From contig NZ_CP024160.1 of assembly GCF_002736145.1 (NCBI RefSeq), positions 2,170,001 through 2,234,000 on the forward strand: DNA of 64,000 nucleotides, written 5' to 3'. The position numbers and the translations under genes were made by a program. Shown one piece after another: positions 1 through 64,000 of the stretch. Source of the DNA: Collinsella aerofaciens (GTDB taxonomy: Bacteria; Actinomycetota; Coriobacteriia; Coriobacteriales; Coriobacteriaceae). Each line of letters opens with the position of its first letter. The first letter of the stretch is position 1. The notes under the pieces are model-generated. The model saw only the letters and a list, made by a program, of their open reading frames with translations. It had not been told where the DNA came from and did no database searches.

Positions 1-651
1 CAGCTCACGGATAACTTTGCCGAGTACGAGGCGTGCTTGAACTTTGCTCAGATGCTCGGCGGCTGTCCGGTTGGCACCGAGACCGGTCGTCCCAATGCGC
101 AGAACCGCGTTGCTGACGACCGTATGGCCGACGAGGCACTCGATGCGTTTATGGATGGACTCGCGCGCGTCTGCGAGTGCGCCGAGGCCGTGGGTGGGCA
201 AATACTGATCGAGCCCGGCTGGAACGAGACGGTCAACACGCCAGATCGCTGCCGTGAGGTGCTGGAGCGCGTCCCGAGCCCGGCGCTCGGCGTGATCTAC
301 GACCCGGTGTCGCTGCTGCATCCCACGATCGTCGGTGAGGCTTCCGAGCAGGTGTCGCGCATGTTGCACCTGTGCGGCAGCAAGATTCGCGTGCTGCATG
401 CCAAGGACTACGAGATCGTAGACAACGAGGACCAGGATGGCTGGTGTGATGGCTCGGGCTCTCGTTTGGTATGCCACGGCGTCTGTACGTGCGGAAACTT
501 TGATTTTGAGGCTATTGCCGCTTGGGCCGCGGCCGCGCGACCGGGCATTATGACCGTTATCGAGAACAGCACACCGTCCACGGTCGAGCGTTCGCGCGAC
601 GAGCTGCTGCGCATGGGGCACAGCGTGATGTGCGAGCACGTGATTCTGTAA
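1..651 (+). CDS. Sugar phosphate isomerase/epimerase family protein (5' truncated)
   Basis: The reading frame is open from the first base, so the start lies outside the window and at least 216 residues are visible. The protein resembles the xylose isomerase-like TIM-barrel family. Visible family signs are IEPGWNETVN (a strand-end Glu), the later HAKD motif typical of metal-binding ketose epimerases and isomerases, and a C-terminal VIENSTPS segment. Such enzymes interconvert free or phosphorylated ketoses in the cytoplasm. The exact substrate cannot be read from the sequence. It ends 50 bases before the next forward flavoprotein gene, so the two are probably co-transcribed. Its neighbourhood with uronate-pathway genes suggests sugar or sugar-acid catabolism. 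Confidence 0.75.
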   Translation, partial: QLTDNFAEYEACLNFAQMLGGCPVGTETGRPNAQNRVADDRMADEALDAFMDGLARVCECAEAVGGQILIEPGWNETVNTPDRCREVLERVPSPALGVIYDPVSLLHPTIVGEASEQVSRMLHLCGSKIRVLHAKDYEIVDNEDQDGWCDGSGSRLVCHGVCTCGNFDFEAIAAWAAAARPGIMTVIENSTPSTVERSRDELLRMGHSVMCEHVIL

Positions 652-701
652 CGAAGCAGGTTGGCGAAAGAGATTGTCGTAGAGGTCCAGGAGAGGAACC
701 G

Positions 702-1919
702 ATGGCTATTCATATTGTTGAGGAAGCGAACCGTTGCCTTGGGTGCAAGAAGGCGTTCTGCCAGCTTAAGGGCTGCCCGGTGCAGACGCCTATTCCGCAG
801 GTCATCGACCTGTTTAAGCAGCGCCGTCTGGAAGAGGCGGGTGAGCTGCTGTTCCAGAACAATCCCATGAGTGCGGTCTGCTCCATGGTCTGTAACCATT
901 CGGGCCAGTGCGAGGGCGCATGCATTCAGGGCCGCAAGGGCGCACCGGTGCATTTTTCGAGTATCGAGAACTATATCTCGACGGCATATTTGGACCGCAA
1001 GGAGTGGAAGCCCGCGCCCTCATGCGGCAAGCAGGTTGCCGTGGTCGGTTCCGGTCCCGCCGGCATTACCGTGGCCATTAAGATGGCCCAGCTGGGCTGT
1101 GCCGTCACAGTGTTTGAACAGCGCCCCGAGATCGGCGGCGTGCTGGAGTACGGTATCCCCGAGTTTCGCTTGCCCCGCGCACTCGTGCAAAAGTACCGTC
1201 ACGTGATGTGCTCACTTGGCGTACGCGTCCGTCCCTCGACCACCATCGGTGGCGCGCTGCATATCGACGACCTGCTGCGCGACGGCTACGATGCGGTCTT
1301 TGTCGGTACCGGTACCTGGCGCGCCCGCAAGCTGGGTATTCCCGGCGAGTCGCGTGGCAACGTACTGTTTGGTATCGATTACCTGGTTGATCCCACGAGC
1401 GTGGCGATCGGTCAGAACGTGGCGGTTATCGGCGCCGGCAACGTGGCCATGGATGTTGCCCGTACGGCCCTGCGCTCGGGCGCTCGCAAGGTTACCGTGT
1501 ATGCCCGATCGCGCCATATCTCGGCCATCGATGACGAGGTGGAGCTGACCGAGCTTGACGGTGCCGAGATCGTGCGCGGCAAGGCGATTTGCGCCATCGA
1601 CGATAACGGTCCGGTGTTCGAGACGGCTATCTTTGACGAGGACGACAACGTGGTGGGCTACGAGGAAGAACTTGACCATGTGCCCGCCGACACGGTTGTG
1701 ATTGCGGCCTCGCAGGTGCCCAAGGACAAACTGGTGCTTACGACGGGCGGTCTGGAGACCGACCATCGCGGTCTTCTTTCGGTCGATGAGTACGGCATGA
1801 CCACCGTGCCCGGCGTCTTTGCCGCCGGCGATGTCGTCAACGGCCCGCTCACCGTGGTCCATGCCGTAGCAGGCGCCAAGCTCGCCGTCGAAGGCATGAC
1901 CAGCTATCTGGGCCTCTAA
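702..1919 (+). CDS. GltD-like NAD(P)-dependent FAD/Fe-S oxidoreductase
   Basis: This 405-residue protein resembles the small subunit of glutamate synthase and the related electron-input module of dihydropyrimidine dehydrogenase. The N-terminal third has clustered cysteines (CLGCKKAFC, then CSMVCNHSGQCEGAC) typical of the two 4Fe-4S sites. An FAD Rossmann motif VVGSGPAG follows, then a second nucleotide-binding motif VIGAGNVAMD for NAD(P)H, and a C-terminal GVFAAGDVV flavoprotein signature. ATG at 702 is preceded by GGAGAGG; the frame is open further upstream but has no better ribosome site. No GltB partner is in the window, so it is probably not glutamate synthase but an electron carrier or oxidoreductase for the neighbouring catabolic genes (inference). 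Confidence 0.8.
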   Translation: MAIHIVEEANRCLGCKKAFCQLKGCPVQTPIPQVIDLFKQRRLEEAGELLFQNNPMSAVCSMVCNHSGQCEGACIQGRKGAPVHFSSIENYISTAYLDRKEWKPAPSCGKQVAVVGSGPAGITVAIKMAQLGCAVTVFEQRPEIGGVLEYGIPEFRLPRALVQKYRHVMCSLGVRVRPSTTIGGALHIDDLLRDGYDAVFVGTGTWRARKLGIPGESRGNVLFGIDYLVDPTSVAIGQNVAVIGAGNVAMDVARTALRSGARKVTVYARSRHISAIDDEVELTELDGAEIVRGKAICAIDDNGPVFETAIFDEDDNVVGYEEELDHVPADTVVIAASQVPKDKLVLTTGGLETDHRGLLSVDEYGMTTVPGVFAAGDVVNGPLTVVHAVAGAKLAVEGMTSYLGL

Positions 1920-1935
1920 CCCATCCCACCCATCA

Positions 1936-2000
1936 GTTGCGGTGAAATACGGACTGTTTTGGCTGTCAAAGGCCTTATCTACTCCGTATTCCACCACAAC
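1936..2000. repeat. Palindromic intergenic repeat E1 (GTTGCGGTGAAATA family)
   Basis: An inverted repeat with 18-base arms at 1936-1953 and 1983-2000 that match at 16 of 18 positions, separated by about 29 bases. The same arm sequence recurs at 7038-7101 and as a single arm near 6243-6257. Confidence 0.75.
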
Positions 2001-2119
2001 TTTTTTGTGAGGGTCGGGATTGAAGGTGAGGAATGCGAGCGAGTGCGGATACGGCAGTTGCTGGTACGATAAGTACGTTAGCAACTGCCGCCGAGCGGCT
2101 CAAACGAAAGGAACCCTGT

Positions 2120-4069
2120 ATGGAGTCCTCCGCCTATCCGATGCTCTTTAGCCCGATCAAGGTCGGTACGACCGAGGTCAAGAACCGTGTCTTTATGCCG
2201 CCGGTATCTACCAACCTGGCCGATCATGGCTATGTGACCGACGACTTGGTCGATCATTACCGTGCCCGCGCCAAGGGCGGCGTGGGCCTCATCATTACCG
2301 AGGTCGTGACGGTCGAGCCTACCTATACCTATCTGCCGGGCGACATGTGCTGCTACGACGACACGTTTATCCCCGGCTGGGAAAAGCTCGCCGCGGCCGT
2401 CCACGAGTATGGCTGTAAGATCATGCCGCAGCTCTTCCACCCCGCCTACATGGCCTTTAACATTCCGGGCACGCCGCGCCTGATCGCTCCGTCCTTTGTG
2501 GGGCCGTCCTATGCCCGCGAGGCGCCGCGCCCCATCACGGTCGACGAGATCCACGAGCTCACGCATCAGTTTGGCGACGCTGCCGTTCGTATGCAGAAGG
2601 CTGGCGTCGATGGCGTCGAGGTCCATGCGGCGCACGCCCATGGCATGCTCGGCGGCTTTTTGACCCCGCTATATAACAAGCGTACCGACGAGTACGGTGG
2701 CTCGCTCGACGCCCGCATGCGCTTTTTGCTCGAGGTCATCGCCGAGATTCGCGAGCGCTGCGGCAAGGACTTTATCATCGACGTCCGTATCTCGGGCGAC
2801 GAGTACACCGATGGCGGTCTGACCCTCAACGACATGATTTACGTCTCGCGTCGCCTGGAGAAGGCTGGCGTCGACATGATCCACGTGTCGGGCGGCACTA
2901 CCATCAAGCGCGGCTCCGCCATTCCCGCCGCCGGCACCCAGCAGGCCTCGCACGCCGCCTGCTCGCGCGAGATCAAAAAGCACGTCAACATTCCCGTTGC
3001 CACGGTCGGCCGCATCAACGAGGCATGGATTGCCGAGGAACTGATCGAGGACGGCGCCGCCGACATCTGCATGATGGGCCGTGCCAATCTGTGCGATGCC
3101 GAGTTCTGCAATAAGGCCGCTGCCGGCAACGCCGACGACATCCGCCCCTGCATCGGCTGTTTGCGCTGCCTGAACGGCATTATGTTTGGCAAGCGCATCT
3201 CCTGCACCGTCAACCCGGACGTGGAGCGCGACGAGGCCGGCTACGAGCCTGCCGCCGAGGCCAAGAACGTACTGGTTGTGGGCGCTGGTCCTGCGGGCAT
3301 GGAGGCAGCCTACATTGCCGCCAAGCGCGGCCATAACGTGGTGCTCGTGGACAAGCAGGACGAGCCGGGCGGCGAGATGCGCATCGCAGCCGTTCCGCCG
3401 GCAAAGCAGGAACTCACCCGCGTGATCAAGTATCAGTACCGTCGCCTGGCCGAGGCCGGCGTGAGGTGCGTATTTGGCACCGAGCTTACTGCCGAGGACA
3501 TTCAACGTGACTACGCGGGCTACGAGGTTGTCCTGGCCTACGGCGCCGAACCCATCGCGCCGGCCTTTATGCAGAGCTTTAAGCAGGTCATGACGGCCGA
3601 CGACCTGCTGGGCGGCAAGGCTTTCCCGGGTAAGAAGATCGTCATTGTGGGCGGCGGCACCGTTGGCTGCGAGACGGCCGATTACCTGGCCCCGTTGGTC
3701 AACGATCTGTCGCCGGCAAATCGCGATGTCACCGTCATCGAGATGACCAAGACGCTCGCCGCCAACGAGGGCGGCGCCGGCCGCGCGGTGCTCATCACGC
3801 GCATGCTCTCCAAGGGCGTTCACGTGCTGACTGAGGCCAAGGTGACCGAGATTACCGAGGACGCCATCAGTTACGAAAAGGACGGCGAAGTCCACACCAT
3901 CGCCGACGCCGATACGCTGGTGCTTGCCATGGGCTATCGTCCCAATACCAAGCTGGCCGACGACCTGGCTGCAGCCGGCGTTGCCGCCCACGTGCTGGGC
4001 GACGCCAACAAGTGCGGCAACATCCGCGACGCCATCGGCGATGGCTACAAGGTTGCCTGCGAGCTGTAG
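2120..4069 (+). CDS. OYE-type FMN/FAD/Fe-S oxidoreductase (2,4-dienoyl-CoA reductase / NADH:flavin oxidoreductase family)
   Basis: 649 residues, the usual length of the two-part family that includes FadH, BaiCD and trimethylamine dehydrogenase. Residues 1 to about 360 form an Old Yellow Enzyme TIM barrel (FSPIKVG, KNRVFMPP, HAAHAHG, NKRTDEYGGSLDAR). The 4Fe-4S ligands lie in CIGCLRC plus a later Cys (SCTVNP). The C-terminal half has FAD (VVGAGPAGMEAA) and NAD (IVGGGTVGCETADYL) Rossmann motifs. ATG at 2120 follows AAAGGAACCC. The family reduces activated C=C bonds of enoates, dienoyl-CoAs, steroids and bile acids; the substrate here is unknown. A strong bidirectional terminator separates it from the convergent uronate operon. 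Confidence 0.88.
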   Translation: MESSAYPMLFSPIKVGTTEVKNRVFMPPVSTNLADHGYVTDDLVDHYRARAKGGVGLIITEVVTVEPTYTYLPGDMCCYDDTFIPGWEKLAAAVHEYGCKIMPQLFHPAYMAFNIPGTPRLIAPSFVGPSYAREAPRPITVDEIHELTHQFGDAAVRMQKAGVDGVEVHAAHAHGMLGGFLTPLYNKRTDEYGGSLDARMRFLLEVIAEIRERCGKDFIIDVRISGDEYTDGGLTLNDMIYVSRRLEKAGVDMIHVSGGTTIKRGSAIPAAGTQQASHAACSREIKKHVNIPVATVGRINEAWIAEELIEDGAADICMMGRANLCDAEFCNKAAAGNADDIRPCIGCLRCLNGIMFGKRISCTVNPDVERDEAGYEPAAEAKNVLVVGAGPAGMEAAYIAAKRGHNVVLVDKQDEPGGEMRIAAVPPAKQELTRVIKYQYRRLAEAGVRCVFGTELTAEDIQRDYAGYEVVLAYGAEPIAPAFMQSFKQVMTADDLLGGKAFPGKKIVIVGGGTVGCETADYLAPLVNDLSPANRDVTVIEMTKTLAANEGGAGRAVLITRMLSKGVHVLTEAKVTEITEDAISYEKDGEVHTIADADTLVLAMGYRPNTKLADDLAAAGVAAHVLGDANKCGNIRDAIGDGYKVACEL

Positions 4070-4126
4070 GCTCTTGGCAAATAGAGGAGCGGCCGCCTTG
4101 CAGTGGCTCAAGCGATAGCCAATCAA

Positions 4127-4169
4127 AAAAGGCGCCGCGACACATGGATTGTCGCGGCGCCTTTTGCTT
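4127..4169. terminator. Bidirectional rho-independent terminator
   Basis: A perfect 15-base stem (4127-4141 with 4151-4165), A-run on the left and T-run on the right, lying between convergent genes 2120-4069 and 4208-4849. Confidence 0.93.
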
Positions 4170-4207
4170 GGCGGTTTGTTGGGGGTCGGTGCGCCCCGTG
4201 GGCCTTA

Positions 4208-4849
4208 TTACAGGCCCAAGATCTCCTTGACCTTGGCGATGATGGCCTCGTCGGTGGCGTTGGCAAAGAAGTACTCCTGGAAGTGCTCGCCGGCAAGTGC
4301 GCCCTTCACCAGGTCCTGATCGATCTCGCCCAGGACGTCGACGAGCGGACGCATGGTCACAGCGCGCACGCCATCGAGGATCTTCTTGTTGCGCTGCTCG
4401 GGCTCAACGCGCTCGGCGGGGTAGCCGTTACCCGAACCAAAGCCAAAGAGCTTCTCGAAGGTGTACTCGAGGTTGAGCTCCTGGCCCCAGCCGTTCTTGA
4501 GCGCGAAGGGCATAGCGACGGCGTTGCCATCGTTGACCTGGGCAAAGGTGTAGGCATCCAGCGGGTCGGCAACATGGCCGCACAGCACGCCAGGGAAGGA
4601 GTTGCAGGCGAGCATAGCGCCCTCGCCGGTGCCGCAACCGGTCACGACGTAGTCGGCGGCACCGGAGTTGAGCAGCACGGCGGCAAGGATGCCGTTCTGC
4701 ACGTAGGTGAGGGGCTTGGAGTCGGCGTCGGCATACATGCCATAGTTAAAGACGGTGTGGCCCATAGGCTCGACAACCTTCTTAAGGGCAGCCTCGATCA
4801 TAGGGTTTTTGGAGTTCTGAGAATTCTCGTTGATCAGAGCGATCTTCAT
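4208..4849 (-). CDS. dhuI: RpiB/LacA/LacB-family isomerase, DhuI-like (4-deoxy-L-threo-5-hexosulose-uronate ketol-isomerase)
   Basis: At 213 residues it is much longer than classical RpiB (about 150) but matches the streptococcal DhuI subfamily found in glycosaminoglycan-degradation clusters. It shares that group's beginning (MKIALINENSQ), the VVTGCGTGEGAMLACNSFPG catalytic and phosphate-loop-like region, and the downstream EIDQDLV...FQEYFF tail. Its inferred role is to isomerise the unsaturated-uronate product 4-deoxy-L-threo-5-hexosulose uronate to 3-deoxy-D-glycero-2,5-hexodiulosonate. The start is the ATG preceded by GAAAGG; a longer open frame exists but lacks a ribosome site. It follows the DhuD-like dehydrogenase on the same strand with a large structured spacer between them. 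Assignment rests on remembered family resemblance. Confidence 0.82.
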   Translation of the reverse strand: MKIALINENSQNSKNPMIEAALKKVVEPMGHTVFNYGMYADADSKPLTYVQNGILAAVLLNSGAADYVVTGCGTGEGAMLACNSFPGVLCGHVADPLDAYTFAQVNDGNAVAMPFALKNGWGQELNLEYTFEKLFGFGSGNGYPAERVEPEQRNKKILDGVRAVTMRPLVDVLGEIDQDLVKGALAGEHFQEYFFANATDEAIIAKVKEILGL

Positions 4850-4927
4850 TTGAGTTAACCTTTCAGCTAGTTTTTTAGAATTAGATATGTTTTGCGCGCC
4901 ATCTTCGAGTAGAAGGCCGTTGTGCGG

Positions 4928-5035
4928 GCGGTCGGCAGTTAAGTCTGTCGCGAGTTCCGCACGCAAAGGAAAGCACTTAATGTGCTTTCCGTCTTGCGCA
5001 GGACTGTCCGAGCAGCAGACTTAACTGCCGACCGC
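4928..5035 (-). repeat. Structured intergenic element R1 (constant core, 20-base perfect inverted arms)
   Basis: Perfect 20-base arms (4928-4947 and 5016-5035) enclose a core with an inner hairpin around ATTAA. Read on the minus strand the core contains GTCCTGCGCAAGACG and TTTGCGTGCGGAACTC, which recur at 48868-48927 (element R2) with different stems. The element is the 3' region of the dehydrogenase gene at 5050 and precedes the isomerase gene, so it could modulate expression within this operon. Confidence 0.85.
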
Positions 5036-5049
5036 CTCGCCCAGTTTCC

Positions 5050-5859
5050 TTATTGCGGCTGCTTGCCGATGTAAGCCAGAATGCCGCCGTCCACGTACAG
5101 AATGTGCCCGTTGACGAAGTTCGATGCGTCGGAAGCCAGGAACACGGCGGGGCCCTTCAGGTCCTCGGGCGTGCCCCAACGGGCTGCCGGCGTCTTGGCG
5201 ATGATGAACTGGTCAAACGGGTGGCGACTGCCATCGGGCTGCGTCTCGCGCAGCGGCGCGGTCTGCGGGGTAGCGATGTAGCCCGGCCCAATGCCGTTGC
5301 ACTGGATATTGGCCTCGCCAAACTCGGAGCAGATGTTCTTGGTGAGCATCTTGAGTCCGCCCTTGGCGGCGGCATAGCCGGCGATGGTCTCGCGGCCCAG
5401 CTCGCTCATCATGGAGCAGATATTGATGATCTTGCCGTGACCCTTGGAGATCATGCCGGGCAGGCAGGCCTTGGACACGATAAACGGGGCATTGAGGTCG
5501 ATATCGACGACACGGCGGAAGTCCTCGGCACTCATGTCGAGCATCGGCGTGCGCTGGATGACGCCGGCGTTGTTGACCAGGATGTCGGGCGTGGTGCCAA
5601 AATCGGCCTCGATCTTGGCGATGAGCTCGGCGACGACGACCTCGTCGGTGACGTCGGCAACATAGCCGTGAGCATCAAAGCCCAGCTCGCGGTAGTGCTT
5701 CTCGGCCTCGGCGACCTTGTCGGCGTGACGGGCGTTAAAGGCAATCTTGGCGCCTGCCTCTCCGAGCGCCTCGGCAATGGCCATGCCGATGCCATAGGTG
5801 GCGCCGGTCACGAGCGCGACCTTACCGTCCAGGCGGAAGCTGTCCATAAGATCAGACAT
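5050..5859 (-). CDS. dhuD: SDR-family dehydrogenase, DhuD/gluconate 5-dehydrogenase type
   Basis: A 269-residue classical short-chain dehydrogenase. The N-terminal cofactor motif is TGATYGIG, then NNAG, the catalytic Ser region (NICSMMSELG) and YAAAK for the Tyr/Lys pair. The C-terminal half (FDQFIIAKTPAARWG, VNGHILYVDGGILAYIGKQP) closely resembles the streptococcal enzyme first called gluconate 5-dehydrogenase and later placed in hyaluronate/chondroitin fragment catabolism as DhuD. The inferred reaction is NADH-dependent reduction of 3-deoxy-D-glycero-2,5-hexodiulosonate to 2-keto-3-deoxygluconate. ATG at 5859 is preceded by GGAAGGA. First gene of a minus-strand pair with the DhuI-like isomerase. 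The alternative annotation as KduD describes the same chemistry. Confidence 0.88.
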   Translation of the reverse strand: MSDLMDSFRLDGKVALVTGATYGIGMAIAEALGEAGAKIAFNARHADKVAEAEKHYRELGFDAHGYVADVTDEVVVAELIAKIEADFGTTPDILVNNAGVIQRTPMLDMSAEDFRRVVDIDLNAPFIVSKACLPGMISKGHGKIINICSMMSELGRETIAGYAAAKGGLKMLTKNICSEFGEANIQCNGIGPGYIATPQTAPLRETQPDGSRHPFDQFIIAKTPAARWGTPEDLKGPAVFLASDASNFVNGHILYVDGGILAYIGKQPQ

Positions 5860-5964
5860 AGCAATCCTTCCAAAAGAAACGTTCATCTATATAAGTCTTG
5901 CTTTTCGTACAAGCTCAGTATATGTGAAGTAGGGTAATAAACCCTCCCATTCTCCGAAAAATAG

Positions 5965-5976
5965 GTGAACGTTCAC
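5965..5976. promoter_or_regulatory. Palindromic operator candidate GTGAACGTTCAC
   Basis: A perfect 12-base palindrome in the divergent intergenic region, upstream of the dhuD-like promoter. It could be bound by the adjacent GntR regulator or the LacI regulator at 9567. Seen directly; the binding partner is inferred. Confidence 0.45.
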
Positions 5977-6094
5977 TTTTAAAAGGTAAACGGTGAACTC
6001 GCCCTGCTGTGCGGACGGCACGATTGTCCTGATCGAGGAGGGCAAGCTCGAGAGACAAGTGAGCATGGGCTGCCCGTTGGCCCCGCGTGTAGTG

Positions 6095-6196
6095 CTACTT
6101 TTCAAATGCGGCGCGCACAAAGTGCCGGGTGAACAACTTGCTGGCGATGCCGGCGACGTTGCCTAAGATCAGCGCCGAGATAGCGGTGGTCACGTC
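6095..6196 (-). pseudogene. Remnant of a C-terminal coding segment (33 codons plus stop)
   Basis: Reading the minus strand from 6196 gives an uninterrupted hydrophobic-then-basic peptide (VTTAISALILGNVAGIA, ending HFVRAAFEK) with a stop at 6095-6097. Immediately upstream a duplicated GACGTGACC shifts the frame onto a TGA. It looks like the end of a lost membrane-protein gene. I cannot name the parent family. Confidence 0.4.
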
Positions 6197-6328
6197 TGGT
6201 CACGTCAAAGCCACCTAAGTTGTGCATGGGTGTCAGCGGCCCTTATTTCACCGCAACTGTGGGGATGGGGGATGCGATAGTATAGCGTGGTGATATTCAA
6301 AAAAACGTGGGCTTCATCCGAGGGCTTT

Positions 6329-7021
6329 ATGGAACAACACCAGCATTATCAGAGCCTGCAAGATCAGGCATACAACGCATTGCGCTCCAAGATCATCTAT
6401 GCCGAGCTCAAGCCCGGCACGCGCCTTTCGGCGATTGGTCTGGAAAAGGAGACGGGAATCGGGCGCACGCCCATTCGCGAGTCCTTTGTGCGCCTGCGCG
6501 AGCAAGAGCTGGTGGAAACGCGTCCCAAAAGCGGCACCTACGTCTCTAAGATCAGCATGGAACGCGCCGAGAACGCCTGTTTCTTGCGCGAGAAACTCGA
6601 GAGAAGCGTGCTCATTAAATGCTGCTCTGCCGCCACGCCCGAGCAAAAGCATCGGCTCGAGCAGATTCTTGCCGAGTCCGAGTCACTCGATCATCGTGAA
6701 ACGCGTCGTTTCTTTGACCTGGATAACCTGTTTCATGAGACATGTTTTGTGATTGCCGGTCGCCACATGTTGTGGGATTGGATGAAGAGCATCAACACGC
6801 ATTTCGAGCGATACAACTGGTTGCGTATGGTGTCGCAGGATCTGGATTGGGAGCCGATTCGTCGACAGCATCGCCGGATTCTCGAGGCCATTAAGAGGGG
6901 CGATACCGACGCGGCGAGCTATCTGGCAGAGACGCATTTGCATCTAATGCCCGAGGAGCAGGGTCCGGTTATCGCCTTACATCCCGACTATTTTGAGCTG
7001 TCCAAAGACTCGGCCATCTAA
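6329..7021 (+). CDS. GntR-family (FadR/FCD subfamily) transcriptional regulator
   Basis: A 230-residue regulator. The N-terminal winged helix (about residues 12-75) has GRTPIRESFVRLREQELVE, the recognition-helix signature of GntR proteins. The C-terminal all-helical FCD domain (about 85-215) carries the acidic/His metal- or ligand-binding residues, for example FDLDNLFHETCF and the later RRQHRRILEAI. Members of this subfamily control sugar-acid and amino-acid catabolic operons. The start at 6329 is chosen because GAGGG precedes it; a GTG at 6287 in frame would add 14 residues but overlaps a probable -10. It is divergent from the dhuD-dhuI pair and so probably regulates uronate genes (inference). 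Confidence 0.88.
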   Translation: MEQHQHYQSLQDQAYNALRSKIIYAELKPGTRLSAIGLEKETGIGRTPIRESFVRLREQELVETRPKSGTYVSKISMERAENACFLREKLERSVLIKCCSAATPEQKHRLEQILAESESLDHRETRRFFDLDNLFHETCFVIAGRHMLWDWMKSINTHFERYNWLRMVSQDLDWEPIRRQHRRILEAIKRGDTDAASYLAETHLHLMPEEQGPVIALHPDYFELSKDSAI

Positions 7022-7037
7022 CTCGCCCCCTACATTA

Positions 7038-7101
7038 GTTGCGGTGAAATAGGGATTGTTTTGCGGCTTTGGCGGCGTAAGCAGTCCGTATTTCACCGCA
7101 A
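7038..7101. repeat. Palindromic intergenic repeat E2 (GTTGCGGTGAAATA family)
   Basis: Arms 7039-7055 and 7085-7101 pair with one mismatch over 17 bases. Same arm sequence as E1 at 1936-2000 and the lone arm at 6243-6257. It follows the GntR gene directly. Confidence 0.75.
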
Positions 7102-7129
7102 GTGCGGGGGTGCAATCGGGGCATGAAAA

Positions 7130-7202
7130 AGCTGCGGCGCCGCTTGGAGGAAAAGACTGGAAGCAAGGGTCCATTCCTCCAGACGGTGCCGCAGCTGTTT
7201 TG
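7130..7202 (+). terminator. Long hairpin, probable terminator of GntR gene
   Basis: Outer stem AGCTGCGGC with GCCGCAGCT and inner stem TGGAGGAA with TTCCTCCA, then GTTTTGG. It lies about 110 bases after the GntR stop codon. Confidence 0.6.
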
Positions 7203-7244
7203 GTGGACTGGATTATGTTGAGTCGGTTGATTGACCGGGAAAGC

Positions 7245-7346
7245 AAAGCGGCTCGGGGGCGTGTCGCTTCCGTCACGTTCTATCAGCATACAAGACGGTT
7301 TTTGGTTCTTGTTCGTGACGGAAACGGCGCGCTTCCGAGCCGCTTT
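7245..7346. repeat. 102-base nested inverted repeat
   Basis: Outer arms 7245-7256 and 7335-7346 (12 of 12) and inner arms 7268-7277 and 7314-7323 (10 of 10) are coaxial, with equal 11-base internal segments between them, and ACAAG/CTTGT pairs inside the loop. It could fold as one long hairpin in the non-coding space between the GntR and eda genes. Confidence 0.8.
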
Positions 7347-7351
7347 AAGAG

Positions 7352-7389
7352 AAAGGGGGCGAGGTCTAGGGCACGCCCCCTTTCACGAT
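7352..7389. terminator. Terminator of eda (minus strand), possibly bidirectional
   Basis: Ten-base perfect stem AAAGGGGGCG / CGCCCCCTTT (7352-7361 with 7374-7383), just beyond the eda stop codon. Confidence 0.75.
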
Positions 7390-7401
7390 AGAGAGCTAAA
7401 C

Positions 7402-8043
7402 CTAGCCGCGGACCTTCTTGACGACGTCCATGGCCTCGCGGGCAATCTGCTCGACCTTGGAGAAATCGCCATCGGCGAACAGGGCGGGCTTGACCATCCA
7501 GGTGCCACCGCAGGCGATGATGGCGGAGGAGCTCAGGTACTCCTCGACATTGGCAGTGCTCACGCCGCCGGTGGGCATAAAGCGATGGCCGACAAACGGA
7601 GCGGCGAGGGCCTTGATGGTGTTCAGGCCACCATACTGAGCCGCGGGGAAGAACTTGGTGACCTTGAGGCCCAGGTTCTCGGCGGCGGTAACCTCGGAGG
7701 GGGTCACGGTGCCGGGAAGGACGGGCAGGTCGATGTCGATGCAGTGCTTCACGACGTCCTCGTTGTAACCCGGCGAGACGATGAACTTGGCACCGGCGGC
7801 GCGGGCCTGCTCAACCTGTTCGACAGTCAGGACGGTGCCAGCGCCGACGCACATCTCGGGCTCGGCCTCGGCCATGGCGGCGATGCACTCGGCGGCGCAG
7901 GCGGTGCGGAAGGTGACCTCGGCGGACTTCATGCCAGCTGCCATAAGGGCGTGGGCGAGCGGAGCGGCGTCTTCGACCTTGTCGAGCACGACGACCGGCA
8001 CGATGCCCAGGGACTCAAGCGTGGTATAGAACTGATCGAACAT
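7402..8043 (-). CDS. eda: 2-dehydro-3-deoxy-phosphogluconate (KDPG) aldolase
   Basis: 213 residues, typical for the class I aldolase Eda, which cleaves KDPG to pyruvate and glyceraldehyde 3-phosphate. The Schiff-base Lys is in KVTKFFPA, the catalytic Glu in SAEVTFRT, and the phosphate-binding loop in MPTGGVS and GGTWMV. ATG at 8043 follows AAAGGAAC. It lies 253 bases downstream of the KDG kinase gene on the same strand and probably shares its transcript. With the kinase and the DhuD/DhuI pair it completes a hexuronate-fragment pathway; the GntR and LacI genes on either side are likely regulators. Confidence 0.94.
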   Translation of the reverse strand: MFDQFYTTLESLGIVPVVVLDKVEDAAPLAHALMAAGMKSAEVTFRTACAAECIAAMAEAEPEMCVGAGTVLTVEQVEQARAAGAKFIVSPGYNEDVVKHCIDIDLPVLPGTVTPSEVTAAENLGLKVTKFFPAAQYGGLNTIKALAAPFVGHRFMPTGGVSTANVEEYLSSSAIIACGGTWMVKPALFADGDFSKVEQIAREAMDVVKKVRG

Positions 8044-8242
8044 GATGTTCCTTTCGATGTGTGGCGCGCATAGGCGCATGATTGCCAAATGTGCTGGTCG
8101 GGAGCCGATTTTGGATTGGTTATCGGAGGCACTGCTTGGGGTCCAAGCAATTCCAAAACCGGCTTCGCAACCAGTCGTGTAGGGAATGCCAGACAAAACC
8201 GGAATGGGACTGGTGGCTTTGCCCGACCGGAGAAATCGGGGA

Positions 8243-8282
8243 GCGGGCCGCAGGGGTATGGGTATGGAAAGCTGCGGCCCGC
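8243..8282. other. Hairpin in the kdgK-eda intergenic spacer
   Basis: Nine-base perfect arms GCGGGCCGC / GCGGCCCGC (8243-8251, 8274-8282), immediately beyond the kdgK stop. There is no T-run, so it is more likely a processing or stability hairpin than a terminator. Confidence 0.5.
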
Positions 8283-8296
8283 GGAATGGGGACGGC

Positions 8297-9331
8297 TTAG
8301 CGCGCGACGCGAGTGCCACCGTCGGCGGCGAATGCCACGGCTGCGATCTCGTCTGCGGTCACCAGGTTGGAATCGCCCTTGATGGTGAGCTTGAGGATCG
8401 AGGCCGCGATGGCGTAGTTGACGGCGTCCTGCGGGGCAAAGTCGTTGATGAGGGCATGGACGAGGCCGGCGTTAAAAGCGTCGCCGGCGGCAACGCCCTC
8501 GAGCACGTGCACGTCGTGAGCAGGGGAGAACCAGTGCTCGCCGCTCTCGGCGTCATAGAACATGCCCATCCAGATGGAGCGCTCGACGCAGGAGATGTTG
8601 CGGACGACCGAGGCGACCTTCTTGCAACCGTACTCGGCGCAGATCTGACGGGCCATCTCGACGTAGGTGTCGCGCTCCTCGATGCCGTGGGCAAGGGAGC
8701 CGGAGACGCAGGTCATGCCGAGGCCGGCAGGCGCGTCCTCGTCGTTGGCAATGCAGATGTCAACGAGCGGCAAGAGTTCCTTCATGGTGGTCTGCGACTT
8801 CTCGGGCGACCACATCTTGCCGCGATAGTTCACGTCGCACACGGTGGTGATGCCTTTTGCGCGGCAGGCGGTGAGGGCATCCTTGCAGGCGGCGGCCATC
8901 TCGTCGGAGACGGCGGGCGTCACGCCGGAGAAGTAGAAGACATCGACACCCTTGAGGATCTCATCCCAGTCAAAGACGTCGCGCTTGGCCATGTTGATGG
9001 CAGAGTACTTGCGGTCGTAAACGCAGCCGTTGCCGCGCTGCGAGGCGCCGACCTCAAACACATAGGAGCCGAGACGGTCGCCCTGGCGCACGACGCGTGT
9101 GGTATCGACGTCGTAGACCTTCAGCGAACGCAGGGCGCACTCGCCCAGACGGTTGGCCGGGACAACGGAGACGTAAGCGGCCTTGTCGCCCTGATAGGCC
9201 AGGGAAAGCGCGGTGTTGGCCTCGGCACCGCCGTAGCGGACGTCAAACTCGGTCGCCTGCTCAATGCGCAGATGGTCTTTGGGCGAGAGCCTCATCATGA
9301 TCTCGCCGAAGGTAAGAACCGTTTTACCCAT
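8297..9331 (-). CDS. kdgK: 2-keto-3-deoxygluconate kinase (PfkB/ribokinase family)
   Basis: A 344-residue ribokinase-fold sugar kinase. The N-terminal PfkB signature region (RYGGAEANTALSLAYQG) binds the sugar. The C-terminal ATP/anion-hole motif reads VAAGDAFNAGLVHAL, with the catalytic Asp; the first position of the usual GAGD is Ala. It is predicted to phosphorylate KDG to KDPG for Eda. Length and context (Eda downstream, LacI regulator divergent) favour KdgK over fructokinase. ATG at 9331 was chosen because the upstream extension crosses an 18-base inverted repeat. Expression is probably governed by the LacI operator at 9449-9464. Confidence 0.88.
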   Translation of the reverse strand: MGKTVLTFGEIMMRLSPKDHLRIEQATEFDVRYGGAEANTALSLAYQGDKAAYVSVVPANRLGECALRSLKVYDVDTTRVVRQGDRLGSYVFEVGASQRGNGCVYDRKYSAINMAKRDVFDWDEILKGVDVFYFSGVTPAVSDEMAAACKDALTACRAKGITTVCDVNYRGKMWSPEKSQTTMKELLPLVDICIANDEDAPAGLGMTCVSGSLAHGIEERDTYVEMARQICAEYGCKKVASVVRNISCVERSIWMGMFYDAESGEHWFSPAHDVHVLEGVAAGDAFNAGLVHALINDFAPQDAVNYAIAASILKLTIKGDSNLVTADEIAAVAFAADGGTRVAR

Positions 9332-9374
9332 GGTCGCGCAGCTCCTTCTTACTCGTGCGTATACCTTTGATATG

Positions 9375-9432
9375 GCGTTGGCACGGAGGTGCCAAGACGG
9401 TAGGGTGCATCTTTGCACCTCCGTGCCAACGC
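9375..9432. repeat. Perfect 18-base inverted repeat upstream of kdgK
   Basis: GCGTTGGCACGGAGGTGC at 9375-9392 is the exact reverse complement of 9415-9432. It lies in the probable kdgK leader, between the LacI-type operator and the kdgK start, and may form an RNA hairpin there. Confidence 0.8.
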
Positions 9433-9448
9433 TTGCCGAAATCGGTTT

Positions 9449-9464
9449 ACGAAATCGGTTTCGT
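9449..9464. promoter_or_regulatory. LacI-family operator candidate
   Basis: ACGAAATCGGTTTCGT has ACGAAA/TTTCGT arms around a central CG-rich core, the usual LacI/GalR operator form. A second overlapping copy of CGAAATCGGTTT starts at 9437. It is placed between divergent kdgK and the LacI gene, with TATACT at 9478-9483 downstream, so autoregulation and kdgK control are likely. Confidence 0.65.
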
Positions 9465-9566
9465 TTCGAGTTGTAGTATACTCACCTACAGCGTTTTGCA
9501 AGCGAGATTTTTAAAAAAATGCCTAAAATGGCCCAGACTGCCGACAATTGGGAAACGGGGTGCGCT

Positions 9567-10589
9567 ATGGCGCAGATGAGAATCAAGGACATTGCCGCCG
9601 AGGCGGGCGTGAGCCCGGCCACGGTCTCGCGCTATCTCAACAACCGCCCCGGGCAAATGACCGAGGAAACCCGTGCTCGCATCGCGGCGGTTATCGAGCG
9701 CACCGGCTATCGCCCACGTGCTGCCGCGCGCAATCTGCGCAGCTCACGCACCAACCTCATCGGCGTGATTCTGGCCGACATCGCCAACCCGTTCTCCAGT
9801 GCCATGCTCGAAGGACTTTCCGCCAGTGCCGCCGCGCGCGGCTGCTCGCTTATGACGGCCATTAGTGGCAACGACCCCGCCAAGGAGGCAGAGTCGCTCA
9901 CCAGACTTATCGATGCCGGTGTGGACGGCCTGGTCGTCAATACCTGCGGAGGCAACGACAAGGCGATCGCCGCGGCCGCGGGGCGCCTGCCCGTTGTGCT
10001 GCTCGACCGCGATGTTGCCGACGGTGGCATCGATCTGGTGACCTCCAACAACCGTGAGCTGGTTGCCGGCCTGGTAGACGCCTTGGCTGTCGCGGGCAGC
10101 GAGCGCCTGTGCCTGCTCACCGAGGCAAGCGATGACAGCCCCGTGCGTCGCGAGCGCGCCGAGTCCTTTGCCGACGAGCTTTCGCGCCGCGGTCTTGCGG
10201 GCGAGGTCGTCACCCTGGCCGACGGTGGCGCCACGGGTGTCAGTCGCCTGGACGAGACCATCCGCGGCTATGCGGGTAAAAAGCTCGGCCTCATTGCCGT
10301 CAACGGCCTGGTCTTCCTGCGCCTGACCGAGGCGCTGGCACAGTTGGGACCTTCGTTGCCGGCGGGTCTCAAGATCGCAACGTTTGACGACTATCCCTGG
10401 AACCACGTGCTCTTTGGCGGTGTGACCACGGCCGCGCAGGACACCCTCACCATTGCCGAGCGCGTGGTCGAGCGCCTGTCCGAGCGTATCGACGTTGTTA
10501 CCACTACGGTGGGCGATGCCGCAAAGCTCGCCCCCAAGCGCATCGAGATCCCCGGCCACATCGAACACCGCGCTTCGACCTCGCGCTAG
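9567..10589 (+). CDS. LacI-family transcriptional regulator (KdgR/RegR-like)
   Basis: A 340-residue regulator. The N-terminal helix-turn-helix and hinge helix are clear (RIKDIAAEAGVSPATVSRYL, then RTGYRPRAAARNLRS). A periplasmic-binding-protein-like sensor domain follows from about residue 65. The neighbouring uronate genes suggest KDG or KDPG as ligand, as in RegR/KdgR. ATG at 9567 has GGGG upstream; an in-frame ATG at 9519 would add 16 residues and cannot be excluded, as can an ATG at 9576. Divergent from kdgK with an operator between them. Confidence 0.9.
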   Translation: MAQMRIKDIAAEAGVSPATVSRYLNNRPGQMTEETRARIAAVIERTGYRPRAAARNLRSSRTNLIGVILADIANPFSSAMLEGLSASAAARGCSLMTAISGNDPAKEAESLTRLIDAGVDGLVVNTCGGNDKAIAAAAGRLPVVLLDRDVADGGIDLVTSNNRELVAGLVDALAVAGSERLCLLTEASDDSPVRRERAESFADELSRRGLAGEVVTLADGGATGVSRLDETIRGYAGKKLGLIAVNGLVFLRLTEALAQLGPSLPAGLKIATFDDYPWNHVLFGGVTTAAQDTLTIAERVVERLSERIDVVTTTVGDAAKLAPKRIEIPGHIEHRASTSR

Positions 10590-10591
10590 TC

Positions 10592-10621
10592 TGTGTGATA
10601 ATATATAGACAATATCATACA
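10592..10621. promoter_or_regulatory. Promoter/operator palindrome of the MNT-HEPN operon
   Basis: TGTGTGATA and TATCATACA (one mismatch in nine) flank an AT-rich 12-base centre, 11 bases before the start codon and overlapping the AGGAGG approach. It is well placed for autorepression by the RelB/DinJ-like domain of the first gene product. Confidence 0.5.
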
Positions 10622-10631
10622 GGAGGTATCC

Positions 10632-11126
10632 ATGGCTGCGTCTGTGTTGAGTGTGCGAGTGGACTCGTCAATTAAAGATTCATTTGCCGAGCTGTGCGAA
10701 GAACTTGGCATGACTTCGTCTGTTGCGGTCAATATGTTTATGAGACAGATGCTGCGCGAGCGCTCACTGCCGTTTGTTCCTTCACTCGGTAAAAGCTCTG
10801 CGAGCGAAAGCGTCGCGGCGGGCATTTTGGATACTGCCCAGATTGAGTCCGCCGTCCGCGAGGCAGCCAGCTCGATTCCCGCCATCAAAACCGTGATTCT
10901 TTTTGGTTCGTATGCCCGTGGCGAAGCGCGTGCCGATAGCGATATCGACTTACGTCTCGAAGTTGATCGCGAGCAGGGCTTTGGTCTTTTCGCGTTGTCG
11001 GCGTTTGGTGAGGCGGTGCGCAAAGAAACCGGGAGGCAGGTCGACCTCGTTTCGAGTGACGATCTTGATGACGATCTTGCCGCGGTAATCGAGCGCGAAG
11101 GAGTGATCATTTATGATCGCGCGTAA
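10632..11126 (+). CDS. RelB/DinJ-MNT fusion antitoxin (nucleotidyltransferase)
   Basis: 164 residues in two parts. Residues 1-50 resemble a RelB/DinJ ribbon-helix-helix antitoxin (SVRVDSSIKDSFAELCEELG, ending RERSLPF). Residues 65-164 form a minimal nucleotidyltransferase with GS-X10-DXD (Gly92-Ser93, Asp104, Asp106) and a third acidic residue in VDLV. In type VII systems MntA-type proteins inactivate the HepT toxin by AMP transfer to a Tyr. The start has a full AGGAGG site. It overlaps the HEPN gene by 14 bases. The added ribbon-helix-helix domain may provide operator binding and autoregulation, which plain MntA lacks. Confidence 0.85.
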   Translation: MAASVLSVRVDSSIKDSFAELCEELGMTSSVAVNMFMRQMLRERSLPFVPSLGKSSASESVAAGILDTAQIESAVREAASSIPAIKTVILFGSYARGEARADSDIDLRLEVDREQGFGLFALSAFGEAVRKETGRQVDLVSSDDLDDDLAAVIEREGVIIYDRA

Positions 11127-11484
11127 GTCAGACGGCCTCCGCGCCCAAGAGGTCTTGGAGGCCATCGCTGAAACGAACGAGCGCATCAAGGCTTTTGATA
11201 TCACCGAGGACCAGTTTCTGCATGCGAATGACGTGCGGACGAGGGCGTTGGCGGACTCCCTTTTGATGTGCGCGCTTAGGGTGACGGAAGAAGCGGGCAA
11301 GTTGTCGGAACGCTCGCAGCGGCTTCATCCCGAAATTGAGTGGCGTGGAATTATCGGCATGAGAAATTACCTCGCGCATGATTACGGCAATGTCGACCGA
11401 TCGGTTGTTTGGGATGCAGTGACGATGGAGTTTCCGGCGCCGGAACGAGCCTGTAGGCAAATTGTCTCCGAATCCGAGCGATAG
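11113..11484 (+). CDS. HepT-like HEPN-domain toxin (putative RNase)
   Basis: A 123-residue all-helical HEPN protein of the DUF86/HepT family. The RX4H active-site motif is RNYLAH (Arg84, His89), followed by DYGNVD, which supplies the Tyr that is AMPylated in characterised HepT proteins. It starts at ATG 11113 inside the end of the MNT gene, with AAGGAG upstream, so the two are translationally coupled with the antitoxin first. The family cleaves RNA, including tRNA ends in studied cases. Toxicity here is inferred from domain content. Confidence 0.87.
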   Translation: MIARKSDGLRAQEVLEAIAETNERIKAFDITEDQFLHANDVRTRALADSLLMCALRVTEEAGKLSERSQRLHPEIEWRGIIGMRNYLAHDYGNVDRSVVWDAVTMEFPAPERACRQIVSESER

Positions 11485-11617
11485 TTACTTGTCATACCCG
11501 CCTGTTCGCACACGTTTTTTGAGCGCTTGATACGCTTTAACCCTGCGGAAACATTTTTCTGCGATAGTATCTGCGATATAGACCAGTCGAAACCCGCCCG
11601 AAAGAAAGGGGAGCGAC

Positions 11618-12955
11618 ATGAACCAGCAGAACATCGATTACGTACTCCGCTCTGTAGAGCAGCGTGACATCCGCTTTGTGCGTCTGTGGTTTGTCGACAT
11701 TCTCGGCCGCCTCAAGAACTTTGCCATTAGCCCCGAGGACCTCGAGGTCGCTTTTGAGGAGGGTATTGGCTTTGACGGCTCCGCCATCGAGGGCTTTGCC
11801 ACGCCCGAGGAAGCCGACATGCTGGCGTTCCCCGATGCTTCGACCTTCCAGATCCTGCCGTGGCGCCCGAGCCACAACGGCGTCGCCCGCGTGTTCTGCG
11901 ACGTGTGCACTCCCGATCGCAAGCCGTTTGCCGGCGACCCGCGCGATGCCCTGCGCCGCATGTTCCGCAAGGCCGAGAAGGCCGGCTATCTGCTCAACGT
12001 GGGTGCCGAGCTGGAGTATTACTACTTCCCCGACGAGCACACCCCCGAGCCGCTCGACAACGTGGGCTACTTCGATCTTTCGGTGAGCGATGCCGCTCGC
12101 GACCTGCGCCGTAACACGGTCCTCACGCTCGAGAAGATGTCCGTGCCCGTGGAGTACACCTTCCACGCCGCCGGCCGCTCGCAGCACGGTATGAGCCTGC
12201 GCCATGCCGAGGCCCTGAGCATGTCCGACGCCATCACCACGGCCAAGCTCATCATTAAGCAGCAGGCTTACGAGAGCGGTTGCCATGCCTCCTTTATGCC
12301 CAAGCCGCTGGCGGGCGAGGACGGCAGCGCTATGTTCCTGTGCCAGTCGCTGTTCGACCATGACGGCAACAACGTCTTTTGGGGCGAGGACGACGAGAAG
12401 TACCACCTCTCCGATATCGCCAAGCACTACATGGCCGGCATCTTGGCGCACGCGCGCGAGATCAGCGCCATCACCAACCCCACGGTCAACTCGTACAAGC
12501 GCATCACCACGGGTGGCGACTCCGTGCCGCAGTACGCCACGTGGGGCCTGCGCAACCGCGCGAGTATGGTCCGCATTCCGGTCTACAAGCCCGGCAAGCA
12601 GCTGTCCACGCGCATCGAGCTGCGCAGTCCCGATCCCATGGCCAATCCGTACCTGGTCAACGCCGTCACGCTGGCGGCTGGTCTCGACGGTATCGAGCGC
12701 AAGCTGGAGCTCCCGCCCGAGGCCACGGCCGAGACGCTCAAGCTTACCGACCGTCAGATGGTCGAGGCCGGCTACACGCCGCTGCCGCGCTCGCTCAAAG
12801 AGGCGCTCGACGTGTTTGAGGACTCGCAGTTTATGAAGGATGCCCTCGGCGAGCACATCCACAGCTTCTTCCTCAAAAAGAAGCGCGACGAGTGGCATAA
12901 GTTTGAGTCTACGATCACCGAGTGGGAGATCAAGCACTACCTGGCGAACTCCTAA
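11618..12955 (+). CDS. Glutamine synthetase type I homologue with substituted metal ligands
   Basis: 445 residues, the size of the short GSI-alpha form. The fold is clear: FDGSAIEGF (Asp50-type loop), GAELEYYYF (Glu131 and Glu133), CHASFMPKP, NPTVNSYKR, RNRASMVRIP and TRIELRSPDP (Glu334). However the usual HHEVAPGQHE segment reads FHAAGRSQHG, placing Ala184 and Gly191 where two metal-binding Glu residues belong. GSGMH reads GSAMF, placing Phe240 where the metal-binding His belongs. Normal glutamate-ammonia ligation is therefore doubtful; it may be a divergent gamma-glutamyl ligase or a regulatory paralogue. It precedes a GlnR-like regulator gene, probably in one transcript. Start at 11618 has GAAAGGGGAG upstream. 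Confidence 0.85.
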   Translation: MNQQNIDYVLRSVEQRDIRFVRLWFVDILGRLKNFAISPEDLEVAFEEGIGFDGSAIEGFATPEEADMLAFPDASTFQILPWRPSHNGVARVFCDVCTPDRKPFAGDPRDALRRMFRKAEKAGYLLNVGAELEYYYFPDEHTPEPLDNVGYFDLSVSDAARDLRRNTVLTLEKMSVPVEYTFHAAGRSQHGMSLRHAEALSMSDAITTAKLIIKQQAYESGCHASFMPKPLAGEDGSAMFLCQSLFDHDGNNVFWGEDDEKYHLSDIAKHYMAGILAHAREISAITNPTVNSYKRITTGGDSVPQYATWGLRNRASMVRIPVYKPGKQLSTRIELRSPDPMANPYLVNAVTLAAGLDGIERKLELPPEATAETLKLTDRQMVEAGYTPLPRSLKEALDVFEDSQFMKDALGEHIHSFFLKKKRDEWHKFESTITEWEIKHYLANS

Positions 12956-13005
12956 TCGCGCTGGCTTGTTCCAGTACGATTGAGCTCATTTCTTTGGAGG
13001 CCGAT

Positions 13006-13668
13006 ATGTCCGAAAAGAGTGCCCTGTTCATGGCGCGCACGACGCGCTTCCACGAGTTTGCCCGCAGCTTGACGACCACCCTGGGTGTCGAGGTGAGTCT
13101 GGCCACTCCCGATTCGCCGACTGCGGCGCACGACTTTGACCTGCTGATCCTCGATTCCGATGGCATCCGCAGCGACCGCATCGATCAGATTGCCAAGTGG
13201 CTTGACGACCGCGGCGGCGTTCCCATGCTGGTGATCGTTGACGACGAGGCGCTCGGCACCTTGCGCCTGCCCAATCACGCGCATGCCGACTTTGTGTGCC
13301 CCACGGCGACGCCCAACGAGCTCAAGGCTCGCGCGCAGCGCCTGATGGGCGAGGAGGAGACCGTCACCGCCGACGATGTGCTCAACATCGATAACCTCGA
13401 GATCAACTTGGCTACCTACCAGGTGACGCTCGATAACGAGCCCATCGACCTGACGCTGATGGAGTACTCGCTGCTGAGCTTTTTGGCGACGCACCCCAAC
13501 CGTGCCTACAGCCGCGAAGTGCTGCTGCACCGCGTGTGGGGCTTTGAGTACTGCGGCGGCACGCGCACCGTCGACGTGCACATTCGACGCATCCGCTCCA
13601 AGGTGGGCCCGCAGATCGCGGCACACATCACCACCGTCCGCGGCGTGGGCTATCTGTTTAAGGACTAG
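13006..13668 (+). CDS. OmpR-type orphan response regulator, GlnR-like
   Basis: 220 residues. The C-terminal winged helix (about 125-220) is typical OmpR/PhoB type (LTLMEYSLLSFLATHPNRAY, RTVDVHIRRIRSKVG, TVRGVGYLF). The N-terminal receiver-like domain keeps FDLLILDSD but lacks a clear acidic pair and the conserved Lys, so phosphorylation is doubtful. That combination, with the upstream glutamine synthetase homologue and no histidine kinase gene nearby, resembles actinobacterial GlnR. ATG at 13006 has TTGGAGG upstream. It is 50 bases after the synthetase-like gene and ends at a palindromic repeat that may act as a terminator. Confidence 0.8.
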   Translation: MSEKSALFMARTTRFHEFARSLTTTLGVEVSLATPDSPTAAHDFDLLILDSDGIRSDRIDQIAKWLDDRGGVPMLVIVDDEALGTLRLPNHAHADFVCPTATPNELKARAQRLMGEEETVTADDVLNIDNLEINLATYQVTLDNEPIDLTLMEYSLLSFLATHPNRAYSREVLLHRVWGFEYCGGTRTVDVHIRRIRSKVGPQIAAHITTVRGVGYLFKD

Positions 13669-13672
13669 ATTT

Positions 13673-13710
13673 CCACCACAAAGGGGACAGGCACCTTTGT
13701 GGTGGTTTTG
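13673..13710. repeat. Constant-loop palindrome, copy a (terminator-like)
   Basis: CCACCACAAAGG / CCTTTGTGGTGG stem (12 bases) around GGACAGGCA, followed by TTTTG. It directly follows the GlnR-like gene. Other copies: 28000, 28716, 33031, 34622, 35584, 44993; related 27941 and 28784. Confidence 0.9.
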
Positions 13711-13823
13711 ACGCAGGTGCGGGTTCCTTTCGAGTTTGCAGCAGAACTTAAGCCTTCCTAAAAGATTGCGTTCTCGTACACGTACGCCCGCATATTGGGG
13801 TACAACTCAACGTGAACAATGAT

Positions 13824-13850
13824 GGCCCGCCACATGTTTGGCGGGCCTTT
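13824..13850 (+). terminator. GC-rich hairpin upstream of htrA
   Basis: GGCCCGCCA / TGGCGGGCC nine-base perfect stem followed by TTT. It lies within the probable htrA leader, so it may attenuate rather than end a transcript. Confidence 0.6.
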
Positions 13851-13876
13851 GGTTATTTGACGAAAGGATCGCAGCT

Positions 13877-15340
13877 ATGAGCGAGTACGATTCCCAGCGT
13901 CCCCAGGATGCGGGCAACGCCGGCGAGACCCAACAGCAGCCGCGTGTGCAGGTGGAGTCGACGCCTGCCGATGGCAACAACATTCCTTACGTGCAGGCCT
14001 ACGACACACAGACCGGCCAGCCGCTGGGCGGTCAGCAGGTTGTAAACAAGCACACGGTGGTCAAGACCAAGACCAAAAAGCTGCCGATCTTCATTACGGC
14101 ACTCGCCGGCTGTGCCTGCGGCGCCCTGCTGGTCATTGCGCTCATTATGAGCGGCACGCTCAACATTGGCGGCGGCAAGAATGCCGTGACGGCGGGTGCT
14201 TCGGGTTCGTCGACGCAAAAGATCACGATCGACTCCGAGGACACCACACTTGCCGAGGCCGTTTCTGCCAAGGCCCTGCCCTCCGTGGTTTCCATTACCG
14301 CCACTTCGAGCGGCGGCCAGAATGGCTCGCTTTCGCAGTCTGCCGACGAGTCGGACAACTCGGGCAGCGTCGGTTCGGGCGTGGTGCTCGATACCGAGGG
14401 CCACATCCTCACCAACAACCACGTGGTCGATGGCTATGACCAGTACGTGGTGACCATGGACGACGGCACCACCTACGAGGCCGAGTTCGTGGGCAACGAT
14501 GCCTCGAGCGACCTGGCCGTCATCAAGCTCAAGGACGCCGACGCCTCCAAGCTCACGCCGATCGAGATCGGTGACTCCTCCAAGCTCAACGTGGGCGAGT
14601 GGGTCATGGCGATTGGTTCGCCGTTTGGCAACGAGCAGTCTGTCTCTACCGGTATCGTCTCGGCGCTCTACCGCTCCACGGCCATGAGCTCTACCAGCGG
14701 TAACACCATCTATGCCAACATGATCCAGACCGATGCCGCCATCAACCCGGGCAACTCCGGCGGCGCGCTCGTTAACGACAACGGCGAGCTTGTGGGTATC
14801 AACTCGCTTATCGAGAGCTACTCGGGCTCCAGCTCGGGCGTGGGCTTTGCCATTCCGGTTAACTACGCCAAGAACATTGCCGACCAGATCATCGACGGCA
14901 AGACGCCGGTGCATCCGTACATGGGCGCTACGCTTTCGAGCGTCAATGCGCTCAACGCCCGCACCAACAAGCTGAGCACCGATAGCGGCGCGTACGTGGC
15001 AAGCGTCGTCGAGGACGGTCCCGCCGCCAAGGCCGGCATTCAGGAGGGCGACGTCATCACCAAGCTGGGCGACGATGAGATTTCGAGCGCCGATGGCCTG
15101 ATCATCGCGCTGCGCAGCCACGAGGTGGGCGAGAAGGTCGAGATCACGCTCATGCGCGGCAAGGACGAGAAGAAGGTCACGGTCGAGCTGGGCTCCGACG
15201 AGGAACTGCAGAACCAGCAGCAGAACGACAGCGCAACCGACACTGGCAACGGCGGTATTACCGATGAGCAGCTGCGCCAGTATCTGGAGGAGCTGCTGGG
15301 CCAGCAAGGTCAGGGTCAGGGCAACGGTCAGGGTTTCTAA
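13877..15340 (+). CDS. htrA: HtrA/DegP-like trypsin-type serine protease with PDZ domain
   Basis: A 487-residue membrane-anchored quality-control protease. A long polar cytoplasmic N-terminus is followed by one membrane segment (about residues 74-100, PIFITALAGCACGALLVIAL). The protease domain carries the triad in TNNHVVDG (His), SSDLAVIKL (Asp) and NPGNSGGAL (Ser). A C-terminal PDZ domain (VASVVEDGPAAKAGIQEGD) and a Gln/Gly-rich tail follow. One PDZ domain and this topology are usual for actinobacterial HtrA. ATG at 13877 follows GAAAGGA. It probably degrades misfolded envelope proteins under stress and is followed by its own terminator. Confidence 0.93.
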   Translation: MSEYDSQRPQDAGNAGETQQQPRVQVESTPADGNNIPYVQAYDTQTGQPLGGQQVVNKHTVVKTKTKKLPIFITALAGCACGALLVIALIMSGTLNIGGGKNAVTAGASGSSTQKITIDSEDTTLAEAVSAKALPSVVSITATSSGGQNGSLSQSADESDNSGSVGSGVVLDTEGHILTNNHVVDGYDQYVVTMDDGTTYEAEFVGNDASSDLAVIKLKDADASKLTPIEIGDSSKLNVGEWVMAIGSPFGNEQSVSTGIVSALYRSTAMSSTSGNTIYANMIQTDAAINPGNSGGALVNDNGELVGINSLIESYSGSSSGVGFAIPVNYAKNIADQIIDGKTPVHPYMGATLSSVNALNARTNKLSTDSGAYVASVVEDGPAAKAGIQEGDVITKLGDDEISSADGLIIALRSHEVGEKVEITLMRGKDEKKVTVELGSDEELQNQQQNDSATDTGNGGITDEQLRQYLEELLGQQGQGQGNGQGF

Positions 15341-15366
15341 CGAGCCGTTTCGCACATGCCGAAGCC

Positions 15367-15406
15367 AGAGGGGCTGTCCTGCCAACGCGGGGCAGCCCCT
15401 CTTTTC
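15367..15406 (+). terminator. Terminator of htrA
   Basis: AGAGGGGCTG pairs with CAGCCCCTCT, then TTTTCTT. Confidence 0.9.
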
Positions 15407-15411
15407 TTATT

Positions 15412-15443
15412 GATCCGTTGGGGACGGAGGAAAACGGATCATT
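15412..15443. repeat. Palindrome with GGGGACGGAGG loop, copy 1
   Basis: GATCCGTT / AACGGATC arms around GGGGACGGAGGAA. The same sequence occurs inverted at 22143-22173, inside the coding end of an ABC transporter gene. Confidence 0.7.
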
Positions 15444-15540
15444 TAGAAATGGAAAGGGTATGGTTTGATCGTGCGATCCACCCCAGTCTGGCGGCTGCCG
15501 ATTCGGTGCGGTTCGAAAGGGTTATTCGGCGCCATGGTGA

Positions 15541-17817
<2,277 letters not shown>

Positions 17818-17836
17818 GGCATCGATAGCCAAATTG

Positions 17837-17876
17837 AAGAACCGCCCGGAAGCACGATGCCTTCCGGGCGGTTCTT
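17837..17876. terminator. Bidirectional terminator between ligA and the MerR gene
   Basis: A perfect 16-base stem (17837-17852 with 17861-17876) and an 8-base loop. Its right edge overlaps the stop codon of the minus-strand gene. Confidence 0.93.
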
Positions 17877-18723
17877 ACTTTGCTGGGGCAACCGGCACCG
17901 TGATCTGCGTTACGTAGGTTGCCGGATCATCGCTGATGATGTCATCGATAAGGGCGATCTCGCGCGAAGGCCCGGCGGGCGCCAGGTTGTGCTCGCGCAT
18001 ATAGCCGAGCAGCTGTTTATAGCGCGGGCCCGCTTGCCCGTGCGTGCCGCGGAAGCTTATGGTCAGGCAGCGCGCGGCAGGCCGCGTCTCAACATCGCCC
18101 AAGTACTCATCGGTGTCATCGAGCAGCAGAAAGACCTCGTCGTAGCCGTCAAAGTCGCCGGCGGCCAGACGTTCGGGCGCGATACCCACACCCAGATTGC
18201 CCAGATAGGCAAAGGTTTCGTGCTGCCCCTGCTGAAGCTGGCGGATATGCCATCCCAGCGAATAGGCGTCGGTGGGATTGACGCGCTCGTGCAGCGCGGC
18301 GCAGCGAAGTTCGGGTTCCTCGATTTCGCTAATGGTGTCGAGATCAGCATTCAAAGCGCCACGAAGCAAGGCAAGTCGCTGGTCAATCTTGCGCGACATG
18401 CGCTCCAACTCACGCCGCTTGTGCTCAATTAACTCCTGTTGCTTGGTCAGTTGCCGTTGCATCAAATCCATATCGCGCGTAGTGACAAACTCGCGAATCT
18501 GCGCCAGCGGCAAGTCGAGAACGCGCAGGTTGCCGATGGTGTTGAGGGTGGAGAGCTGTCGCGATCCGTAGTAGCGGTACCCACTCGCCGGATCGACATA
18601 TGCCGGCTCTAACAGCCCCATCTGCTCGTAATGACGCAGTGTGCCCACGCTCAAATTGAGCAGGCGCGCCACCTCGCTAATGCGGAGCAGGCCCTCGGTG
18701 TGTTCGCTTGGCATGTCGGTCAC
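17875..18723 (-). CDS. MerR-family regulator with effector-binding domain (BmrR-like)
   Basis: 282 residues. The N-terminal MerR winged helix (residues 10-80) has ISEVARLLNLSVGTLRHYE and the GYRYYGSRQL wing. A coiled-coil dimerisation helix (about 85-125) and a C-terminal GyrI/BmrR-like drug-binding domain follow. The start is a GTG with AAAGGAG six bases upstream. It lies 54 bases after the MATE efflux gene on the same strand and probably in its operon. BmrR-type proteins bind lipophilic cations and activate efflux genes, so control of the adjacent pump is the likely role. Confidence 0.88.
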   Translation of the reverse strand: MTDMPSEHTEGLLRISEVARLLNLSVGTLRHYEQMGLLEPAYVDPASGYRYYGSRQLSTLNTIGNLRVLDLPLAQIREFVTTRDMDLMQRQLTKQQELIEHKRRELERMSRKIDQRLALLRGALNADLDTISEIEEPELRCAALHERVNPTDAYSLGWHIRQLQQGQHETFAYLGNLGVGIAPERLAAGDFDGYDEVFLLLDDTDEYLGDVETRPAARCLTISFRGTHGQAGPRYKQLLGYMREHNLAPAGPSREIALIDDIISDDPATYVTQITVPVAPAK

Positions 18724-18777
18724 AGGACCGCTCCTTTCGGTAAAACAGGGGAGAGGCGCTAGGCCTGCGTCGCCCCG

Positions 18778-20124
18778 CTACGCCACCAGCTTGTCAAAAG
18801 CCCCGCGGCGGTTGAGCACGGTAAACGCGATAACACAGATGACTGCCGACAAAATCGATCCGCACGGCGAAGCGATGCCCATGGGAAACAGCGTGTTGGA
18901 ATAGGCATTCGACAGCAGCCATGCTCCGGGCACGCGAATGAGCGCCACGGCCAGCACGTTGTGCGCAAAGCCGATGTAGCTCTTGCCATACGCAGCGAAA
19001 AAGCCGCTAAAGCAAATGTGGATGCCGGCAAAAATCGCGTCGAAAATGTAGCTGCGCATATAGCCGGTGCCGGCGGCGACTACTGCAGCGTCCTTGGCAA
19101 AAAAACCGATAAACGCCGGCGCTACCAGCCACATCAGCACCGTGATCAGGCAGCCATACACCACCGAGATCGTCATAGCGTCCTTGAGCACCTGACGTGC
19201 GCGGTCGCCCTTGCCCGCGCCGGCGTTTTGCGCCGTGAGCGCGCTGACGGTGGCACCCATGGAGCTCGGCACAATGAACAAAAAGCTGATCATCTTCTCG
19301 ACCAGGCCCACGGCGGCGGCGTCGACCAGGCCGCGATGGTTGGCGATGACGGTGATAAACATAAACGCCACCTGGATGCAGCCGTCCTGCACGGCCACGG
19401 GCACGCCGATCTTAAGAATGCTGCCGAGCACCTCGGGCTGGGGGCGCAGGTCGCTGCGCTTAACGTGGATGTTCGTGCGACGGCTCTTGAGCCACACGAG
19501 CGCGAGGGCAACGCTGGCCGTCTGCGCGGTCACCGTGCCGAGCGCCGCACCCACGGGGCCGAGCCCCATGTGGCCGATAAACAGGAAGTCGAGCGCGATG
19601 TTGATGATGCACGCCACGCCAATCACGTACATGGGCGAGCGCGAATCACCCAGCCCGCGAAAGATGGCCGAAAGAATGTTGTACGCGGCGATAAAGGGAA
19701 TGCCGACAAAGCAGATGCGCAGGTAGGCGGCGGTGCCTTCGACCGCCTCGGCCGGCGTGCCAATGAGCGCCACGATCTGCGGGCACAGCGCGAGCAGGAC
19801 AGCGGCCAGCACTACCGAGACACCCATAAAGAGCGTGATGGTGTTGCCGATGGCGGTCTCGGCGCGGTCAAACCGGCGCGAGCCCACGGCGTGGCCGACG
19901 ATAACCGTCGTTCCCATGGCCAGACCCACGAGCGTCACGGTAATGATATAGAGCGTCTGCGCGCCGTTGCCCACGGCGGTGATGCCGGCGGCGCCGCTAA
20001 ACTGCCCCATCATGTACAGGTCGGCCATGCCGTAGAGCATCTGCAAAAAGTACGAGAGCATATAAGGCAGGGCAAAGACCGCGATGGTCTTAAGGACATT
20101 GCCGCGTGTGAGGTCGTGTTCCAT
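18778..20124 (-). CDS. MATE-family multidrug efflux transporter
   Basis: A 448-residue inner-membrane protein with about twelve hydrophobic segments, normal for the family. MATE signatures include ALPYMLSYFLQMLYGMADLY near the N-terminus, the VGNGAQTLY and GTTVIVGHAVG loops, and a second half repeating the fold. It exports drugs or metabolites using a sodium or proton gradient. First gene of a two-gene unit with the BmrR-like regulator. The ATG at 20124 begins the typical MEHDLTRGNVLKTI cytoplasmic N-terminus. Confidence 0.92.
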   Translation of the reverse strand: MEHDLTRGNVLKTIAVFALPYMLSYFLQMLYGMADLYMMGQFSGAAGITAVGNGAQTLYIITVTLVGLAMGTTVIVGHAVGSRRFDRAETAIGNTITLFMGVSVVLAAVLLALCPQIVALIGTPAEAVEGTAAYLRICFVGIPFIAAYNILSAIFRGLGDSRSPMYVIGVACIINIALDFLFIGHMGLGPVGAALGTVTAQTASVALALVWLKSRRTNIHVKRSDLRPQPEVLGSILKIGVPVAVQDGCIQVAFMFITVIANHRGLVDAAAVGLVEKMISFLFIVPSSMGATVSALTAQNAGAGKGDRARQVLKDAMTISVVYGCLITVLMWLVAPAFIGFFAKDAAVVAAGTGYMRSYIFDAIFAGIHICFSGFFAAYGKSYIGFAHNVLAVALIRVPGAWLLSNAYSNTLFPMGIASPCGSILSAVICVIAFTVLNRRGAFDKLVA

Positions 20125-20315
20125 GGGCGGGGCTTTCTGGCTTGGTTCGTTTTGCTACCAGTGTAGTGAAAACCCTACAACGATTATAGAGTCAAGGTTT
20201 GTGTTGGCAGTGGGACGAAAAAAGTCACGCTCGCGTTCATTTCCAATTGAATACGGACGTGCACCCTGTGAGCATGGCGCCTGTACTAGCCTTGCAAAAA
20301 TCGATTTCGGAACAC

Positions 20316-20345
20316 TTGACACCACCACACGGCGCGCCATAATAC
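20316..20345 (+). promoter_or_regulatory. Promoter of the ABC exporter operon
   Basis: TTGACA at 20316-20321 and CATAAT/TAATAC at 20338-20345 (16-18 base spacer), about 40 bases upstream of the GTG start. Confidence 0.6.
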
Positions 20346-20384
20346 GTGGGTTTGCGAACAACGTTTGATGGGGGATGAACCTGC

Positions 20385-22205
20385 GTGCGCAATCTCAAGA
20401 TTCTGTTTTCCTATCTGGGGGCATACCGCCGCGATGCCATACTCGGCGTGCTCTTTGTGACGGCCGAGACGGCGCTCGAGCTGTTTATCCCGGTCATCAT
20501 GGCAAATATCATCGACGTGGGCGTGCCCGCGGGCGACATCAACTACATGCTGTTGCAGGGCGCGTATATGTTGGTGTGCGCCGCATGTTCGCTGGTACTT
20601 GGCTTGGGCTATGCGCGCACGTCCGCCCGCGTTGCCTCGGGGCTGGGCGCTAACCTGCGCGAGGCCGAGTATCGAAAGATCCAGACGCTCGCCTTTGGCA
20701 ATCTGGATAACTACGACGCCAGCTCGCTCGTCACGCGCATGACCACCGATATCACTGTTATTCAAAACGCCATCGGCAACGGCTTTCGCCCCATGGTGCG
20801 CGGGCCGGTAAATCTGGTCATGGGTCTCGTCTACGCTTTTGCGCTCTCGCGCGAGCTCGCGGCGGTCTTTGCCGTCATTCTGCCGATGCTCGCCATCGTG
20901 CTCGGTATCATTACCGTGCGCGTGAGCCCGCTCTACCGCCAGCTCCAGACCTCGATGGACCACCTCAACGGCGTGGTGCAAGAGGACCTTACCGCCGTGC
21001 GCGCCGTGAAGGCTTACGTGCGCGCCGAGCACGAGTGCGACAAGTTCGACACCGTCAATACCGAGCTCGCTGGCACGGCGACCAAGACCTTTGGCACCGC
21101 CGTGCTCAACCTGCCGGTGTTCCAACTCTCGATGTACGTGGCTGCGCTCTCGATCTTGTGGATTGGCGGCCGCATGATCATCGAAGGCCGCTTGGGCGTG
21201 GGCTCGCTCACGGGCTTTATGAGCTACGTGCTGCTGATTATGAACTCGCTCATGATGATTTCCAACGTGTTTTTGCTGCTCACGCGCGCTCTCACGAGTG
21301 TGGGCCGTATCGCAGAGGTGCTCGATGAGGAGCCCTTTATCGCCAACCCTGCGGGAGACCTCGCGATTGCGGCACCAGCGGACGGCAGTATCGAGTTTCG
21401 CGACGTGTCGTTTAAATACCGCGCGGATGCAGCCGAGGATGTGCTCGAGCATATCGACCTTCGCATCGAGAGTGGCTCGACGGTGGGCATCCTCGGCGGC
21501 ACGGGCTCGGGCAAGAGCTCGCTTGTGCAGCTGATTGCGCGCCTGTACGACGCCACCGAAGGCGCCGTGCTTGTGGGCGGACACGACGTGCGCGACTACG
21601 ACCTCGCGACCCTACGTGATGCCGTGGGCATTGTGTTGCAAAAGAATGTGCTGTTCACGGGCACCGTGCGCGAGAACCTGCAGTGGGGTAATCCGCAGGC
21701 GTCGGACGATGAGCTCTTCGCGGCTTGCCGCGCGGCGTGCGTGGACGAGTTCCTTGATCGCATCGGCGGGCTGGACGGAGAGCTGGGCCAAGGCGGCGCC
21801 GGTGTTTCGGGTGGCCAGAAGCAACGCCTGTGCATCGCGCGCACGCTGCTCAAGCATCCGCGTGTGCTCATTTTTGATGACTCCACCAGCGCGGTCGATA
21901 TGGCGACCGACGCTAAGATTCGCGAGCACATCGCTCGGATTCCCGATACGACCGTGCTCATCATCGCCCAGCGCATCGCGAGCGTCATGGATGCCGATCG
22001 CATTGTGGTGTTGGACGACGGTCGTGTCCACGGCGTGGGCACGCACGAGGAACTGCTGGCGGACGACAACATCTACCAGGAGATTTACGCCTCGCAGATG
22101 GAGTTCGCGGGGAACGCGGACACCGGCGACGATGGCTGCGCGAATGATCCGTTTTCCTCCGTCCCCAGCGGATTGCCCTTGGAAGGGGGTGAGCGCCATG
22201 CCTAA
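20385..22205 (+). CDS. ABC transporter ATP-binding/permease protein, first half of heterodimer
   Basis: A 606-residue fused exporter. Six membrane helices (about residues 15-310) are followed by an ATPase domain with Walker A GGTGSGKSS, signature SGGQKQR, and Walker B VLIFDDS ending in Asp-Ser where the catalytic Glu is expected. That makes this the degenerate-site subunit typical of heterodimeric exporters such as TM287/288 or MdlA/B. The start is GTG at 20385 with GGGGGAT upstream. It overlaps the partner gene by eight bases. The C-terminal 25 residues are encoded by an inserted palindromic repeat (22143-22173). Confidence 0.93.
   Translation: MRNLKILFSYLGAYRRDAILGVLFVTAETALELFIPVIMANIIDVGVPAGDINYMLLQGAYMLVCAACSLVLGLGYARTSARVASGLGANLREAEYRKIQTLAFGNLDNYDASSLVTRMTTDITVIQNAIGNGFRPMVRGPVNLVMGLVYAFALSRELAAVFAVILPMLAIVLGIITVRVSPLYRQLQTSMDHLNGVVQEDLTAVRAVKAYVRAEHECDKFDTVNTELAGTATKTFGTAVLNLPVFQLSMYVAALSILWIGGRMIIEGRLGVGSLTGFMSYVLLIMNSLMMISNVFLLLTRALTSVGRIAEVLDEEPFIANPAGDLAIAAPADGSIEFRDVSFKYRADAAEDVLEHIDLRIESGSTVGILGGTGSGKSSLVQLIARLYDATEGAVLVGGHDVRDYDLATLRDAVGIVLQKNVLFTGTVRENLQWGNPQASDDELFAACRAACVDEFLDRIGGLDGELGQGGAGVSGGQKQRLCIARTLLKHPRVLIFDDSTSAVDMATDAKIREHIARIPDTTVLIIAQRIASVMDADRIVVLDDGRVHGVGTHEELLADDNIYQEIYASQMEFAGNADTGDDGCANDPFSSVPSGLPLEGGERHA
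22143..22173. repeat. Palindrome with GGGGACGGAGG loop, copy 2 (inside a coding end)
   Basis: This is the inverted copy of the element at 15412-15443, here encoding the extreme C-terminus (NDPFSSVPSG) of the ABC subunit. Confidence 0.7.
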
Positions 22206-24096
22206 GACCGCAGCCCAAGCACGCCCGGCCGACCTCAAGCGCACGGTGCGCCGCTTGCTCTCCTACATGGGCCACGCCAAGTTCTCGCTGCTCGCGGTGG
22301 GCGTGCTCGCCTCCGTCGCCGCCATCGCGAGCCTCGCCGGCACCTACATGGTGCGCCCCATCGTCAACGGTTTGGCCACGGGCGGGGAGGAACTGCTCGC
22401 CAAGCAGGTCATCCTAACGGCGATCATCTACGCCGCGGGCGTGCTCTCGGCCCTAGGCTACTCACAGATCATGGTGCGCGCGGCCCAACGCGTGGTGTCC
22501 GATATTCGCCGCGACCTGTTCGCGCACATCCAGACGCTGCCGCTCAGTTATTTTGACAGCACGCGCTCGGGCGACATCATGAGCTTTTTCACCAACGACG
22601 TCGACACCGTCTCCGAGGCGCTCAACAACAGCTTTGCCAACGTGATTCAGGCCGCCATTCAGGTTGTGGGCACTACGGCCATGCTCATCATCCTTAACTG
22701 GCAGCTCACGATTATCACGCTCGTGTGCGATGCGGCCATTGTGCTGTATGCGCGCTACTCGGGCGCGCGCTCTAAGCGCTTCTTTGCCGCCCAGCAGGCA
22801 TCGCTTGGCGACCTGGACGGATATATCGAAGAGATGGTCTCGGGCCAAAAGGTCATCAAGGTCTTTAACCGCGAGGCAGCGAATGTCGCCGGCTTCACCT
22901 GCCGCAACGACGAGCTCCGCCGCACCGGCACCGCCGCCGTGAGCTATGCCAACTCCATGGTGCCCATGACCGTCGTGATTGGCTACGTCAACTATGCCAT
23001 CGTCGCCGTGGCGGGCGGCATGCTCTGCATCAAAGGGCTCGCCGACGTAGGTGCGCTCGCGAGCTATCTGGTCTTTGTACGCCAGGCGGCCATGCCCATC
23101 AACCAGTTTACGCAGCTGGGCAACTTCTTGCTCAACGCGTTGGCCGGCGCCGAGCGCCTGTTTGCCGCCATGGATCTTAAGCCCGAGGTTGACGAGGGCT
23201 GCGTGGAGCTGGTGCAGACGGGCGATGCCGCGTGGGCGTGGAAGATTCCCGAGGGCCAGGGCGTGGGCGCGTACGGGCATCTGCATGACGTGGCAGCTGT
23301 TGATGAGTCGGGCCGCGCGGTGGCCGCCGACGGTACCGAGCTCACGTGCGGCTTGGTTCCGCTTGCCGGCGACGTGCGCTTCCATGCCGTGGACTTTTCC
23401 TATGTGCCGGGCACCCGTGTGCTCACGGACCTCAACCTGTTTGCCAAGCCGGGGCAAAAGATCGCGTTTGTGGGCTCGACGGGCGCCGGAAAGACGACCA
23501 TCACCAACCTTATCAACCGCTTCTACGAGGTCGATGGCGGCGAGATCACGTACGACGGCATCGACGTCAAGCACATTGCCAAGGCCAGCCTGCGCGGGTC
23601 GCTCGGCATTGTGCTGCAGGACACGCACCTGTTTAGCGGCACCATTGCGCAGAACATCCGCTTTGGCAAGCTCGACGCGACCGACGAGGAGGTGCGCGCC
23701 GCTGCCGAGGCCGCCTGCGCCGACTCGTTTATCCGCCGCCTGCCTAGAGGCTACGATACGCCGGTCACGGCCGATGGCGCCAACCTGTCACAGGGCCAAC
23801 GCCAGCTGCTCGCCATCGCGCGCGTGGCCGTTGCCGATCCGCCGGTGCTCATTCTGGACGAGGCTACGAGCTCCATCGACACGCGCACCGAAAAGCTCAT
23901 CGAGCGCGGTATGGACCGCATCATGCGCGGACGCACCACGTTTATGATCGCGCACCGCCTGTCCACCGTCCGCGACGCCGACGCCATCATGGTCCTCGAA
24001 CACGGCCGCATCATCGAGCGCGGCACGCACGAAGAGCTGCTCGCCCAGCACGGCGAGTACTGGCAGCTGGCGCATGGCTTAAAAGAGTTGGATTAA
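22198..24096 (+). CDS. ABC transporter ATP-binding/permease protein, second half of heterodimer
   Basis: 632 residues: six-helix membrane domain (about 20-320), a linker of roughly 60 residues containing an acidic insertion, then an ATPase with Walker A GSTGAGKTT, signature LSQGQRQ, Walker B VLILDEATSS with the catalytic Glu, and the switch His in MIAHRLSTV. It supplies the canonical hydrolysis residues missing in the partner. ATG at 22198 overlaps the previous stop, giving translational coupling. Substrate unknown; drugs, lipids or peptides are typical for this family. Confidence 0.94.
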   Translation: MPKTAAQARPADLKRTVRRLLSYMGHAKFSLLAVGVLASVAAIASLAGTYMVRPIVNGLATGGEELLAKQVILTAIIYAAGVLSALGYSQIMVRAAQRVVSDIRRDLFAHIQTLPLSYFDSTRSGDIMSFFTNDVDTVSEALNNSFANVIQAAIQVVGTTAMLIILNWQLTIITLVCDAAIVLYARYSGARSKRFFAAQQASLGDLDGYIEEMVSGQKVIKVFNREAANVAGFTCRNDELRRTGTAAVSYANSMVPMTVVIGYVNYAIVAVAGGMLCIKGLADVGALASYLVFVRQAAMPINQFTQLGNFLLNALAGAERLFAAMDLKPEVDEGCVELVQTGDAAWAWKIPEGQGVGAYGHLHDVAAVDESGRAVAADGTELTCGLVPLAGDVRFHAVDFSYVPGTRVLTDLNLFAKPGQKIAFVGSTGAGKTTITNLINRFYEVDGGEITYDGIDVKHIAKASLRGSLGIVLQDTHLFSGTIAQNIRFGKLDATDEEVRAAAEAACADSFIRRLPRGYDTPVTADGANLSQGQRQLLAIARVAVADPPVLILDEATSSIDTRTEKLIERGMDRIMRGRTTFMIAHRLSTVRDADAIMVLEHGRIIERGTHEELLAQHGEYWQLAHGLKELD

Positions 24097-24145
24097 CCCG
24101 TTCGAGTACGATGCTTTGACCCCTTCGTGCTCTTCACCTCGCTTC

Positions 24146-24210
24146 AAACCATCACAACATTCGACGTTTTTCGCCAAAATCGGGAAAAGCATCGAATGTT
24201 GTGATGGTTT
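24146..24210 (+). repeat. 65-base palindromic repeat (AAACCATCACAACATTCG family), copy 1
   Basis: Arms AAACCATCACAACATTCGA / TCGAATGTTGTGATGGTTT are perfect. The centre CGTTTTTCGCCAAAATCGGG is shared with copy 2 at 25388-25452 (three differences over 65 bases, two of them at the last bases). Copies 3 and 4 (34525, 45034) are inverted. Confidence 0.92.
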
Positions 24211-24311
24211 TTCTACCACTCGATCGGGTGGAATCGCTTTCTTGCGCACGAAGGTGTGCGGACCCGTGGGCAGGGGAATAAGGTTGGTTATCCGACTCCA
24301 TTGGAGGGCTC

Positions 24312-25349
24312 ATGGACCTGCCGATCGTCCTGTCCCATAAGACTGCCTGGCTGTACCACAACGTGGCGCGCCCGTCCGAGCCGCTCTCGCGAGCAAGCAG
24401 CCTATACAATGAGGACTCGCTTGCTAACGAGGCGGAGCCGACTGCGGACCTGCCCAAATTGGGACTCGATGCCAAGGGGCTGAGGGCTTCAACGGCAGTT
24501 GGGATCGTTACCGACTATCTGGTTTCGCTTGGTATTCCACGAGAAGAGCTCGATCATATCGACACGCTCGTCAACTTCGATTTTGAGCGCTCGACGCCGG
24601 CTGGATTTAGGTGCCACGTTTTTGGGGCGCCGGTACCTCCAAGCCATCTTATCGAGGTGGCAGAGGGCCTTCTGGTGGTTGATGAGGCCATGTGCTTTGT
24701 CCAAGCGGGTTCGTGGATGAGCGAACCCGATCAGCTGGAATATGGCTACGAAATCTGTGCCCGTTACCATTTGAATCATCTGTCGACAGACGATTATATT
24801 GAGATAGGGCAGAGGTATACCGTTGCCGACTTGATTGCCTATTGCAATGAGAACCGATCTCGTCAGGGTGCTATACGCGCGGCCGCCGTGCTCAAGCGCG
24901 TGCATGATGGCGCGCGGTCGCCCATGGAGACGGCCACCGCAATCATGGTCGCAGCAAAACGTTCCCAGGGAGGGCTGGGATACGTTAAGGTTGAGCTCAA
25001 CCATCGGGTCGATGTTCCCAACGAGTTCAAGTATCTCGCAAAGGCCGGGTATTTCGAGATCGACGTATATGTGCCTGCAAGCGGTACGGGGATTGAATAC
25101 AACGGCTCGGACCATCTTGATAAACAGCGCAGCGCGTCGGATGCGGAGCGTATGACCGTGCTGAGCGCGCTGGGCTTTAGGATGATCGTCCTCACCGGGA
25201 CTCAGTTTGCCCACCAGCTGCAATTGCATCGGGCGATGAACGCCATCGCGCTCGCTATGGGTCTCAAGTGCGACCGAAGCGAAGCGTTCCAGAAACGGCA
25301 GAACGACCTGCGAGAATTCGTGATTCGGCACTGGGACGGCGGCCTTTAG
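24312..25349 (+). CDS. Uncharacterised protein with C-terminal PD-(D/E)XK/DUF559-like nuclease fold (putative)
   Basis: 345 residues, not recognised as a named family. The N-terminal two thirds has no clear motif except IVLSHKTAWLYHNVARP near the start, reminiscent of actinobacterial proteins related to AbiEi and DUF559. The last third (about 235-300) has FEIDVYVPASGTGIEYNG and DHLDKQRSASDAERMTVLS, resembling the Asp-Glu core and following helix of Vsr/DUF559 nucleases. No membrane segment or signal is seen. The gene stands alone, with ATG at 24312 and GGAGGG upstream, and is flanked on both sides by nearly identical palindromes. Function unknown; a nucleic-acid role is inference. Confidence 0.7.
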   Translation: MDLPIVLSHKTAWLYHNVARPSEPLSRASSLYNEDSLANEAEPTADLPKLGLDAKGLRASTAVGIVTDYLVSLGIPREELDHIDTLVNFDFERSTPAGFRCHVFGAPVPPSHLIEVAEGLLVVDEAMCFVQAGSWMSEPDQLEYGYEICARYHLNHLSTDDYIEIGQRYTVADLIAYCNENRSRQGAIRAAAVLKRVHDGARSPMETATAIMVAAKRSQGGLGYVKVELNHRVDVPNEFKYLAKAGYFEIDVYVPASGTGIEYNGSDHLDKQRSASDAERMTVLSALGFRMIVLTGTQFAHQLQLHRAMNAIALAMGLKCDRSEAFQKRQNDLREFVIRHWDGGL

Positions 25350-25387
25350 GGGCGCTTTGGTCCTTATGCGGGGTGCCGTGGGCAGGC

Positions 25388-25452
25388 AAACCATCACAAC
25401 ATTCGACGTTTTTTGCCAAAATCGGGAAAAGCATCGAATGTTGTGATGGTCT
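25388..25452 (+). repeat. 65-base palindromic repeat, copy 2
   Basis: Same orientation as copy 1 at 24146-24210 and nearly identical, so the two bracket the gene at 24312-25349. Confidence 0.92.
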
Positions 25453-25582
25453 GTGCTGAGGATGGGCTTGGGAAGCCGGTCTTGCTCGAAGCGACCTGTC
25501 CTGTCGTACGGGTGTCGGCATGATTCTCTCGTGGGGTATTATGTTTTCCGAAGAATAAAACGCCGCGTGAGGGGAGGGCTGC

Positions 25583-26638
25583 GTGGACGGGCACGTGCAA
25601 CATGACGGCTTTGGCCGCGATATCAACTACCTGCGCATTGCCGTTACCGACAAGTGCAATTTCCGCTGCATTTACTGCATGCCGGCCGATGGCGTGGCGC
25701 CCCGTGCACACGACGAGCTACTCAGTGCCGAGGAAATCGCCCGCTTTGTGCGCCTGGTAGCGGGGGAGGGCATTCGCCGCGTGCGCCTGACGGGCGGCGA
25801 GCCGCTGGTCAGCCGCCGTATCATTCCGCTTATTCGCGACATCCGCGCGATTCCGCAGATCGAGGACATCTCGCTTACCACCAACGGCGCCCTGCTACCC
25901 AAGCTGGCGCCGCAGCTCAAAGACGCGGGGCTTAACCGCGTCAACATTTCGCTCGACACACTCGACCCTGCGCTGTTTGGAAAGATCACGCGCCTGGGTC
26001 GACTCGAGCAGACCATGGCTGGTATCGACGCGGCGCTGGCTTGGGGCTTTGAGCCCGTTAAGGTCAACTGCGTTGTTGTGCGCCGGCTCAACCAGGATGT
26101 GGCGGCCCTCGCGCGGCTCACGCTCGACCGCCCCATCCACCTGCGCTTTATCGAATATATGCCCATCGGTGACGAGCGCACGAGCTCGCATTGCACTGTG
26201 GACCCGCATGCGCCCGCGCTCAATCCCGAGCTGTGGGACGCGAGCGATACCGTGCCGAGTGATGAGCTGCGGGTGCGCATCAATGCCAGGGCCGCGGCGG
26301 CGGGACTGGGCGAGCTCGAACCGCTCGACATCAACGACGCTCCTGCCGGCGCGGGTCCTGCGCGCTATTGGCACTTTCCGGGTGCGGCGGGAACGGTCGG
26401 CTTCATCAGCGCCATGTCCAACCATTTTTGTGCGAATTGCAACCGTCTGCGCCTGACGGCCGATGGAAACGTGCGTCCGTGCCTGTTCAGCGATGCCGAG
26501 TATTCGGTGCGCGAGGTGCTGCGCCGTGGTGATGATATGCAGGTACTTTCGATTTGGCGCGATGCCGTCGCCCACAAACCGCAGGAACACGCGATAATTG
26601 AGGGCACGCAACGATTTATGTCCCAAATCGGAGGATGA
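25583..26638 (+). CDS. moaA: GTP 3',8-cyclase (molybdenum cofactor biosynthesis protein A)
   Basis: A 351-residue radical SAM enzyme catalysing the first step of molybdopterin synthesis. The N-terminal cluster motif is CNFRCIYC (preceded by RIAVTDK), with RLTGGEP nearby. The C-terminal second cluster is in CANCNRLRLTADGNVRPCLF. The start is GTG at 25583 with GGGGAGGG upstream. Four bases separate its stop from the MoaC-MobB gene, forming a cofactor operon. The enzymes that use the cofactor are not in the window. Confidence 0.95.
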   Translation: MDGHVQHDGFGRDINYLRIAVTDKCNFRCIYCMPADGVAPRAHDELLSAEEIARFVRLVAGEGIRRVRLTGGEPLVSRRIIPLIRDIRAIPQIEDISLTTNGALLPKLAPQLKDAGLNRVNISLDTLDPALFGKITRLGRLEQTMAGIDAALAWGFEPVKVNCVVVRRLNQDVAALARLTLDRPIHLRFIEYMPIGDERTSSHCTVDPHAPALNPELWDASDTVPSDELRVRINARAAAAGLGELEPLDINDAPAGAGPARYWHFPGAAGTVGFISAMSNHFCANCNRLRLTADGNVRPCLFSDAEYSVREVLRRGDDMQVLSIWRDAVAHKPQEHAIIEGTQRFMSQIGG

Positions 26639-26642
26639 TCAT

Positions 26643-27941
26643 ATGGCCAAGAGCAGGTACGCCGATGCCACCAAGGCCGCTCGCAGGGCCGCGATGTCTG
26701 CCCATAAAGTCACGGCTGCGGCCAGCGATGCCGTTGCAGGCGCGCAGCCGACTGCCAGCGCTGTCGCCGAGCCCGCCCGTGACGCCCGCCGCGACGAGCT
26801 GACACACGTGGACGCCAAGGGCGAGGTGCGCATGGTCGACGTGTCCGACAAGGCCGAGACCCATCGCGTTGCCATCGCCGAGGGCACCATCCTCATGCAT
26901 CCCGAGACGCAGACCATGGTGCTGCAGGACCGCGCCAAAAAGGGCGACGTGCTTGCCTGCGCGCGCGTGGCGGGCATTATGGCCATCAAACGCACGAGCG
27001 ACATCATCCCCATGTGTCATCCGTTGCTCATTACCAAGAGTAAGTGCGACATTGCGCCCATCGCCCCGGCGGGGACGCCGGCCGATGACGTGCCCGAGGG
27101 CTGGGCGCCGGCGCGTGCGGACGGGCGGGTTGGCTTTCACGTACTGGTTACGGCCGGCGTGACGGGCAAGACGGGTATCGAGATGGAGGCTCTGACCGGC
27201 GCGAGCGCTGCGTGCCTGACCATTTATGACATGTGCAAGGCCGTCGATCGCGGCATGGAGATCGTCGACGTGCGCCTGTTGCACAAGGAGGGCGGCCGCT
27301 CGGGCGTGTGGGATCGTGCAGAGCGTCAGGCCGCTGCTGTTGAGTCCGTGGCCGCTGACGGTGCCGCACCCGCAAGCGCGCCTGTCGCCGTCGCGTCCGC
27401 AGCTCCGGCCCCGGCCGTCCCCGCGATTGCGTTTATCGGCTACCAAAATTCGGGCAAGACCACGCTCGTCGAGAAGGTTATCGCCGAGCTCACCCGTCGC
27501 GGCCTGCGCGTGGGTTCGCTCAAGCATCATGGGCATCACGGCTTTGATATCGATGTACCCGCTAAGGACACCTGGCGCCATCACCAAGCCGGATCCAAGC
27601 ACGTGGGTCTCATCTGCGCCACGCGCTGGGCGGAGTACGCCGACACGCGCGAGGAGGACGAGATGCCCGCGCGCGAGCTGCTCTCGCGCTACAACGATGT
27701 CGACGTGGTGATCATCGAGGGCTACAAGACTGAGGGCTTCGACAACATTGTCGTCGCGCGCTCCGGTGTCGACCGTCTGCGCGGCAAGAGCTCGCTCGAC
27801 CTGGTCGACGGTCACACGCTGGCCCTTGCCTGCAACGAGGCTCTGGCACGCCAGGCCTTCGACGCCGGCTTTGCGACCCGAGCCATCAACATCAACGACG
27901 CCCGAGCCATCTGCGATCTGATTCAGGACCATCTGGCCTAA
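26643..27941 (+). CDS. moaC: MoaC-MobB fusion protein
   Basis: 432 residues combining two cofactor functions. Residues about 50-225 are MoaC (cyclic pyranopterin monophosphate synthase): LTHVDAKGEVRMVDVS, MAIKRTSDIIPMCHPL, TGIEMEALTGASAACLTIYDMCKA. An Ala/Pro-rich linker (about 228-258) leads to MobB (about 260-432), a GTP-binding adaptor for guanine-dinucleotide cofactor formation, with Walker A GYQNSGKTTL and SLKHHGHHGFDID. ATG at 26643 is four bases after moaA, with GGAGG upstream. An N-terminal Ala-rich extension of about 45 residues precedes MoaC. Confidence 0.93.
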   Translation: MAKSRYADATKAARRAAMSAHKVTAAASDAVAGAQPTASAVAEPARDARRDELTHVDAKGEVRMVDVSDKAETHRVAIAEGTILMHPETQTMVLQDRAKKGDVLACARVAGIMAIKRTSDIIPMCHPLLITKSKCDIAPIAPAGTPADDVPEGWAPARADGRVGFHVLVTAGVTGKTGIEMEALTGASAACLTIYDMCKAVDRGMEIVDVRLLHKEGGRSGVWDRAERQAAAVESVAADGAAPASAPVAVASAAPAPAVPAIAFIGYQNSGKTTLVEKVIAELTRRGLRVGSLKHHGHHGFDIDVPAKDTWRHHQAGSKHVGLICATRWAEYADTREEDEMPARELLSRYNDVDVVIIEGYKTEGFDNIVVARSGVDRLRGKSSLDLVDGHTLALACNEALARQAFDAGFATRAININDARAICDLIQDHLA

Positions 27942-27979
27942 AACCTGCCAAAAAGGGACAGGTTTATTTTGGAAGGTTT
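27941..27979 (+). repeat. Variable-arm palindrome, AACCTNCCAAAA type, copy h
   Basis: AAACCTGCCAAAA / TTTTGGAAGGTTT arms surround AGGGACAGGTTTA. The loop resembles the GGGACAGG loop of the CCACCACAAAGG family. It touches the stop codon of the MoaC-MobB gene. Inverted copy at 28784-28819. Confidence 0.75.
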
Positions 27980-27999
27980 TATCTGGGCAAACGCCATTT

Positions 28000-28036
28000 C
28001 CACCACAAAGGGGACAGGCACCTTTGTGGTGGTTTT
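28000..28036. repeat. Constant-loop palindrome, copy b
   Basis: CCACCACAAAGG / CCTTTGTGGTGG around GGACAGGCA, identical to copy a at 13673, followed by TTTTG. Confidence 0.9.
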
Positions 28037-28049
28037 GATCAAAGAGCCT

Positions 28050-28079
28050 TTGACTTAAACCTACCTCGAGGTTTAATAA
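28050..28079 (+). promoter_or_regulatory. Promoter of the histidine phosphatase gene
   Basis: TTGACT (28050-28055), 18-base spacer, TAATAA (28074-28079). An AAACCT/AGGTTT palindrome lies within the spacer. Confidence 0.55.
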
Positions 28080-28112
28080 TCGCTGACAAACGATTGCGAT
28101 TACGGAGGTCTC

Positions 28113-28697
28113 ATGCCAAAACTGTACTTTATGCGTCACGGTCAAACGCTCTTTAACCTGCTTCGTCGCAAGCAGGGTTGGTGTGACTCGCCGCTTACCG
28201 AGCTGGGGATCGAGCAGGCTAAAACTGTCGGCGCGACCCTGAGAGGGCGTGGCCTTACGTTTGACCATGCGTACAGCTCCACGTCCGAGCGTGCGTGCGA
28301 CACGCTTGAGCTTGCGTTTCCCGGCCAGCCTTACGAGCGCGTCAAGGGCCTTAAGGAGTGGAACTTTGGCAAGTTTGAGGGTGCGAGCGAGGATTTGAAT
28401 CCGCGTCTGCCGTACGGCGATTTTTACAAGCAGTATGACGGCGAGGGCGAAGACGAGTTTCGCGAGCGCATGATGGCGACCATCACTGAGCTCATGCAGC
28501 GCCCCGGACATGAGAGCGTGTTATGCGTGGGCCATGGCGCCGCAGCGGCTCAGGTCATGCGCGGCGTGGGCGTGGAGCCGCTCCAGATGAAGCACCGCAT
28601 CGGCAACTGCTGCGTGCTCGAACTCGACTTTAATCCCGCCACCAGCACATTCGCTCTCGCAGATTTGTACAACCCCTACGGCACCCCGCGCGAGTAA
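28113..28697 (+). CDS. Histidine phosphatase (phosphoglycerate mutase-like) family protein
   Basis: 194 residues. The phosphoacceptor His is in FMRHGQT (RHG at residues 8-10); the second catalytic His is in VGHGAAA; and there is the usual SSTSERACDTLEL helix and EWNFGKFEG segment. The family includes phosphoglycerate mutases, alpha-ribazole phosphatase and other phosphatases; this sequence alone does not decide between them. ATG at 28113 has GGAGG. A single-gene unit between two constant-loop palindromes. Confidence 0.9.
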   Translation: MPKLYFMRHGQTLFNLLRRKQGWCDSPLTELGIEQAKTVGATLRGRGLTFDHAYSSTSERACDTLELAFPGQPYERVKGLKEWNFGKFEGASEDLNPRLPYGDFYKQYDGEGEDEFRERMMATITELMQRPGHESVLCVGHGAAAAQVMRGVGVEPLQMKHRIGNCCVLELDFNPATSTFALADLYNPYGTPRE

Positions 28698-28715
28698 CAT
28701 CGGGGCATCAGCCAA

Positions 28716-28753
28716 AACCACCACAAAGGGGCCAGGTACCTTTGTGGCGGTTT
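28716..28753. repeat. Constant-loop palindrome, copy c
   Basis: CCACCACAAAGG / CCTTTGTGGCGG with GGCCAGGTA between, then TTTTTGG; likely the terminator of the phosphatase gene. Confidence 0.85.
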
Positions 28754-28783
28754 TTGGCCTTGCCCTCGGCATTTGTCCAGATA

Positions 28784-28819
28784 AAACCTGCCAAATTAAA
28801 CCTGTCCCTTTTTGGTAGG
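28784..28819 (-). repeat. Variable-arm palindrome, AACCTNCCAAAA type, copy i (inverted)
   Basis: ACCTGCCAAA / TTTGGTAGGT arms with AAACCTGTCCCT inside, the reverse complement of the copy h loop at 27941-27979. Confidence 0.7.
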
Positions 28820-28918
28820 TACCGTTTACGGGCGATTTCCTACCGTTCGGCGGACTTTCGCGCCAATGGGGCTTACGCCGCATGCAAGTTTCATCCTACA
28901 ATCGCCCACGTGCTCACA

Positions 28919-29010
28919 AGTTTGTTACTCCTCGGGAGGCATCACTTGCGCATAATAGAAGACGAGGAATATCGCCCCGTCGTCTAGCGCCGATGTCCGA
29001 GGAGTTTTTT
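28919..29010 (+). promoter_or_regulatory. RAT-like antiterminator target overlapping a leader terminator
   Basis: AGTTTGTTACTCCTCGGGAGGCATCACT (28919-28946; written here only for its core TTGTTACT and AGGCATCAC) resembles the ribonucleic antiterminator consensus TTGTTACT-loop-AGGCAAAAC bound by LicT/BglG proteins. Its ACTCCTCGG segment (28927-28935) is also the left arm of a terminator whose right arm CCGAGGAGT (28997-29005) runs into six Ts just before the start codon at 29012. The two folds exclude each other, as in BglG-type control. Confidence 0.65.
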
Positions 29011-29011
29011 C

Positions 29012-29857
29012 ATGCTCATTTTAAAAAAGATCAACAATAACGTTGCTCTTGCCGCCAGCGATGACGGCCGAGAGGTTGTTGTCTTTGGCAAGGGCATCGG
29101 TTTCCACGAGATGCCCTACGAGCTTGCCGATGAGTCTCTCATCCAGCGCAAATTCTATAACGTTCCCGAGAGTCTGCAGGATATGGTCGGCACCCTTCCC
29201 GACGATGTGCTGCTCGCGGCAAGCGACATTGCCTGCTTCGCGTCGCAGCAGCTTGGCTGCAAGCTATCCGGTGGCCTGCCCTTTATCCTGGCAGATCACC
29301 TGCAGTTTGCCGTCCAGCGCGACGACGACCAGCTCAGCGCTCCCAACCCGCTCGAGCACGAGGTGGCCTTCATCTACCCGCGCGAACTCGAGATCGGCCA
29401 GGCCGCGCTCGCTATCGTGCAAAAGCACACCGGCGTCAAGCTGGGTCAGAACGAGGCCACGAGCATCGCGCTCCATATCGTTAACGCCGAGGTCGACGGC
29501 ATGGGCCGCGCCAAGGACATGGACTTCATCATGAAGAGCACCCGCGTCCTCGATGAGGTAACCCATTCCGTGGAAAAGCAGCTCGGCTGCTCGCTCGACA
29601 CGGCGTCGTATAGCTACATTCGCTTTCTTGCGCACCTGCGCTTTTTGGTTCGCCGCCTCTGCAAGGGCAAGTGCACGCAGACCGAGAACTCCTCGCTGTT
29701 TATGCAGGCAGCCCGCGATTTTCCCGAGGCCTACCAGTGCGCGTACGCCATCAACCGCGTGTTCGAGAAAGAGTTCAAGCAGAGCTGCTCGGACGAGGAG
29801 CTCTTGTATCTGATGATGCATATCAATCGTCTGCGATCGGCTTCGCAGACCGAATGA
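29012..29857 (+). CDS. licT: BglG/LicT-family PRD transcription antiterminator
   Basis: 281 residues: N-terminal co-antiterminator RNA-binding domain (1-56, MLILKKINNNVALAASDDG, VVFGKGIGFH), then PRD1 (about 70-170) and PRD2 (about 175-281), with conserved His residues in ILADHLQF, SIALHIVNAE, FLAHLRFL and MMHINRL that receive phosphate from PTS proteins. It prevents termination in leader RNAs carrying a RAT element. It is followed by the beta-glucoside PTS permease and phospho-beta-glucosidase genes, its expected targets. The start ATG directly follows the leader terminator T-run, so autoregulation is likely. Confidence 0.93.
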   Translation: MLILKKINNNVALAASDDGREVVVFGKGIGFHEMPYELADESLIQRKFYNVPESLQDMVGTLPDDVLLAASDIACFASQQLGCKLSGGLPFILADHLQFAVQRDDDQLSAPNPLEHEVAFIYPRELEIGQAALAIVQKHTGVKLGQNEATSIALHIVNAEVDGMGRAKDMDFIMKSTRVLDEVTHSVEKQLGCSLDTASYSYIRFLAHLRFLVRRLCKGKCTQTENSSLFMQAARDFPEAYQCAYAINRVFEKEFKQSCSDEELLYLMMHINRLRSASQTE

Positions 29858-29862
29858 GTAAA

Positions 29863-29932
29863 GCCGCCAGCCTGGCGGCAATCGCAACAATTCTTTTTGG
29901 TTTCTAACTGCGGGCAAGGTACCGGCTCGCGG
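29863..29932 (+). promoter_or_regulatory. Possible attenuator hairpins upstream of the PTS gene
   Basis: A perfect GCCGCCAG/CTGGCGGC hairpin (29863-29879), then CTGCGGGC pairing with GCTCGCGG (around 29909-29932), then ATATTTTTG. It could form an attenuator with an antiterminator target, but no good RAT match is seen here. Confidence 0.35.
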
Positions 29933-29975
29933 TAGGGGATATTTTTGTCGAAATTTGGAAAAGAGAGGACAGATC

Positions 29976-31415
29976 ATGGCAGGTAAATACGACGATCTTG
30001 CTGCCCAGATCGTAGAGCTGGTTGGCGGCAAGCCCAACGTCAAATGCGTCGCACACTGCATTACCCGTGTTCGTTTTAAGCTCAAGGACGAGTCGAAGGC
30101 CAATGACGAGGCAATCTCCGAGCTGCCCAACGTCATCAAGGTCATGCACGCCAACGGCCAGTACCAGGTTGTTGTGGGCAACATCGTCGAGGACGTCTAC
30201 GACGCCGTTCTCAAGGCCGGCGGTTTTAGCGACGGCGGCGCCGTCGACGCCGATGACGACGAGGCCGCTCCCAAGGGCGTTACCGATGTGGTCATCGACC
30301 TCATTTCGGGCATCTTCGCCCCCATGCTCGGCACCTTCGCCGCTGCCGGTATCATGAAGGGCCTGCTGGCGCTCGCTACCTTCCTGGTCCCGAGCTTCGC
30401 CATCGACGGCGCCTACACGCTGCTCTACACCGTCGCCGACGGCATGTTCTACTTCCTGCCCGTGGTGCTTGGCTACACCGCGGCCAAGAAGTTCAAGATG
30501 AGCGAGTTCAACGGCATGGCCATCGCCTTTGCCCTGGTGTATCCCACCATGGTTGCCCTGACCTCGGGTGAGGTTGTCGGCTCCGTCGAGCTCGGCTTTG
30601 CCGGTACCTTCTCTTGGTACACCACGTTCCTGGGCCTGCCGCTCATCATGCCTGCCTCGGGTTACACCAGCTCCGTTATCCCCATCCTTCTCATGATCTG
30701 GTTCGGCTCGACCCTCGAGCACTGGGTTAAGAAGTGGATGCCCGCTTCTATGAAGATGTTCTTCACCCCGCTGATCGTCGTCACCGTCACCGTCACCCTT
30801 GGCTACCTGGTCATTGGCCCCATCGCCACGCTCATCACCAACCTGCTCGGTGAGCTCTTCGCGCTGCTGTTTGGCCTGCCCATGATCGGTTCCATCTTGG
30901 GCTGCACCCTCGTCGGTGCCTTCTGGATGTGCCTGGTCATCTTTGGCTTCCACTGGTCGCTCGTGCCCATCGCGCTGGTCAACCTGTCCACTCTGGGCCA
31001 CGACTACATCCTGGGCTCCGTTATCGCTCACTCCTTCTCGCTGGGCGCCGTGCTTTTTGCCATGTATCTCAAGAACAAGGACGAGAAGTTCCGCGGCATC
31101 GCGCTGCCGGCCATGATCTCCGCCTTCTTCTTTGGTGTCACCGAGCCCGCTATCTATGGTGTCGCCCTGCCCGATAAGAAGGCCTTCATCAACGCCAGCA
31201 TCGGTTCTGCCGTGGGTGGCCTCATCATCGGCATCTCCGGCGCCGTGGTGTACATGTCCGGCGGTCTGGGCGTCTTCAACTGGCTGTCCTTCATCGATCC
31301 CTCCGGTGTTAACGGCATCAACCACATGATCTGGGCCATCGTTGCCTCGCTCGTGGGTGCCGTTGTGGGCTTCGCGATTGAGTTTGTCACCTACAAGCCC
31401 GAGGCTGCCAAGTAG
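29976..31415 (+). CDS. PTS beta-glucoside-type transporter subunit IIBC
   Basis: 479 residues: EIIB domain (1-85) with phosphorylated Cys28 in HCITRVRFKL, a linker of 20 residues, and an EIIC membrane domain (about 110-470) of about ten hydrophobic segments. The usual C-terminal EIIA of BglP/BglF is absent, and the protein ends YKPEAAK. It would import and phosphorylate beta-glucosides such as cellobiose, arbutin or salicin, with EIIA supplied from elsewhere, possibly the Glc-type EIIA at 57803. ATG at 29976 has GAGAGGA. Flanked by its antiterminator and hydrolase genes. Confidence 0.92.
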   Translation: MAGKYDDLAAQIVELVGGKPNVKCVAHCITRVRFKLKDESKANDEAISELPNVIKVMHANGQYQVVVGNIVEDVYDAVLKAGGFSDGGAVDADDDEAAPKGVTDVVIDLISGIFAPMLGTFAAAGIMKGLLALATFLVPSFAIDGAYTLLYTVADGMFYFLPVVLGYTAAKKFKMSEFNGMAIAFALVYPTMVALTSGEVVGSVELGFAGTFSWYTTFLGLPLIMPASGYTSSVIPILLMIWFGSTLEHWVKKWMPASMKMFFTPLIVVTVTVTLGYLVIGPIATLITNLLGELFALLFGLPMIGSILGCTLVGAFWMCLVIFGFHWSLVPIALVNLSTLGHDYILGSVIAHSFSLGAVLFAMYLKNKDEKFRGIALPAMISAFFFGVTEPAIYGVALPDKKAFINASIGSAVGGLIIGISGAVVYMSGGLGVFNWLSFIDPSGVNGINHMIWAIVASLVGAVVGFAIEFVTYKPEAAK

Positions 31416-33002
<1,587 letters not shown>

Positions 33003-33030
33003 CCAAGTCTCAAACAGCTAAACGTCGCAA

Positions 33031-33069
33031 CCACCACAAAGGGGCCAGGCACCTTTGTGGTGGTTTTTT
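33031..33069. repeat. Constant-loop palindrome, copy d
   Basis: CCACCACAAAGG / CCTTTGTGGTGG stem, GGCCAGGCA loop and a TTTTTT tail; probable terminator of the GH1 gene. Confidence 0.92.
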
Positions 33070-33237
33070 CTTTGGTAGATATTTGGGACATGCCTTAAAA
33101 TCTACCAAGTAGTTCATGACGGGCGAAAAACGGAGAGAAGGGGCCTGATGCGTCCTTAATGTTTCATGCGGATAGATTGATTTGACAGACGGTGGCGAAT
33201 GCCCGCCGTCCGCATTCGTATGAAACAAGGAGTCTCC

Positions 33238-34524
33238 ATGCTCGTCTCTCTTTTCTCAAAACCTCAACACTCGCTGTCCGCGCAGGCTAAACGCCTGGTG
33301 GCAATGCGCTTCCTCATCTACACCGGGTTTCAGACCAGTTATTTTATCGGCGTCATCGGAACGCTCACCTATGCGGACGAGGCTTCGGTCATTGCGACAT
33401 CGCTGGCCGTCCTTTTTATGAACGTATTCGTGATCTTGGGATCCTTTGCGGGCGGCGCGGTGCTCGACGCTTGGGGCCCGTGCCGCCATTTCTTGCTGAG
33501 CATCATCAGCACGCTGGTAACCGGCGCGGCGATTCTCGTTTTTGGCAGCGCGACTGGCATCGTCCTGCTCGGCGCGGTGCTCCTGGGCTTTGTGATGGGG
33601 TTCGCCCAGCCCATCGCCACATCCTATCCGGCCTACCTCACCGACGACCCCGTCGAGCTTAAAGACACCAACTCCGCCATCGCCATGTTTTCAAACGTGA
33701 GTATCATTGTTGGCCCCACACTGGGCGGCTTTGTCGCGGCGGCTGCATCGTCACGCGCGGTGTTCGTGCTCATGATGATCTTTACCGTACTGGCGCTCGT
33801 CGCCGGTTGGGGCTTTAGGCCGCAAGGAGGTCGCGTCGCCGCGCGCGAAAGTACTCCTGCGGACGGCAGCACAACGGCAAGTACTGCCAGTCAAAGCTCC
33901 GACTCCAGCAAATCCACCAGCACAACCTTCGCGACCAGCATCAAGACAGTCTTTACCAACAGCGTCCTCGCCCTACTGTTCTGCATCATCTTTCTTTCGA
34001 ACTTCGGCTATGGCGCCTTTGACCCGCTGGAGTCGTTCTTCTACCGCGATGTTCTGCACGTCGGTGTCGAATGGATGGGCTGGCTCTCGTCGGCCAGCGG
34101 TGTGGGCGCGGTGCTGGGCGCCGTGGCCGCGCTCCGCTTGCCGCCGCACCTGGTCAACCTTAAGACGCTGCTTGTAGCGCTCATGTCCGTGGGTCTGGGA
34201 AGTCTGCTCTATGTGGGGACTCCGTACGTGGGCGTGGCGCTCATTGGCCAGATTGTCCTGGGCGTGGCCTGGGGCGTCGTCAACCCGCTCCACAACACGA
34301 TCGTGCAAACGACGGCTCCGCTCGAGCAGCTCGGTCGCGTCAACTCGGTCATGGGCTTTGGCAACATGTTCGCCGGCGTGGCCCCGCTGGCGATTGCCCC
34401 CTGGCTGGCGGCGACGTTTGGTGTGCAGCAGACGCTCATCGGGGCGGGCATGGTCGTGACGGCTGTCCCTGCGGCGTTGCTGCTGTTTGGGCGTAAGCAT
34501 TTGGATCGTGCCGCAAAGCAGTAA
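33238..34524 (+). CDS. Major facilitator superfamily transporter
   Basis: 428 residues with about twelve hydrophobic segments in two halves, separated by a Ser/Thr-rich cytoplasmic loop (about residues 205-235). The closest family look is the small-molecule/drug efflux DHA-type (MFS_1), for example DAWGPCRHFLL in the loop between helices 2 and 3. No substrate can be inferred. ATG at 33238 has AAGGAG. A possible hairpin GACGGTGGC/GCCCGCCGTC (33189-33210) lies in its leader. Confidence 0.85.
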   Translation: MLVSLFSKPQHSLSAQAKRLVAMRFLIYTGFQTSYFIGVIGTLTYADEASVIATSLAVLFMNVFVILGSFAGGAVLDAWGPCRHFLLSIISTLVTGAAILVFGSATGIVLLGAVLLGFVMGFAQPIATSYPAYLTDDPVELKDTNSAIAMFSNVSIIVGPTLGGFVAAAASSRAVFVLMMIFTVLALVAGWGFRPQGGRVAARESTPADGSTTASTASQSSDSSKSTSTTFATSIKTVFTNSVLALLFCIIFLSNFGYGAFDPLESFFYRDVLHVGVEWMGWLSSASGVGAVLGAVAALRLPPHLVNLKTLLVALMSVGLGSLLYVGTPYVGVALIGQIVLGVAWGVVNPLHNTIVQTTAPLEQLGRVNSVMGFGNMFAGVAPLAIAPWLAATFGVQQTLIGAGMVVTAVPAALLLFGRKHLDRAAKQ

Positions 34525-34589
34525 AAACCATCACAACATTCGATGAAAATCGCGATTTTGCCGAATAACGTCGAATGTTGTGATGGTTT
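34525..34589 (-). repeat. 65-base palindromic repeat, copy 3 (inverted)
   Basis: Arms identical to copies 1 and 2; the centre matches when reverse-complemented. It directly follows the MFS stop codon. Confidence 0.9.
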
Positions 34590-34621
34590 GCGCCCCGGGC
34601 CATGCCATCCTGCGGGTCCGG

Positions 34622-34658
34622 CCGCCATAAAGGGGACAGGCGCCTTTGTGGCGGTTTT
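34622..34658. repeat. Constant-loop palindrome, copy e
   Basis: CCGCCATAAAGG / CCTTTGTGGCGG: the arm change CCACC to CCGCC is compensated by GGTGG to GGCGG, while the GGACAGG loop is retained. Confidence 0.85.
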
Positions 34659-34748
34659 GCTTTGGCAGGCCGCGCCTGCGCCTTGGTATACCATGTACAC
34701 CATTTCCGACCACATTCAGCACCGCCGCACAACCCAGAAAGGCCCACC

Positions 34749-35570
34749 ATGGACACCACCTTCAGCCACATCAAAGCCGTGCTCTGCGATATCGACGGCA
34801 CGCTGCTCACGAGCCAGCACACGGTGTCCCCGCGCACCGTGGCGGCGATTCGCGCCCTGCGCGAGCGCGGCGTGCTCTTTGGCCTGTGCACCGGGCGCGA
34901 CGCCCGCGCGACCGAGGCCATGTATGAGCTCTGGGGCATCGAAGGCCTGGTGGACGTGCTCGTGGGCTGCGGTGGCGCCGAGGTCATCGACCGCGCGCAC
35001 GACATCAACGAGCTGAGCTATCCGCTGCCGGGCGAGACCATCGCGCGCATCTGCAAGCACATGGCGGACCTTCCGGCAACGCCCGTCTGCCCCCGAGGCG
35101 GCGTGTTCTACGTGCCCGAGAGTAACGCGTGCGTCGAGCACTTGTCGCGCGTCGATGGCGTGCCCTACCAGGTGGTCGATTTTGCCGAGTTTTTGCGCGA
35201 GCCGCAGCCCAAGGTGATGTTTACCATGGCGCCCGAGGTGATGCCGCAGGTGATTGAGCGGGCATCGACGTTTGCCGATAACACTGTTAAGGCGGCGGCT
35301 CTGCAAACCACGCAGCGGCTCTACGAGTTCATGGATCCGCGCGTGTCCAAGACGCGCGGCCTTGTGCGTGTGGCGGAGCTCAACGGCATGGATCTCCAGG
35401 ACATCTGCGTGTTTGGCGATGCCGATAACGACACCTGCATGGTGGCTGACGCCGGCGTGGGCGTGGCCATGGCAAACGGCAGCGATGCCACCCGCTCCGC
35501 CGCCGATTTTGTAACCGCCAGCAACGACGAAGACGGCATCGCGATCTTTATCGAGGAACATCTGCTGTAG
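34749..35570 (+). CDS. HAD-family hydrolase, Cof-type phosphatase
   Basis: 273 residues. Motif I CDIDGTLL with the nucleophile Asp, motif II in LCTGRD, motif III Lys in the SKTRGLVRV region, motif IV FGDADNDTCM. A large C2B-type cap lies between motifs II and III. The family dephosphorylates sugar phosphates, flavin and pyridoxal phosphates; the substrate cannot be read. ATG at 34749 has AGAAAGG. It is followed by constant-loop palindrome copy f. Confidence 0.9.
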   Translation: MDTTFSHIKAVLCDIDGTLLTSQHTVSPRTVAAIRALRERGVLFGLCTGRDARATEAMYELWGIEGLVDVLVGCGGAEVIDRAHDINELSYPLPGETIARICKHMADLPATPVCPRGGVFYVPESNACVEHLSRVDGVPYQVVDFAEFLREPQPKVMFTMAPEVMPQVIERASTFADNTVKAAALQTTQRLYEFMDPRVSKTRGLVRVAELNGMDLQDICVFGDADNDTCMVADAGVGVAMANGSDATRSAADFVTASNDEDGIAIFIEEHLL

Positions 35571-35583
35571 CGCTGGGGGAGAA

Positions 35584-35617
35584 CCACTGCAAAAGGGGAC
35601 AGGCTCTTTTGCAGTGG
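35584..35617. repeat. Constant-loop palindrome, copy f
   Basis: CCACTGCAAAAG / CTTTTGCAGTGG, with different arms from copies a-d but the same GGGGACAGG loop. Confidence 0.85.
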
Positions 35618-35956
35618 CCTCAGGCGATTTGGGCGAATTAATACCCAAAATCTGTGTGAAAATTCAAATATTGTTGTCTGAACATCATGCTTCTAACCAC
35701 CGATGGGTTTAAGATATTCTCATCAATTTGGTAGGATATTCATCCCGGTTAATGATCTACCGCTCACGGTCGATTTTCGACCGTTCACAGGATGTTCGCT
35801 CTTGAGCAAAATGTTGTGCAAATAAAACTAATGCCATTAAAAAATAATAGGCAACTAAATTACCAGCAGAAACAAAAAATAGATATCGAATAAACGAAGG
35901 CAAATCCGAGTAAATGTCAAGAGAATTGAGAACTCGCTACAAAAATGTCGGTTTTG

Positions 35957-35986
35957 TTGCTCAGATGTTTAAACAATCGTTATAAT
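35957..35986 (+). promoter_or_regulatory. Sigma-70-type promoter of the pilus locus
   Basis: TTGCTC (35957-35962), 18-base spacer, perfect TATAAT (35981-35986), giving an untranslated leader of about 80 bases. Confidence 0.7.
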
Positions 35987-36075
35987 TGCATTACTAAACG
36001 AGCGCAATTACAGATTGCGCAGATACGTTTGATGGTGAAAGAGCAAGATCGCGGTCTCTTGGGGAGGAGACATCG

Positions 36076-39000
36076 ATGAAAGCGAATTCAGAAAAAACTA
36101 AGCAGAGTAAAAAAGCGACGCGCCGTGTACTGGCAGGCGTTTTGTGCGGAGCCTCGGTTTTGAGCCTGGTGCTGTCGCTCGTCATGCCCCCGATCTCGCA
36201 GGCCATTGCCAACGATGCCCAGACAGATTCTACCGAGAAAACTGTGATGGGGGGGGGTTCCTCAAGTGAGTCTACTGATGTAGACAACACCAACAACGGG
36301 GATACCGAAAACCAGAATAGTGACGAGACTGAGGGCGACGAGACTGGCGACGATGCTCTCAGGACGGCTCCGTTGTCTGATGACACGGGAGCCGAGAGCG
36401 CTGCGCAGTCTGCGGATGCGAAGCCTTCTGATGATGAAACTAACGATGAAAGCGCAATCGCCCCTGCCAACGTCAGTGCCGATGACTATATCGAGGTAAA
36501 GGGTAATGTCGCTAACCAATTTACCAATGGCGGCAAGTTTCGACTGACGGATTCTGCCTATTCGGATACGCAGATTGCCATCACCAAAGACACCACCATC
36601 GATCTTGCGGGATGCATGCTCTATAACTACCACGGCGTCTACAACGATCGCACCCCAGACTCCTTCTTTGTGGTCCGAAGCGGAGCCAAGCTCACTATCG
36701 AGGACTCGGGTAACAAGGACTTGGGTAAAAAAACGATAGACGATCAGACTCAGGTCCCTACGTCGGCGGGCCAGTTGGCGACTATGGAGTGGGACAAGGG
36801 AAATGGCTTCAATAGCGGCACTCCTGAGAGTCTTACTTACTATGAGACCAAGAGTGTGCCCAATTCAGATTGTCTCGGCACTACGGAGACTACGTACAAG
36901 CATGTTGTTACGGGCTTCGGCGCTATCGATGCGGCATCGGACAGCGGTTCCGTAAAGTATGTGGTCGAGGTCGAAGCGGGCTGCACGCTCAATCTCGAGG
37001 GCGGCATGATTACCACGGCTGCCAATCTGGGCGACAACGGTCACGTTATTTTCTCTCGGGGCGCTGTCAATATTTCTGGCGGTTACGTTACCAACGGTAA
37101 CGGCGGTGGCTGGGGCGGTGGCCTGTGCATAGCGGGCACGAATCCCAAACTCGAAATGACAGGCGGTGTGGTCGCGGGAAACAAGGCGGCTGCTGGCGGC
37201 GGCATCTTTGCTGACTTTGGAGCCACCCTGAACCTTGCGGGCGGAATTATCTCTGGCAACGCTACGTATGGAAATCCCATCAACAATGGTGAAAACACCC
37301 GCGACGGTGGCTACGGTGGCGGTGTTTATACCAAGGGTGCAAACGTTACCATTAGCGGTTCTGCCTGTATAACTAACAACCGAGTCGATGCTCGCATCAC
37401 AGATATTGAACACTTTGGCAACAATGGCCTGCTCGGTGGTGGTGGCATTGCATGTACGCACGATGGCACGCTTAACTTAACGGGCGGCTTCGTTACGGCC
37501 AACTATTCCTATGAGGCTGGCGGTGGCGTCTACGCTGGTTTTTATGATAAAGATAACGACGGCGAGATCGAGAAAATCACTTTTAAAATGACTGGCGGTA
37601 CGATTGCCGGCAATGTTGCCGATAACGCCGAAGGCGGCGGTCTGCGTGTCGCGGGCGGCGACAGCGCCGGCACGACGGCAACAATTAACGCCAGTGATAC
37701 TGGCAGGGTTTACATTACGAACAATAAGACGAATACGGGTAGCACCAAAGGTCGTGGCGGCGACTGGGGCGGCGGTGGCGTCTTTATCCAAAAGGGCGGC
37801 AAGCTTAACATCGTAAAGACGCTGATTACTAAAAATGAGGCCGGTGGCTGGGGCGGCGGCGTTGGTGCTTGCCCTACGGGCGAGACGATCGTCTCGCACT
37901 CAAATGGTGCCGCAATCTACAGCAATACGGATTATGGCGAGCACTTCTCTGCCGGTGGTGATGGCAAGGATCAGGACAAAGATTTCGAGAATTCTGAGTA
38001 CATTACCGCTGACTTCAAAAAAGAGGGTCACAAGGATTTCTTCCTCGTGCGCAAGAAGGGCAGCGAAAAGACGGTCGCAGTCGTTCTCGGCAAGATGCTC
38101 GGCAATCGTTCTGCTGGCTGGAAAGGTACCTGCGATGGCCAGAAAATCACCATCGATCCTAATGGCGGCGCTGAGGCCAAGTACATGTTCGGCTTGGAGG
38201 CCCATCCGACCGAAGATGCCATGAAAAAGGCGCAAGAGGCAGCTACGACCATCATCAGTGGTAACTGCTCCTACACCCACGGTGGCGGCATTATGACCAA
38301 CGGCGACCTTGTCGTTGGCGAAGTTACTGCCTTGAACGTATATCCTGCAATCAAGGTTAAAGCTAACAAGGTCCTTCTGAAGGACGGTGCTAAGAAGGGT
38401 CTCAAAGACCATCCCTATCAGTTTAAGCTGTTGGGTGCAGCTGCCAATTCAAAGAATGAACCATACTGGAATGAGAACGGCACGCTTAACGAAAACGGAT
38501 GCGAGGCTATGCCCGCGGTCAACGTCAATGAAAATAACGGAGAGATTCTCATTGACACGGGCGCGAACTACCAGTCGGGCGATTACGACCTCTACCTTGT
38601 TGAAGTTCCTATCGATGAAAAGGGAACAACGTTTGATAAGGCTATTTACAAAATACACATAAAGGTTGGTACGACACCAGCTAATACGACCAGCCTCTTG
38701 GGGATCGATATTAATCGTTATGGAGTTGATAAGAGCGCTTCCACAGTATCCGTAAAAAAGGGGAACGCGGCGTCCTTCACTAAATGTGGCTTCTATGAAT
38801 GGACTGAGAATTCGGCCGATAGCACCGTCTCGACCGTAAAAATCGGTGACGAATCCAACCCTGCGTTTATAAACGAACTTGCTCCCTATCAGGCCTCAGG
38901 CACCTGGACACCTCAGGTGACCAAGAGGGTCGATGGCGGCGAGATGAAGAAGTTCGAGTTCGAGCTGTTTACTAAGGATTCGGACGGTAGGGAGAAGTCT

Positions 39001-39462
39001 CTTCAAACCAAATGTACTTCTGCTGAGTCGGGAAACCCTCAGATAGTAACGTTCGATCCGGTACCAATCGGCCCCCTCGGGGTTAAAGATCTTACCGGTG
39101 GCAAAGCAACGTTCACCTACTACATCCGTGAATGCGCCGCCAGCAAGGGCGATGGCACCAAGCACGAAGGCTACAAGAACGACACCAAGAGGTTCAAGGT
39201 CGTGGTGACGGCAACGGACAACCATGATGGCACGCTGAACTGCACGCCGACCTACTACGAGGTCGACGCCAGCGGAAACGCCAGCGAAACCCCGACCACC
39301 GATCCCACCTTCACCAACACCTACTCCACCTCTTTGCCCCTTTCTGGTATGTCGGGCGTCACTCTGACGTACCTTGCCGGCGCGGCGGTGCTTTGCGCTG
39401 CTGCGGCCTGGATGCACATTCGTCGCAAGGCGAATGCGAAGGGAGGCGAGCGTCGTGAATAA
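36076..39462 (+). CDS. Large LPXTG-type surface adhesin / probable pilus tip protein
   Basis: 1128 residues. A Sec signal (about 1-50; hydrophobic VLAGVLCGASVLSLVLSL) is followed by an acidic Asp/Glu/Thr-rich stretch (60-140), then a Gly-rich region with repeated GGG-(V/I)-Y/F and N-rich motifs (about 290-650) typical of right-handed beta-helix surface proteins, then two FctA/Spy0128-like pilin domains (about 755-900 and 950-1080). The sortase signal is LPLSG at 1087-1091, then a membrane helix and basic tail. GAGGAG precedes ATG 36076. A run of nine Gs at 36249-36257 lies just after the signal region. Most of the gene is lower in GC than its neighbours. Confidence 0.88.
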   Translation: MKANSEKTKQSKKATRRVLAGVLCGASVLSLVLSLVMPPISQAIANDAQTDSTEKTVMGGGSSSESTDVDNTNNGDTENQNSDETEGDETGDDALRTAPLSDDTGAESAAQSADAKPSDDETNDESAIAPANVSADDYIEVKGNVANQFTNGGKFRLTDSAYSDTQIAITKDTTIDLAGCMLYNYHGVYNDRTPDSFFVVRSGAKLTIEDSGNKDLGKKTIDDQTQVPTSAGQLATMEWDKGNGFNSGTPESLTYYETKSVPNSDCLGTTETTYKHVVTGFGAIDAASDSGSVKYVVEVEAGCTLNLEGGMITTAANLGDNGHVIFSRGAVNISGGYVTNGNGGGWGGGLCIAGTNPKLEMTGGVVAGNKAAAGGGIFADFGATLNLAGGIISGNATYGNPINNGENTRDGGYGGGVYTKGANVTISGSACITNNRVDARITDIEHFGNNGLLGGGGIACTHDGTLNLTGGFVTANYSYEAGGGVYAGFYDKDNDGEIEKITFKMTGGTIAGNVADNAEGGGLRVAGGDSAGTTATINASDTGRVYITNNKTNTGSTKGRGGDWGGGGVFIQKGGKLNIVKTLITKNEAGGWGGGVGACPTGETIVSHSNGAAIYSNTDYGEHFSAGGDGKDQDKDFENSEYITADFKKEGHKDFFLVRKKGSEKTVAVVLGKMLGNRSAGWKGTCDGQKITIDPNGGAEAKYMFGLEAHPTEDAMKKAQEAATTIISGNCSYTHGGGIMTNGDLVVGEVTALNVYPAIKVKANKVLLKDGAKKGLKDHPYQFKLLGAAANSKNEPYWNENGTLNENGCEAMPAVNVNENNGEILIDTGANYQSGDYDLYLVEVPIDEKGTTFDKAIYKIHIKVGTTPANTTSLLGIDINRYGVDKSASTVSVKKGNAASFTKCGFYEWTENSADSTVSTVKIGDESNPAFINELAPYQASGTWTPQVTKRVDGGEMKKFEFELFTKDSDGREKSLQTKCTSAESGNPQIVTFDPVPIGPLGVKDLTGGKATFTYYIRECAASKGDGTKHEGYKNDTKRFKVVVTATDNHDGTLNCTPTYYEVDASGNASETPTTDPTFTNTYSTSLPLSGMSGVTLTYLAGAAVLCAAAAWMHIRRKANAKGGERRE
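36249..36257 (+). repeat. G9 homopolymer tract (phase-variation candidate)
   Basis: Nine consecutive Gs spanning ATG GGG GGG GGT codons. Adding one G gives a TGA four codons later; removing one gives a TAG nine codons later. Confidence 0.85.
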
Positions 39463-41125
39463 GAAAGTTTGCTCCTTCCCGATCTTGTTTGCGCTGCTTG
39501 CCCTCCTGATCGGCACCTGCGCGGTTGTGTTCCCCGCATCCGCGCAGGCCGCGCCGACCTCGACCGGTTCCATCACGGTGAGCGGCACCGTGGCGCGCAG
39601 CTACGACGCCTACCAGATCTTTAGCGCCAACGTCGTCGACGGCGACAGCGACGCCAAGATCGCCACCGACCTCGCCTGGGCAAGCGACGCCGTGCGCGAC
39701 GCTGCGCTGCCTGTGCTGCACAGCGCCGGCATGCCCAATTCCCAGACCACCGCGCAGGAAGCTGCCGAGTGGCTCAACACCGATTCCCACCTCACGAGCG
39801 CGCTGAGCGCACAGCTCGCTCGTTCCCTCCAGAGCTCTGGCGCCGTGTCCGTGGCCCTTAACGCGGGCACGACGGCCAAGCTGCCCTGCGGCTACTGGCT
39901 CATCGTCGCCGACGACGACGCCATCGCCCAGGGCGAGGCCGGCACCGCGCCGATCATGGCCCTGGTCGGCGGCAGCGCCGTCACCGTCAAGCCCAAGGCG
40001 GCGACCCCCAAGGTCGCCAAGCACGTGCTGGAGGACGGCACCGCCGCCTGGCAGAAGGCCGCCGATGCCACGGTCGCCGACGACCTGTACTGGCGCCTCT
40101 CGGCCACGGTCCCGGCGGGGCTCACGGCCTACGACACCTATACGGTGCAGTTCGTCGACACCATGGGCGCGGGGCTCGACCCCTCCAAGGTGGTCGCGAG
40201 CGTGCGCGTGTACGTGGTGGCGGGCGCGGACGGCGGCTTCGACGCCGTCTCGGCCGGCAAGGACGGCCGCGCCGGCACCGAGCCCGCGAAGGGCTGGACC
40301 GACATCACGGCCCAGTGCGCCACCAAGGTAGCGGCCGACGGCAAGACCTTCACCGTGCGCACCGGCGACCTCATCGCCGCGCTCGGCGGGGCCGACGCCT
40401 TCGCCGCGGGCGCCCGCGTGGTCGCCGTGTACAATGCGCCGCTCAACAGCGCATGCAACCACGGCATCGCGAAGGGCAACCCCAACGAGGTCTACCTGCG
40501 CTACCCGCGCTCTCCCTTTGCCGACCAGTCCGGCGACGCCGGCTTCACCCGCACGCCGAGCGACGACGCGTGCGCCTACACCTGGGATCTCGCGCTCACC
40601 AAGCGCGGCAGCGACGGCGACAAGCCGCTTGCCGGGGCGGTCCTGAGCATCGCCGACGACCACGGTCGCACACTGGCGGCTGACGGCACGTGGGATGCGG
40701 AGGGCAAGGCCACCGTCACCACGGGCGAGGACGGCCGCGTGACCGTCTCGGGCGTGGACTCGGGCAAGCTGGAGGTCCGCGAGCTCAAGGCGCCCAAGGG
40801 CTACACCGCCTTCGAGGGCACGCGCTCCGTGACGGTCAAGGCCGAGGGCCTGGACGTCGACCAGGTGGCCGCCGCCAAGCCCAAGCTCACCATCACGGCC
40901 GAATCGCCCCTGCGCGCCGACAGCGCGGACGGGTCGACGGGCAGCCTGGAGGCGTCGCTCATCAACACGCCCACCGGCACACCCCCTAGCATTACCACCG
41001 GAGGCTTTATGCCCTCGACTGGCGATATGGCAATGTACGCCGCGGCCGCCGCAGCGGTCGCCGGAGCCGCGCTCATCGTGGTCGCGCTCCTGGTCAAGCG
41101 GGGAGGTGGCAGCCATAAAGAGTAG
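39455..41125 (+). CDS. SpaA-type pilin with MPSTG sorting signal
   Basis: 556 residues. Signal peptide (about 1-31; FPILFALLALLIGTCAVVFPASAQA). A D2-type pilin backbone domain with ATPKVAKHV is followed by a SpaA/Cna-B domain with the E-box-like LEVRELKAPKGYTAF. The sorting signal is MPSTG at 519-523, with a membrane helix and short basic tail. The start is GTG at 39455, overlapping the adhesin stop by eight bases, with GGGAGG upstream. GC content is markedly higher than in the adjacent pilus genes. Likely a minor or basal pilin. Confidence 0.85.
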   Translation: MNKKVCSFPILFALLALLIGTCAVVFPASAQAAPTSTGSITVSGTVARSYDAYQIFSANVVDGDSDAKIATDLAWASDAVRDAALPVLHSAGMPNSQTTAQEAAEWLNTDSHLTSALSAQLARSLQSSGAVSVALNAGTTAKLPCGYWLIVADDDAIAQGEAGTAPIMALVGGSAVTVKPKAATPKVAKHVLEDGTAAWQKAADATVADDLYWRLSATVPAGLTAYDTYTVQFVDTMGAGLDPSKVVASVRVYVVAGADGGFDAVSAGKDGRAGTEPAKGWTDITAQCATKVAADGKTFTVRTGDLIAALGGADAFAAGARVVAVYNAPLNSACNHGIAKGNPNEVYLRYPRSPFADQSGDAGFTRTPSDDACAYTWDLALTKRGSDGDKPLAGAVLSIADDHGRTLAADGTWDAEGKATVTTGEDGRVTVSGVDSGKLEVRELKAPKGYTAFEGTRSVTVKAEGLDVDQVAAAKPKLTITAESPLRADSADGSTGSLEASLINTPTGTPPSITTGGFMPSTGDMAMYAAAAAAVAGAALIVVALLVKRGGGSHKE

Positions 41126-41233
41126 CTGGCAGCCCCACAGAGAGCGGGGCGAGACGTAGCGAAGTAGATGCTAAGACACAGACAGATGATGATCGATCGA
41201 ATGAGAATCAAACGGAAAACGGAGGAAAAGAAG

Positions 41234-43015
41234 ATGAGCATGAACAAGAACATCGCACGCCTGGCAGTAACCGCCGGCCTCGCAGCAGCGCTGAGCTTCG
41301 GCGGTGTGATGGCCCCGGTGACCATGGCGTTTGCTGATGGCACGCCAACGGTGGCTTCGGATGGCAATGTAAAGATTGACGAGAAGACCTATACGGATAC
41401 AACCTTTAAGGGTATCCAGATTTTCAAGGCCAAGGTCACGCAGGATTTGAAAGGCGTTAACAACTGGAATGGCGCTAAGACGCTTTCCGACATTGAGTGG
41501 GCGTCAGATGCCGTTAGGGATGCTGTGATCGGGGCATTTACTGCCGATACTAGCGACGCTACAAAGCCCCTCGACAATGATGCTCAGAAGTGGGCCGACT
41601 GGCTTAAATCAAAAACCGAAGGTGATTACAAGTCAGGTACAGACAAGACTACTAAGCTCGATGCCGGAACGACTCTCGACAAGATCGCCAAGGCACTGGA
41701 GGACGCCAATATCACTGAAGGGACGGATGAGTGCAAAACGAGCACCGGTGGCACCTTCACTGGTCTGAATACCGGCTACTGGCTCTTCGTGACTAAAAAC
41801 GTCAGCACTAGCACTAATCCACCCAAGCGCGACACCGATACCTTCACTTCGCCCATTTTCGTCGTTGTTGGCGGTTCTGCTGAGACCATTGCTCCCAAGA
41901 AGCAGGTCCCCACTGTGACCAAGGCCGTAATGGACGACGCAGAGGGCAGCACGTTCGGCACACCCGAGAATCCCAATAAGGCTGCGGACTCTCAGATGGA
42001 CGACTATGTCGACTACCTGCTTACCGGTACCGTTGCGGGTAACATCAACACTTACAGCACCTACAAGTACATCTTCACGGATAATCTTCCCGAATCCATG
42101 ACGCCCGAGTTTGAATCTGACGGCACGACGCCCGCTGTCAAGGTCAAGATTGGTGATACCGAGGTCAAGACTAGCTGCTACACCGCCAAGTACGAGAACA
42201 ATACGATAACTGTCGACTTCACCAATCTCAAGAATTGCACGGGCGTGAACAATGCTGCTATTACACTGAACAGCGACTCGAAGGTGACCGTCGAGTACAA
42301 GGCAAAGCTCGACTCTACCAAGATCTTTGGTAATGACGGTAAAATCAAGAAGATCTTTAATGGATTGGTTGGTCAAGCCCAGACTAATACGGTTAAGCTG
42401 ACTTATTCCAACAATCCGCATGCTGAGGGTGTCGGCACCACGGTCGAGCACCCTGCCTATGACTACACCTATGGCATCGATGTCACCAAGGTGGGCTCTG
42501 ATAACGAAGCAAAGGGGCTCGAGGGCGTTGAGTTCACGCTGCAGGAGAACGGTGATACGAGCAACTTTATCAAAGCGGACGGTACCAAGACGGCTAATAG
42601 CGAGCAGGCCAAGCTGAAGACCGACGCAGACGGTAAGATAAACGTTGTCGGTCTCGATGAGGGCACCTACACCCTCACAGAGGTAACCCCGGCGCCTGGC
42701 TACAACAACTCTGCTTCCAAAGGTGTCACGTTTACCATTGCTCGCGGCACGCTTCAGCAGGATGGCACCGCGGTGACTCCCGACAAGGATTCTGCCAACG
42801 TTACTGCTGCTGATGGTGTTGTAAAGGCCGATTCTGCCGCTGTATCTATCGGTAAGCTCAGCTTCACCATCGTCGACCAGGAGGGCACCGGCCTCCCGCT
42901 GACCGGCCTTAACGGCGTGACCTTCACTTGGATCGCTGGTGGCGCGGTGCTGTGCATCGGCGTGGCGCACCTCATCCGCAGCCGTAAGCAGGCTGAGGAG
43001 TCCGAGCAGGAGTAA
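41234..43015 (+). CDS. Major pilin (SpaA/FimA-like backbone subunit)
   Basis: 593 residues. Signal peptide (about 1-35, ending TMAFA). The N-terminal domain contains ASDAVRDAVI, which also occurs in the preceding pilin (ASDAVRDAAL), showing common ancestry. The D2 domain has VPTVTKAVMDD. A Cna-B domain carries an E-box YTLTEVTPAPGY for an isopeptide bond. Sorting signal LPLTG at 554-558. ATG at 41234 has GGAGG. Its length, Lys/Asp/Thr-rich composition and terminator fit the backbone subunit polymerised by the class C sortase at 44037. Confidence 0.88.
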   Translation: MSMNKNIARLAVTAGLAAALSFGGVMAPVTMAFADGTPTVASDGNVKIDEKTYTDTTFKGIQIFKAKVTQDLKGVNNWNGAKTLSDIEWASDAVRDAVIGAFTADTSDATKPLDNDAQKWADWLKSKTEGDYKSGTDKTTKLDAGTTLDKIAKALEDANITEGTDECKTSTGGTFTGLNTGYWLFVTKNVSTSTNPPKRDTDTFTSPIFVVVGGSAETIAPKKQVPTVTKAVMDDAEGSTFGTPENPNKAADSQMDDYVDYLLTGTVAGNINTYSTYKYIFTDNLPESMTPEFESDGTTPAVKVKIGDTEVKTSCYTAKYENNTITVDFTNLKNCTGVNNAAITLNSDSKVTVEYKAKLDSTKIFGNDGKIKKIFNGLVGQAQTNTVKLTYSNNPHAEGVGTTVEHPAYDYTYGIDVTKVGSDNEAKGLEGVEFTLQENGDTSNFIKADGTKTANSEQAKLKTDADGKINVVGLDEGTYTLTEVTPAPGYNNSASKGVTFTIARGTLQQDGTAVTPDKDSANVTAADGVVKADSAAVSIGKLSFTIVDQEGTGLPLTGLNGVTFTWIAGGAVLCIGVAHLIRSRKQAEESEQE

Positions 43016-43116
43016 CGCTCGCTCACCCATCCCTTTGGCAGGTGGGATGCGATGGCCATGAGACTTGCGGACACTTTTCTCGTCCATCCACGTTCTTGCT
43101 TTGCCATTCTCTTTTC

Positions 43117-43152
43117 GGGGCAGACTCCGCACTGGAGTCTGCCCCGTTTTTT
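43117..43152 (+). terminator. Terminator of the pilin operon
   Basis: GGGGCAGACTCC / GGAGTCTGCCCC perfect 12-base stem, then GTTTTTT. Confidence 0.95.
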
Positions 43153-43189
43153 GGGATAACACAGTCAGCCTTCATCGTCCGATGCGGCT

Positions 43190-43442
43190 CGTTCGTCATC
43201 GCGTTTCTTGACTCGTATGAGATTCGGTTTAAGGTCCGTAGGCGCACGCGCGGTGCGGACGGTGGAAGGCATTTGCGCCGCAACAAGCGCAAATATGAAT
43301 GCCCGGGGTTAGAGGCCCGGGCATTTAACAACGTCGGAAACTGGTCGCCCGCGCTCCTAAGTACTTACGCGGGGTGCGTCGTTTCCTGTAGCAATTGTAT
43401 CCCGAATCGCCCAGCCGATCCGGGATATTCTGAAAACGCAAA
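43190..43442 (+). pseudogene. Decayed copy A of the small membrane-peptide element
   Basis: About 250 bases closely matching 43671-43922. It retains the C-terminal two thirds of the peptide (FVIAFLDSYEIRFKVRRR), the hairpin and the downstream palindrome, but lacks the ribosome site and N-terminus, and its stop has changed to a sense codon (CGCAAATATGAA instead of CGCAAATAAGAA). Confidence 0.8.
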
Positions 43443-43540
43443 CACGTCGGGCAAACCCGGACAATGCGGCCAGGCTCCGCTGGATGAGGAATTGTGTTTA
43501 TAACTATCGAACAAATGTTTGCAATTATTGCGTTTAGCAG

Positions 43541-43568
43541 CTGCGGGTGCATGCACTCGCAGTAAAAT
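43541..43568 (+). promoter_or_regulatory. Near-perfect palindrome plus -10 of the small membrane-peptide gene
   Basis: CTGCGGGTGCATGCACTCGCAG (one mismatched pair) abuts TAAAAT (43563-43568). This could be a promoter with an overlapping operator; no clear -35 is seen. Confidence 0.45.
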
Positions 43569-43624
43569 ACCCTTGCGACGCATCCCGTGCGCGGGCGGCC
43601 GACGACTCGATCGGAGGTCACCAT

Positions 43625-43774
43625 ATGCTGAAATTCCTTAACGCGCTCGCCGCCCTCGCGGCGGTGGGCACGTTCGTCATCGCGTTTCTTGACTCGTATG
43701 AAGTTCGGTTTAAGGTCCGTAGGCGCACGCGCGGTGCGGACGGTGGACGGCATTTGCGCCGAAAGCGCAAATAA
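43625..43774 (+). CDS. 49-residue basic membrane peptide (candidate type I toxin)
   Basis: A short ORF with a strong GGAGG site nine bases before ATG. Residues 4-22 form one hydrophobic helix (LNALAALAAVGTFVIAFLD), followed by a very basic tail (RFKVRRRTRG and RHLRRKRK). No family is recognised, but size and layout match type I toxins such as TxpA/BsrG: a hairpin lies directly after the stop and a convergent -10 on the minus strand could drive an antisense RNA over the 3' end. A second, decayed copy lies 480 bases upstream. It is not obviously part of the pilus machinery despite its position before the sortase gene. Confidence 0.6.
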   Translation: MLKFLNALAALAAVGTFVIAFLDSYEVRFKVRRRTRGADGGRHLRRKRK

Positions 43775-43775
43775 G

Positions 43776-43806
43776 AATGCCCGGGGGTCGGATCCCGGGC
43801 ATTTAA
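43776..43806. terminator. Hairpin after the small membrane-peptide gene
   Basis: AATGCCCGGG / CCCGGGCATT ten-base perfect stem, then TTTAAC; conserved in the decayed copy near 43294-43325. Confidence 0.75.
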
Positions 43807-43873
43807 CAAAAACTGAAAACTAGGCCGCCCGCGCTCTCGTACACTTACGCGGGGTGCGTCGTTTTCTATTGAC

Positions 43874-43905
43874 ATTGTATCCCGAATCGCCCAGCCGATT
43901 CGGGA
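43874..43905 (-). promoter_or_regulatory. Candidate antisense promoter and palindrome
   Basis: On the minus strand, TACAAT (43879-43874) directly follows the perfect palindrome TCCCGAATCG / CGATTCGGGA (43880-43905), also present in copy A with one change. A transcript from here would run over the peptide gene's 3' end. The same palindrome could instead be a plus-strand terminator. Confidence 0.4.
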
Positions 43906-44036
43906 CATTTTGAAAACTCAAATGCGGGCCCATACTCGCGCTGTGCAATGCTGTCAGGCTGCGTTGTCCGGCGTGGAAGCTCGCTAATCGGCTATTATTT
44001 GTTTAGACAACCTGAGCTGTAAAGGAGTGACCGGCG

Positions 44037-44975
44037 ATGGTGCAGGGCGCCAAACATATGAAGAGCAATAACGCCGCGGCCAACGGTGGCTCAAGCCCTC
44101 AGCCCAAACCTCAACCAAAACCCAAACGCCGCCGCAAGCGACTGCCGCGCTGGGCCGACCGGCTCATCACCATCGTCATCATCCTTATTGGCGTGGGCCT
44201 TATGACCTGGCCGTGGATCTTGGACCGGCTCGAGGCCTCGGGCGTGTTCAACCAGATCAGCACCGTGTCCAGCACCGTGGACGCGCTATCTGCCGAGGAG
44301 CGCGAGCGCATTCTGCTCCAGGCGCGCTCCTTTAACGAGCAGCTGGCGGGCGAGGCTACCGAGCTTCCCGCCGACCAGATCGAGCCCTACGCCCAGCAGC
44401 TCATCTTTGACCGCGACCCCATGATGAGCTGGGTCGAGATCCCCTCCATCGACGTGAGCATGCCCATCTACCACGGCACGAGCGAGGAAGTCCTCATGGC
44501 GGGCGTCGGCCACCTGGAGGGCACGAGCCTGCCGGTGGGCGGCACCTCGACGCATTGCGTGCTCACCGCGCATTCGGGTATGCGCAACCTGAGCATGTTC
44601 GACGACATCCACTCGTTGGAGCCCGGCGACCTGGTGCTGCTTCACACCATGAATAAGACGCTCGCCTACAAGATGGTGGACTCCGAGGTGGTGCTGCCCG
44701 AGGAGATGGAGTCGCTGACCATCGAGCCCGGCGCCGACAAAGTGACGCTCGTCACCTGCACGCCCTACGGCGTAAACGACCATCGCTTGCTGGTGCATTG
44801 CGTGCGCACCAAGTACAACAAGAAGGACGTCGACAAGCAAAAGTCGCTGGCCGGCCGCCACTGGGGCAAGCGCGAGTTCGCCGTGCTCATCGTGGTCGTA
44901 GCCATTGTGCTGTTGCTGCTGGATATCGTGATCCACGCGGTCCGCAAGCGCCGCAAGGCCAAGGCCTCGGCATAA
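44037..44975 (+). CDS. srtC: Class C (pilus-polymerising) sortase
   Basis: 312 residues. A Pro/Lys-rich cytoplasmic N-terminus, membrane helix 1 (about 42-60), sortase core with catalytic His179 (LTAHSG), Cys241 (TLVTCTPYG) and Arg250 (NDHR), and a C-terminal membrane helix (about 283-303) with a basic tail, the usual class C topology. The lid motif expected as DPF/DPW reads DPM (Asp127-Pro-Met). It joins pilin subunits between the LPXTG-type Thr and a pilin Lys. ATG at 44037 has AAAGGAG. Separated from the pilin genes by the small-peptide repeats and probably transcribed from its own promoter. Confidence 0.93.
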   Translation: MVQGAKHMKSNNAAANGGSSPQPKPQPKPKRRRKRLPRWADRLITIVIILIGVGLMTWPWILDRLEASGVFNQISTVSSTVDALSAEERERILLQARSFNEQLAGEATELPADQIEPYAQQLIFDRDPMMSWVEIPSIDVSMPIYHGTSEEVLMAGVGHLEGTSLPVGGTSTHCVLTAHSGMRNLSMFDDIHSLEPGDLVLLHTMNKTLAYKMVDSEVVLPEEMESLTIEPGADKVTLVTCTPYGVNDHRLLVHCVRTKYNKKDVDKQKSLAGRHWGKREFAVLIVVVAIVLLLLDIVIHAVRKRRKAKASA

Positions 44976-44992
44976 GACATCGTTCAGAACAA

Positions 44993-45019
44993 CCACAAAG
45001 GGGACAGGCACCTTTGTGG
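44993..45019. repeat. Constant-loop palindrome, copy g
   Basis: CCACAAAGG / CCTTTGTGG around GGACAGGCA, 18 bases after the sortase stop codon. Confidence 0.85.
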
Positions 45020-45033
45020 TGGCCCGGGCTTCC

Positions 45034-45098
45034 AAACCATCACAACATTCGATGAAAATCTCGATTTTGACGAAAAGCGTCGAATGTTGTGATGGTTT
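45034..45098 (-). repeat. 65-base palindromic repeat, copy 4 (inverted)
   Basis: Arms identical to copies 1-3; the centre most resembles copy 3. It runs into a 21-base tandem array. Confidence 0.9.
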
Positions 45099-45177
45099 TC
45101 GCTGCGGGCGAGACGGTTTTCATTGCGGGCGGGATGCTTTTCGCTGCGGTCGAGACGGTTTTCGCTATGGGCGGTGC
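45094..45177 (+). repeat. Tandem array of four 21-base units
   Basis: Units of the form GGTTTTCGCTGCGGGCGAGAC start at about 45094, 45115, 45136 and 45157 with 3-6 changes each, plus a partial fifth unit. No ribosome site or credible gene covers it. Confidence 0.8.
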
Positions 45178-45321
45178 GGTTTCGCTGCAGAATCGCCAGC
45201 CCGCAGCCTGCCAGCCCGCCGTCCTCGTTACGTTTTCGCTGCATTTAGGTAAAGCGCCTGCTCCAAGCGGCGTTGCCTTGTATACTAGAGCGGTTTATCT
45301 GTTATGCGGAAGGGAGCGCCT

Positions 45322-45633
45322 ATGGCACTCAGCGAGAAAGACGTGCGCGGCATCGCCGAGTACGCAAAGATCGCACTGACCGATGACGAGCTCACCCAGA
45401 TGACGTCCTACATGAACGACGCCGTCCAGATGCTCGAGCCCGTCTTGCAATATGACTTGCCCGACGTGGAGCCCACGTTCCATCCCATCGGAAGCCTGTC
45501 CAACGTGATGGGCGACGACCTGCGCGAGCCCGAGCGCGATCTGCCACTCGACGTTGCGCTCGAAAACGCCGGCAGCGCGCGCGACCGCTACTTCCGCGTG
45601 CCGTCCATTTTGGGAGAGGGGGAGAGCGAGTAA
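45322..45633 (+). CDS. gatC: Asp/Glu-tRNA(Asn/Gln) amidotransferase subunit C
   Basis: A 103-residue GatC, the small clamp subunit that stabilises GatA-GatB. Typical features are the N-terminal helix (VRGIAEYAKIALTDDEL), TSYMNDAVQML, and the C-terminal DLPLDVALENAGSARDRYFRVPSIL. ATG at 45322 has GGAAGGGAG. Its stop overlaps the gatA start by one base. A TATACT at 45281-45286 may be the promoter -10. Confidence 0.95.
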   Translation: MALSEKDVRGIAEYAKIALTDDELTQMTSYMNDAVQMLEPVLQYDLPDVEPTFHPIGSLSNVMGDDLREPERDLPLDVALENAGSARDRYFRVPSILGEGESE

Positions 45634-47147
45634 TGGCGCTAAGCTTCGATTCCCTTACCGCCGCCCAGATCGCCGCCGGCGTTGCCGCCGGCGACTTTAC
45701 TGCTACCGAGGTGGCCCAGGCCTCCCTTGCTGCCATCGAGGCGCGCGAGGGCGGGGTCCAGGCATTCCTGCAGGTGGCGCCCGAGCTTGCGCTCGAGGCC
45801 GCCGCGCACGTGGATGCCGACCGTGCCGCAGGCAAGCCGCTGCCCCCGCTCGCGGGCGTGCCGCTGGCCATTAAGGACAACATGAACCTCGTGGGCACGC
45901 GCACCACCTGCGCTTCCCGCATGCTCGGGGACTACCAGAGCGTCTACACCGCCACCTGCGTCCAGCGCATGCTCGACGCCGGCTGTCTGCCCATGGGCAA
46001 GGCCAACATGGACGAGTTTGCCTTTGGCAGCTCTACCGAGAGCTCGGCGTTCCACCGCACCAACAACCCCTGGGATACCGAGCGCGTGCCCGGCGGCTCC
46101 TCGGGCGGCTCCGCTGCCGCCGTCGCCGCGGGCGAGGTCGCGCTCTCGCTGGGCTCGGACACCGGCGGCTCCATTCGCCAGCCGGCGTCGCTGTGCGGCG
46201 TGGTGGGCTTTAAGCCCACGTATGGCGCCGTGAGCCGTTACGGCGTGGTTGCCTTTGGCTCGTCGCTCGACCAGGTGGGTCCCTTTGGCCGCACGGTCGA
46301 GGATGTCGCGCTGGCCATGAACGCGCTTACCGGCGCGGGCCACGATCCGTACGACTGCACCAGCCAGGATTGCGCCGTCGACTTTACCGAGCATCTCAAC
46401 GACAGCATCGAGGGCAAGCGCGTGGGCATCATCCCCGCGTTCATGGAGGCCGAGGGCCTGACGCCCGAGGTCAAGGCCGCTGTTCAGCGCGCCGCCCAGG
46501 AGCTGCAGAACCAAGGCGCCGAGCTGGTCGAGGTCGACCTGCCGCACCTGGATGCCGCCATCGCTGCCTACTACGTCATCGGCCCGGCCGAGGCGTTCTC
46601 CAACCTGGCCCGCTTCGATGGCATTCGCTACGGCTACCAGGAGGAGGGCTGCGCCAACCTGTCCGACCAGAGCTCGCTTTCGCGCGCCCACGGCTTTGGC
46701 GCCGAGGCCAAGCGCCGTCAGATGCTCGGCGCCTATCTGCTGAGCTCGGGCGTGTACGACAAGTACTACTACGCCGCACAAAAGGCCCGCACGCTTATCA
46801 CGCAGGACTACGACGCCGCGTATGCCAAGGTGGACACCATCCTCATGCCCGCCTCGCCGCGCACGGCCTTTAAGTTTGGCGAGATCAGCGACCCCACGCA
46901 GATGTACCTCTCCGACCTGTACACCATTTCGCTCAACATTTGCGGCAACGGCGGTATCTCGGTGCCGCTGGGCCTGGGCGAGGATACGCAACTGCCCGTT
47001 TCTGCCCAGCTGGTTGGTCCGGCCTTTAAGGACCGTCAGCTGCTCACGTTTGCCCGCGCCCTGGAGCGCGGCTTTGCCGATGCCGCCACGGGTGCACCCG
47101 CGCTTTCCGTCGCGCCCGATTTTGCCGGGAAGGGAGGCGAGCTGTAA
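45633..47147 (+). CDS. gatA: Asp/Glu-tRNA(Asn/Gln) amidotransferase subunit A
   Basis: A 504-residue amidase-signature protein that releases ammonia from glutamine. The catalytic Lys is in GVPLAIKDNM, the cis-Ser in GGSSGGSAAA, and the nucleophile Ser in GSDTGGSIRQPAS. One-base overlaps with gatC and gatB (TAATG arrangement) give a translationally coupled gatCAB operon. The complex converts Glu-tRNA(Gln) and/or Asp-tRNA(Asn) to the amide form and implies lack of a direct GlnRS or AsnRS (inference). Confidence 0.97.
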   Translation: MALSFDSLTAAQIAAGVAAGDFTATEVAQASLAAIEAREGGVQAFLQVAPELALEAAAHVDADRAAGKPLPPLAGVPLAIKDNMNLVGTRTTCASRMLGDYQSVYTATCVQRMLDAGCLPMGKANMDEFAFGSSTESSAFHRTNNPWDTERVPGGSSGGSAAAVAAGEVALSLGSDTGGSIRQPASLCGVVGFKPTYGAVSRYGVVAFGSSLDQVGPFGRTVEDVALAMNALTGAGHDPYDCTSQDCAVDFTEHLNDSIEGKRVGIIPAFMEAEGLTPEVKAAVQRAAQELQNQGAELVEVDLPHLDAAIAAYYVIGPAEAFSNLARFDGIRYGYQEEGCANLSDQSSLSRAHGFGAEAKRRQMLGAYLLSSGVYDKYYYAAQKARTLITQDYDAAYAKVDTILMPASPRTAFKFGEISDPTQMYLSDLYTISLNICGNGGISVPLGLGEDTQLPVSAQLVGPAFKDRQLLTFARALERGFADAATGAPALSVAPDFAGKGGEL

Positions 47148-48823
47148 TGAAGGAGCTTTCCGAGGTCCTGCAGGATTGGGAGGCCGTGATCGGCCTGGAG
47201 ATCCATACCGAGCTCACCGCACTCGATACCAAGATGTTCTGCAACTGCAAGCTCAGCCACGATGACGAGCCCAACGCCAACGTGTGCCCGGTGTGCCTGG
47301 GCCTGCCCGGCGCGCTGCCGGTGCCCAACAAGCGCGCCATCGAGAGCATCGTCAAGGCCGGTCTCGCCACCAACTGCGAGATCCAGCGCCACTCGATGTT
47401 CTACCGCAAGCACTACTTCTATCCCGATATGGCCAAGAACTTCCAGACTACGCAGGGTCCGGTCGCCTTTGCCATGTACGGTCACCTGGACCTGGACGTG
47501 ACCGGTCGCGGTGCCGCCGAGCGCCCCGACTGCGCGTTTGGCGAGGCCGAGGCTCAGAGCCTGGCGAGCGCCTCGGCCAACGCCGAGGGCCTGTCCACGT
47601 CCATGACGTCGACCATGCGCGAGGGCAACCAGCGTGCCGGCCACCTGGCCAGCTACGATGCGTCCAACCTGCAGATGCCCGAGCGTCGCGAGGACGGTTC
47701 CTACACGGTGCCCATCCGCATCCTGCGCATCCACATGGAGGAGGACGCCGCCAAGATGGTTCACGTGGGCGGCGCCGAGGGCCGCATTACCGCCGCGGCC
47801 GAGTCGCTTGTCGACTACAACCGCTGCGGTACGCCGCTCATCGAGCTTGTCACCGAGCCCGATCTGCGCACGCCCGAGGAGGCTCGCCTGTTTATGGAGA
47901 AGCTCCGTCGCATCTTTGTGACGCTGGGCATTTCCGATTGCTCCATGGAGAAGGGTTCCATGCGCTGCGACGGCAACGTGTCGCTGCGCCGCCGCGGCGA
48001 GACCAAGCTGGGCACCAAGACCGAGCTCAAGAACCTCAACTCGTTTAAGAGCCTGCATGACGGCCTTGCCTACGAGATCTGCCGCCAGGCCGAGGTGCTC
48101 GAGGAGGGCGGCATCATCTATCAGGAGACCCGCCACTGGGAGCCCAGCCGCAAGCGCACCGTGGTCATGCGTGTGAAGGAAACGGCAGACGACTATCGTC
48201 TGTTCCCCGATCCCGACCTGGCGCCGTTCGACCTGGACGACGAGTTTATCGACCGTTGCCGTGGCGAGATTCCCGAGCTGCCCGATGCCAAGTGCGCCCG
48301 TTTTGAGGCCGACTTTGGCATTAAGGCGGCCGACGCCGAGCAGATCGCTGGCGACCCGGAGTTTGCCGACTTCTTTGAGGCCGCCGCTGCCGGTATGGCC
48401 GGCAAGGAGGCCCAGACGGTTGCAAACCTGCTGGTGAACGAGATGATCGCCTACCTTAAGGGCGCAGGCGTGTCGCTCGCCGAGTCCGGCATCGCGCCGG
48501 CTCAGGTGGCAGCGCTGGCTAAGCTGCTGGCGACCGATGCCATCAGCTCCAACCAGGCGCACGAGGTCTTTGAGGCCATGGCCCAGACCGGCGACGACCC
48601 CAACAAGATCGTTGACGAGCGCGGTATGCGTCAGGTGAGCGATGCCGGCGCGCTGCAGCCGATTGTGGACGAGGTGCTGGCAAACTGTGCCGAGCAGGCG
48701 CAGCAGTATCGTGACGGCAACCAGAAGGTTATCGGCTTTTTGGTGGGCCAGTGCATGAAGGCGAGCCGCGGCAAGGGCAACCCGAAGCTCTTCAACGAGT
48801 TGCTGAGAACGTCGCTCTCGTAA
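47147..48823 (+). CDS. gatB: Asp/Glu-tRNA(Asn/Gln) amidotransferase subunit B
   Basis: 558 residues, somewhat longer than the usual 480. The N-terminal kinase/transferase core has VIGLEIHTEL, CPVCLGLPGALPVPN and KHYFYPDMAKNFQ, with zinc-site cysteines (MFCNCK and CPVC). A helical linker and a C-terminal YqeY-like tRNA-binding tail follow (to FLVGQCMKASRGKGNPKLFNELLR). It phosphorylates and amidates the mischarged tRNA. Last gene of gatCAB; followed by the large hairpin element R2. Confidence 0.96.
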   Translation: MKELSEVLQDWEAVIGLEIHTELTALDTKMFCNCKLSHDDEPNANVCPVCLGLPGALPVPNKRAIESIVKAGLATNCEIQRHSMFYRKHYFYPDMAKNFQTTQGPVAFAMYGHLDLDVTGRGAAERPDCAFGEAEAQSLASASANAEGLSTSMTSTMREGNQRAGHLASYDASNLQMPERREDGSYTVPIRILRIHMEEDAAKMVHVGGAEGRITAAAESLVDYNRCGTPLIELVTEPDLRTPEEARLFMEKLRRIFVTLGISDCSMEKGSMRCDGNVSLRRRGETKLGTKTELKNLNSFKSLHDGLAYEICRQAEVLEEGGIIYQETRHWEPSRKRTVVMRVKETADDYRLFPDPDLAPFDLDDEFIDRCRGEIPELPDAKCARFEADFGIKAADAEQIAGDPEFADFFEAAAAGMAGKEAQTVANLLVNEMIAYLKGAGVSLAESGIAPAQVAALAKLLATDAISSNQAHEVFEAMAQTGDDPNKIVDERGMRQVSDAGALQPIVDEVLANCAEQAQQYRDGNQKVIGFLVGQCMKASRGKGNPKLFNELLRTSLS

Positions 48824-48827
48824 GCGG

Positions 48828-48968
48828 GAACCCGGAAGCCCCGGCAGGGCGGGTGCTTCCTCAAAATTTCGAACAGTCCTGCGCAAGACGAAGGCCACAT
48901 TAAGTGGCCTTCTTTGCGTGCGGAACTCATTTTGAGCAAGCACCCGCCCTGCCGGGGCTCCCGGGTTC
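48828..48968 (+). repeat. Structured intergenic element R2 (constant core, 31-base inverted arms)
   Basis: Arms 48828-48858 and 48938-48968 pair at 30 of 31 positions; CTCAAAAT / ATTTTGAG extends the stem inwards. The core (48868-48927) shares GTCCTGCGCAAGACG, ATTAA and TTTGCGTGCGGAACTC with R1 at 4928-5035, while the inner stem GAAGGCCAC/GTGGCCTTC replaces GGAAAGCAC/GTGCTTTCC. It sits directly behind gatB in the same relative orientation as R1 behind its gene. Confidence 0.88.
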
Positions 48969-48969
48969 T

Positions 48970-49048
48970 GTGACGACTCGGCCGTTCGGGTCAGGTAGGC
49001 TGAATGGAATAGAGTGAATGGGCGCGCCGTTGGCGCGCCCATTGTTTT
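48970..49048 (+). ncRNA. Candidate small-RNA/terminator unit, tandem copy A
   Basis: GTGACGACTCGGCCGTTCGG and following TCAGGT..GGCTGAATG form a conserved 5' part with a short hairpin. It ends in a perfect AATGGGCGCGCC/GGCGCGCCCATT hairpin (49017-49043) with GTT loop and TTTT. Copy B lies 128 bases downstream. Not matched to a known RNA family. Confidence 0.5.
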
Positions 49049-49097
49049 GAAGGGAACTCATTGAGAGGCAAGGCCCTGCGCCCGGCCCCTCGGTTCC

Positions 49098-49178
49098 GTG
49101 ACGACTCGGCCGTTCGGGTCAGGTGGGGCTGAATGAAATTTGGTGAATGAGGGTGCTGTTGGCGCCCTCATTTTTTTG
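49098..49178 (+). ncRNA. Candidate small-RNA/terminator unit, tandem copy B
   Basis: The same 5' part as copy A (first 27 bases identical). The terminal hairpin AATGAGGGTGCT/GGCGCCCTCATT (49146-49172) differs in sequence but pairs fully when GU pairs are allowed, followed by seven Ts. Confidence 0.5.
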
Positions 49179-49245
49179 TGGATGTGGCGCAGGGACGGTC
49201 CCTTGGTCGTATCGTGCCTCAAGATTTCCAAAAAGTTAACCTTTG

Positions 49246-49277
49246 TTGACCTTAATAGTTAGATAAACTAAACTATT
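49246..49277 (+). promoter_or_regulatory. Promoter and metal-regulator-like operator of the P-type ATPase operon
   Basis: TTGACC (49246-49251), 17-base spacer, TAAACT (49269-49274). Inverted AATAGTT/AACTATT (49254-49260, 49271-49277) spans spacer and -10. The position and AT-rich palindrome resemble DtxR/MntR-type operators; the regulator is not in the window. Confidence 0.55.
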
Positions 49278-49361
49278 TTCCAAAAGTGTGCTCGAGCAAA
49301 CTTGTTTACTCGGGTGCTGAGGCACCGTGCCGCGTCCAATGCGGCAAAAGGGAGAGACATC

Positions 49362-49607
49362 ATGAAGAAGTCCACGTTCAACACCCTGCTTGTCGGTGGC
49401 GGTTTTCTGCTTGGCACGGCCGGCATCAAGCTGCTTACCAGCGCCCCGATCAAGAATGCCTGCGTGCAGGGTATCGCGTGCGGTATGCGCATCAAGAATG
49501 GCTACCAGGACATGGTCGAGCAGGCCAAGGCCGAGGTCGACGACATGGTTGCCGAGGCGGCCTACATCACCCAGAGCGAGGCCGCTGCTGACGAGGCAGC
49601 CGAGTAG
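49362..49607 (+). CDS. Small DUF6110-like protein of metal-ATPase operon
   Basis: 81 residues: MKKSTFNTLLVGGGFLLGTAGIKLL is a glycine-rich hydrophobic N-terminus, followed by SAPIKNACVQGIACGMRIKNGYQDM (given here in part: two Cys residues in the middle) and an acidic helical tail. I recall similar small proteins, annotated DUF6110, directly upstream of heavy-metal P-type ATPases in Firmicutes and Actinobacteria. Here too the ATPase starts 18 bases downstream. An accessory or metal-chaperone role is inference. ATG at 49362 has AAAGGGAGAG. Confidence 0.75.
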   Translation: MKKSTFNTLLVGGGFLLGTAGIKLLTSAPIKNACVQGIACGMRIKNGYQDMVEQAKAEVDDMVAEAAYITQSEAAADEAAE

Positions 49608-49625
49608 CACTCCCAGGCACAAACT

Positions 49626-51701
49626 ATGAGATTCTCGATTATCAGCGAGATCCCCGGCAGGACCCGCCTCCAGTTGGCGGGTCCTGTGCCAGAGAGCGAT
49701 CTCGATGCGCTTCTAAAGCTCAGCGGCGAAATCGATGGTGTGCGCAAGGTGCGCGTCTACGGCCGCATTGGCCAGATGGCGCTCGAATACGACGAGCGGT
49801 GTCGTGCGAGCGTGCTCGACGCCTTGGGTGCGCTCGATGCCCAGGCCATTGCCGACGCAAAGACGGGTTACGTGATGCAGCTTGAGCCACGCAGGCACAA
49901 GCTCGTTATGGATCTTGCCACGCTTGTCGGCGCTCACTATGCACGTCGCTGGTTCTTGCCCACGCCGCTGCGCGCGGTGTTTGTCGTGGTCGGTTACATG
50001 ACCTTTTTGCGCGCCGCCCTCCGTGAGCTCGCGCAGCCGCGCCTGACTGTTCCCGTGCTCGACGCTTCGGCCATCGGCATTTCGTTCGTCAAGCGCGACG
50101 TTGACACCGCGGGCCAGACAATGTTCCTGCTCAACGTGGGCGAGCTGCTCGAGGACTACACCCGCGCCATGAGCGAAAACGAGCTCATCAACTCGCTGCT
50201 CGATGTGCCCGACAAGGCGCAAAAGGTCGTCGGTGACACCGAGGTAAGCGTTGCCGCGACCGAGCTCGAGCCCGGCGATCTGGTCGCCGTGCGCACTGGC
50301 ATGTCCATTTGCATCGACGGTGTTGTCGAACAGGGGAGCGCTATGGTCAACCAGGCGACCCTGACCGGCGAGCCGCTGGCCGTCGAGCGCAGCGTGGGCG
50401 ATGACGTGTTCGCCGGAACCGTCGTGGAGGACGGCAGCATCTTGGTGCGCGTGCGCGCCAATACGGCGCAAACCAAACTGCGCTCAATCGTCTCGCTCGT
50501 GCAGACGGCCGACTCGCTCAAGTCCGAGGGCCAGTCGCATATGGAGGACCTTGCCAACAAGATCGTCCCGTGGAACTTCCTGCTCGCGGGCCTGGTTGCG
50601 CTTGCCACTCGCAGCCTCATCAAGACCTCAGCGGCGCTGATGGTCGACTACTCGTGCGCGCTCAAGCTCACGGGTTCGGTCGCCGTCATGACCGCCATGA
50701 GCGATGCCGCCAAGATGGGCGTGATGGTCAAGGGCGCTAAGTACTTTGAGTCGTTTGCCAAGGCCGACACCATTGTGTTTGATAAGACCGGCACGCTCAC
50801 CGAGGCGCAACCGCGTCTTGCCTGCGTACTCACCACCGATGGCTGGAGCGAGGACGAGGTCCTGCGCCTTTCCGCTTGCCTGGAGGAGCATTTCCCGCAT
50901 CCGGTGGCGCGCGCCGTGGTCAATGCGGCACGCGAGCGCGGGCTCGAGCACCGCGAGCGCCATGCCGCCGTCGAGTACATCGTGGCGCACGGCATCGCTT
51001 CGTCCATTGAAGGGCGTCGCGCCATCATCGGTTCCGCGCACTTTGTATTTGAGGACGAGGGCGCACGGCTCGAATCCGACATCAAGGAGCGCATCGAGTC
51101 CCAGATGCAGGGCCTGTCGCCGCTGTACCTGGCGGTCGACGGCACCGTTGTGGGCGTGCTCGGTATCGAGGACCCGCTTAAGCCCGGGGTCCGCGAGGCC
51201 ATCGCCGACCTGCACGCGCTGGGCGTCAAGCACGTGGTCATGCTCACGGGCGACTCCGAGCGCACGGCTGAGCGCATCGCGCGCGAGGCGGGCGTTGACG
51301 AGTTTAAGGCCGAACTGCTGCCCGAGGACAAGTATGCCTATGTGGAGCGGATTAAGCGCGAGGGGCGCCACGTTGCCATGGTGGGCGACGGCGTCAATGA
51401 TTCGCCGGCACTCGGTTTGGCCGACGTGGGCCTGGCGATGGGCGGCGGAAGCGACATCGCCAAAGAGGTCGCCGACATCATCCTGGCCGATACGGACCTC
51501 GCGGCGATCGTTCGCCTGCGCCGCATGAGCCAGGGCCTCATCGACCGTCTGACGAGTTCGTATTCCAAGGTGATGCTCACTAACTCAGCGCTCCTGGCGC
51601 TGGGCATTACCGGCGCGATTACCCCGCAAGCGTCATCGCTGCTGCATAACGGCTCGACGATTGCCTACAGCCTGGGCAACGCGAAGGCTTACCTGCGTTA
51701 G
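49626..51701 (+). CDS. Heavy-metal-translocating P1B-type ATPase (CtpC-like, YSCAL motif)
   Basis: 691 residues. The N-terminal HMA-like domain (about 1-75) has PGRTRLQL but lacks the CXXC metal site. Membrane helices flank the actuator domain (TLTGEP). The transport helix carries YSCAL (342-346) rather than the CPC of copper pumps. The phosphorylation loop is DKTGT with Asp386; then TGDSERTAERIA and the hinge VGDGVNDSPALGLADVGLAMG. The metal is uncertain; CtpC-like pumps have been linked to manganese or zinc. Co-transcribed with the DUF6110-like gene. Confidence 0.9.
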   Translation: MRFSIISEIPGRTRLQLAGPVPESDLDALLKLSGEIDGVRKVRVYGRIGQMALEYDERCRASVLDALGALDAQAIADAKTGYVMQLEPRRHKLVMDLATLVGAHYARRWFLPTPLRAVFVVVGYMTFLRAALRELAQPRLTVPVLDASAIGISFVKRDVDTAGQTMFLLNVGELLEDYTRAMSENELINSLLDVPDKAQKVVGDTEVSVAATELEPGDLVAVRTGMSICIDGVVEQGSAMVNQATLTGEPLAVERSVGDDVFAGTVVEDGSILVRVRANTAQTKLRSIVSLVQTADSLKSEGQSHMEDLANKIVPWNFLLAGLVALATRSLIKTSAALMVDYSCALKLTGSVAVMTAMSDAAKMGVMVKGAKYFESFAKADTIVFDKTGTLTEAQPRLACVLTTDGWSEDEVLRLSACLEEHFPHPVARAVVNAARERGLEHRERHAAVEYIVAHGIASSIEGRRAIIGSAHFVFEDEGARLESDIKERIESQMQGLSPLYLAVDGTVVGVLGIEDPLKPGVREAIADLHALGVKHVVMLTGDSERTAERIAREAGVDEFKAELLPEDKYAYVERIKREGRHVAMVGDGVNDSPALGLADVGLAMGGGSDIAKEVADIILADTDLAAIVRLRRMSQGLIDRLTSSYSKVMLTNSALLALGITGAITPQASSLLHNGSTIAYSLGNAKAYLR

Positions 51702-51725
51702 CAGACGTGTTCGCCCGCGTTATCT

Positions 51726-51771
51726 GGCCTGCGCCCAGACGGCATCGGTGTCGTCCGCGCGCAGGCCTTTT
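51726..51771 (+). terminator. Terminator of the P-type ATPase operon
   Basis: GGCCTGCGC pairs with GCGCAGGCC across a 24-base loop, then TTTT. Confidence 0.75.
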
Positions 51772-51775
51772 GCGT

Positions 51776-51823
51776 TTGACCATGTGCTAGCTTCTCTATA
51801 TAGTGGTGCTAGCATGGCTAGCA
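51776..51823 (+). promoter_or_regulatory. Promoter with triple GCTAGC operator of the PIN toxin-antitoxin operon
   Basis: TTGACC (51776-51781), 17-base spacer, TATAGT (51799-51804). GTGCTAGC occurs at 51784 and 51806, and a perfect TGCTAGC-ATG-GCTAGCA palindrome follows. The -10 is thus surrounded by repeated half-sites suitable for autorepression. Confidence 0.75.
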
Positions 51824-51844
51824 ATTGAAGGGAGCGGGATCGAC

Positions 51845-52198
51845 GTGGGTGCTGTTGGCGGCATGGCGCAGGTGAACGTTCGCGTGGATCGCCAGGTCAA
51901 GAACCGTGCCGAGGAGGTGCTGCGGCTTTCGGGCGCCTCGCTGCCCGAGCTTATCAAAAAGGTGGTGGCTAAGGTCGCGCAGGGTGGCGGGCAGTGCGAG
52001 GAAGTGCTTGCGGCCGTCGACGACCGGCAGCAGACCGTCGCGCCCGATACGCCGTTCGCCGCGTCGTGGGCAGCGGCTGACCGGCTTTACGCGGACCTGG
52101 GCATCGCTACGTCGCCCGCATCCGACGATCGCGGTTGGGACACAATCTATTCCGAAGCCATGGACGAGCGCTATCGCCAAAAGGGGATGATCCAGTGA
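51845..52198 (+). CDS. RelB/DinJ-like antitoxin
   Basis: 117 residues from GTG 51845 (AAGGGAG ten bases upstream); an in-frame ATG at 51863 is the alternative. The N-terminal ribbon-helix-helix-like segment is QVNVRVDRQVKNRAEEVLRL followed by SGASLPELIKKVVAKVA. The acidic and aromatic C-terminus (DRGWDTIYSEAMDERY) is suited to wrap a toxin. It overlaps the PIN gene by four bases (GTGA), the usual antitoxin-first order. Pairing of a RelB/DinJ-type antitoxin with a PIN toxin is less common than with RelE/YafQ. Confidence 0.78.
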   Translation: MGAVGGMAQVNVRVDRQVKNRAEEVLRLSGASLPELIKKVVAKVAQGGGQCEEVLAAVDDRQQTVAPDTPFAASWAAADRLYADLGIATSPASDDRGWDTIYSEAMDERYRQKGMIQ

Positions 52199-52710
52199 GT
52201 GGGGCGCCTCTCAAGATCATGGTGGACGCCAACGTATGGGTTGATTCGTTTTGCGTCGACCATGCCGAGTCGCTTGCCGCGCGTGCGTTTATTGGGCAGG
52301 CGACGGAATCGGGCGCAACGTTGCTCTTTCCGGTGCATATCGCCAAGGACGTGCTGTACGTTGTCCAACATGAGCTGAAGCGTAGCGTTCTTGCCGGCGG
52401 GGGAGCGCTCGACGAGGCTTCTGCCCGCGCGATTGGCGATGCGGCGCTGGCGTTTGTTCGGAATATGACCGAAAACGCCACGGCCGTGGGTGCAGATGCG
52501 TCGGACCTTTGGCTGGCCGACAAATACTTAGCGCTCCATCGCGATTACGAGGACAACTTGGTGCTCGCCGCGTGCAAGCGCGCGCAGGTCGATTACTTGG
52601 TGACCAACGATCGCAAACTGCTCGAACATGCTGATCTTGCAGCAAAGACACCTCGTCAAATGATGCCGATTCTTGCTTTGGCCGAACGCGGCCGCGCGGC
52701 TATCGGTTGA
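52195..52710 (+). CDS. PIN-domain RNase toxin
   Basis: 171 residues. The PIN fold signatures are MVDANVWVDSF (first Asp), the central acidic residue in the SDLWLADKYLALHRDYEDNLVLAA segment, and the last in VDYLVTNDRKLL. PIN toxins are Mg-dependent single-strand RNases. The start is GTG at 52195, overlapping the antitoxin stop. A GC-rich hairpin follows at 52723-52759. Function inferred from family and operon structure. Confidence 0.83.
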   Translation: MSGAPLKIMVDANVWVDSFCVDHAESLAARAFIGQATESGATLLFPVHIAKDVLYVVQHELKRSVLAGGGALDEASARAIGDAALAFVRNMTENATAVGADASDLWLADKYLALHRDYEDNLVLAACKRAQVDYLVTNDRKLLEHADLAAKTPRQMMPILALAERGRAAIG

Positions 52711-52722
52711 CGCGAATTGTTT

Positions 52723-52759
52723 GCGGGCCTCTTGGACGACGATGCGCCAAGGGGCCCGC
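52723..52759. terminator. Hairpin after the PIN toxin gene
   Basis: GCGGGCCTCTTGG pairs with CCAAGGGGCCCGC (one GU-type position) around an 11-base loop. It lies between convergent genes and has little T-tail. Confidence 0.65.
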
Positions 52760-52768
52760 GTCTGCTAT

Positions 52769-53203
52769 TTACAAAAGCTCGGCCTTGATGGCGGGACTTT
52801 CTGCGAGCTGCTCGGCTGCCTTTTCGTCGGAGCTGTCGAGTGCTGCCAGGCTGCGGTAGACCCACTCGTTGACCTGGGTGTTCTTGACGCCTGCGGTCTG
52901 CATAAGGGCGCCTACCTCGCGGATTGCTGCGAGCAGATCGGCTTTGGGACCCGCGAGCTCGACCTCGATGCCGTGGTAGGCGGTCACGCCGCGGTTCTCA
53001 CTCACGTGGTCGATAAAGCCCTCGACGGTTTCAAGCTGCTGGGCGAGAGCTGCATCATCGTCAGCGTCCAGCGCGACGAGTGCGTTCGATACCGTGAGGG
53101 CGGGATGTCCGCAGGGGACAAAGCCTTCGATGACATCCATAGCTTCGGTAATGGTTGAGCCCAGGCCTGCGAGGGCATTGACAAGTTGCTGCTTGGTATC
53201 CAT
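52769..53203 (-). CDS. Hypothetical protein, 144 residues
   Basis: I do not recognise a family. The protein is acidic, mostly helical by composition, without a signal or membrane segment. It begins MDTKQQLVNALAGLGSTITEAMDVIEG and is rich in Ala, Glu and Leu; a central stretch ENRGVTAYHGIEVELAG may be a strand pair. ATG at 53203 has AAAGGA upstream. It stands alone, convergent with the toxin operon and divergent from ssrA. Codon pattern is normal for the region, so it is probably a real gene. Confidence 0.65.
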   Translation of the reverse strand: MDTKQQLVNALAGLGSTITEAMDVIEGFVPCGHPALTVSNALVALDADDDAALAQQLETVEGFIDHVSENRGVTAYHGIEVELAGPKADLLAAIREVGALMQTAGVKNTQVNEWVYRSLAALDSSDEKAAEQLAESPAIKAELL

Positions 53204-53442
53204 AACGGTCCTTTCGACGGGTCAATTTTGCTTGGCGAAAATATACGTGACGCGATCGGTAGCAAAAGTGCGAAGTGTGGCGCACATTGGGGTCTTCACA
53301 GCTCGTGCATAGAACAGCTGTCCGCTTTCAGAACGTGGTAAGATAACACTCCACAAGCGGGGCTTGCCCCGCATGTTCCTTGAAAAGTCGACGGTTATCG
53401 GGTGTTTGCAGGCCCGATACCATCCAGACTTTCCCGACATTC

Positions 53443-53806
53443 GGGGGCGACTGGTTTCGACACGATAGCTCTGAGAGAGGAAGCAAGCCGAGGTCTCCTC
53501 GCCTCGTTAAACAGGGGTACCGTCAAATTGAATTGACAACAACTCTTCTTTTGAGCCTATGGCTCTCGCTGCTTAGTTTATAGCGGCGCGTCAACCCGGT
53601 GATTTCCCCGACACCGGCGCGACGTCATATTAGGGGAATGCTCCTGCGCACGTAATCGGTATGGCGCAGGCTAAGACCGAACCGGTTAGGACGCCGCGAG
53701 CGTGTCGCTGCGCGCAAAGCGTCCGAGACAAAACCAGCGACTGAGCTTGGAGATGCCAATCAGGGGGCTTTCGTGGACCGGAGTTCGATTCTCCGCGCCT
53801 CCACCA
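53443..53806 (+). ncRNA. ssrA: tmRNA
   Basis: A 364-base transfer-messenger RNA that rescues stalled ribosomes. The 5' end GGGGGCGACTGGTTTCGAC pairs through its first seven bases with CGCCTCC before the encoded ACCA end. The T-arm is GGACCGGAGTTCGATTCTCC. The tag reading frame reads DNNSSFEPMALAA and stops at TAG; the in-frame codon before it is ATT and the one before that is TGA, so the resume codon is GAC or ATT. It is followed by a strong terminator at 53815. Confidence 0.95.
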
Positions 53807-53814
53807 TAAGTAAC

Positions 53815-53852
53815 AGGCAGGTAGATATTCGTATCTACCTGCCTTTTTATTT
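53815..53852 (+). terminator. Terminator of ssrA
   Basis: AGGCAGGTAGATA / TATCTACCTGCCT perfect 13-base stem with TTCG tetraloop, then TTTTATTT. Confidence 0.95.
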
Positions 53853-53863
53853 CATGCCCGCAC

Positions 53864-53880
53864 CGCGGAGAATCGAACTC
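53864..53880 (-). repeat. Inverted 17-base remnant of the ssrA 3' end
   Basis: CGCGGAGAATCGAACTC is the exact reverse complement of tmRNA bases 53781-53797 (T-arm and acceptor). It is possibly an att-site trace or an old inverted duplication. Confidence 0.7.
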
Positions 53881-54068
53881 TGCGCAGGGCGCGAGCGTTA
53901 AACAAACGCGAAGCGTTTGTAGCGAGCGGGCGAGGACGCCGGCAGGCGGCCGAAGCCGGTGCGGATTTGCGAAGCAAATACGCGGATTTTCCGCGCAAAG
54001 CTTCAACCCTATATAGATGCGATGCCGATCGGACTGCAGCCTGCCATGCCCCGCATCAACGTCGTCCC

Positions 54069-54316
54069 AGGCGGAAAATCCATCCCAGAATTCCGGCTCA
54101 GACTGGGATGCGGTTTCCGGATGACGTTTCAAGCGGAAACTGCATCCCGGAATCGACGCTCGGAATGGGATTCATTTTCCGGAAGACGCCTCAAGCGGAA
54201 AGTTCATCCCGGAATCCGCGCTCAGAACGGGTCGCGCTTTCCCAACGGCGGTCCAAGCGGAAAGCACATCCCGGAATCCCGCCTCAAACTGGGACGCACT
54301 TTTCGTTTCGCCTGCC
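54069..54316 (+). repeat. Tandem array of four 62-base units
   Basis: Units begin at 54069, 54131, 54193 and 54255, each with (A)GCGGAAA-N3-CATCCC(G/A)GAAT near the start and GGG-N-TTTCC-like sequence about 25 bases later. The right half of one unit is complementary to the left half of the next, for example 54107-54119 with 54135-54147. The 62-base period is not a multiple of three, so it is non-coding. Confidence 0.85.
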
Positions 54317-54392
54317 GCCTCAAAAAAACCTGCGCGCCCTCCATTCCAAAACTGGGTAGAAGAAGGCCAAAACGCAATCGCAGGAGGTCAAT

Positions 54393-55271
54393 ATGACTGC
54401 AGAAGATAAGGCAAAGAACGCCGGCAAGGTCGCGCTCGTCTTGGAGGGCGGCAGTTTTCGCGGGCAGTTTACTGCGGGCGTGCTCGACGTTCTCATGGAG
54501 GCTGGCGTCGAGATTCCGGCTGTCTACGGTGTATCGGCCGGCGCCCTCAATGGCGTGAACTACAAGTCGCACCAGATCGGCCGTGCCAACCGCATCAACC
54601 TGGCTTTCTGTAACGACAACCGCTTCATGGGCGCCGCGTCGTTTGCGGCCACGGGCTCTATCGTCGGCTACGACTTTATCTTCAACGATGTCCAGGACCG
54701 CCTGGATCCCTTTGACAACGAGACGTTCGATGCGAGCCCCATCGAGATGTACGCCGTTGCGACGGACATGCTGTTCGGAACCGCCACGTACCTGCCGGTC
54801 AAAAGCGCCGTACTTGACCTCGATGCCGTGCGCGCCTCGACGTCGCTGCCGCTGGTGACGCCGCCGGTCGAGATCGACGGGCACAAATACGTCGACGGCG
54901 GCGTTGCCGATTCGGTTCCTATTGAGCATGTGCTCGAGGAGGCGGGCTTCGACCGTGCGGTCGTCATCGTCACCCAGGACCGCTCGTATGAGAAAAAGCC
55001 CTACGAGTTTTTGCCGGCGGCGCGTGCGCGCTATGCCGACTACCCCTATCTGCTCGAGGCTATCGAGACACGCCACGACCGCTATAACCTCCAGCGCATG
55101 CACCTGTGGAAGTATGAGCGCGAGGGTCGCGCGCTGGTCATCGCTCCGCAAAAGCCGGTCGAGGTCGGCCATGTCGAGCATGATCCGGCCAAGCTTCTCG
55201 ACCTGTATATCCAGGGCCGCCAGGAGGCAAAGCGCTTGCTGGGAGATATCGAGGCATTTGTCGAGCGCTAG
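54393..55271 (+). CDS. Patatin-like phospholipase family protein
   Basis: 292 residues, the size of bacterial RssA/YjjU-like patatins. Oxyanion motif LEGGSFRG, nucleophile elbow GVSAG with Ser48, and the catalytic Asp in VDGGVADSVP. A predicted cytoplasmic serine hydrolase acting on acyl lipids; no signal peptide. ATG at 54393 has AGGAGG. Single-gene unit between the 62-base array and the ribosomal protein operon. Confidence 0.92.
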   Translation: MTAEDKAKNAGKVALVLEGGSFRGQFTAGVLDVLMEAGVEIPAVYGVSAGALNGVNYKSHQIGRANRINLAFCNDNRFMGAASFAATGSIVGYDFIFNDVQDRLDPFDNETFDASPIEMYAVATDMLFGTATYLPVKSAVLDLDAVRASTSLPLVTPPVEIDGHKYVDGGVADSVPIEHVLEEAGFDRAVVIVTQDRSYEKKPYEFLPAARARYADYPYLLEAIETRHDRYNLQRMHLWKYEREGRALVIAPQKPVEVGHVEHDPAKLLDLYIQGRQEAKRLLGDIEAFVER

Positions 55272-55334
55272 CGCTGCAACGTCACGGCTCGTGGATGACA
55301 TGTGCAGAAACTCTGGTCGGAGCCAAAATACCTG

Positions 55335-55362
55335 TTGACTCGTACGGCGAGCGGGGTAATAT
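55335..55362 (+). promoter_or_regulatory. Promoter of rplM-rpsI
   Basis: TTGACT (55335-55340), 16-base spacer, TAATAT (55357-55362), about 67 bases upstream of the rplM start. Confidence 0.65.
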
Positions 55363-55428
55363 GGACGGGTTACTTGCAGAGCCCCGTGAATCTCTGTAAC
55401 AACACGTACTGTACATGGAGGAGTCTAA

Positions 55429-55872
55429 GTGATTTCGAAATCGACTCACTACGCCAAGCAGGGCGAGGTCCAGCGCAACTGGGTTCTCGTCGACGCCGAT
55501 GGTGCTGTCCTGGGCCGTCTTGCCACCCAGATCGCAATGATCCTGCGCGGTAAGAACAAGCCCCAGTTCACGCCCAACAGCGACTGCGGCGACTTCGTTG
55601 TCGTCATCAACGCCGATAAGGTCCAGCTTACCGGTAACAAGGCCGACACGAAGACCTATTATCGCCACAGCGGCTACAACGGCGGCCTCAAGGCTGAGAG
55701 CTTCCGCCAGGCTATGGAGAAGCACCCGGAGAAGGTCATCGAGCGCGCCGTTCGCGGCATGCTGCCCAAGACCACCCTCGGCCGTGCCCAGATGACCAAG
55801 CTTAAGGTCTACGCTGGTGCCGAGCATCCGCACGCTGCCCAGAACCCCACGAAGATTGAGCTGGAGGCTTAA
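55429..55872 (+). CDS. rplM: 50S ribosomal protein L13
   Basis: 147 residues with the normal L13 sequence: [62 protein letters not shown] and the terminal basic [16 protein letters not shown] primary-binding large-subunit protein. The start is GTG at 55429 with TGGAGGAG upstream. It is followed after two bases by rpsI, the standard pair. Confidence 0.98.
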
Positions 55873-55874
55873 AG

Positions 55875-56270
<396 letters not shown>

Positions 56271-56300
56271 GGTTTTATCTCCTTTCGAGATACAATGTAC

Positions 56301-56345
56301 AAGCGGGGCCTGCCGATTCCTCGGCGGGTCCCGCTTTTCTTTTTC
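56301..56345 (+). terminator. Terminator of rplM-rpsI
   Basis: AAGCGGGGCCTGCCGA / TCGGCGGGTCCCGCTT 16-base stem with GU pairs, then TTCTTTTT. Confidence 0.93.
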
Positions 56346-56393
56346 GACTAGGGTGGGCGGTTGCATATCGCCTGCTAGGGAAGGAGCAATCCT

Positions 56394-57731
56394 ATGCCCC
56401 AGAACATCTTCGGTACCGATGGCGTCCGTGGCGTCGCCAACGCCGATCTTTCGTGCGACCTCGCGTTTCGCCTGGGCCGCGCGGCGACCAAGTTCCTTGG
56501 TCCGGACATCTGCATCGGCCGTGACACGCGCCTTTCGGGCACCATGCTCGAGAGCGCTCTGACCGCCGGCATCATGGCCGAGGGCGGCCGTCCGCACTGC
56601 TGCGGTGTCATCCCCACGCCTGCCGTGGCGCTGCTCACTGTTCAAAACGAGCTCGACGGCGGCATCGTCATCTCCGCTTCGCACAATCCGCCGGAGTTCA
56701 ACGGCATCAAGTTCTTTAGCCGCAAGGGCATGAAGCTTCCCGACGCGGTCGAGGAAGAGATCAGCGCCTGGGTCATGTCCGAGGAGGCCATGGCTGCCGA
56801 TACGCTGCCGACCGGCGCCGGCGTGGGCCACATTATCAAGATGAAGGACGCTCGCAAGGCATACGTCGACCACGCCATCGATACGCTTGATGGCCTGAGG
56901 CTCGACGGCCTGGTTGTTGCCGTCGACTGCGGTCACGGTGCTTCCTGCCAGACTACGCCCGCCGCGCTGCAGCGCCTGGGTGCCACGGTGCACGCCATCA
57001 ACACCGATTACTGCGGCACCGACATCAACGTTGAGTGCGGCTCTACGCACCTCGAGCCCCTGCGCGAGCTCGTGCTGCGCACCCATGCTGACATCGGTCT
57101 GGCCCACGACGGCGACGCCGACCGTGTGCTGTTCGTGGACAGCGAGGGCAATGAGATCGACGGTGACTACATCCTGGCTATCTGCGGTTCTGACCTCGCC
57201 GCTCGCGGCAAGCTCGCCAACTCCGAGATCGTCTCGACCGTCATGTGCAACCTGGGCTTCTCCATCGCTATGAAGGAGCAGGGCTTCGAGATGGTTCAGA
57301 CCGCCGTGGGCGACCGTTACGTTCTGGAGCGCATGCTCGCGGACGGCGCCGTCATCGGCGGCGAACAGTCCGGCCACATCATCTTCCTGGAGCACAACAC
57401 CACCGGTGACGGCTTGGTGACGGCTCTGCAGCTGCTGGCCGTGCTCAAGCGCACCGGTCGTACCCTCACCGATCTTGCCGGCATCATGAAGAAGTACCCG
57501 CAGGTACTCGTCAACGTGCATTCCGACAACAAGGCCGGTCTGGACGATTGCCAGCCCATTTGGGACGCCGTCGCTGCTGCCGAGAAGGAGCTTGACGGCC
57601 GCGGCCGCATTCTGGTGCGCCCGAGCGGTACCGAGCCGCTGGTCCGCGTGATGGCCGAGGCCGAGACGCACGAGCTGACCCAGCGCGTTGTTGACGACAT
57701 CGTCGAGGTTGTCAAGCGCGAACTTCCCTAA
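56394..57731 (+). CDS. glmM: Phosphoglucosamine mutase
   Basis: A 445-residue alpha-D-phosphohexomutase converting glucosamine 6-phosphate to 1-phosphate for UDP-GlcNAc and peptidoglycan. N-terminal FGTDGVRGVAN, phosphoserine loop ISASHNPPEFNG, metal loop DGDADR, sugar loop GGEQSGH, and phosphate-binding RPSGTEPLVRVM. ATG at 56394 has AAGGAG. nagB, which acts on the same glucosamine 6-phosphate pool, lies two genes downstream. Confidence 0.97.
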   Translation: MPQNIFGTDGVRGVANADLSCDLAFRLGRAATKFLGPDICIGRDTRLSGTMLESALTAGIMAEGGRPHCCGVIPTPAVALLTVQNELDGGIVISASHNPPEFNGIKFFSRKGMKLPDAVEEEISAWVMSEEAMAADTLPTGAGVGHIIKMKDARKAYVDHAIDTLDGLRLDGLVVAVDCGHGASCQTTPAALQRLGATVHAINTDYCGTDINVECGSTHLEPLRELVLRTHADIGLAHDGDADRVLFVDSEGNEIDGDYILAICGSDLAARGKLANSEIVSTVMCNLGFSIAMKEQGFEMVQTAVGDRYVLERMLADGAVIGGEQSGHIIFLEHNTTGDGLVTALQLLAVLKRTGRTLTDLAGIMKKYPQVLVNVHSDNKAGLDDCQPIWDAVAAAEKELDGRGRILVRPSGTEPLVRVMAEAETHELTQRVVDDIVEVVKRELP

Positions 57732-57802
57732 TGGTCAAAAACGGGTGCCAAGTGGTAAACTGTCAAGGTTATTTTGATTGATTGGAATGTCCGAGGGGGA
57801 GC

Positions 57803-58300
57803 ATGTTCACTAAAGTCCTAAGGTCTTTTGGTATGCGTGGTCGAGTCCTTACGCTGGATGCTCCCATCTCGGGCGATGTCATTCCGCTTTCCGAGGTAAA
57901 CGACCAGACATTTGCCACCGGCCTTTTGGGCCAGGGCGTTGCCATTCAGCCTACGGGTACGCGCGTGATCGCGCCGGCTGACGCGAAGGTCGAGGCTATT
58001 TTTCCCACGGGACACGCCGTTGCGCTTAACACGGTCGATGGTCTGGACGTGCTCATCCACGTTGGCTTGGACACTGTTCAGCTCGAGGGCAAGCACTTTA
58101 CCGTACATGCGCAAGTGGGTGACATCGTTCATAAGGGCGATGTACTCATTGAGTTCGATCGCGAGGCAATTGCTGCCGAGGGCTACGATGTGACGGTTCC
58201 CATCTTGGTGTGCAACTCCGTTGAGTTCTCGAGCATCAAGGGCTCCGTTGGCGTGCATGTCGAAGAGATGGACCAGCTCATCGTTGCTCGCGAGCGCTAG
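57803..58300 (+). CDS. crr: PTS glucose-type EIIA component
   Basis: A 165-residue stand-alone EIIA-Glc domain. LDAPISGDVIPLSEVND at the start, TGHAVAL, then the phosphorylated His86 in HVGLDTVQLEGKHF, and the later KGDVLIEFD. It passes phosphate from HPr to EIIB domains. The window's beta-glucoside EIIBC (29976) lacks its own EIIA, so this protein is a candidate donor (inference). ATG at 57803 has GAGGGGGAG. It sits between glmM and nagB. Confidence 0.93.
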   Translation: MFTKVLRSFGMRGRVLTLDAPISGDVIPLSEVNDQTFATGLLGQGVAIQPTGTRVIAPADAKVEAIFPTGHAVALNTVDGLDVLIHVGLDTVQLEGKHFTVHAQVGDIVHKGDVLIEFDREAIAAEGYDVTVPILVCNSVEFSSIKGSVGVHVEEMDQLIVARER

Positions 58301-58572
58301 CAAGTGCACGTGGCCATTAGCCTACAATTCAAACACGTTTACGGAGGGCGCCCTTGAAAGAGGACGCCCTCCGTGGCAAGATGGGATTTGTCCGAAGCTA
58401 AAAGGCTTCGGGTCACCGTGGACGGGCAGGGGCCTCGACGCGGCTAGACACGAGACACATACATTACGCGACCTCGCCCTGGTGGCCGCACACGTTGGTT
58501 GCGGCCGACGCGGGCCGCGGGCAAGTGCTTGTAAGGGGAGCCTTGCCTCTCTTGTACGAGAAAGGACGCGTA
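58301..58572 (+). other. Structured leader region upstream of nagB
   Basis: 272 bases with several stems: ACGGAGGGCG/CGCCCTCCGT (58341-58374, no T-run), CCGAAGC/GCTTCGG soon after, and GGCCGCA/TTGCGGCC near 58482-58506. I do not recognise a known riboswitch or RNA family; an attenuator or new leader RNA is possible. Confidence 0.45.
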
Positions 58573-59301
58573 ATGAAGATCATTAAAGCTAAAGACTACG
58601 AGGATATGAGCCGCAAGGCCGCCAATATCATCTCGGCGCAGGTTATCCTCAAGCCCGACTGTGTGCTGGGCCTTGCCACCGGCTCCACCCCGATCGGTGC
58701 CTACAAGCAGCTCGCTGCTTGGTACGAGAAGGGCGACGTCGACTTTGCCGAGGTCAGCACCTACAACCTGGACGAGTATCGCGGCCTTTCGCACGACGAT
58801 CCCCAGAGCTATCACTACTTCATGCGTGAGAACTTCTTCGATCACATCAACATCGACCTGAACAACACGCATGTGCCCGACGGTTCCAATCCCGACGCCG
58901 CCGCTGCTTGCTCTGAGTACGACAAGATCGTCGCCGCCGCCGGTTACCCGGATCTGCAGCTGCTCGGCATTGGCAACAACGGTCATATCGGCTTCAACGA
59001 GCCCGATGACCACTTCTCCAAGGGCACGCACTGCGTCGACCTCACCGAGAGCACCATTCAGGCCAACAGCCGCCTGTTCGACAGCATCGACGATGTTCCC
59101 CGTCAGGCCTACACCATGGGTACCCAGACCATCATGTATGCCCGCATGATCCTGGTCGTCGCCAACGGCGAGGCCAAGGCTCAGGCCGTGCATGACATGT
59201 GCTATGGTCCGGTTACGCCCGCGTGCCCGGCTTCGATCCTGCAGCTGCACACCAACTGCGTTGTCGTTGCCGACGAGGCCGCCCTTTCGCTCTGCGAGTA
59301 G
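58573..59301 (+). CDS. nagB: Glucosamine-6-phosphate deaminase
   Basis: A 242-residue isomerase/deaminase making fructose 6-phosphate and ammonia. Phosphate loop GLATGSTPIGAYK, catalytic base region YNLDEYRGL and SYHYFMRENFF, active-site GNNGHIGFNEP and the later NANS-like QANSRLF. The ring-opening His is in the NGHIGF motif. ATG at 58573 has AAAGGA; an in-frame upstream extension lacks family similarity. No nagA is adjacent. Followed by a strong terminator. Confidence 0.96.
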   Translation: MKIIKAKDYEDMSRKAANIISAQVILKPDCVLGLATGSTPIGAYKQLAAWYEKGDVDFAEVSTYNLDEYRGLSHDDPQSYHYFMRENFFDHINIDLNNTHVPDGSNPDAAAACSEYDKIVAAAGYPDLQLLGIGNNGHIGFNEPDDHFSKGTHCVDLTESTIQANSRLFDSIDDVPRQAYTMGTQTIMYARMILVVANGEAKAQAVHDMCYGPVTPACPASILQLHTNCVVVADEAALSLCE

Positions 59302-59748
59302 CGCGAATCCTGCAGCTCGACATAGCCTTGCCTAAGGCCTCCGCTTTGCGGGGGCCTTTTTGCTATCCCTTTCCGCCCGCTTGACCAAAATCTTGCCGCA
59401 GGCTTGGCGAATGCCGGATGCCCAACAGCTTGATTCATTCCATACCAGATTCTATGCAATAATGCCACTAAAAGGTCGTAGACGGTAGCGGGTGCTAGGC
59501 GAGTTGAATGACATAGCTGAACCTTGTTCACTTGCGTTACACTGCCGCTCAGATGGGACAAGCTGACAAGCCATTTACCTGCTTAAAGACCGATTAGTCG
59601 GGGGATTAATAACAATCGGCCCTCGCTGTACAAAAACTTGCCGCTTGCGTACCAAAAGACAACCTAAAACACAAGGTCGCTCTATTCATAGCGCGGCTTG
59701 TATGGTCTTGCGGTTACAGTGTCCATACGGTCGAGTTGAGGAGCGGGC
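59302..59748. other. Intergenic region between nagB and the 999-residue regulator
   Basis: Contains the nagB terminator and then about 390 bases of relatively AT-rich DNA without a gene. It has two similar strings CAAAATCTTGCCGC and CAAAAACTTGCCGC (near 59386 and 59632) and a GTATGG/CCATAC pair about 30 bases before the regulator start. Confidence 0.6.
59334..59361 (+). terminator. Terminator of nagB
   Basis: AAGGCCTCCGC pairs with GCGGGGGCCTT with a TTT loop, then TTTTT. Confidence 0.92.
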
Positions 59749-62748
59749 ATGGTAAACGATTTGGGCAGTATAGACGACCTCGAGCTGATGCCGCTGGGCG
59801 GAGGCTATATGGTGCGACGCGAACGCTTGATGACTGAGCTTATCGCCAAGGGCCGAAAGGCCGGCATCGTGGTTCTTTATGCGCCCGACGGGTTTGGGAA
59901 GACCTCGGTGCTGCTGCAGTACACCCATGAGGTTAAATGCGACCCGACGCGAGGCCCCGTGCGGATTATCGAGGCCGATCGCGCCATTGGGCGCGAGGTG
60001 TTTATGCAGCTCGAGGTGGTCACCGAAGAACTCAAAGACAAACCGCGCTCCCTTATCGCGATTGATAATGTGCCAAACCTCGATCAGCACGATACCGAAG
60101 ACCTCATCGACAGGATTCGCGGCCTGCGCGCCATGGGGGTAGGGGTCTTTATCTCCTGCCGTCCTTCAAATCGTCAGCTGATTCATGGGCTGGGCGATTC
60201 GGTTAAGATCAATGCGCAGATGCTCAAGGTGCATGCCTATGAGTATTCGGCGTGGGCATCGGCGTTTTCGATCAGCACATCGCTCGACTTTTATCAGCTT
60301 ACGCAGGGCGTGCCCGAGCTCGTTTCGGCATTGCAGACGGGTCTGTATGGCCAAGGCGACGTAGCCGGTCTGCTCGAAAACGAGATTGTCAACGTATATG
60401 GCGCGGCACTTGTCGATCTGGCTTCGCTCGACAATAATGCGCTGTTTTGCGTGGCATGTCTCATGATTTTGATGGGCGAGGGCAATATCGCAGAACTCGA
60501 GGCTTGTGGGGTGAGGCTGTCGATGGTCGACCAGTCCTACTTTGTACGCGACTACCCGATCTTTGGCTTGGATCCCGCCGAGCGGAGTTTTACGTGTCTG
60601 GGCACGGAGGATAACGGACGCTTGCGTTTGCGTAAGTTGGTGGCCGAGGTTCGCCCCGAACTTGTTCCGAGGGCAGCCCGGATTTTGCTTAAGGCGGGCC
60701 GATGCGATGCGGCGATGGGCCTGGCGGACGCCTTTTTGGACCGTGAAGCGGTCCTTGAACTTGCTGGGCAGTATGGGGTCGATCTGGCTCTGACGGGGCA
60801 CGGGGCCGATATCTGCCGAGCAGCGCTGGGCACGATCGATGCCGACGATCCGGCTCCAGAGCCAACGCCTGCCGAGGCGCTTGGCGTATATCTGGCAGCG
60901 GTCAGCGTGTCCAATACAAAGCTCGCTCGCTATATGGCATCGGTCATCGAGCGCGGGGGCGAACGGGCGGCCTGCGAAATAGACCCTGTTTCATGGAAGG
61001 TGGCCCAGACACTGACGGCTGTTTGCTATGGGGACAACGGGCTTGGGCTTCCTACGAACCTGGCCGTGTCAGAAATCGAGACATCCCATACCGCACTCGA
61101 TATGCTGTCTGCGCATATCGAGGTCAAGCGCCGCCTGACCGAGCGGGGAGATGACGGCGGCGTTCTACAGCAGCTCAAAACGAGCAAGGCCTACGACTGT
61201 GAGCTCGACATCGCGGGGATTGTTATACGGGCCGATAGCATGCTAGTGGAGCTCTTTGACGGGTCGTTTGCGGGAACCGACGAGCGCGACGACGAGATGA
61301 CGGTGGTGCGGGAGGCGCTCGACGTACGTGGGCTTAAGGCGATGGCTATCTGGGTGCGCATGGTGTTGGCGGCACGGCGGCTCCTTTCCGGCCTGCCGGT
61401 AACCGACGACGCGGCGTTCAACGAGCTCGATCGTTTTGCCGTGCGCATGCGCGACAACCAGATTCAGCTGTTTGGCCTGTTGCTAGAAGGCTGGCAGTCG
61501 CTGGCAGAGGGACGGCCGGTTAATGCAAAGTTCCGTGCGGTCCAAGTGCTCAAACTTGCCGAGGAGTCGATTGCGTACATGCGCGATAACGCATTGCTGC
61601 TGGAGCGCGCGGCGTATCTGCGTAACACCTCGATGGTTTCGGTGCGCGAGGAAGCGGAGTTGCTCGATATAAGCCAGACGCAGGTTGGTGGCGCAGAAGC
61701 CTGGATGGTGGCGCTGCATTTGGCCTGTGCGGGCCGAGACAGCGACCTTGCGGCCTGGATGTCCATGAATCGCGCGGGGATTCTGGAACCATCGTATCGG
61801 CTCTTTGCGCGCCTTGCCATGCATTGTCTGGGCGAGCCGGCGACCAGGATTCGCAAGAAGCTTCCCGTGCGCGAGCTGTCGCGGTACTCGCTGCGCGACG
61901 ATTTGGAAGGGGAGGGCGAGCGCCTGTTCCAGGCCGGCGAGGTTGAAGCCGTTGATACCATTGACCATATCGAGATTCGCATGTTTGGCGCGTTTCGCGC
62001 CGAGCGCGACGGGTTTCCCATCACGGACAAAATGTGGCGCCGCAAGAAGGCGGCGACACTTGCCGAGCGGCTTGCGCTGGGCATGGATGCACTCGTCGAT
62101 CGTGAGACGCTGGCCATGGAGCTGTGGCCCCATGCCGAGTTCAATAGCGCCCGCAACAACCTGTACTCGACGATATCGCGCTTGCGGTCGGCTTTGGGAC
62201 CGACGCCGGATGGCAAGTCGTGTGTGCTTATCCAAAATGAATGCATCGGACTCAACGGCGACTACGTCAAGACCGATGTACGGCTGTTTGACCAGATAAG
62301 CCGCGAGGTTTTGGGAAATCGCACGGGTGCGCGCGGGCCCCATTTAGTTGAGCTATGCCTTAAGATTGAGCAGCTTTATGCCGGACCGCTGTATGTTCCC
62401 AATGGCTGTAACCCCACCTACTTTTTGCGTATGCGACGCATTATGCAGTCAAAGTACATCGATTGCATGATTAAGGGGGCCAATGCCGCTCTAGAAGAAA
62501 ACGATCTGCAGTCGGCGATTTGGCTGGCGGAGTCGGGGCTTCGACAGGAAACGGCGCGTGAGGATATGGTGCGCTGCGCCATGCGTGTCTACAGTGCGGC
62601 GGGGCGGCGGCGCGATATCGTCGAGCTGTACAGCGGGCATATGCACCATCTGAGGGAGCAGGTCAATGGCGTGCCCGAGCCCGAGACGCGGCGTCTATAC
62701 GAGCGCTTGGTGGAGGGACGGCTCAATCGCGTGCTGGTCGAGCGATAA
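59749..62748 (+). CDS. Large STAND-type regulator with C-terminal winged-helix/BTAD domains
   Basis: 999 residues. The N-terminal third is a STAND/MalT-like ATPase: P-loop LYAPDGFGKTSVLLQY (about 43-58), Walker B-like RSLIAIDNV (about 104), then a sensor-type FISCRPSNR. A long helical TPR-like middle follows (about 300-740). Near the C-terminus (about 742-840) is an OmpR/SARP winged helix (IEIRMFGAFRAERDG, MWRRKKAATLAERLAL, ARNNLYSTISRLRSALG), then a BTAD domain to the end. Most SARPs such as AfsR have winged helix and BTAD first, so the order is reversed. Ligand and targets unknown. ATG at 59749 has GAGGAG. Confidence 0.85.
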   Translation: MVNDLGSIDDLELMPLGGGYMVRRERLMTELIAKGRKAGIVVLYAPDGFGKTSVLLQYTHEVKCDPTRGPVRIIEADRAIGREVFMQLEVVTEELKDKPRSLIAIDNVPNLDQHDTEDLIDRIRGLRAMGVGVFISCRPSNRQLIHGLGDSVKINAQMLKVHAYEYSAWASAFSISTSLDFYQLTQGVPELVSALQTGLYGQGDVAGLLENEIVNVYGAALVDLASLDNNALFCVACLMILMGEGNIAELEACGVRLSMVDQSYFVRDYPIFGLDPAERSFTCLGTEDNGRLRLRKLVAEVRPELVPRAARILLKAGRCDAAMGLADAFLDREAVLELAGQYGVDLALTGHGADICRAALGTIDADDPAPEPTPAEALGVYLAAVSVSNTKLARYMASVIERGGERAACEIDPVSWKVAQTLTAVCYGDNGLGLPTNLAVSEIETSHTALDMLSAHIEVKRRLTERGDDGGVLQQLKTSKAYDCELDIAGIVIRADSMLVELFDGSFAGTDERDDEMTVVREALDVRGLKAMAIWVRMVLAARRLLSGLPVTDDAAFNELDRFAVRMRDNQIQLFGLLLEGWQSLAEGRPVNAKFRAVQVLKLAEESIAYMRDNALLLERAAYLRNTSMVSVREEAELLDISQTQVGGAEAWMVALHLACAGRDSDLAAWMSMNRAGILEPSYRLFARLAMHCLGEPATRIRKKLPVRELSRYSLRDDLEGEGERLFQAGEVEAVDTIDHIEIRMFGAFRAERDGFPITDKMWRRKKAATLAERLALGMDALVDRETLAMELWPHAEFNSARNNLYSTISRLRSALGPTPDGKSCVLIQNECIGLNGDYVKTDVRLFDQISREVLGNRTGARGPHLVELCLKIEQLYAGPLYVPNGCNPTYFLRMRRIMQSKYIDCMIKGANAALEENDLQSAIWLAESGLRQETAREDMVRCAMRVYSAAGRRRDIVELYSGHMHHLREQVNGVPEPETRRLYERLVEGRLNRVLVER

Positions 62749-62780
62749 AAAACGGGCGCCCGAAGTACTTGGGCACCCGT
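62746..62780. terminator. Terminator between regulator and YhbY gene
   Basis: ACGGGCGCCC / GGGCACCCGT stem with an A-run on its left, so it is a standard T-tailed terminator for the minus-strand YhbY gene. Confidence 0.88.
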
Positions 62781-62817
62781 AAGCTTGCTATGTGTTGGCT
62801 CGCCGGATCATTGGCTC

Positions 62818-63117
62818 TTAGACGAGCTTGATCTTCTCGATGTCCTTGCGCGAGGACTCGCGATACAGCGAGAACTTGCGGCCGATGACCTGGACGACCT
62901 CGGCGTGGCAACGCTCAGCGAGCTCTTCGGCGGCCTCGCGGGCGGAAAGACTGGAGCCATCGAGCACGGAGCACTTAACGAGTTCGTGCTTCTCCAGGTA
63001 GGCGACCGTCTGCTCGACGGTGCCCTCGTTGACATCGGACTTACCGATGATGATGGCGGGGTTGAGGTGATGGGCCATGCTGCGAAGCTGCTTGACCTGG
63101 GCTCCTGTCAGTGCCAT
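62818..63117 (-). CDS. YhbY-family (CRS1/CRM domain) RNA-binding protein
   Basis: A 99-residue single CRM-domain protein: LTGAQVKQLRSMAHHLNPAIIIGKSD near the N-terminus with the GXXG-like loop IGKSD, and the C-terminal VIGRKFSLYRES. E. coli YhbY associates with pre-50S ribosomes, so a role in ribosome assembly is likely. ATG at 63117. Separated from the upstream methyltransferase gene by about 160 bases. Confidence 0.93.
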   Translation of the reverse strand: MALTGAQVKQLRSMAHHLNPAIIIGKSDVNEGTVEQTVAYLEKHELVKCSVLDGSSLSAREAAEELAERCHAEVVQVIGRKFSLYRESSRKDIEKIKLV

Positions 63118-63275
63118 GGGTTCTCGCTTTCTATGTATGGGGCGCCCCGCGACGGGGCCTTAATCTACGTGAGCTGTCCCACGATAGCGCAGGAACGGCA
63201 CGGTGTGGAGCGCGTTTGCCCAGTTCAAAAAGAATGCGGATGCCGAGTGAGTGGGCGGTGCGGGCTGCGAACAGG

Positions 63276-64000
63276 CTATGAGCTGGGCGCAGAGACCGGT
63301 TCCCATGCAATAAACGCCCAGCGAACCTTACGGATATGGTCGAGCATATAGCGCCCCTGCGGCACGCCCTTGGAGCCCGGCTCACCGGCATGGGAGTTCT
63401 CGATCATGTGCTGGGCGATGTAATCGCGCAGGCGGTCGATCTTATCCTCGTTGCCATGTTCGAGCATACGGGAAAAATCCGCCACACCTGCCTCAAGGCT
63501 ATCGAAGGTGTCGCGTCGAGGCGATTCAAAGTATGTAACCTGCGGCAGGGCACCCATCTGAATGAGGATATTAAAGGCATACACAAAGCCATTACTGCAG
63601 GTAACCGAGGCACCGATGGCGTTCATTAAGTGCAGATCATAGCGCGGGCTGGAGTTAGCGACCATCGTGACAGCACAACGCCGACGAGCCGTTCGATCAA
63701 GCTTGGCAAGCGCATCTTTTAGATTGGTCGTCGTAACCGACCGACTGGCAAAGGCAACATCCACCGCTTTCGCGACCGGTCCAACCAAATCCCAATCATC
63801 ATCCCAAGCAAGCTCAAGCGGCGTAATGCGATCCTCGAGCCCATAGTACTCAATGCCAGCATCAAGCGTGCCCAGCATAGCAGGGGAGAAATCAGCCGCA
63901 ATCACAGGATGCCCAGCCTGAGCAAGCGGAATAGCAATCGACCCAGCCCCACACCCCATATCCAGCACCGACTCACCAGGCTTTAACGCCAACAGCTTCA
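63276..64000 (-). CDS. SAM-dependent methyltransferase (5' truncated by window end)
   Basis: At least 241 residues are visible; the frame remains open to the window edge, so the N-terminus is missing. Motif I is SVLDMGCGAGSIAIPLAQAG, followed by the acidic VIAADFS end of strand 2 and the motif II/III region DVAFASRSVTT. The rest lacks features that name a substrate. A class I methyltransferase acting on a small molecule is likely. The coding strand runs toward the YhbY gene. Confidence 0.85.
   Translation of the reverse strand, partial: KLLALKPGESVLDMGCGAGSIAIPLAQAGHPVIAADFSPAMLGTLDAGIEYYGLEDRITPLELAWDDDWDLVGPVAKAVDVAFASRSVTTTNLKDALAKLDRTARRRCAVTMVANSSPRYDLHLMNAIGASVTCSNGFVYAFNILIQMGALPQVTYFESPRRDTFDSLEAGVADFSRMLEHGNEDKIDRLRDYIAQHMIENSHAGEPGSKGVPQGRYMLDHIRKVRWAFIAWEPVSAPSS

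Follow-up and report, generated by a model that had tools for sequence, protein, structure and literature searches.

Two hairpin elements, R1 and R2, lie in the window (G000:C1:2170001-2234000, a stretch of 64,000 nt of the 2.3-Mb genome) and raise the question in which form their structure is used. An earlier note on this DNA had described them as nested stems covarying around fixed sequence, and had taken this as a selected structure that is read at gene 3′ ends as RNA or, alternatively, as extruded DNA.

R1 and R2 Contain a Fixed Core and Self-Complementary Arms

The blocks GTCCTGCGCAAGACG, ATTAA and TTTGCGTGCGGAACTC were found in R1 (minus strand) and R2 (plus strand) as claimed, and the inner stems indeed differ and still pair (GGAAAGCAC/GTGCTTTCC in R1, GAAGGCCAC/GTGGCCTTC in R2). 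The outer arms are self-complementary as well, but their lengths had to be corrected: they pair in 21 of 21 positions in R1 (not 20 of 20), and extend over 40 nt with 95% complementarity in R2 (not 30 of 31). All features are listed in Table 1. When folded as single-stranded DNA, either strand of R1 and R2 lies 8.5 to 13 standard deviations below shuffled sequences, and the core 15-mer has 12 exact occurrences in the genome compared to none for the reversed control. Based on these counts and fold scores, the elements are far beyond chance.

Table 1. Positions of R1, R2 and neighbouring features within the window
Feature	Position	Strand	Remarks
Gene upstream of R1: SDR-family dehydrogenase	5050-5886	-	Name read from translation; R1 in sense
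R1	4927-5036	-	Class 1 core; covariance-model score 107.9 bits; between SDR dehydrogenase gene and next gene on the same strand
R1 5′ outer arm	5016-5036	-	21/21 complementary to 4927-4947
R1 5′ core GTCCTGCGCAAGACG	4990-5004	-	
R1 inner stem GGAAAGCAC-ATTAA-GTGCTTTCC	4968-4990	-	
R1 3′ core TTTGCGTGCGGAACTC	4952-4967	-	
R1 3′ outer arm	4927-4947	-	Pairs with 5016-5036
Gene upstream of R2: gatB	47147-48823	+	Name read from translation; R2 in sense
R2	48828-48968	+	Class 1 core; allele A of gatB slot; covariance-model score 93.5 bits; directly 3′ of gatB
R2 5′ outer arm	48828-48867	+	40 nt, 95% complementary to 3′ arm
R2 5′ core GTCCTGCGCAAGACG	48876-48890	+	
R2 inner stem GAAGGCCAC-ATTAA-GTGGCCTTC	48890-48912	+	
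R2 3′ core TTTGCGTGCGGAACTC	48913-48928	+	
R2 3′ outer arm	48929-48968	+	40 nt
3′-half relic of gatB allele B	49053-49097	+	GGAACTC plus allele-B 3′ arm; downstream of terminator-like hairpin

The Elements Belong to a Family Spread over the Coriobacteriia

The earlier note had suggested a search for further copies with a covariance model. Searches for the core gave 31 copies, R1 and R2 included, in this genome of the Collinsella aerofaciens group. With a model built from 52 diverse copies, matches were obtained in at least 152 of 297 genomes sampled from the order, representing at least 41 of 107 genera and six families; the Collinsella genomes G022, G024 and G042 were among those that gave none. 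In the large scans 13 candidates were scored per genome, so that the counts are lower bounds, and the E-values of the model are rough. Among 296 genomes sampled from the phylum, all 16 with a match fall into the class Coriobacteriia, and the single match outside the order but inside this class was weak. A more sensitive scan of 12 genomes from other families gave 6 to 48 copies in each of them. As far as the literature searched goes, this family of hairpin repeats is previously undescribed; a search on palindromes of Coriobacteriia found nothing relevant.

The elements are about 110-150 bp long. Their core is asymmetric, about GCTCRRACAGTCCT ... TGCGGAACTCGC, and is common to copies from Collinsella and from other families; in the latter the core is kept, the inner stem can be short as well as long, and the outer arms, though self-complementary, show no relation to each other. 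The core, like the inner stem, comes in three coupled types, which differ in both core halves at a time: CGCAAGACG goes with CTTTGCG (class 1), CTCACGACG with CTGTTCG (class 2) and CTCGCACG with CGGCTCG (class 3), and the type of the 5′ core was matched to the 3′ type of the same copy in all 223 distinct copies. Of the 31 copies of this genome, 12 belong to class 1, 5 to class 2 and 14 to class 3. Its sole unpaired 3′ core, at position 1550258, belongs to a truncated copy: here (L326, G000:C1:1550258) and in L331 of genome G017, other structured sequence ending in CACGTCCAAAACATCGA stands in for the 5′ half of the element, and the breakpoint is the tip of the inner hairpin.

This genome contains no autonomous version in which the core encloses a gene, nor was a transposase, a recombinase or a binding protein identified for the family. 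A bias towards one replication strand was considered and rejected: with sampled GC skew placing the origin at around 1.75 Mb and the terminus at around 0.65 Mb, the copies are split about 7/8 and 8/8 between the strands.

Stems and Arms Covary around the Core

Covariation around fixed sequence, as proposed from the two copies, holds for the family. Among the 52 diverse copies, double-sided changes keep the pairing in 18 of 22 pairs; 359 cells with such changes were counted, compared to a mean of 122 after shuffling and to 49-115 when the partners were slid. The earlier note had regarded copies without complementary stems as evidence against its view; instead, the arms were matched in 198 of 210 copies from Collinsella and in 61 of 69 copies from other families. 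These data fully support the view that the structure is conserved and that it covaries strongly around a fixed sequence.

The outer arms span roughly 20-55 bp and pair near-perfectly (the median number of Watson-Crick pairs is 34 for Collinsella and 26 for other families), while their sequences are unrelated between copies. They form the base of the stem, the least conserved part of the element. In orthologous slots, 263 distinct paired Watson-Crick changes were counted versus 89 single changes, counts that depend in part on relatedness. C-G/G-C flips, for which there is no wobble intermediate, make up 83 of the 263 paired changes. Part of what looks like compensation may be mutational instead of selected.

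Mispairs and Orientation Do Not Favour an RNA Strand

Selection for an RNA on the strand of the core should lead to G·U pairs far outnumbering A·C pairs. This was not observed. Mispairs in the arms comprise 90 G·T versus 85 A·C in Collinsella and 35 G·T versus 58 A·C in other families, and a split by transcription gave 41 versus 38 for copies in sense to the upstream gene and 39 versus 34 for antisense copies. Mispairs in the inner stems are few and also balanced. With G·T and A·C about equally frequent in the arms, no RNA strand is favoured.

The placement in sense to the upstream gene, which the earlier note had pointed out, is true for R1 and R2 but is not general, since orientation is mixed across copies. 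In this genome 18 of 31 copies, and in other families 19 of 41, are in sense (based on approximate gene calls from a simple coding-score script), resulting in 37 sense versus 35 antisense copies overall. Many copies are intergenic, some of them between convergent genes, and antisense and divergent positions also occur. A T-run follows the stem in 4 of 259 cases. With mixed orientation, no preference for G·U and so few T-runs, reading as RNA at gene 3′ ends was not upheld as a property of the family, and the alternative named in the earlier note, extruded DNA, is the better fit.

When Rfam 15 was searched with R1 up to E = 1, no family was matched, which also sets the element apart from Collinsella-1 RNA (RF01700), a structured motif that shares genus and habitat with it (PMC2864571). 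A likeness of the variant GGTCAGGTCC to SRP RNA was dropped because GGTCAGGTCC is absent from most copies.

Slots Are Kept while Cores and Arms Exchange

The slot downstream of gatB carries an element in every genome of the C. aerofaciens group in which it is readable. Four alleles with unrelated arms occur there, and the arms are matched except in one truncated copy. Arms have been exchanged here two at a time, each 5′ arm together with its matching 3′ arm. Several genomes, among them the present one, also carry just downstream the 3′ half of a further gatB allele; the relic at 49053-49097 matches without a difference the 3′ half of allele B, which is complete in L179, L186 and L190. Four further slots were filled in nearly all related genomes tested, with different core classes and arms. 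Inversion of the core in place was seen at two slots, at that of R1 within the same arms (G033 versus G034; L215 versus L216) and at position 587896 (L004 versus L057 and L067). Recombination has mixed the arms of six copies (L005, L028, L046, L089, L118 and L137), which are mismatched and chimeric and combine a 5′ arm from one allele or neighbour with a 3′ arm from another. Where two copies lie less than 500 bp apart they face each other, in 19 of 19 distinct pairs.

Some copies are interrupted. The gatB copy of G023 (L199, from about position 2040) is broken just after GGAACTCATTTG by an insertion that encodes an IstB-like (IS21-type) ATPase, as read from its translation. L315 (G034, the slot of L043) has kept the 5′ arm; next to it, unrelated genes extend over about 3 kb in place of the core, and the 3′ arm is reduced to its outermost part.

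The C. aerofaciens-group slots examined are stably occupied; neither recent transposition nor target-site duplication was seen, and a clean empty site, as needed to judge a duplication, was absent at the gatB slot and at the four slots tested with joined flanks. In several species the R1 slot holds different intergenic sequence and is not a simple empty site. The gatB locus of G012, with just a short hairpin that resembles the outer part of the arms, is the only candidate for an empty site. This hairpin would fit insertion of the element into a hairpin loop, as a single case in which gain and loss look alike.

Discussion

With some reservation, we lean towards placing R1 and R2 in a class-wide, ancient and non-autonomous family of interspersed, REP-like DNA hairpins, with folded DNA as the working form and a core that is recognised by a putative factor. 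The working form would be a single-strand hairpin or a cruciform, and the asymmetric core would be recognised within the folded DNA by a putative factor of the Coriobacteriia; the core is probably bound by this factor. The presence of these hairpins in Collinsella and in relatives from five or more other families of the order suggests that such a hairpin-recognising factor is common to the Coriobacteriia. In the arms, template switching between the inverted repeats may maintain complementarity and at the same time flip the centre, and the loss of copies unable to fold would add to this, leaving the arms free in sequence but not in pairing. According to one report (PMC8604942), template switching between inverted repeats homogenises the arms and inverts the spacer, and both signs are seen in the hairpin family. 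Template switching is not the whole story, since throughout the class the core is asymmetric and neither of its halves changes without the other; homogenisation is not indiscriminate, and the conserved asymmetric core implies that selection must also act. A more specific version, which we put forward tentatively and hold to be rather doubtful, is that the Coriobacteriia have a dedicated protein which recognises the asymmetric loop of the folded DNA and acts on it, at some 10-50 sites per genome, with arms that contribute pairing only, and with slots that are kept while core type, orientation and arms exchange.

A structured RNA, either a 3′-UTR element or a small RNA with stems selected to pair in the transcript, would explain the strong covariation with fixed internal loops and the very stable RNA folds, and about half of the copies, including R1 and R2, lie in sense after a gene, many of them around 50 nt past the stop codon. 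Considering the random orientation to genes (37 sense versus 35 antisense), the lack of an excess of G·U over A·C in the arms and the missing Rfam match, we nevertheless regard such an RNA as unlikely. Many copies are located between genes, convergent ones included, as would be expected for transcription terminators or insulators. The T-run directly after the stem that characterises intrinsic terminators is found for only 4 of 259 stems, however, antisense and divergent placements exist, and at gatB separate terminator-like hairpins are present beyond the element, making this function extremely improbable. Compensation could also be purely mutational, with template switching making the arms identical and the structure itself unselected. 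Strand-neutral homogenisation of arms together with in-place inversion of the spacer is exactly the signature known for this process (PMC8604942), but homogenising alone would erase both the mismatched asymmetric core, which is kept class-wide, and the coupling of its types, which co-change in 223 of 223 copies. Copy number is, moreover, maintained in at least 41 genera, and we consider a purely mutational origin quite unlikely.

Mobilisation as a REP-type element by a Y1 (RAYT) transposase deserves attention, as 37 of 43 Collinsella genomes have Y1 transposases of RAYT-like length. Like REPs, BIMEs and REPINs, the repeats are interspersed, extragenic, palindromic and multicopy, form inverted close pairs and are targets of insertion sequences. 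According to one account, REPs are short palindromes of 20-40 bp with a conserved tetranucleotide tag at their end (PMC3733652), whereas the elements of the hairpin family are much longer (about 110-150 bp), have arms that differ wholly between copies, and conserve an asymmetric inner core instead of a short tagged palindrome. A short tagged palindrome, a RAYT gene flanked by copies in this genome and a regular co-occurrence with Y1 genes were not found. This genome has two Y1 (RAYT-like) transposase genes (G000:C1:760130 and 881179), and no copy lies within the 4.5-kb regions around them; G016, with at least 17 copies, and G014, which also has copies, contain no Y1 gene over the cut-off. We therefore consider mobilisation by a Y1 transposase very improbable.

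Other known systems share single properties with the folded-DNA hairpins that we favour. In attC sites structure is conserved above sequence, and asymmetric bases remain unpaired in the folded DNA hairpin; the R boxes, which are conserved, sit at the hairpin base, and the variable part is at its tip. The hairpin family likewise conserves structure over sequence and has asymmetric unpaired bases, but its layout is not that of the R boxes, as its base, the outer arms, is variable and the conserved loop is inside; unlike for integron attC sites, no gene cassette arrays were seen with it. Dispersed hairpins also occur as double-hairpin elements of mitochondrial genomes, where they are regarded as mobile or selfish palindromic repeats. 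The genomes are different ones, and we know of no core like that of the Coriobacteriia hairpin in these elements. Terminal inverted repeats common to the copies, as in MITEs, were not found, the outer arms being unrelated. By the tests run, the family is a kind of interspersed palindromic repeat and not a member of REP/RAYT, attC or Rfam.

Strong covariation is normally taken as good evidence for a selected RNA. The hairpin family is a natural case of strong covariation without any sign of an RNA strand, and this matters for the interpretation of covariation in genome scans. Among its many orthologous loci are ones with matched or mismatched arms as well as inverted and chimeric ones, and these also offer a view on the homogenisation of inverted repeats in bacteria.

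Other repeats were noticed nearby. A separate inverted repeat, AAACCATCACAACATTCGA...TCGAATGTTGTGATGGTTT, is present in three copies in the window (24146-24210, 25387-25453 and 34525-34589); these are possibly operators or another repeat family. The inverted repeat TTGCGGTGAAATA...TATTTCACCGCAA at 7039-7101 may be a regulatory operator, since similar sequence is found in other species (L210, L211, L219) upstream of the gene that follows the R1 slot. In G007 and G008 (L210, L213) the R1 slot is occupied by a different nested palindrome with the centre GTCGGTCGCGTACCCAAGTACGC. The palindrome centred on GTCGGTCGCGTACCCAAGTACGC is also present elsewhere (L054, 7693-7715) and possibly represents a second hairpin family.

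Follow-up and report, generated by a model that had tools for sequence, protein, structure and literature searches.

The two tandem units that follow gatB in Collinsella aerofaciens are probably terminator cassettes acting in cis in the 3′ untranslated region (UTR) of gatCAB, behind one copy of a dispersed long-hairpin family, and not free-standing small-RNA genes. We favor this reading, drawn from sequence comparison, because the units are tied to gatB in 22 of 22 clade genomes, their terminators covary and no promoter-like site precedes them; because the second unit begins with a stretch found unchanged in the only unit of two other strains and the hairpin before the units is much more stable than its shuffled versions; and because a stop codon followed by the element and then a terminator is seen again elsewhere (10 of 32 sense copies), with an excess of sense-oriented copies after the ends of coding-like frames.

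The window, that is, the whole stretch of 64,000 nt analyzed here, is part of a complete genome of 2.306 Mb (G000) from the C. aerofaciens complex. The following features, given in positions of the window, are relevant.

47147–48823, + strand: gatB, 558 aa, to which the 3′ UTR belongs (ORF)
48828–48867, + strand: left arm of the long hairpin, allele arm1 (inverted repeat, 95% complementary to 48929–48968)
48868–48928, + strand: conserved head (inner hairpin) of the dispersed family (BLAST, alignment, pair counts)
48929–48968, + strand: right arm of the long hairpin, allele arm1 (inverted repeat, strain comparison, fold)
48970–48996, + strand: identical 27-nt part of unit 1, including the constrained 20-nt core at 48975–48994 (repeat and divergence)
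49017–49043, + strand: terminal hairpin of unit 1, 12 bp, loop GTT, weak T-tail to 49049 (repeat finder, pair counts)
49053–49062, + strand: GGAACTCATT, tail of a second element head whose left half is missing (repeat match)
49063–49097, + strand: right arm of unit 2, other allele (arm2), without a matching left arm in its own genome (strain comparison)
49098–49124, + strand: identical 27-nt part of unit 2, with core (sequence, repeat finder)
49145–49173, + strand: intrinsic-terminator hairpin of unit 2, 13 pairs, loop GTT, followed by a T-tail (terminator scan, pair counts)
4952–5011, − strand: the window's other head copy, flanked by arms of its own (G000 2174952–2175011; fold z −8.6)

Architecture of the gatB 3′ end

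The inverted repeat at 48828–48968, earlier labeled R2, stands directly before the units and is one copy of the dispersed long-hairpin family, with a fold of −109.3 kcal/mol against −52.7 kcal/mol in shuffles (z −14.4). Behind it, direct sequence comparison revealed 27 identical nucleotides (GTGACGACTCGGCCGTTCGGGTCAGGT) at 48970–48996 and 49098–49124, the two units being offset by 128 nt, and each unit continues through a linker into its own terminator hairpin, with a GTT loop in both cases. The original prediction had described just this arrangement, identical 27-nt 5′ parts followed by differing hairpins with the same type of loop, and had also assigned T-tails to both units. Such a tail is clear in unit 2, where the scan called an intrinsic terminator, but the tail of unit 1 (ATTGTTTTG) is weaker and no terminator was called there, although the hairpin is present.

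The repeat is also longer than first described. The repeat finder reported matches of 44 nt (89%, spacing 128) and 52 nt (79%, spacing 129), and a further 15-nt match between 48922–48936 and 49053–49067 moves its true start to a position 5′ of the 27-nt identity, with GGAACTCATT and a right arm standing before the second core. Unit 2 therefore also holds the end of a head and the right arm of another allele.

Pairing in the terminators, described as preserved from the two units alone, was kept among relatives as well. Among 26 distinct units from relatives, eight of the 12 pairs of the terminator stem were changed on both sides, and in the core hairpin and terminator together 98.7% of the counted cells pair, against 29–48% with partners slid. 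The core may adopt two alternative folds, GACUCG/CGGGUC and UCGGCC/GGCUGA, which the data did not separate; the variant core of genome G020 breaks two pairs of the former and improves one pair of the latter. Given the covarying terminators and a constrained core in both units, it is very improbable that the locus reflects a neutral terminator duplication in which nothing is selected beyond one terminator, even though 16 of the 22 genomes have a single unit and a second one is thus dispensable.

The lack of coding potential suggested for the units agrees with the ORF list, in which no plus-strand ORF of at least 60 aa covers them, and a coding function was consequently dropped. A 668-aa ORF on the minus strand, antisense to gatB, looks like an artefact of high GC content. 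Small palindromes of the GGGAC-GTCCC type (CAAAGGGACTGTCCCTTTG) are found just past the unit terminators, at 49184–49205 and also in other strains at loci L097, L112 and L116, and possibly represent another dispersed repeat.

Units across strains and the small-RNA question

Although gatB was present in all 43 genomes of the genus, the unit was restricted to the 22 with the closest gatB. In these, which are the 22 genomes of the C. aerofaciens clade, it is always located behind gatB. A DNA search with the unit matched 22 of the 43 genus genomes, and the core pattern with up to two mismatches matched 21 of 43 (21 of 65 in the family, all from one genus); the reversed core pattern, used as a control, gave zero matches in the same genus and family genomes. 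The 22 carriers comprise 20 genomes with the exact pattern, our own included, one with two mismatches (G025) and G020, which was found only by the DNA search, its core being a variant. In a sister genome with 94% identity (G012), the inner head is absent and only a simple hairpin with part of the core is present, and seven more distant gatB loci that were read contained other sequence or simple hairpins. In G010 the unit lies on a separate contig, at an assembly break, and in G023 it is about 2.5 kb farther from gatB because of an insertion between the two. The inserted segment of about 2.5 kb (L125), with ends TGTTAGCGCCGG...CCGGCGCTAACA and adjoining the right arm, resembles an insertion sequence.

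The genes 3′ of the units vary by strain (a DUF6110-like ORF with an ATPase, an AraC-like gene or an AAA ATPase-like gene, according to the translations read), indicating that the element goes with gatB. Regulation of the downstream gene in cis was rejected, since these genes differ while the unit persists. The downstream neighbor of gatB is in itself a spot of gene turnover. When an 18-mer (GACTCGGCCGTTCGGGTC) was searched in 84,980 species genomes, it had matches, besides Collinsella, in taxa that are unrelated by title.

Two units are found in six of the 22 genomes (G000, G003, G020, G023, G030 and G031), in agreement with the duplication first proposed. The first 72 nt of unit 2 (49053–49124) are identical to the sole unit of G033 and of G008, which points to an allelic copy added in tandem; judging from this identity, unit 2 is a recombinant allelic copy and not a diverged paralogue. 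In G020, the variant core GACTCAGCCGTTCTGGTC stands in each of the two tandem units (L113), suggesting concerted evolution. The arms differ in all six two-unit genomes, but a rule against equal arms in tandem units was set aside as a weak idea, with about a 9% chance of such a result under random pairing at the observed class frequencies (hand arithmetic).

The 20-nt core showed a mean pairwise difference of 0.020 among 20 genomes, compared with 0.142 at the four-fold sites of gatB (231 pairs from 22 genomes), a ratio of 0.14, which makes the core about seven times less variable. The 24 nt that follow it (0.276) and the left and right arms of the gatB locus (0.303 and 0.354) all exceed the four-fold sites. 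The core is thus constrained within a fast-changing region.

Bacterial small RNAs derived from 3′ UTRs combine a conserved segment with a terminator at the end of an mRNA, and our units, known here from sequence alone, have the same layout. A small RNA released from the gatCAB 3′ UTR is possible because the core varies so much less than the four-fold sites of gatB. We consider it rather unlikely, however, that a cut in the hairpin, for instance by RNase III, frees small RNAs of about 80–90 nt made of a seed hairpin and a terminator and acting on other messages. The divergence of the linkers and arms around a quiet core, the maintained arrangement of conserved 5′ part and terminator, and the single variant core shared by the two units of G020, as if they were kept alike, are all consistent with such products. 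On the other hand, a sigma-70-type scan of 48700–49450 found no promoter-like site before the units, the sole such site lying after them and before the next gene, and the unit is limited to one species complex, with a single sister genome (L117) carrying it in part. A long complementary target of the core was also rejected, since no site in the genome besides the units matches its complement over 20 nt with up to three mismatches, although real seeds can be shorter. What stood of the original proposal is the conserved 5′ part, together with the kept terminator pairing, the duplication, the place behind gatB and the lack of coding potential, whereas independent small-RNA genes are disfavored by the lack of a promoter-like site, the tie to gatB, the lack of a near-complementary 20-nt target and the nature of unit 2 as a recombinant allelic copy.

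With Rfam 15 at the gathering threshold, the window matched tmRNA only, and no family reached its gathering score at five loci with element copies; a relaxed threshold at the locus returned weak matches to a terminator hairpin and to unrelated families. A check against catalogued Collinsella motifs had been advised. Collinsella-1 (RF01700), a candidate structured RNA that shares the genus name and is listed in PMC2864571, gave no covariance match in our genome or at the locus (E up to 10), and the control genomes were equally silent.

A dispersed hairpin family with hypervariable arms

BLAST with the head retrieved 24 matches from our own genome in a first search and 35 in a second, 33 of them at E ≤ 0.006, and we estimate the family at about 33 copies. 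Each consists of a conserved head of about 60 nt between locus-specific, near-perfectly complementary arms of about 22–54 bp. Among the 30 own copies read, the arms of complete copies were complementary to each other with few exceptions and differed by locus: the left arms of 29 own loci were alike at 11.0 of 24 positions on average, compared with 9.4 after shuffling, and their distal 14 nt at 7.1 compared with 6.8. In an alignment of 28 own copies, from which two truncated ones (L159 and L161) were left out, 96.0% of the cells pair, against 76.6% when shuffled and 35–46% when slid, with two-sided changes in 169 cells against 46.4 in shuffles.

A covariance model built from these 28 copies was run on 246 Coriobacteriia genomes and at E 0.01 matched 116 of them, from 43 of 110 genera; of the isolated weak matches outside our own family, one (G154) was checked by reading. 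At E 1e-4, the model matched 15 of 296 genomes of the phylum, all in our own order. Twenty-nine loci read from 14 chosen distant genomes all carry CAGTCCT with their own arms around it, and the GGAACT side is also kept, with one base changed in one locus. We found no published description of this hairpin family in the open-access literature, and it is apparently undescribed so far.

Four pairs of copies about 150–230 bp apart face each other in our genome (731392/731661, 313960/314171, 1636123/1636410 and 1555128/1555411). In some places, convergent genes each have their own sense copy between them (L149/L165 and L167/L143).

The comparison of arms between strains covered 14 loci, with 13 copies from our own genome and 41 orthologous ones from other strains. 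The orthologous copies come from 51 heads in 39 of 40 fetched loci, ten heads having been left out of the grouping for a missing or ambiguous own match or for being the gatB head. When the 37 distinct arm pairs of this set were placed at the offset that pairs best, 776 of 814 positions were complementary. Of 261 differences between alleles, 200 affect both arms with complementarity kept, 43 affect one arm only and 18 affect both arms without matching. The arms of one locus are discrete alleles between strains, both arms having changed together. By a cruder script, 92 within-locus pairs of these copies differed on average by 0.087 in the heads, 0.21 in the arms and 0.13 in the flanks, the last figure including pairs with poorly alignable flanks; in many of the pairs the two copies have identical arms, so the arms are not faster in every case.

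At the gatB locus we found four arm classes, with nine, eight, four and one genomes. Divergence at gatB four-fold sites is 0.140 within and 0.143 between classes, showing that arm classes are unlinked from gatB divergence; the corresponding values for the last 300 nt of gatB are 0.121 and 0.128. Such independence, in arms that differ by only 0.01–0.02 within a class, would be expected if units and arms were recombination cassettes at the DNA level, with conserved flanks that permit exchange between strains and tandem units as by-products. Three own copies are broken, and two of them (L169 and L151) are chimeras with arms of different alleles, as such cassettes might also produce; the third, L161, is half an element. 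We nevertheless regard this explanation as improbable: ordinary homologous exchange suffices without a dedicated system, no element-linked integrase or transposase was found in a search that was not systematic, and a few positions seem conserved between genera (L257 with L167, L244 with L154).

Gene ends, known systems and significance

By a crude coding test, 14 of 29 own copies and 16 of 28 distant ones have a coding-like frame that ends no more than 40 nt before the left arm, compared with three and five on the antisense side; one of 30 own copies (L159) and one of 29 distant ones (L257), whose head pattern was unmatched, were left out. Copies often lie 4–30 nt past a stop codon in sense orientation. 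A strong terminator occurs within 150 nt of the right arm in ten of 32 sense copies, own and distant, where shuffles gave 0.7, and some of these ten may belong to convergent genes. Host genes recognized by Pfam include TsaD, the valyl-tRNA synthetase C-terminus, NRDD, peptide deformylase and a PcsB-like coiled coil in our genome, and gyrase B, CoaE, YebC and a class II tRNA synthetase core in distant ones, among others, two of the 20 queried proteins having no Pfam match; copies follow a PcsB-like gene in our genome and again in a genome from another family (L168 and L230).

About half of the copies are not directly after a stop codon. Several stand upstream of rplC-, rplJ-, rpsL-, groES-, valS- and thrB-like starts (named from the protein starts read) and point away from them, and valS appears to be bracketed by two outward-pointing copies, L166 before it and L156 after it. 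In front of strong operons, such outward copies could serve transcripts that run divergently.

Behind the gatB stop codon come left arm, head, right arm, 20-nt core and intrinsic-terminator hairpin, the part from the head end through the terminator having been duplicated in tandem with a second copy from a strain with another arm allele. Under the terminator-cassette reading, RNA polymerase leaving gatB would transcribe the long hairpin, which could then form a structured end of the message that blocks 3′ exonucleases and/or makes the polymerase pause, while its conserved bulged head might be read by a putative factor. Terminator A would stop transcription and terminator B would catch what reads through, and the arms, needing only to match each other, would be free to drift or to be swapped as cassettes. 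Some observations fit this reading poorly. The T-tail of terminator A is poor, copies pointing away from gene starts go beyond a pure 3′-UTR function, and the 20-nt core is more strongly constrained than termination alone would account for. Moreover, only ten of 32 sense copies have a recognizable downstream terminator, so any role of the hairpin relative to termination is tentative. A bolder proposal, to which we give a small chance, is that the element marks outward borders of transcription units across the Coriobacteriia, with a fixed bulged head read by a dedicated factor and both arms rewritten together by active copying, through arm-to-arm template switching or cassette exchange, which would give each locus a stem of its own, perfectly matched and variable between strains, the gatB units being terminator partners that yield a 3′-UTR small RNA.

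REP, BIME and REPIN sequences are located at the 3′ ends of genes. Like our family, which resembles them in placement, they are dispersed intergenic palindromes, for which roles in termination and mRNA stability have been suggested (PMC2817692, PMC3733652). In REP and BIME, however, the stem is the repeat and copies number in the hundreds, whereas here the head is conserved, the stem differs by locus and strain with no common stem beyond the slight likeness of the left arms given above, and copies are about 33. Families of bacterial stem-loop sequences that repeat a common stem-loop have also been described (PMC2267715), but the main text of that paper contains neither "compensatory" nor "variable stem", and a fixed head with hypervariable matched stems was not found there. 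Both unit ends resemble intrinsic (Rho-independent) terminators in having a GC-rich hairpin followed by T, and differ from plain ones in their conserved 20-nt core and in their place behind a long hairpin with a conserved head.

Taken alone, the units look like ordinary terminator cassettes whose core is unusually constrained. The hairpin family, by contrast, is spread over many genera of common gut Coriobacteriia, at gene ends and with hypervariable matched arms and, if transcribed, would represent a class-specific RNA architecture for the ends of messages. Its arm alleles add a natural experiment in which long inverted repeats stay perfectly matched while their sequence is replaced.
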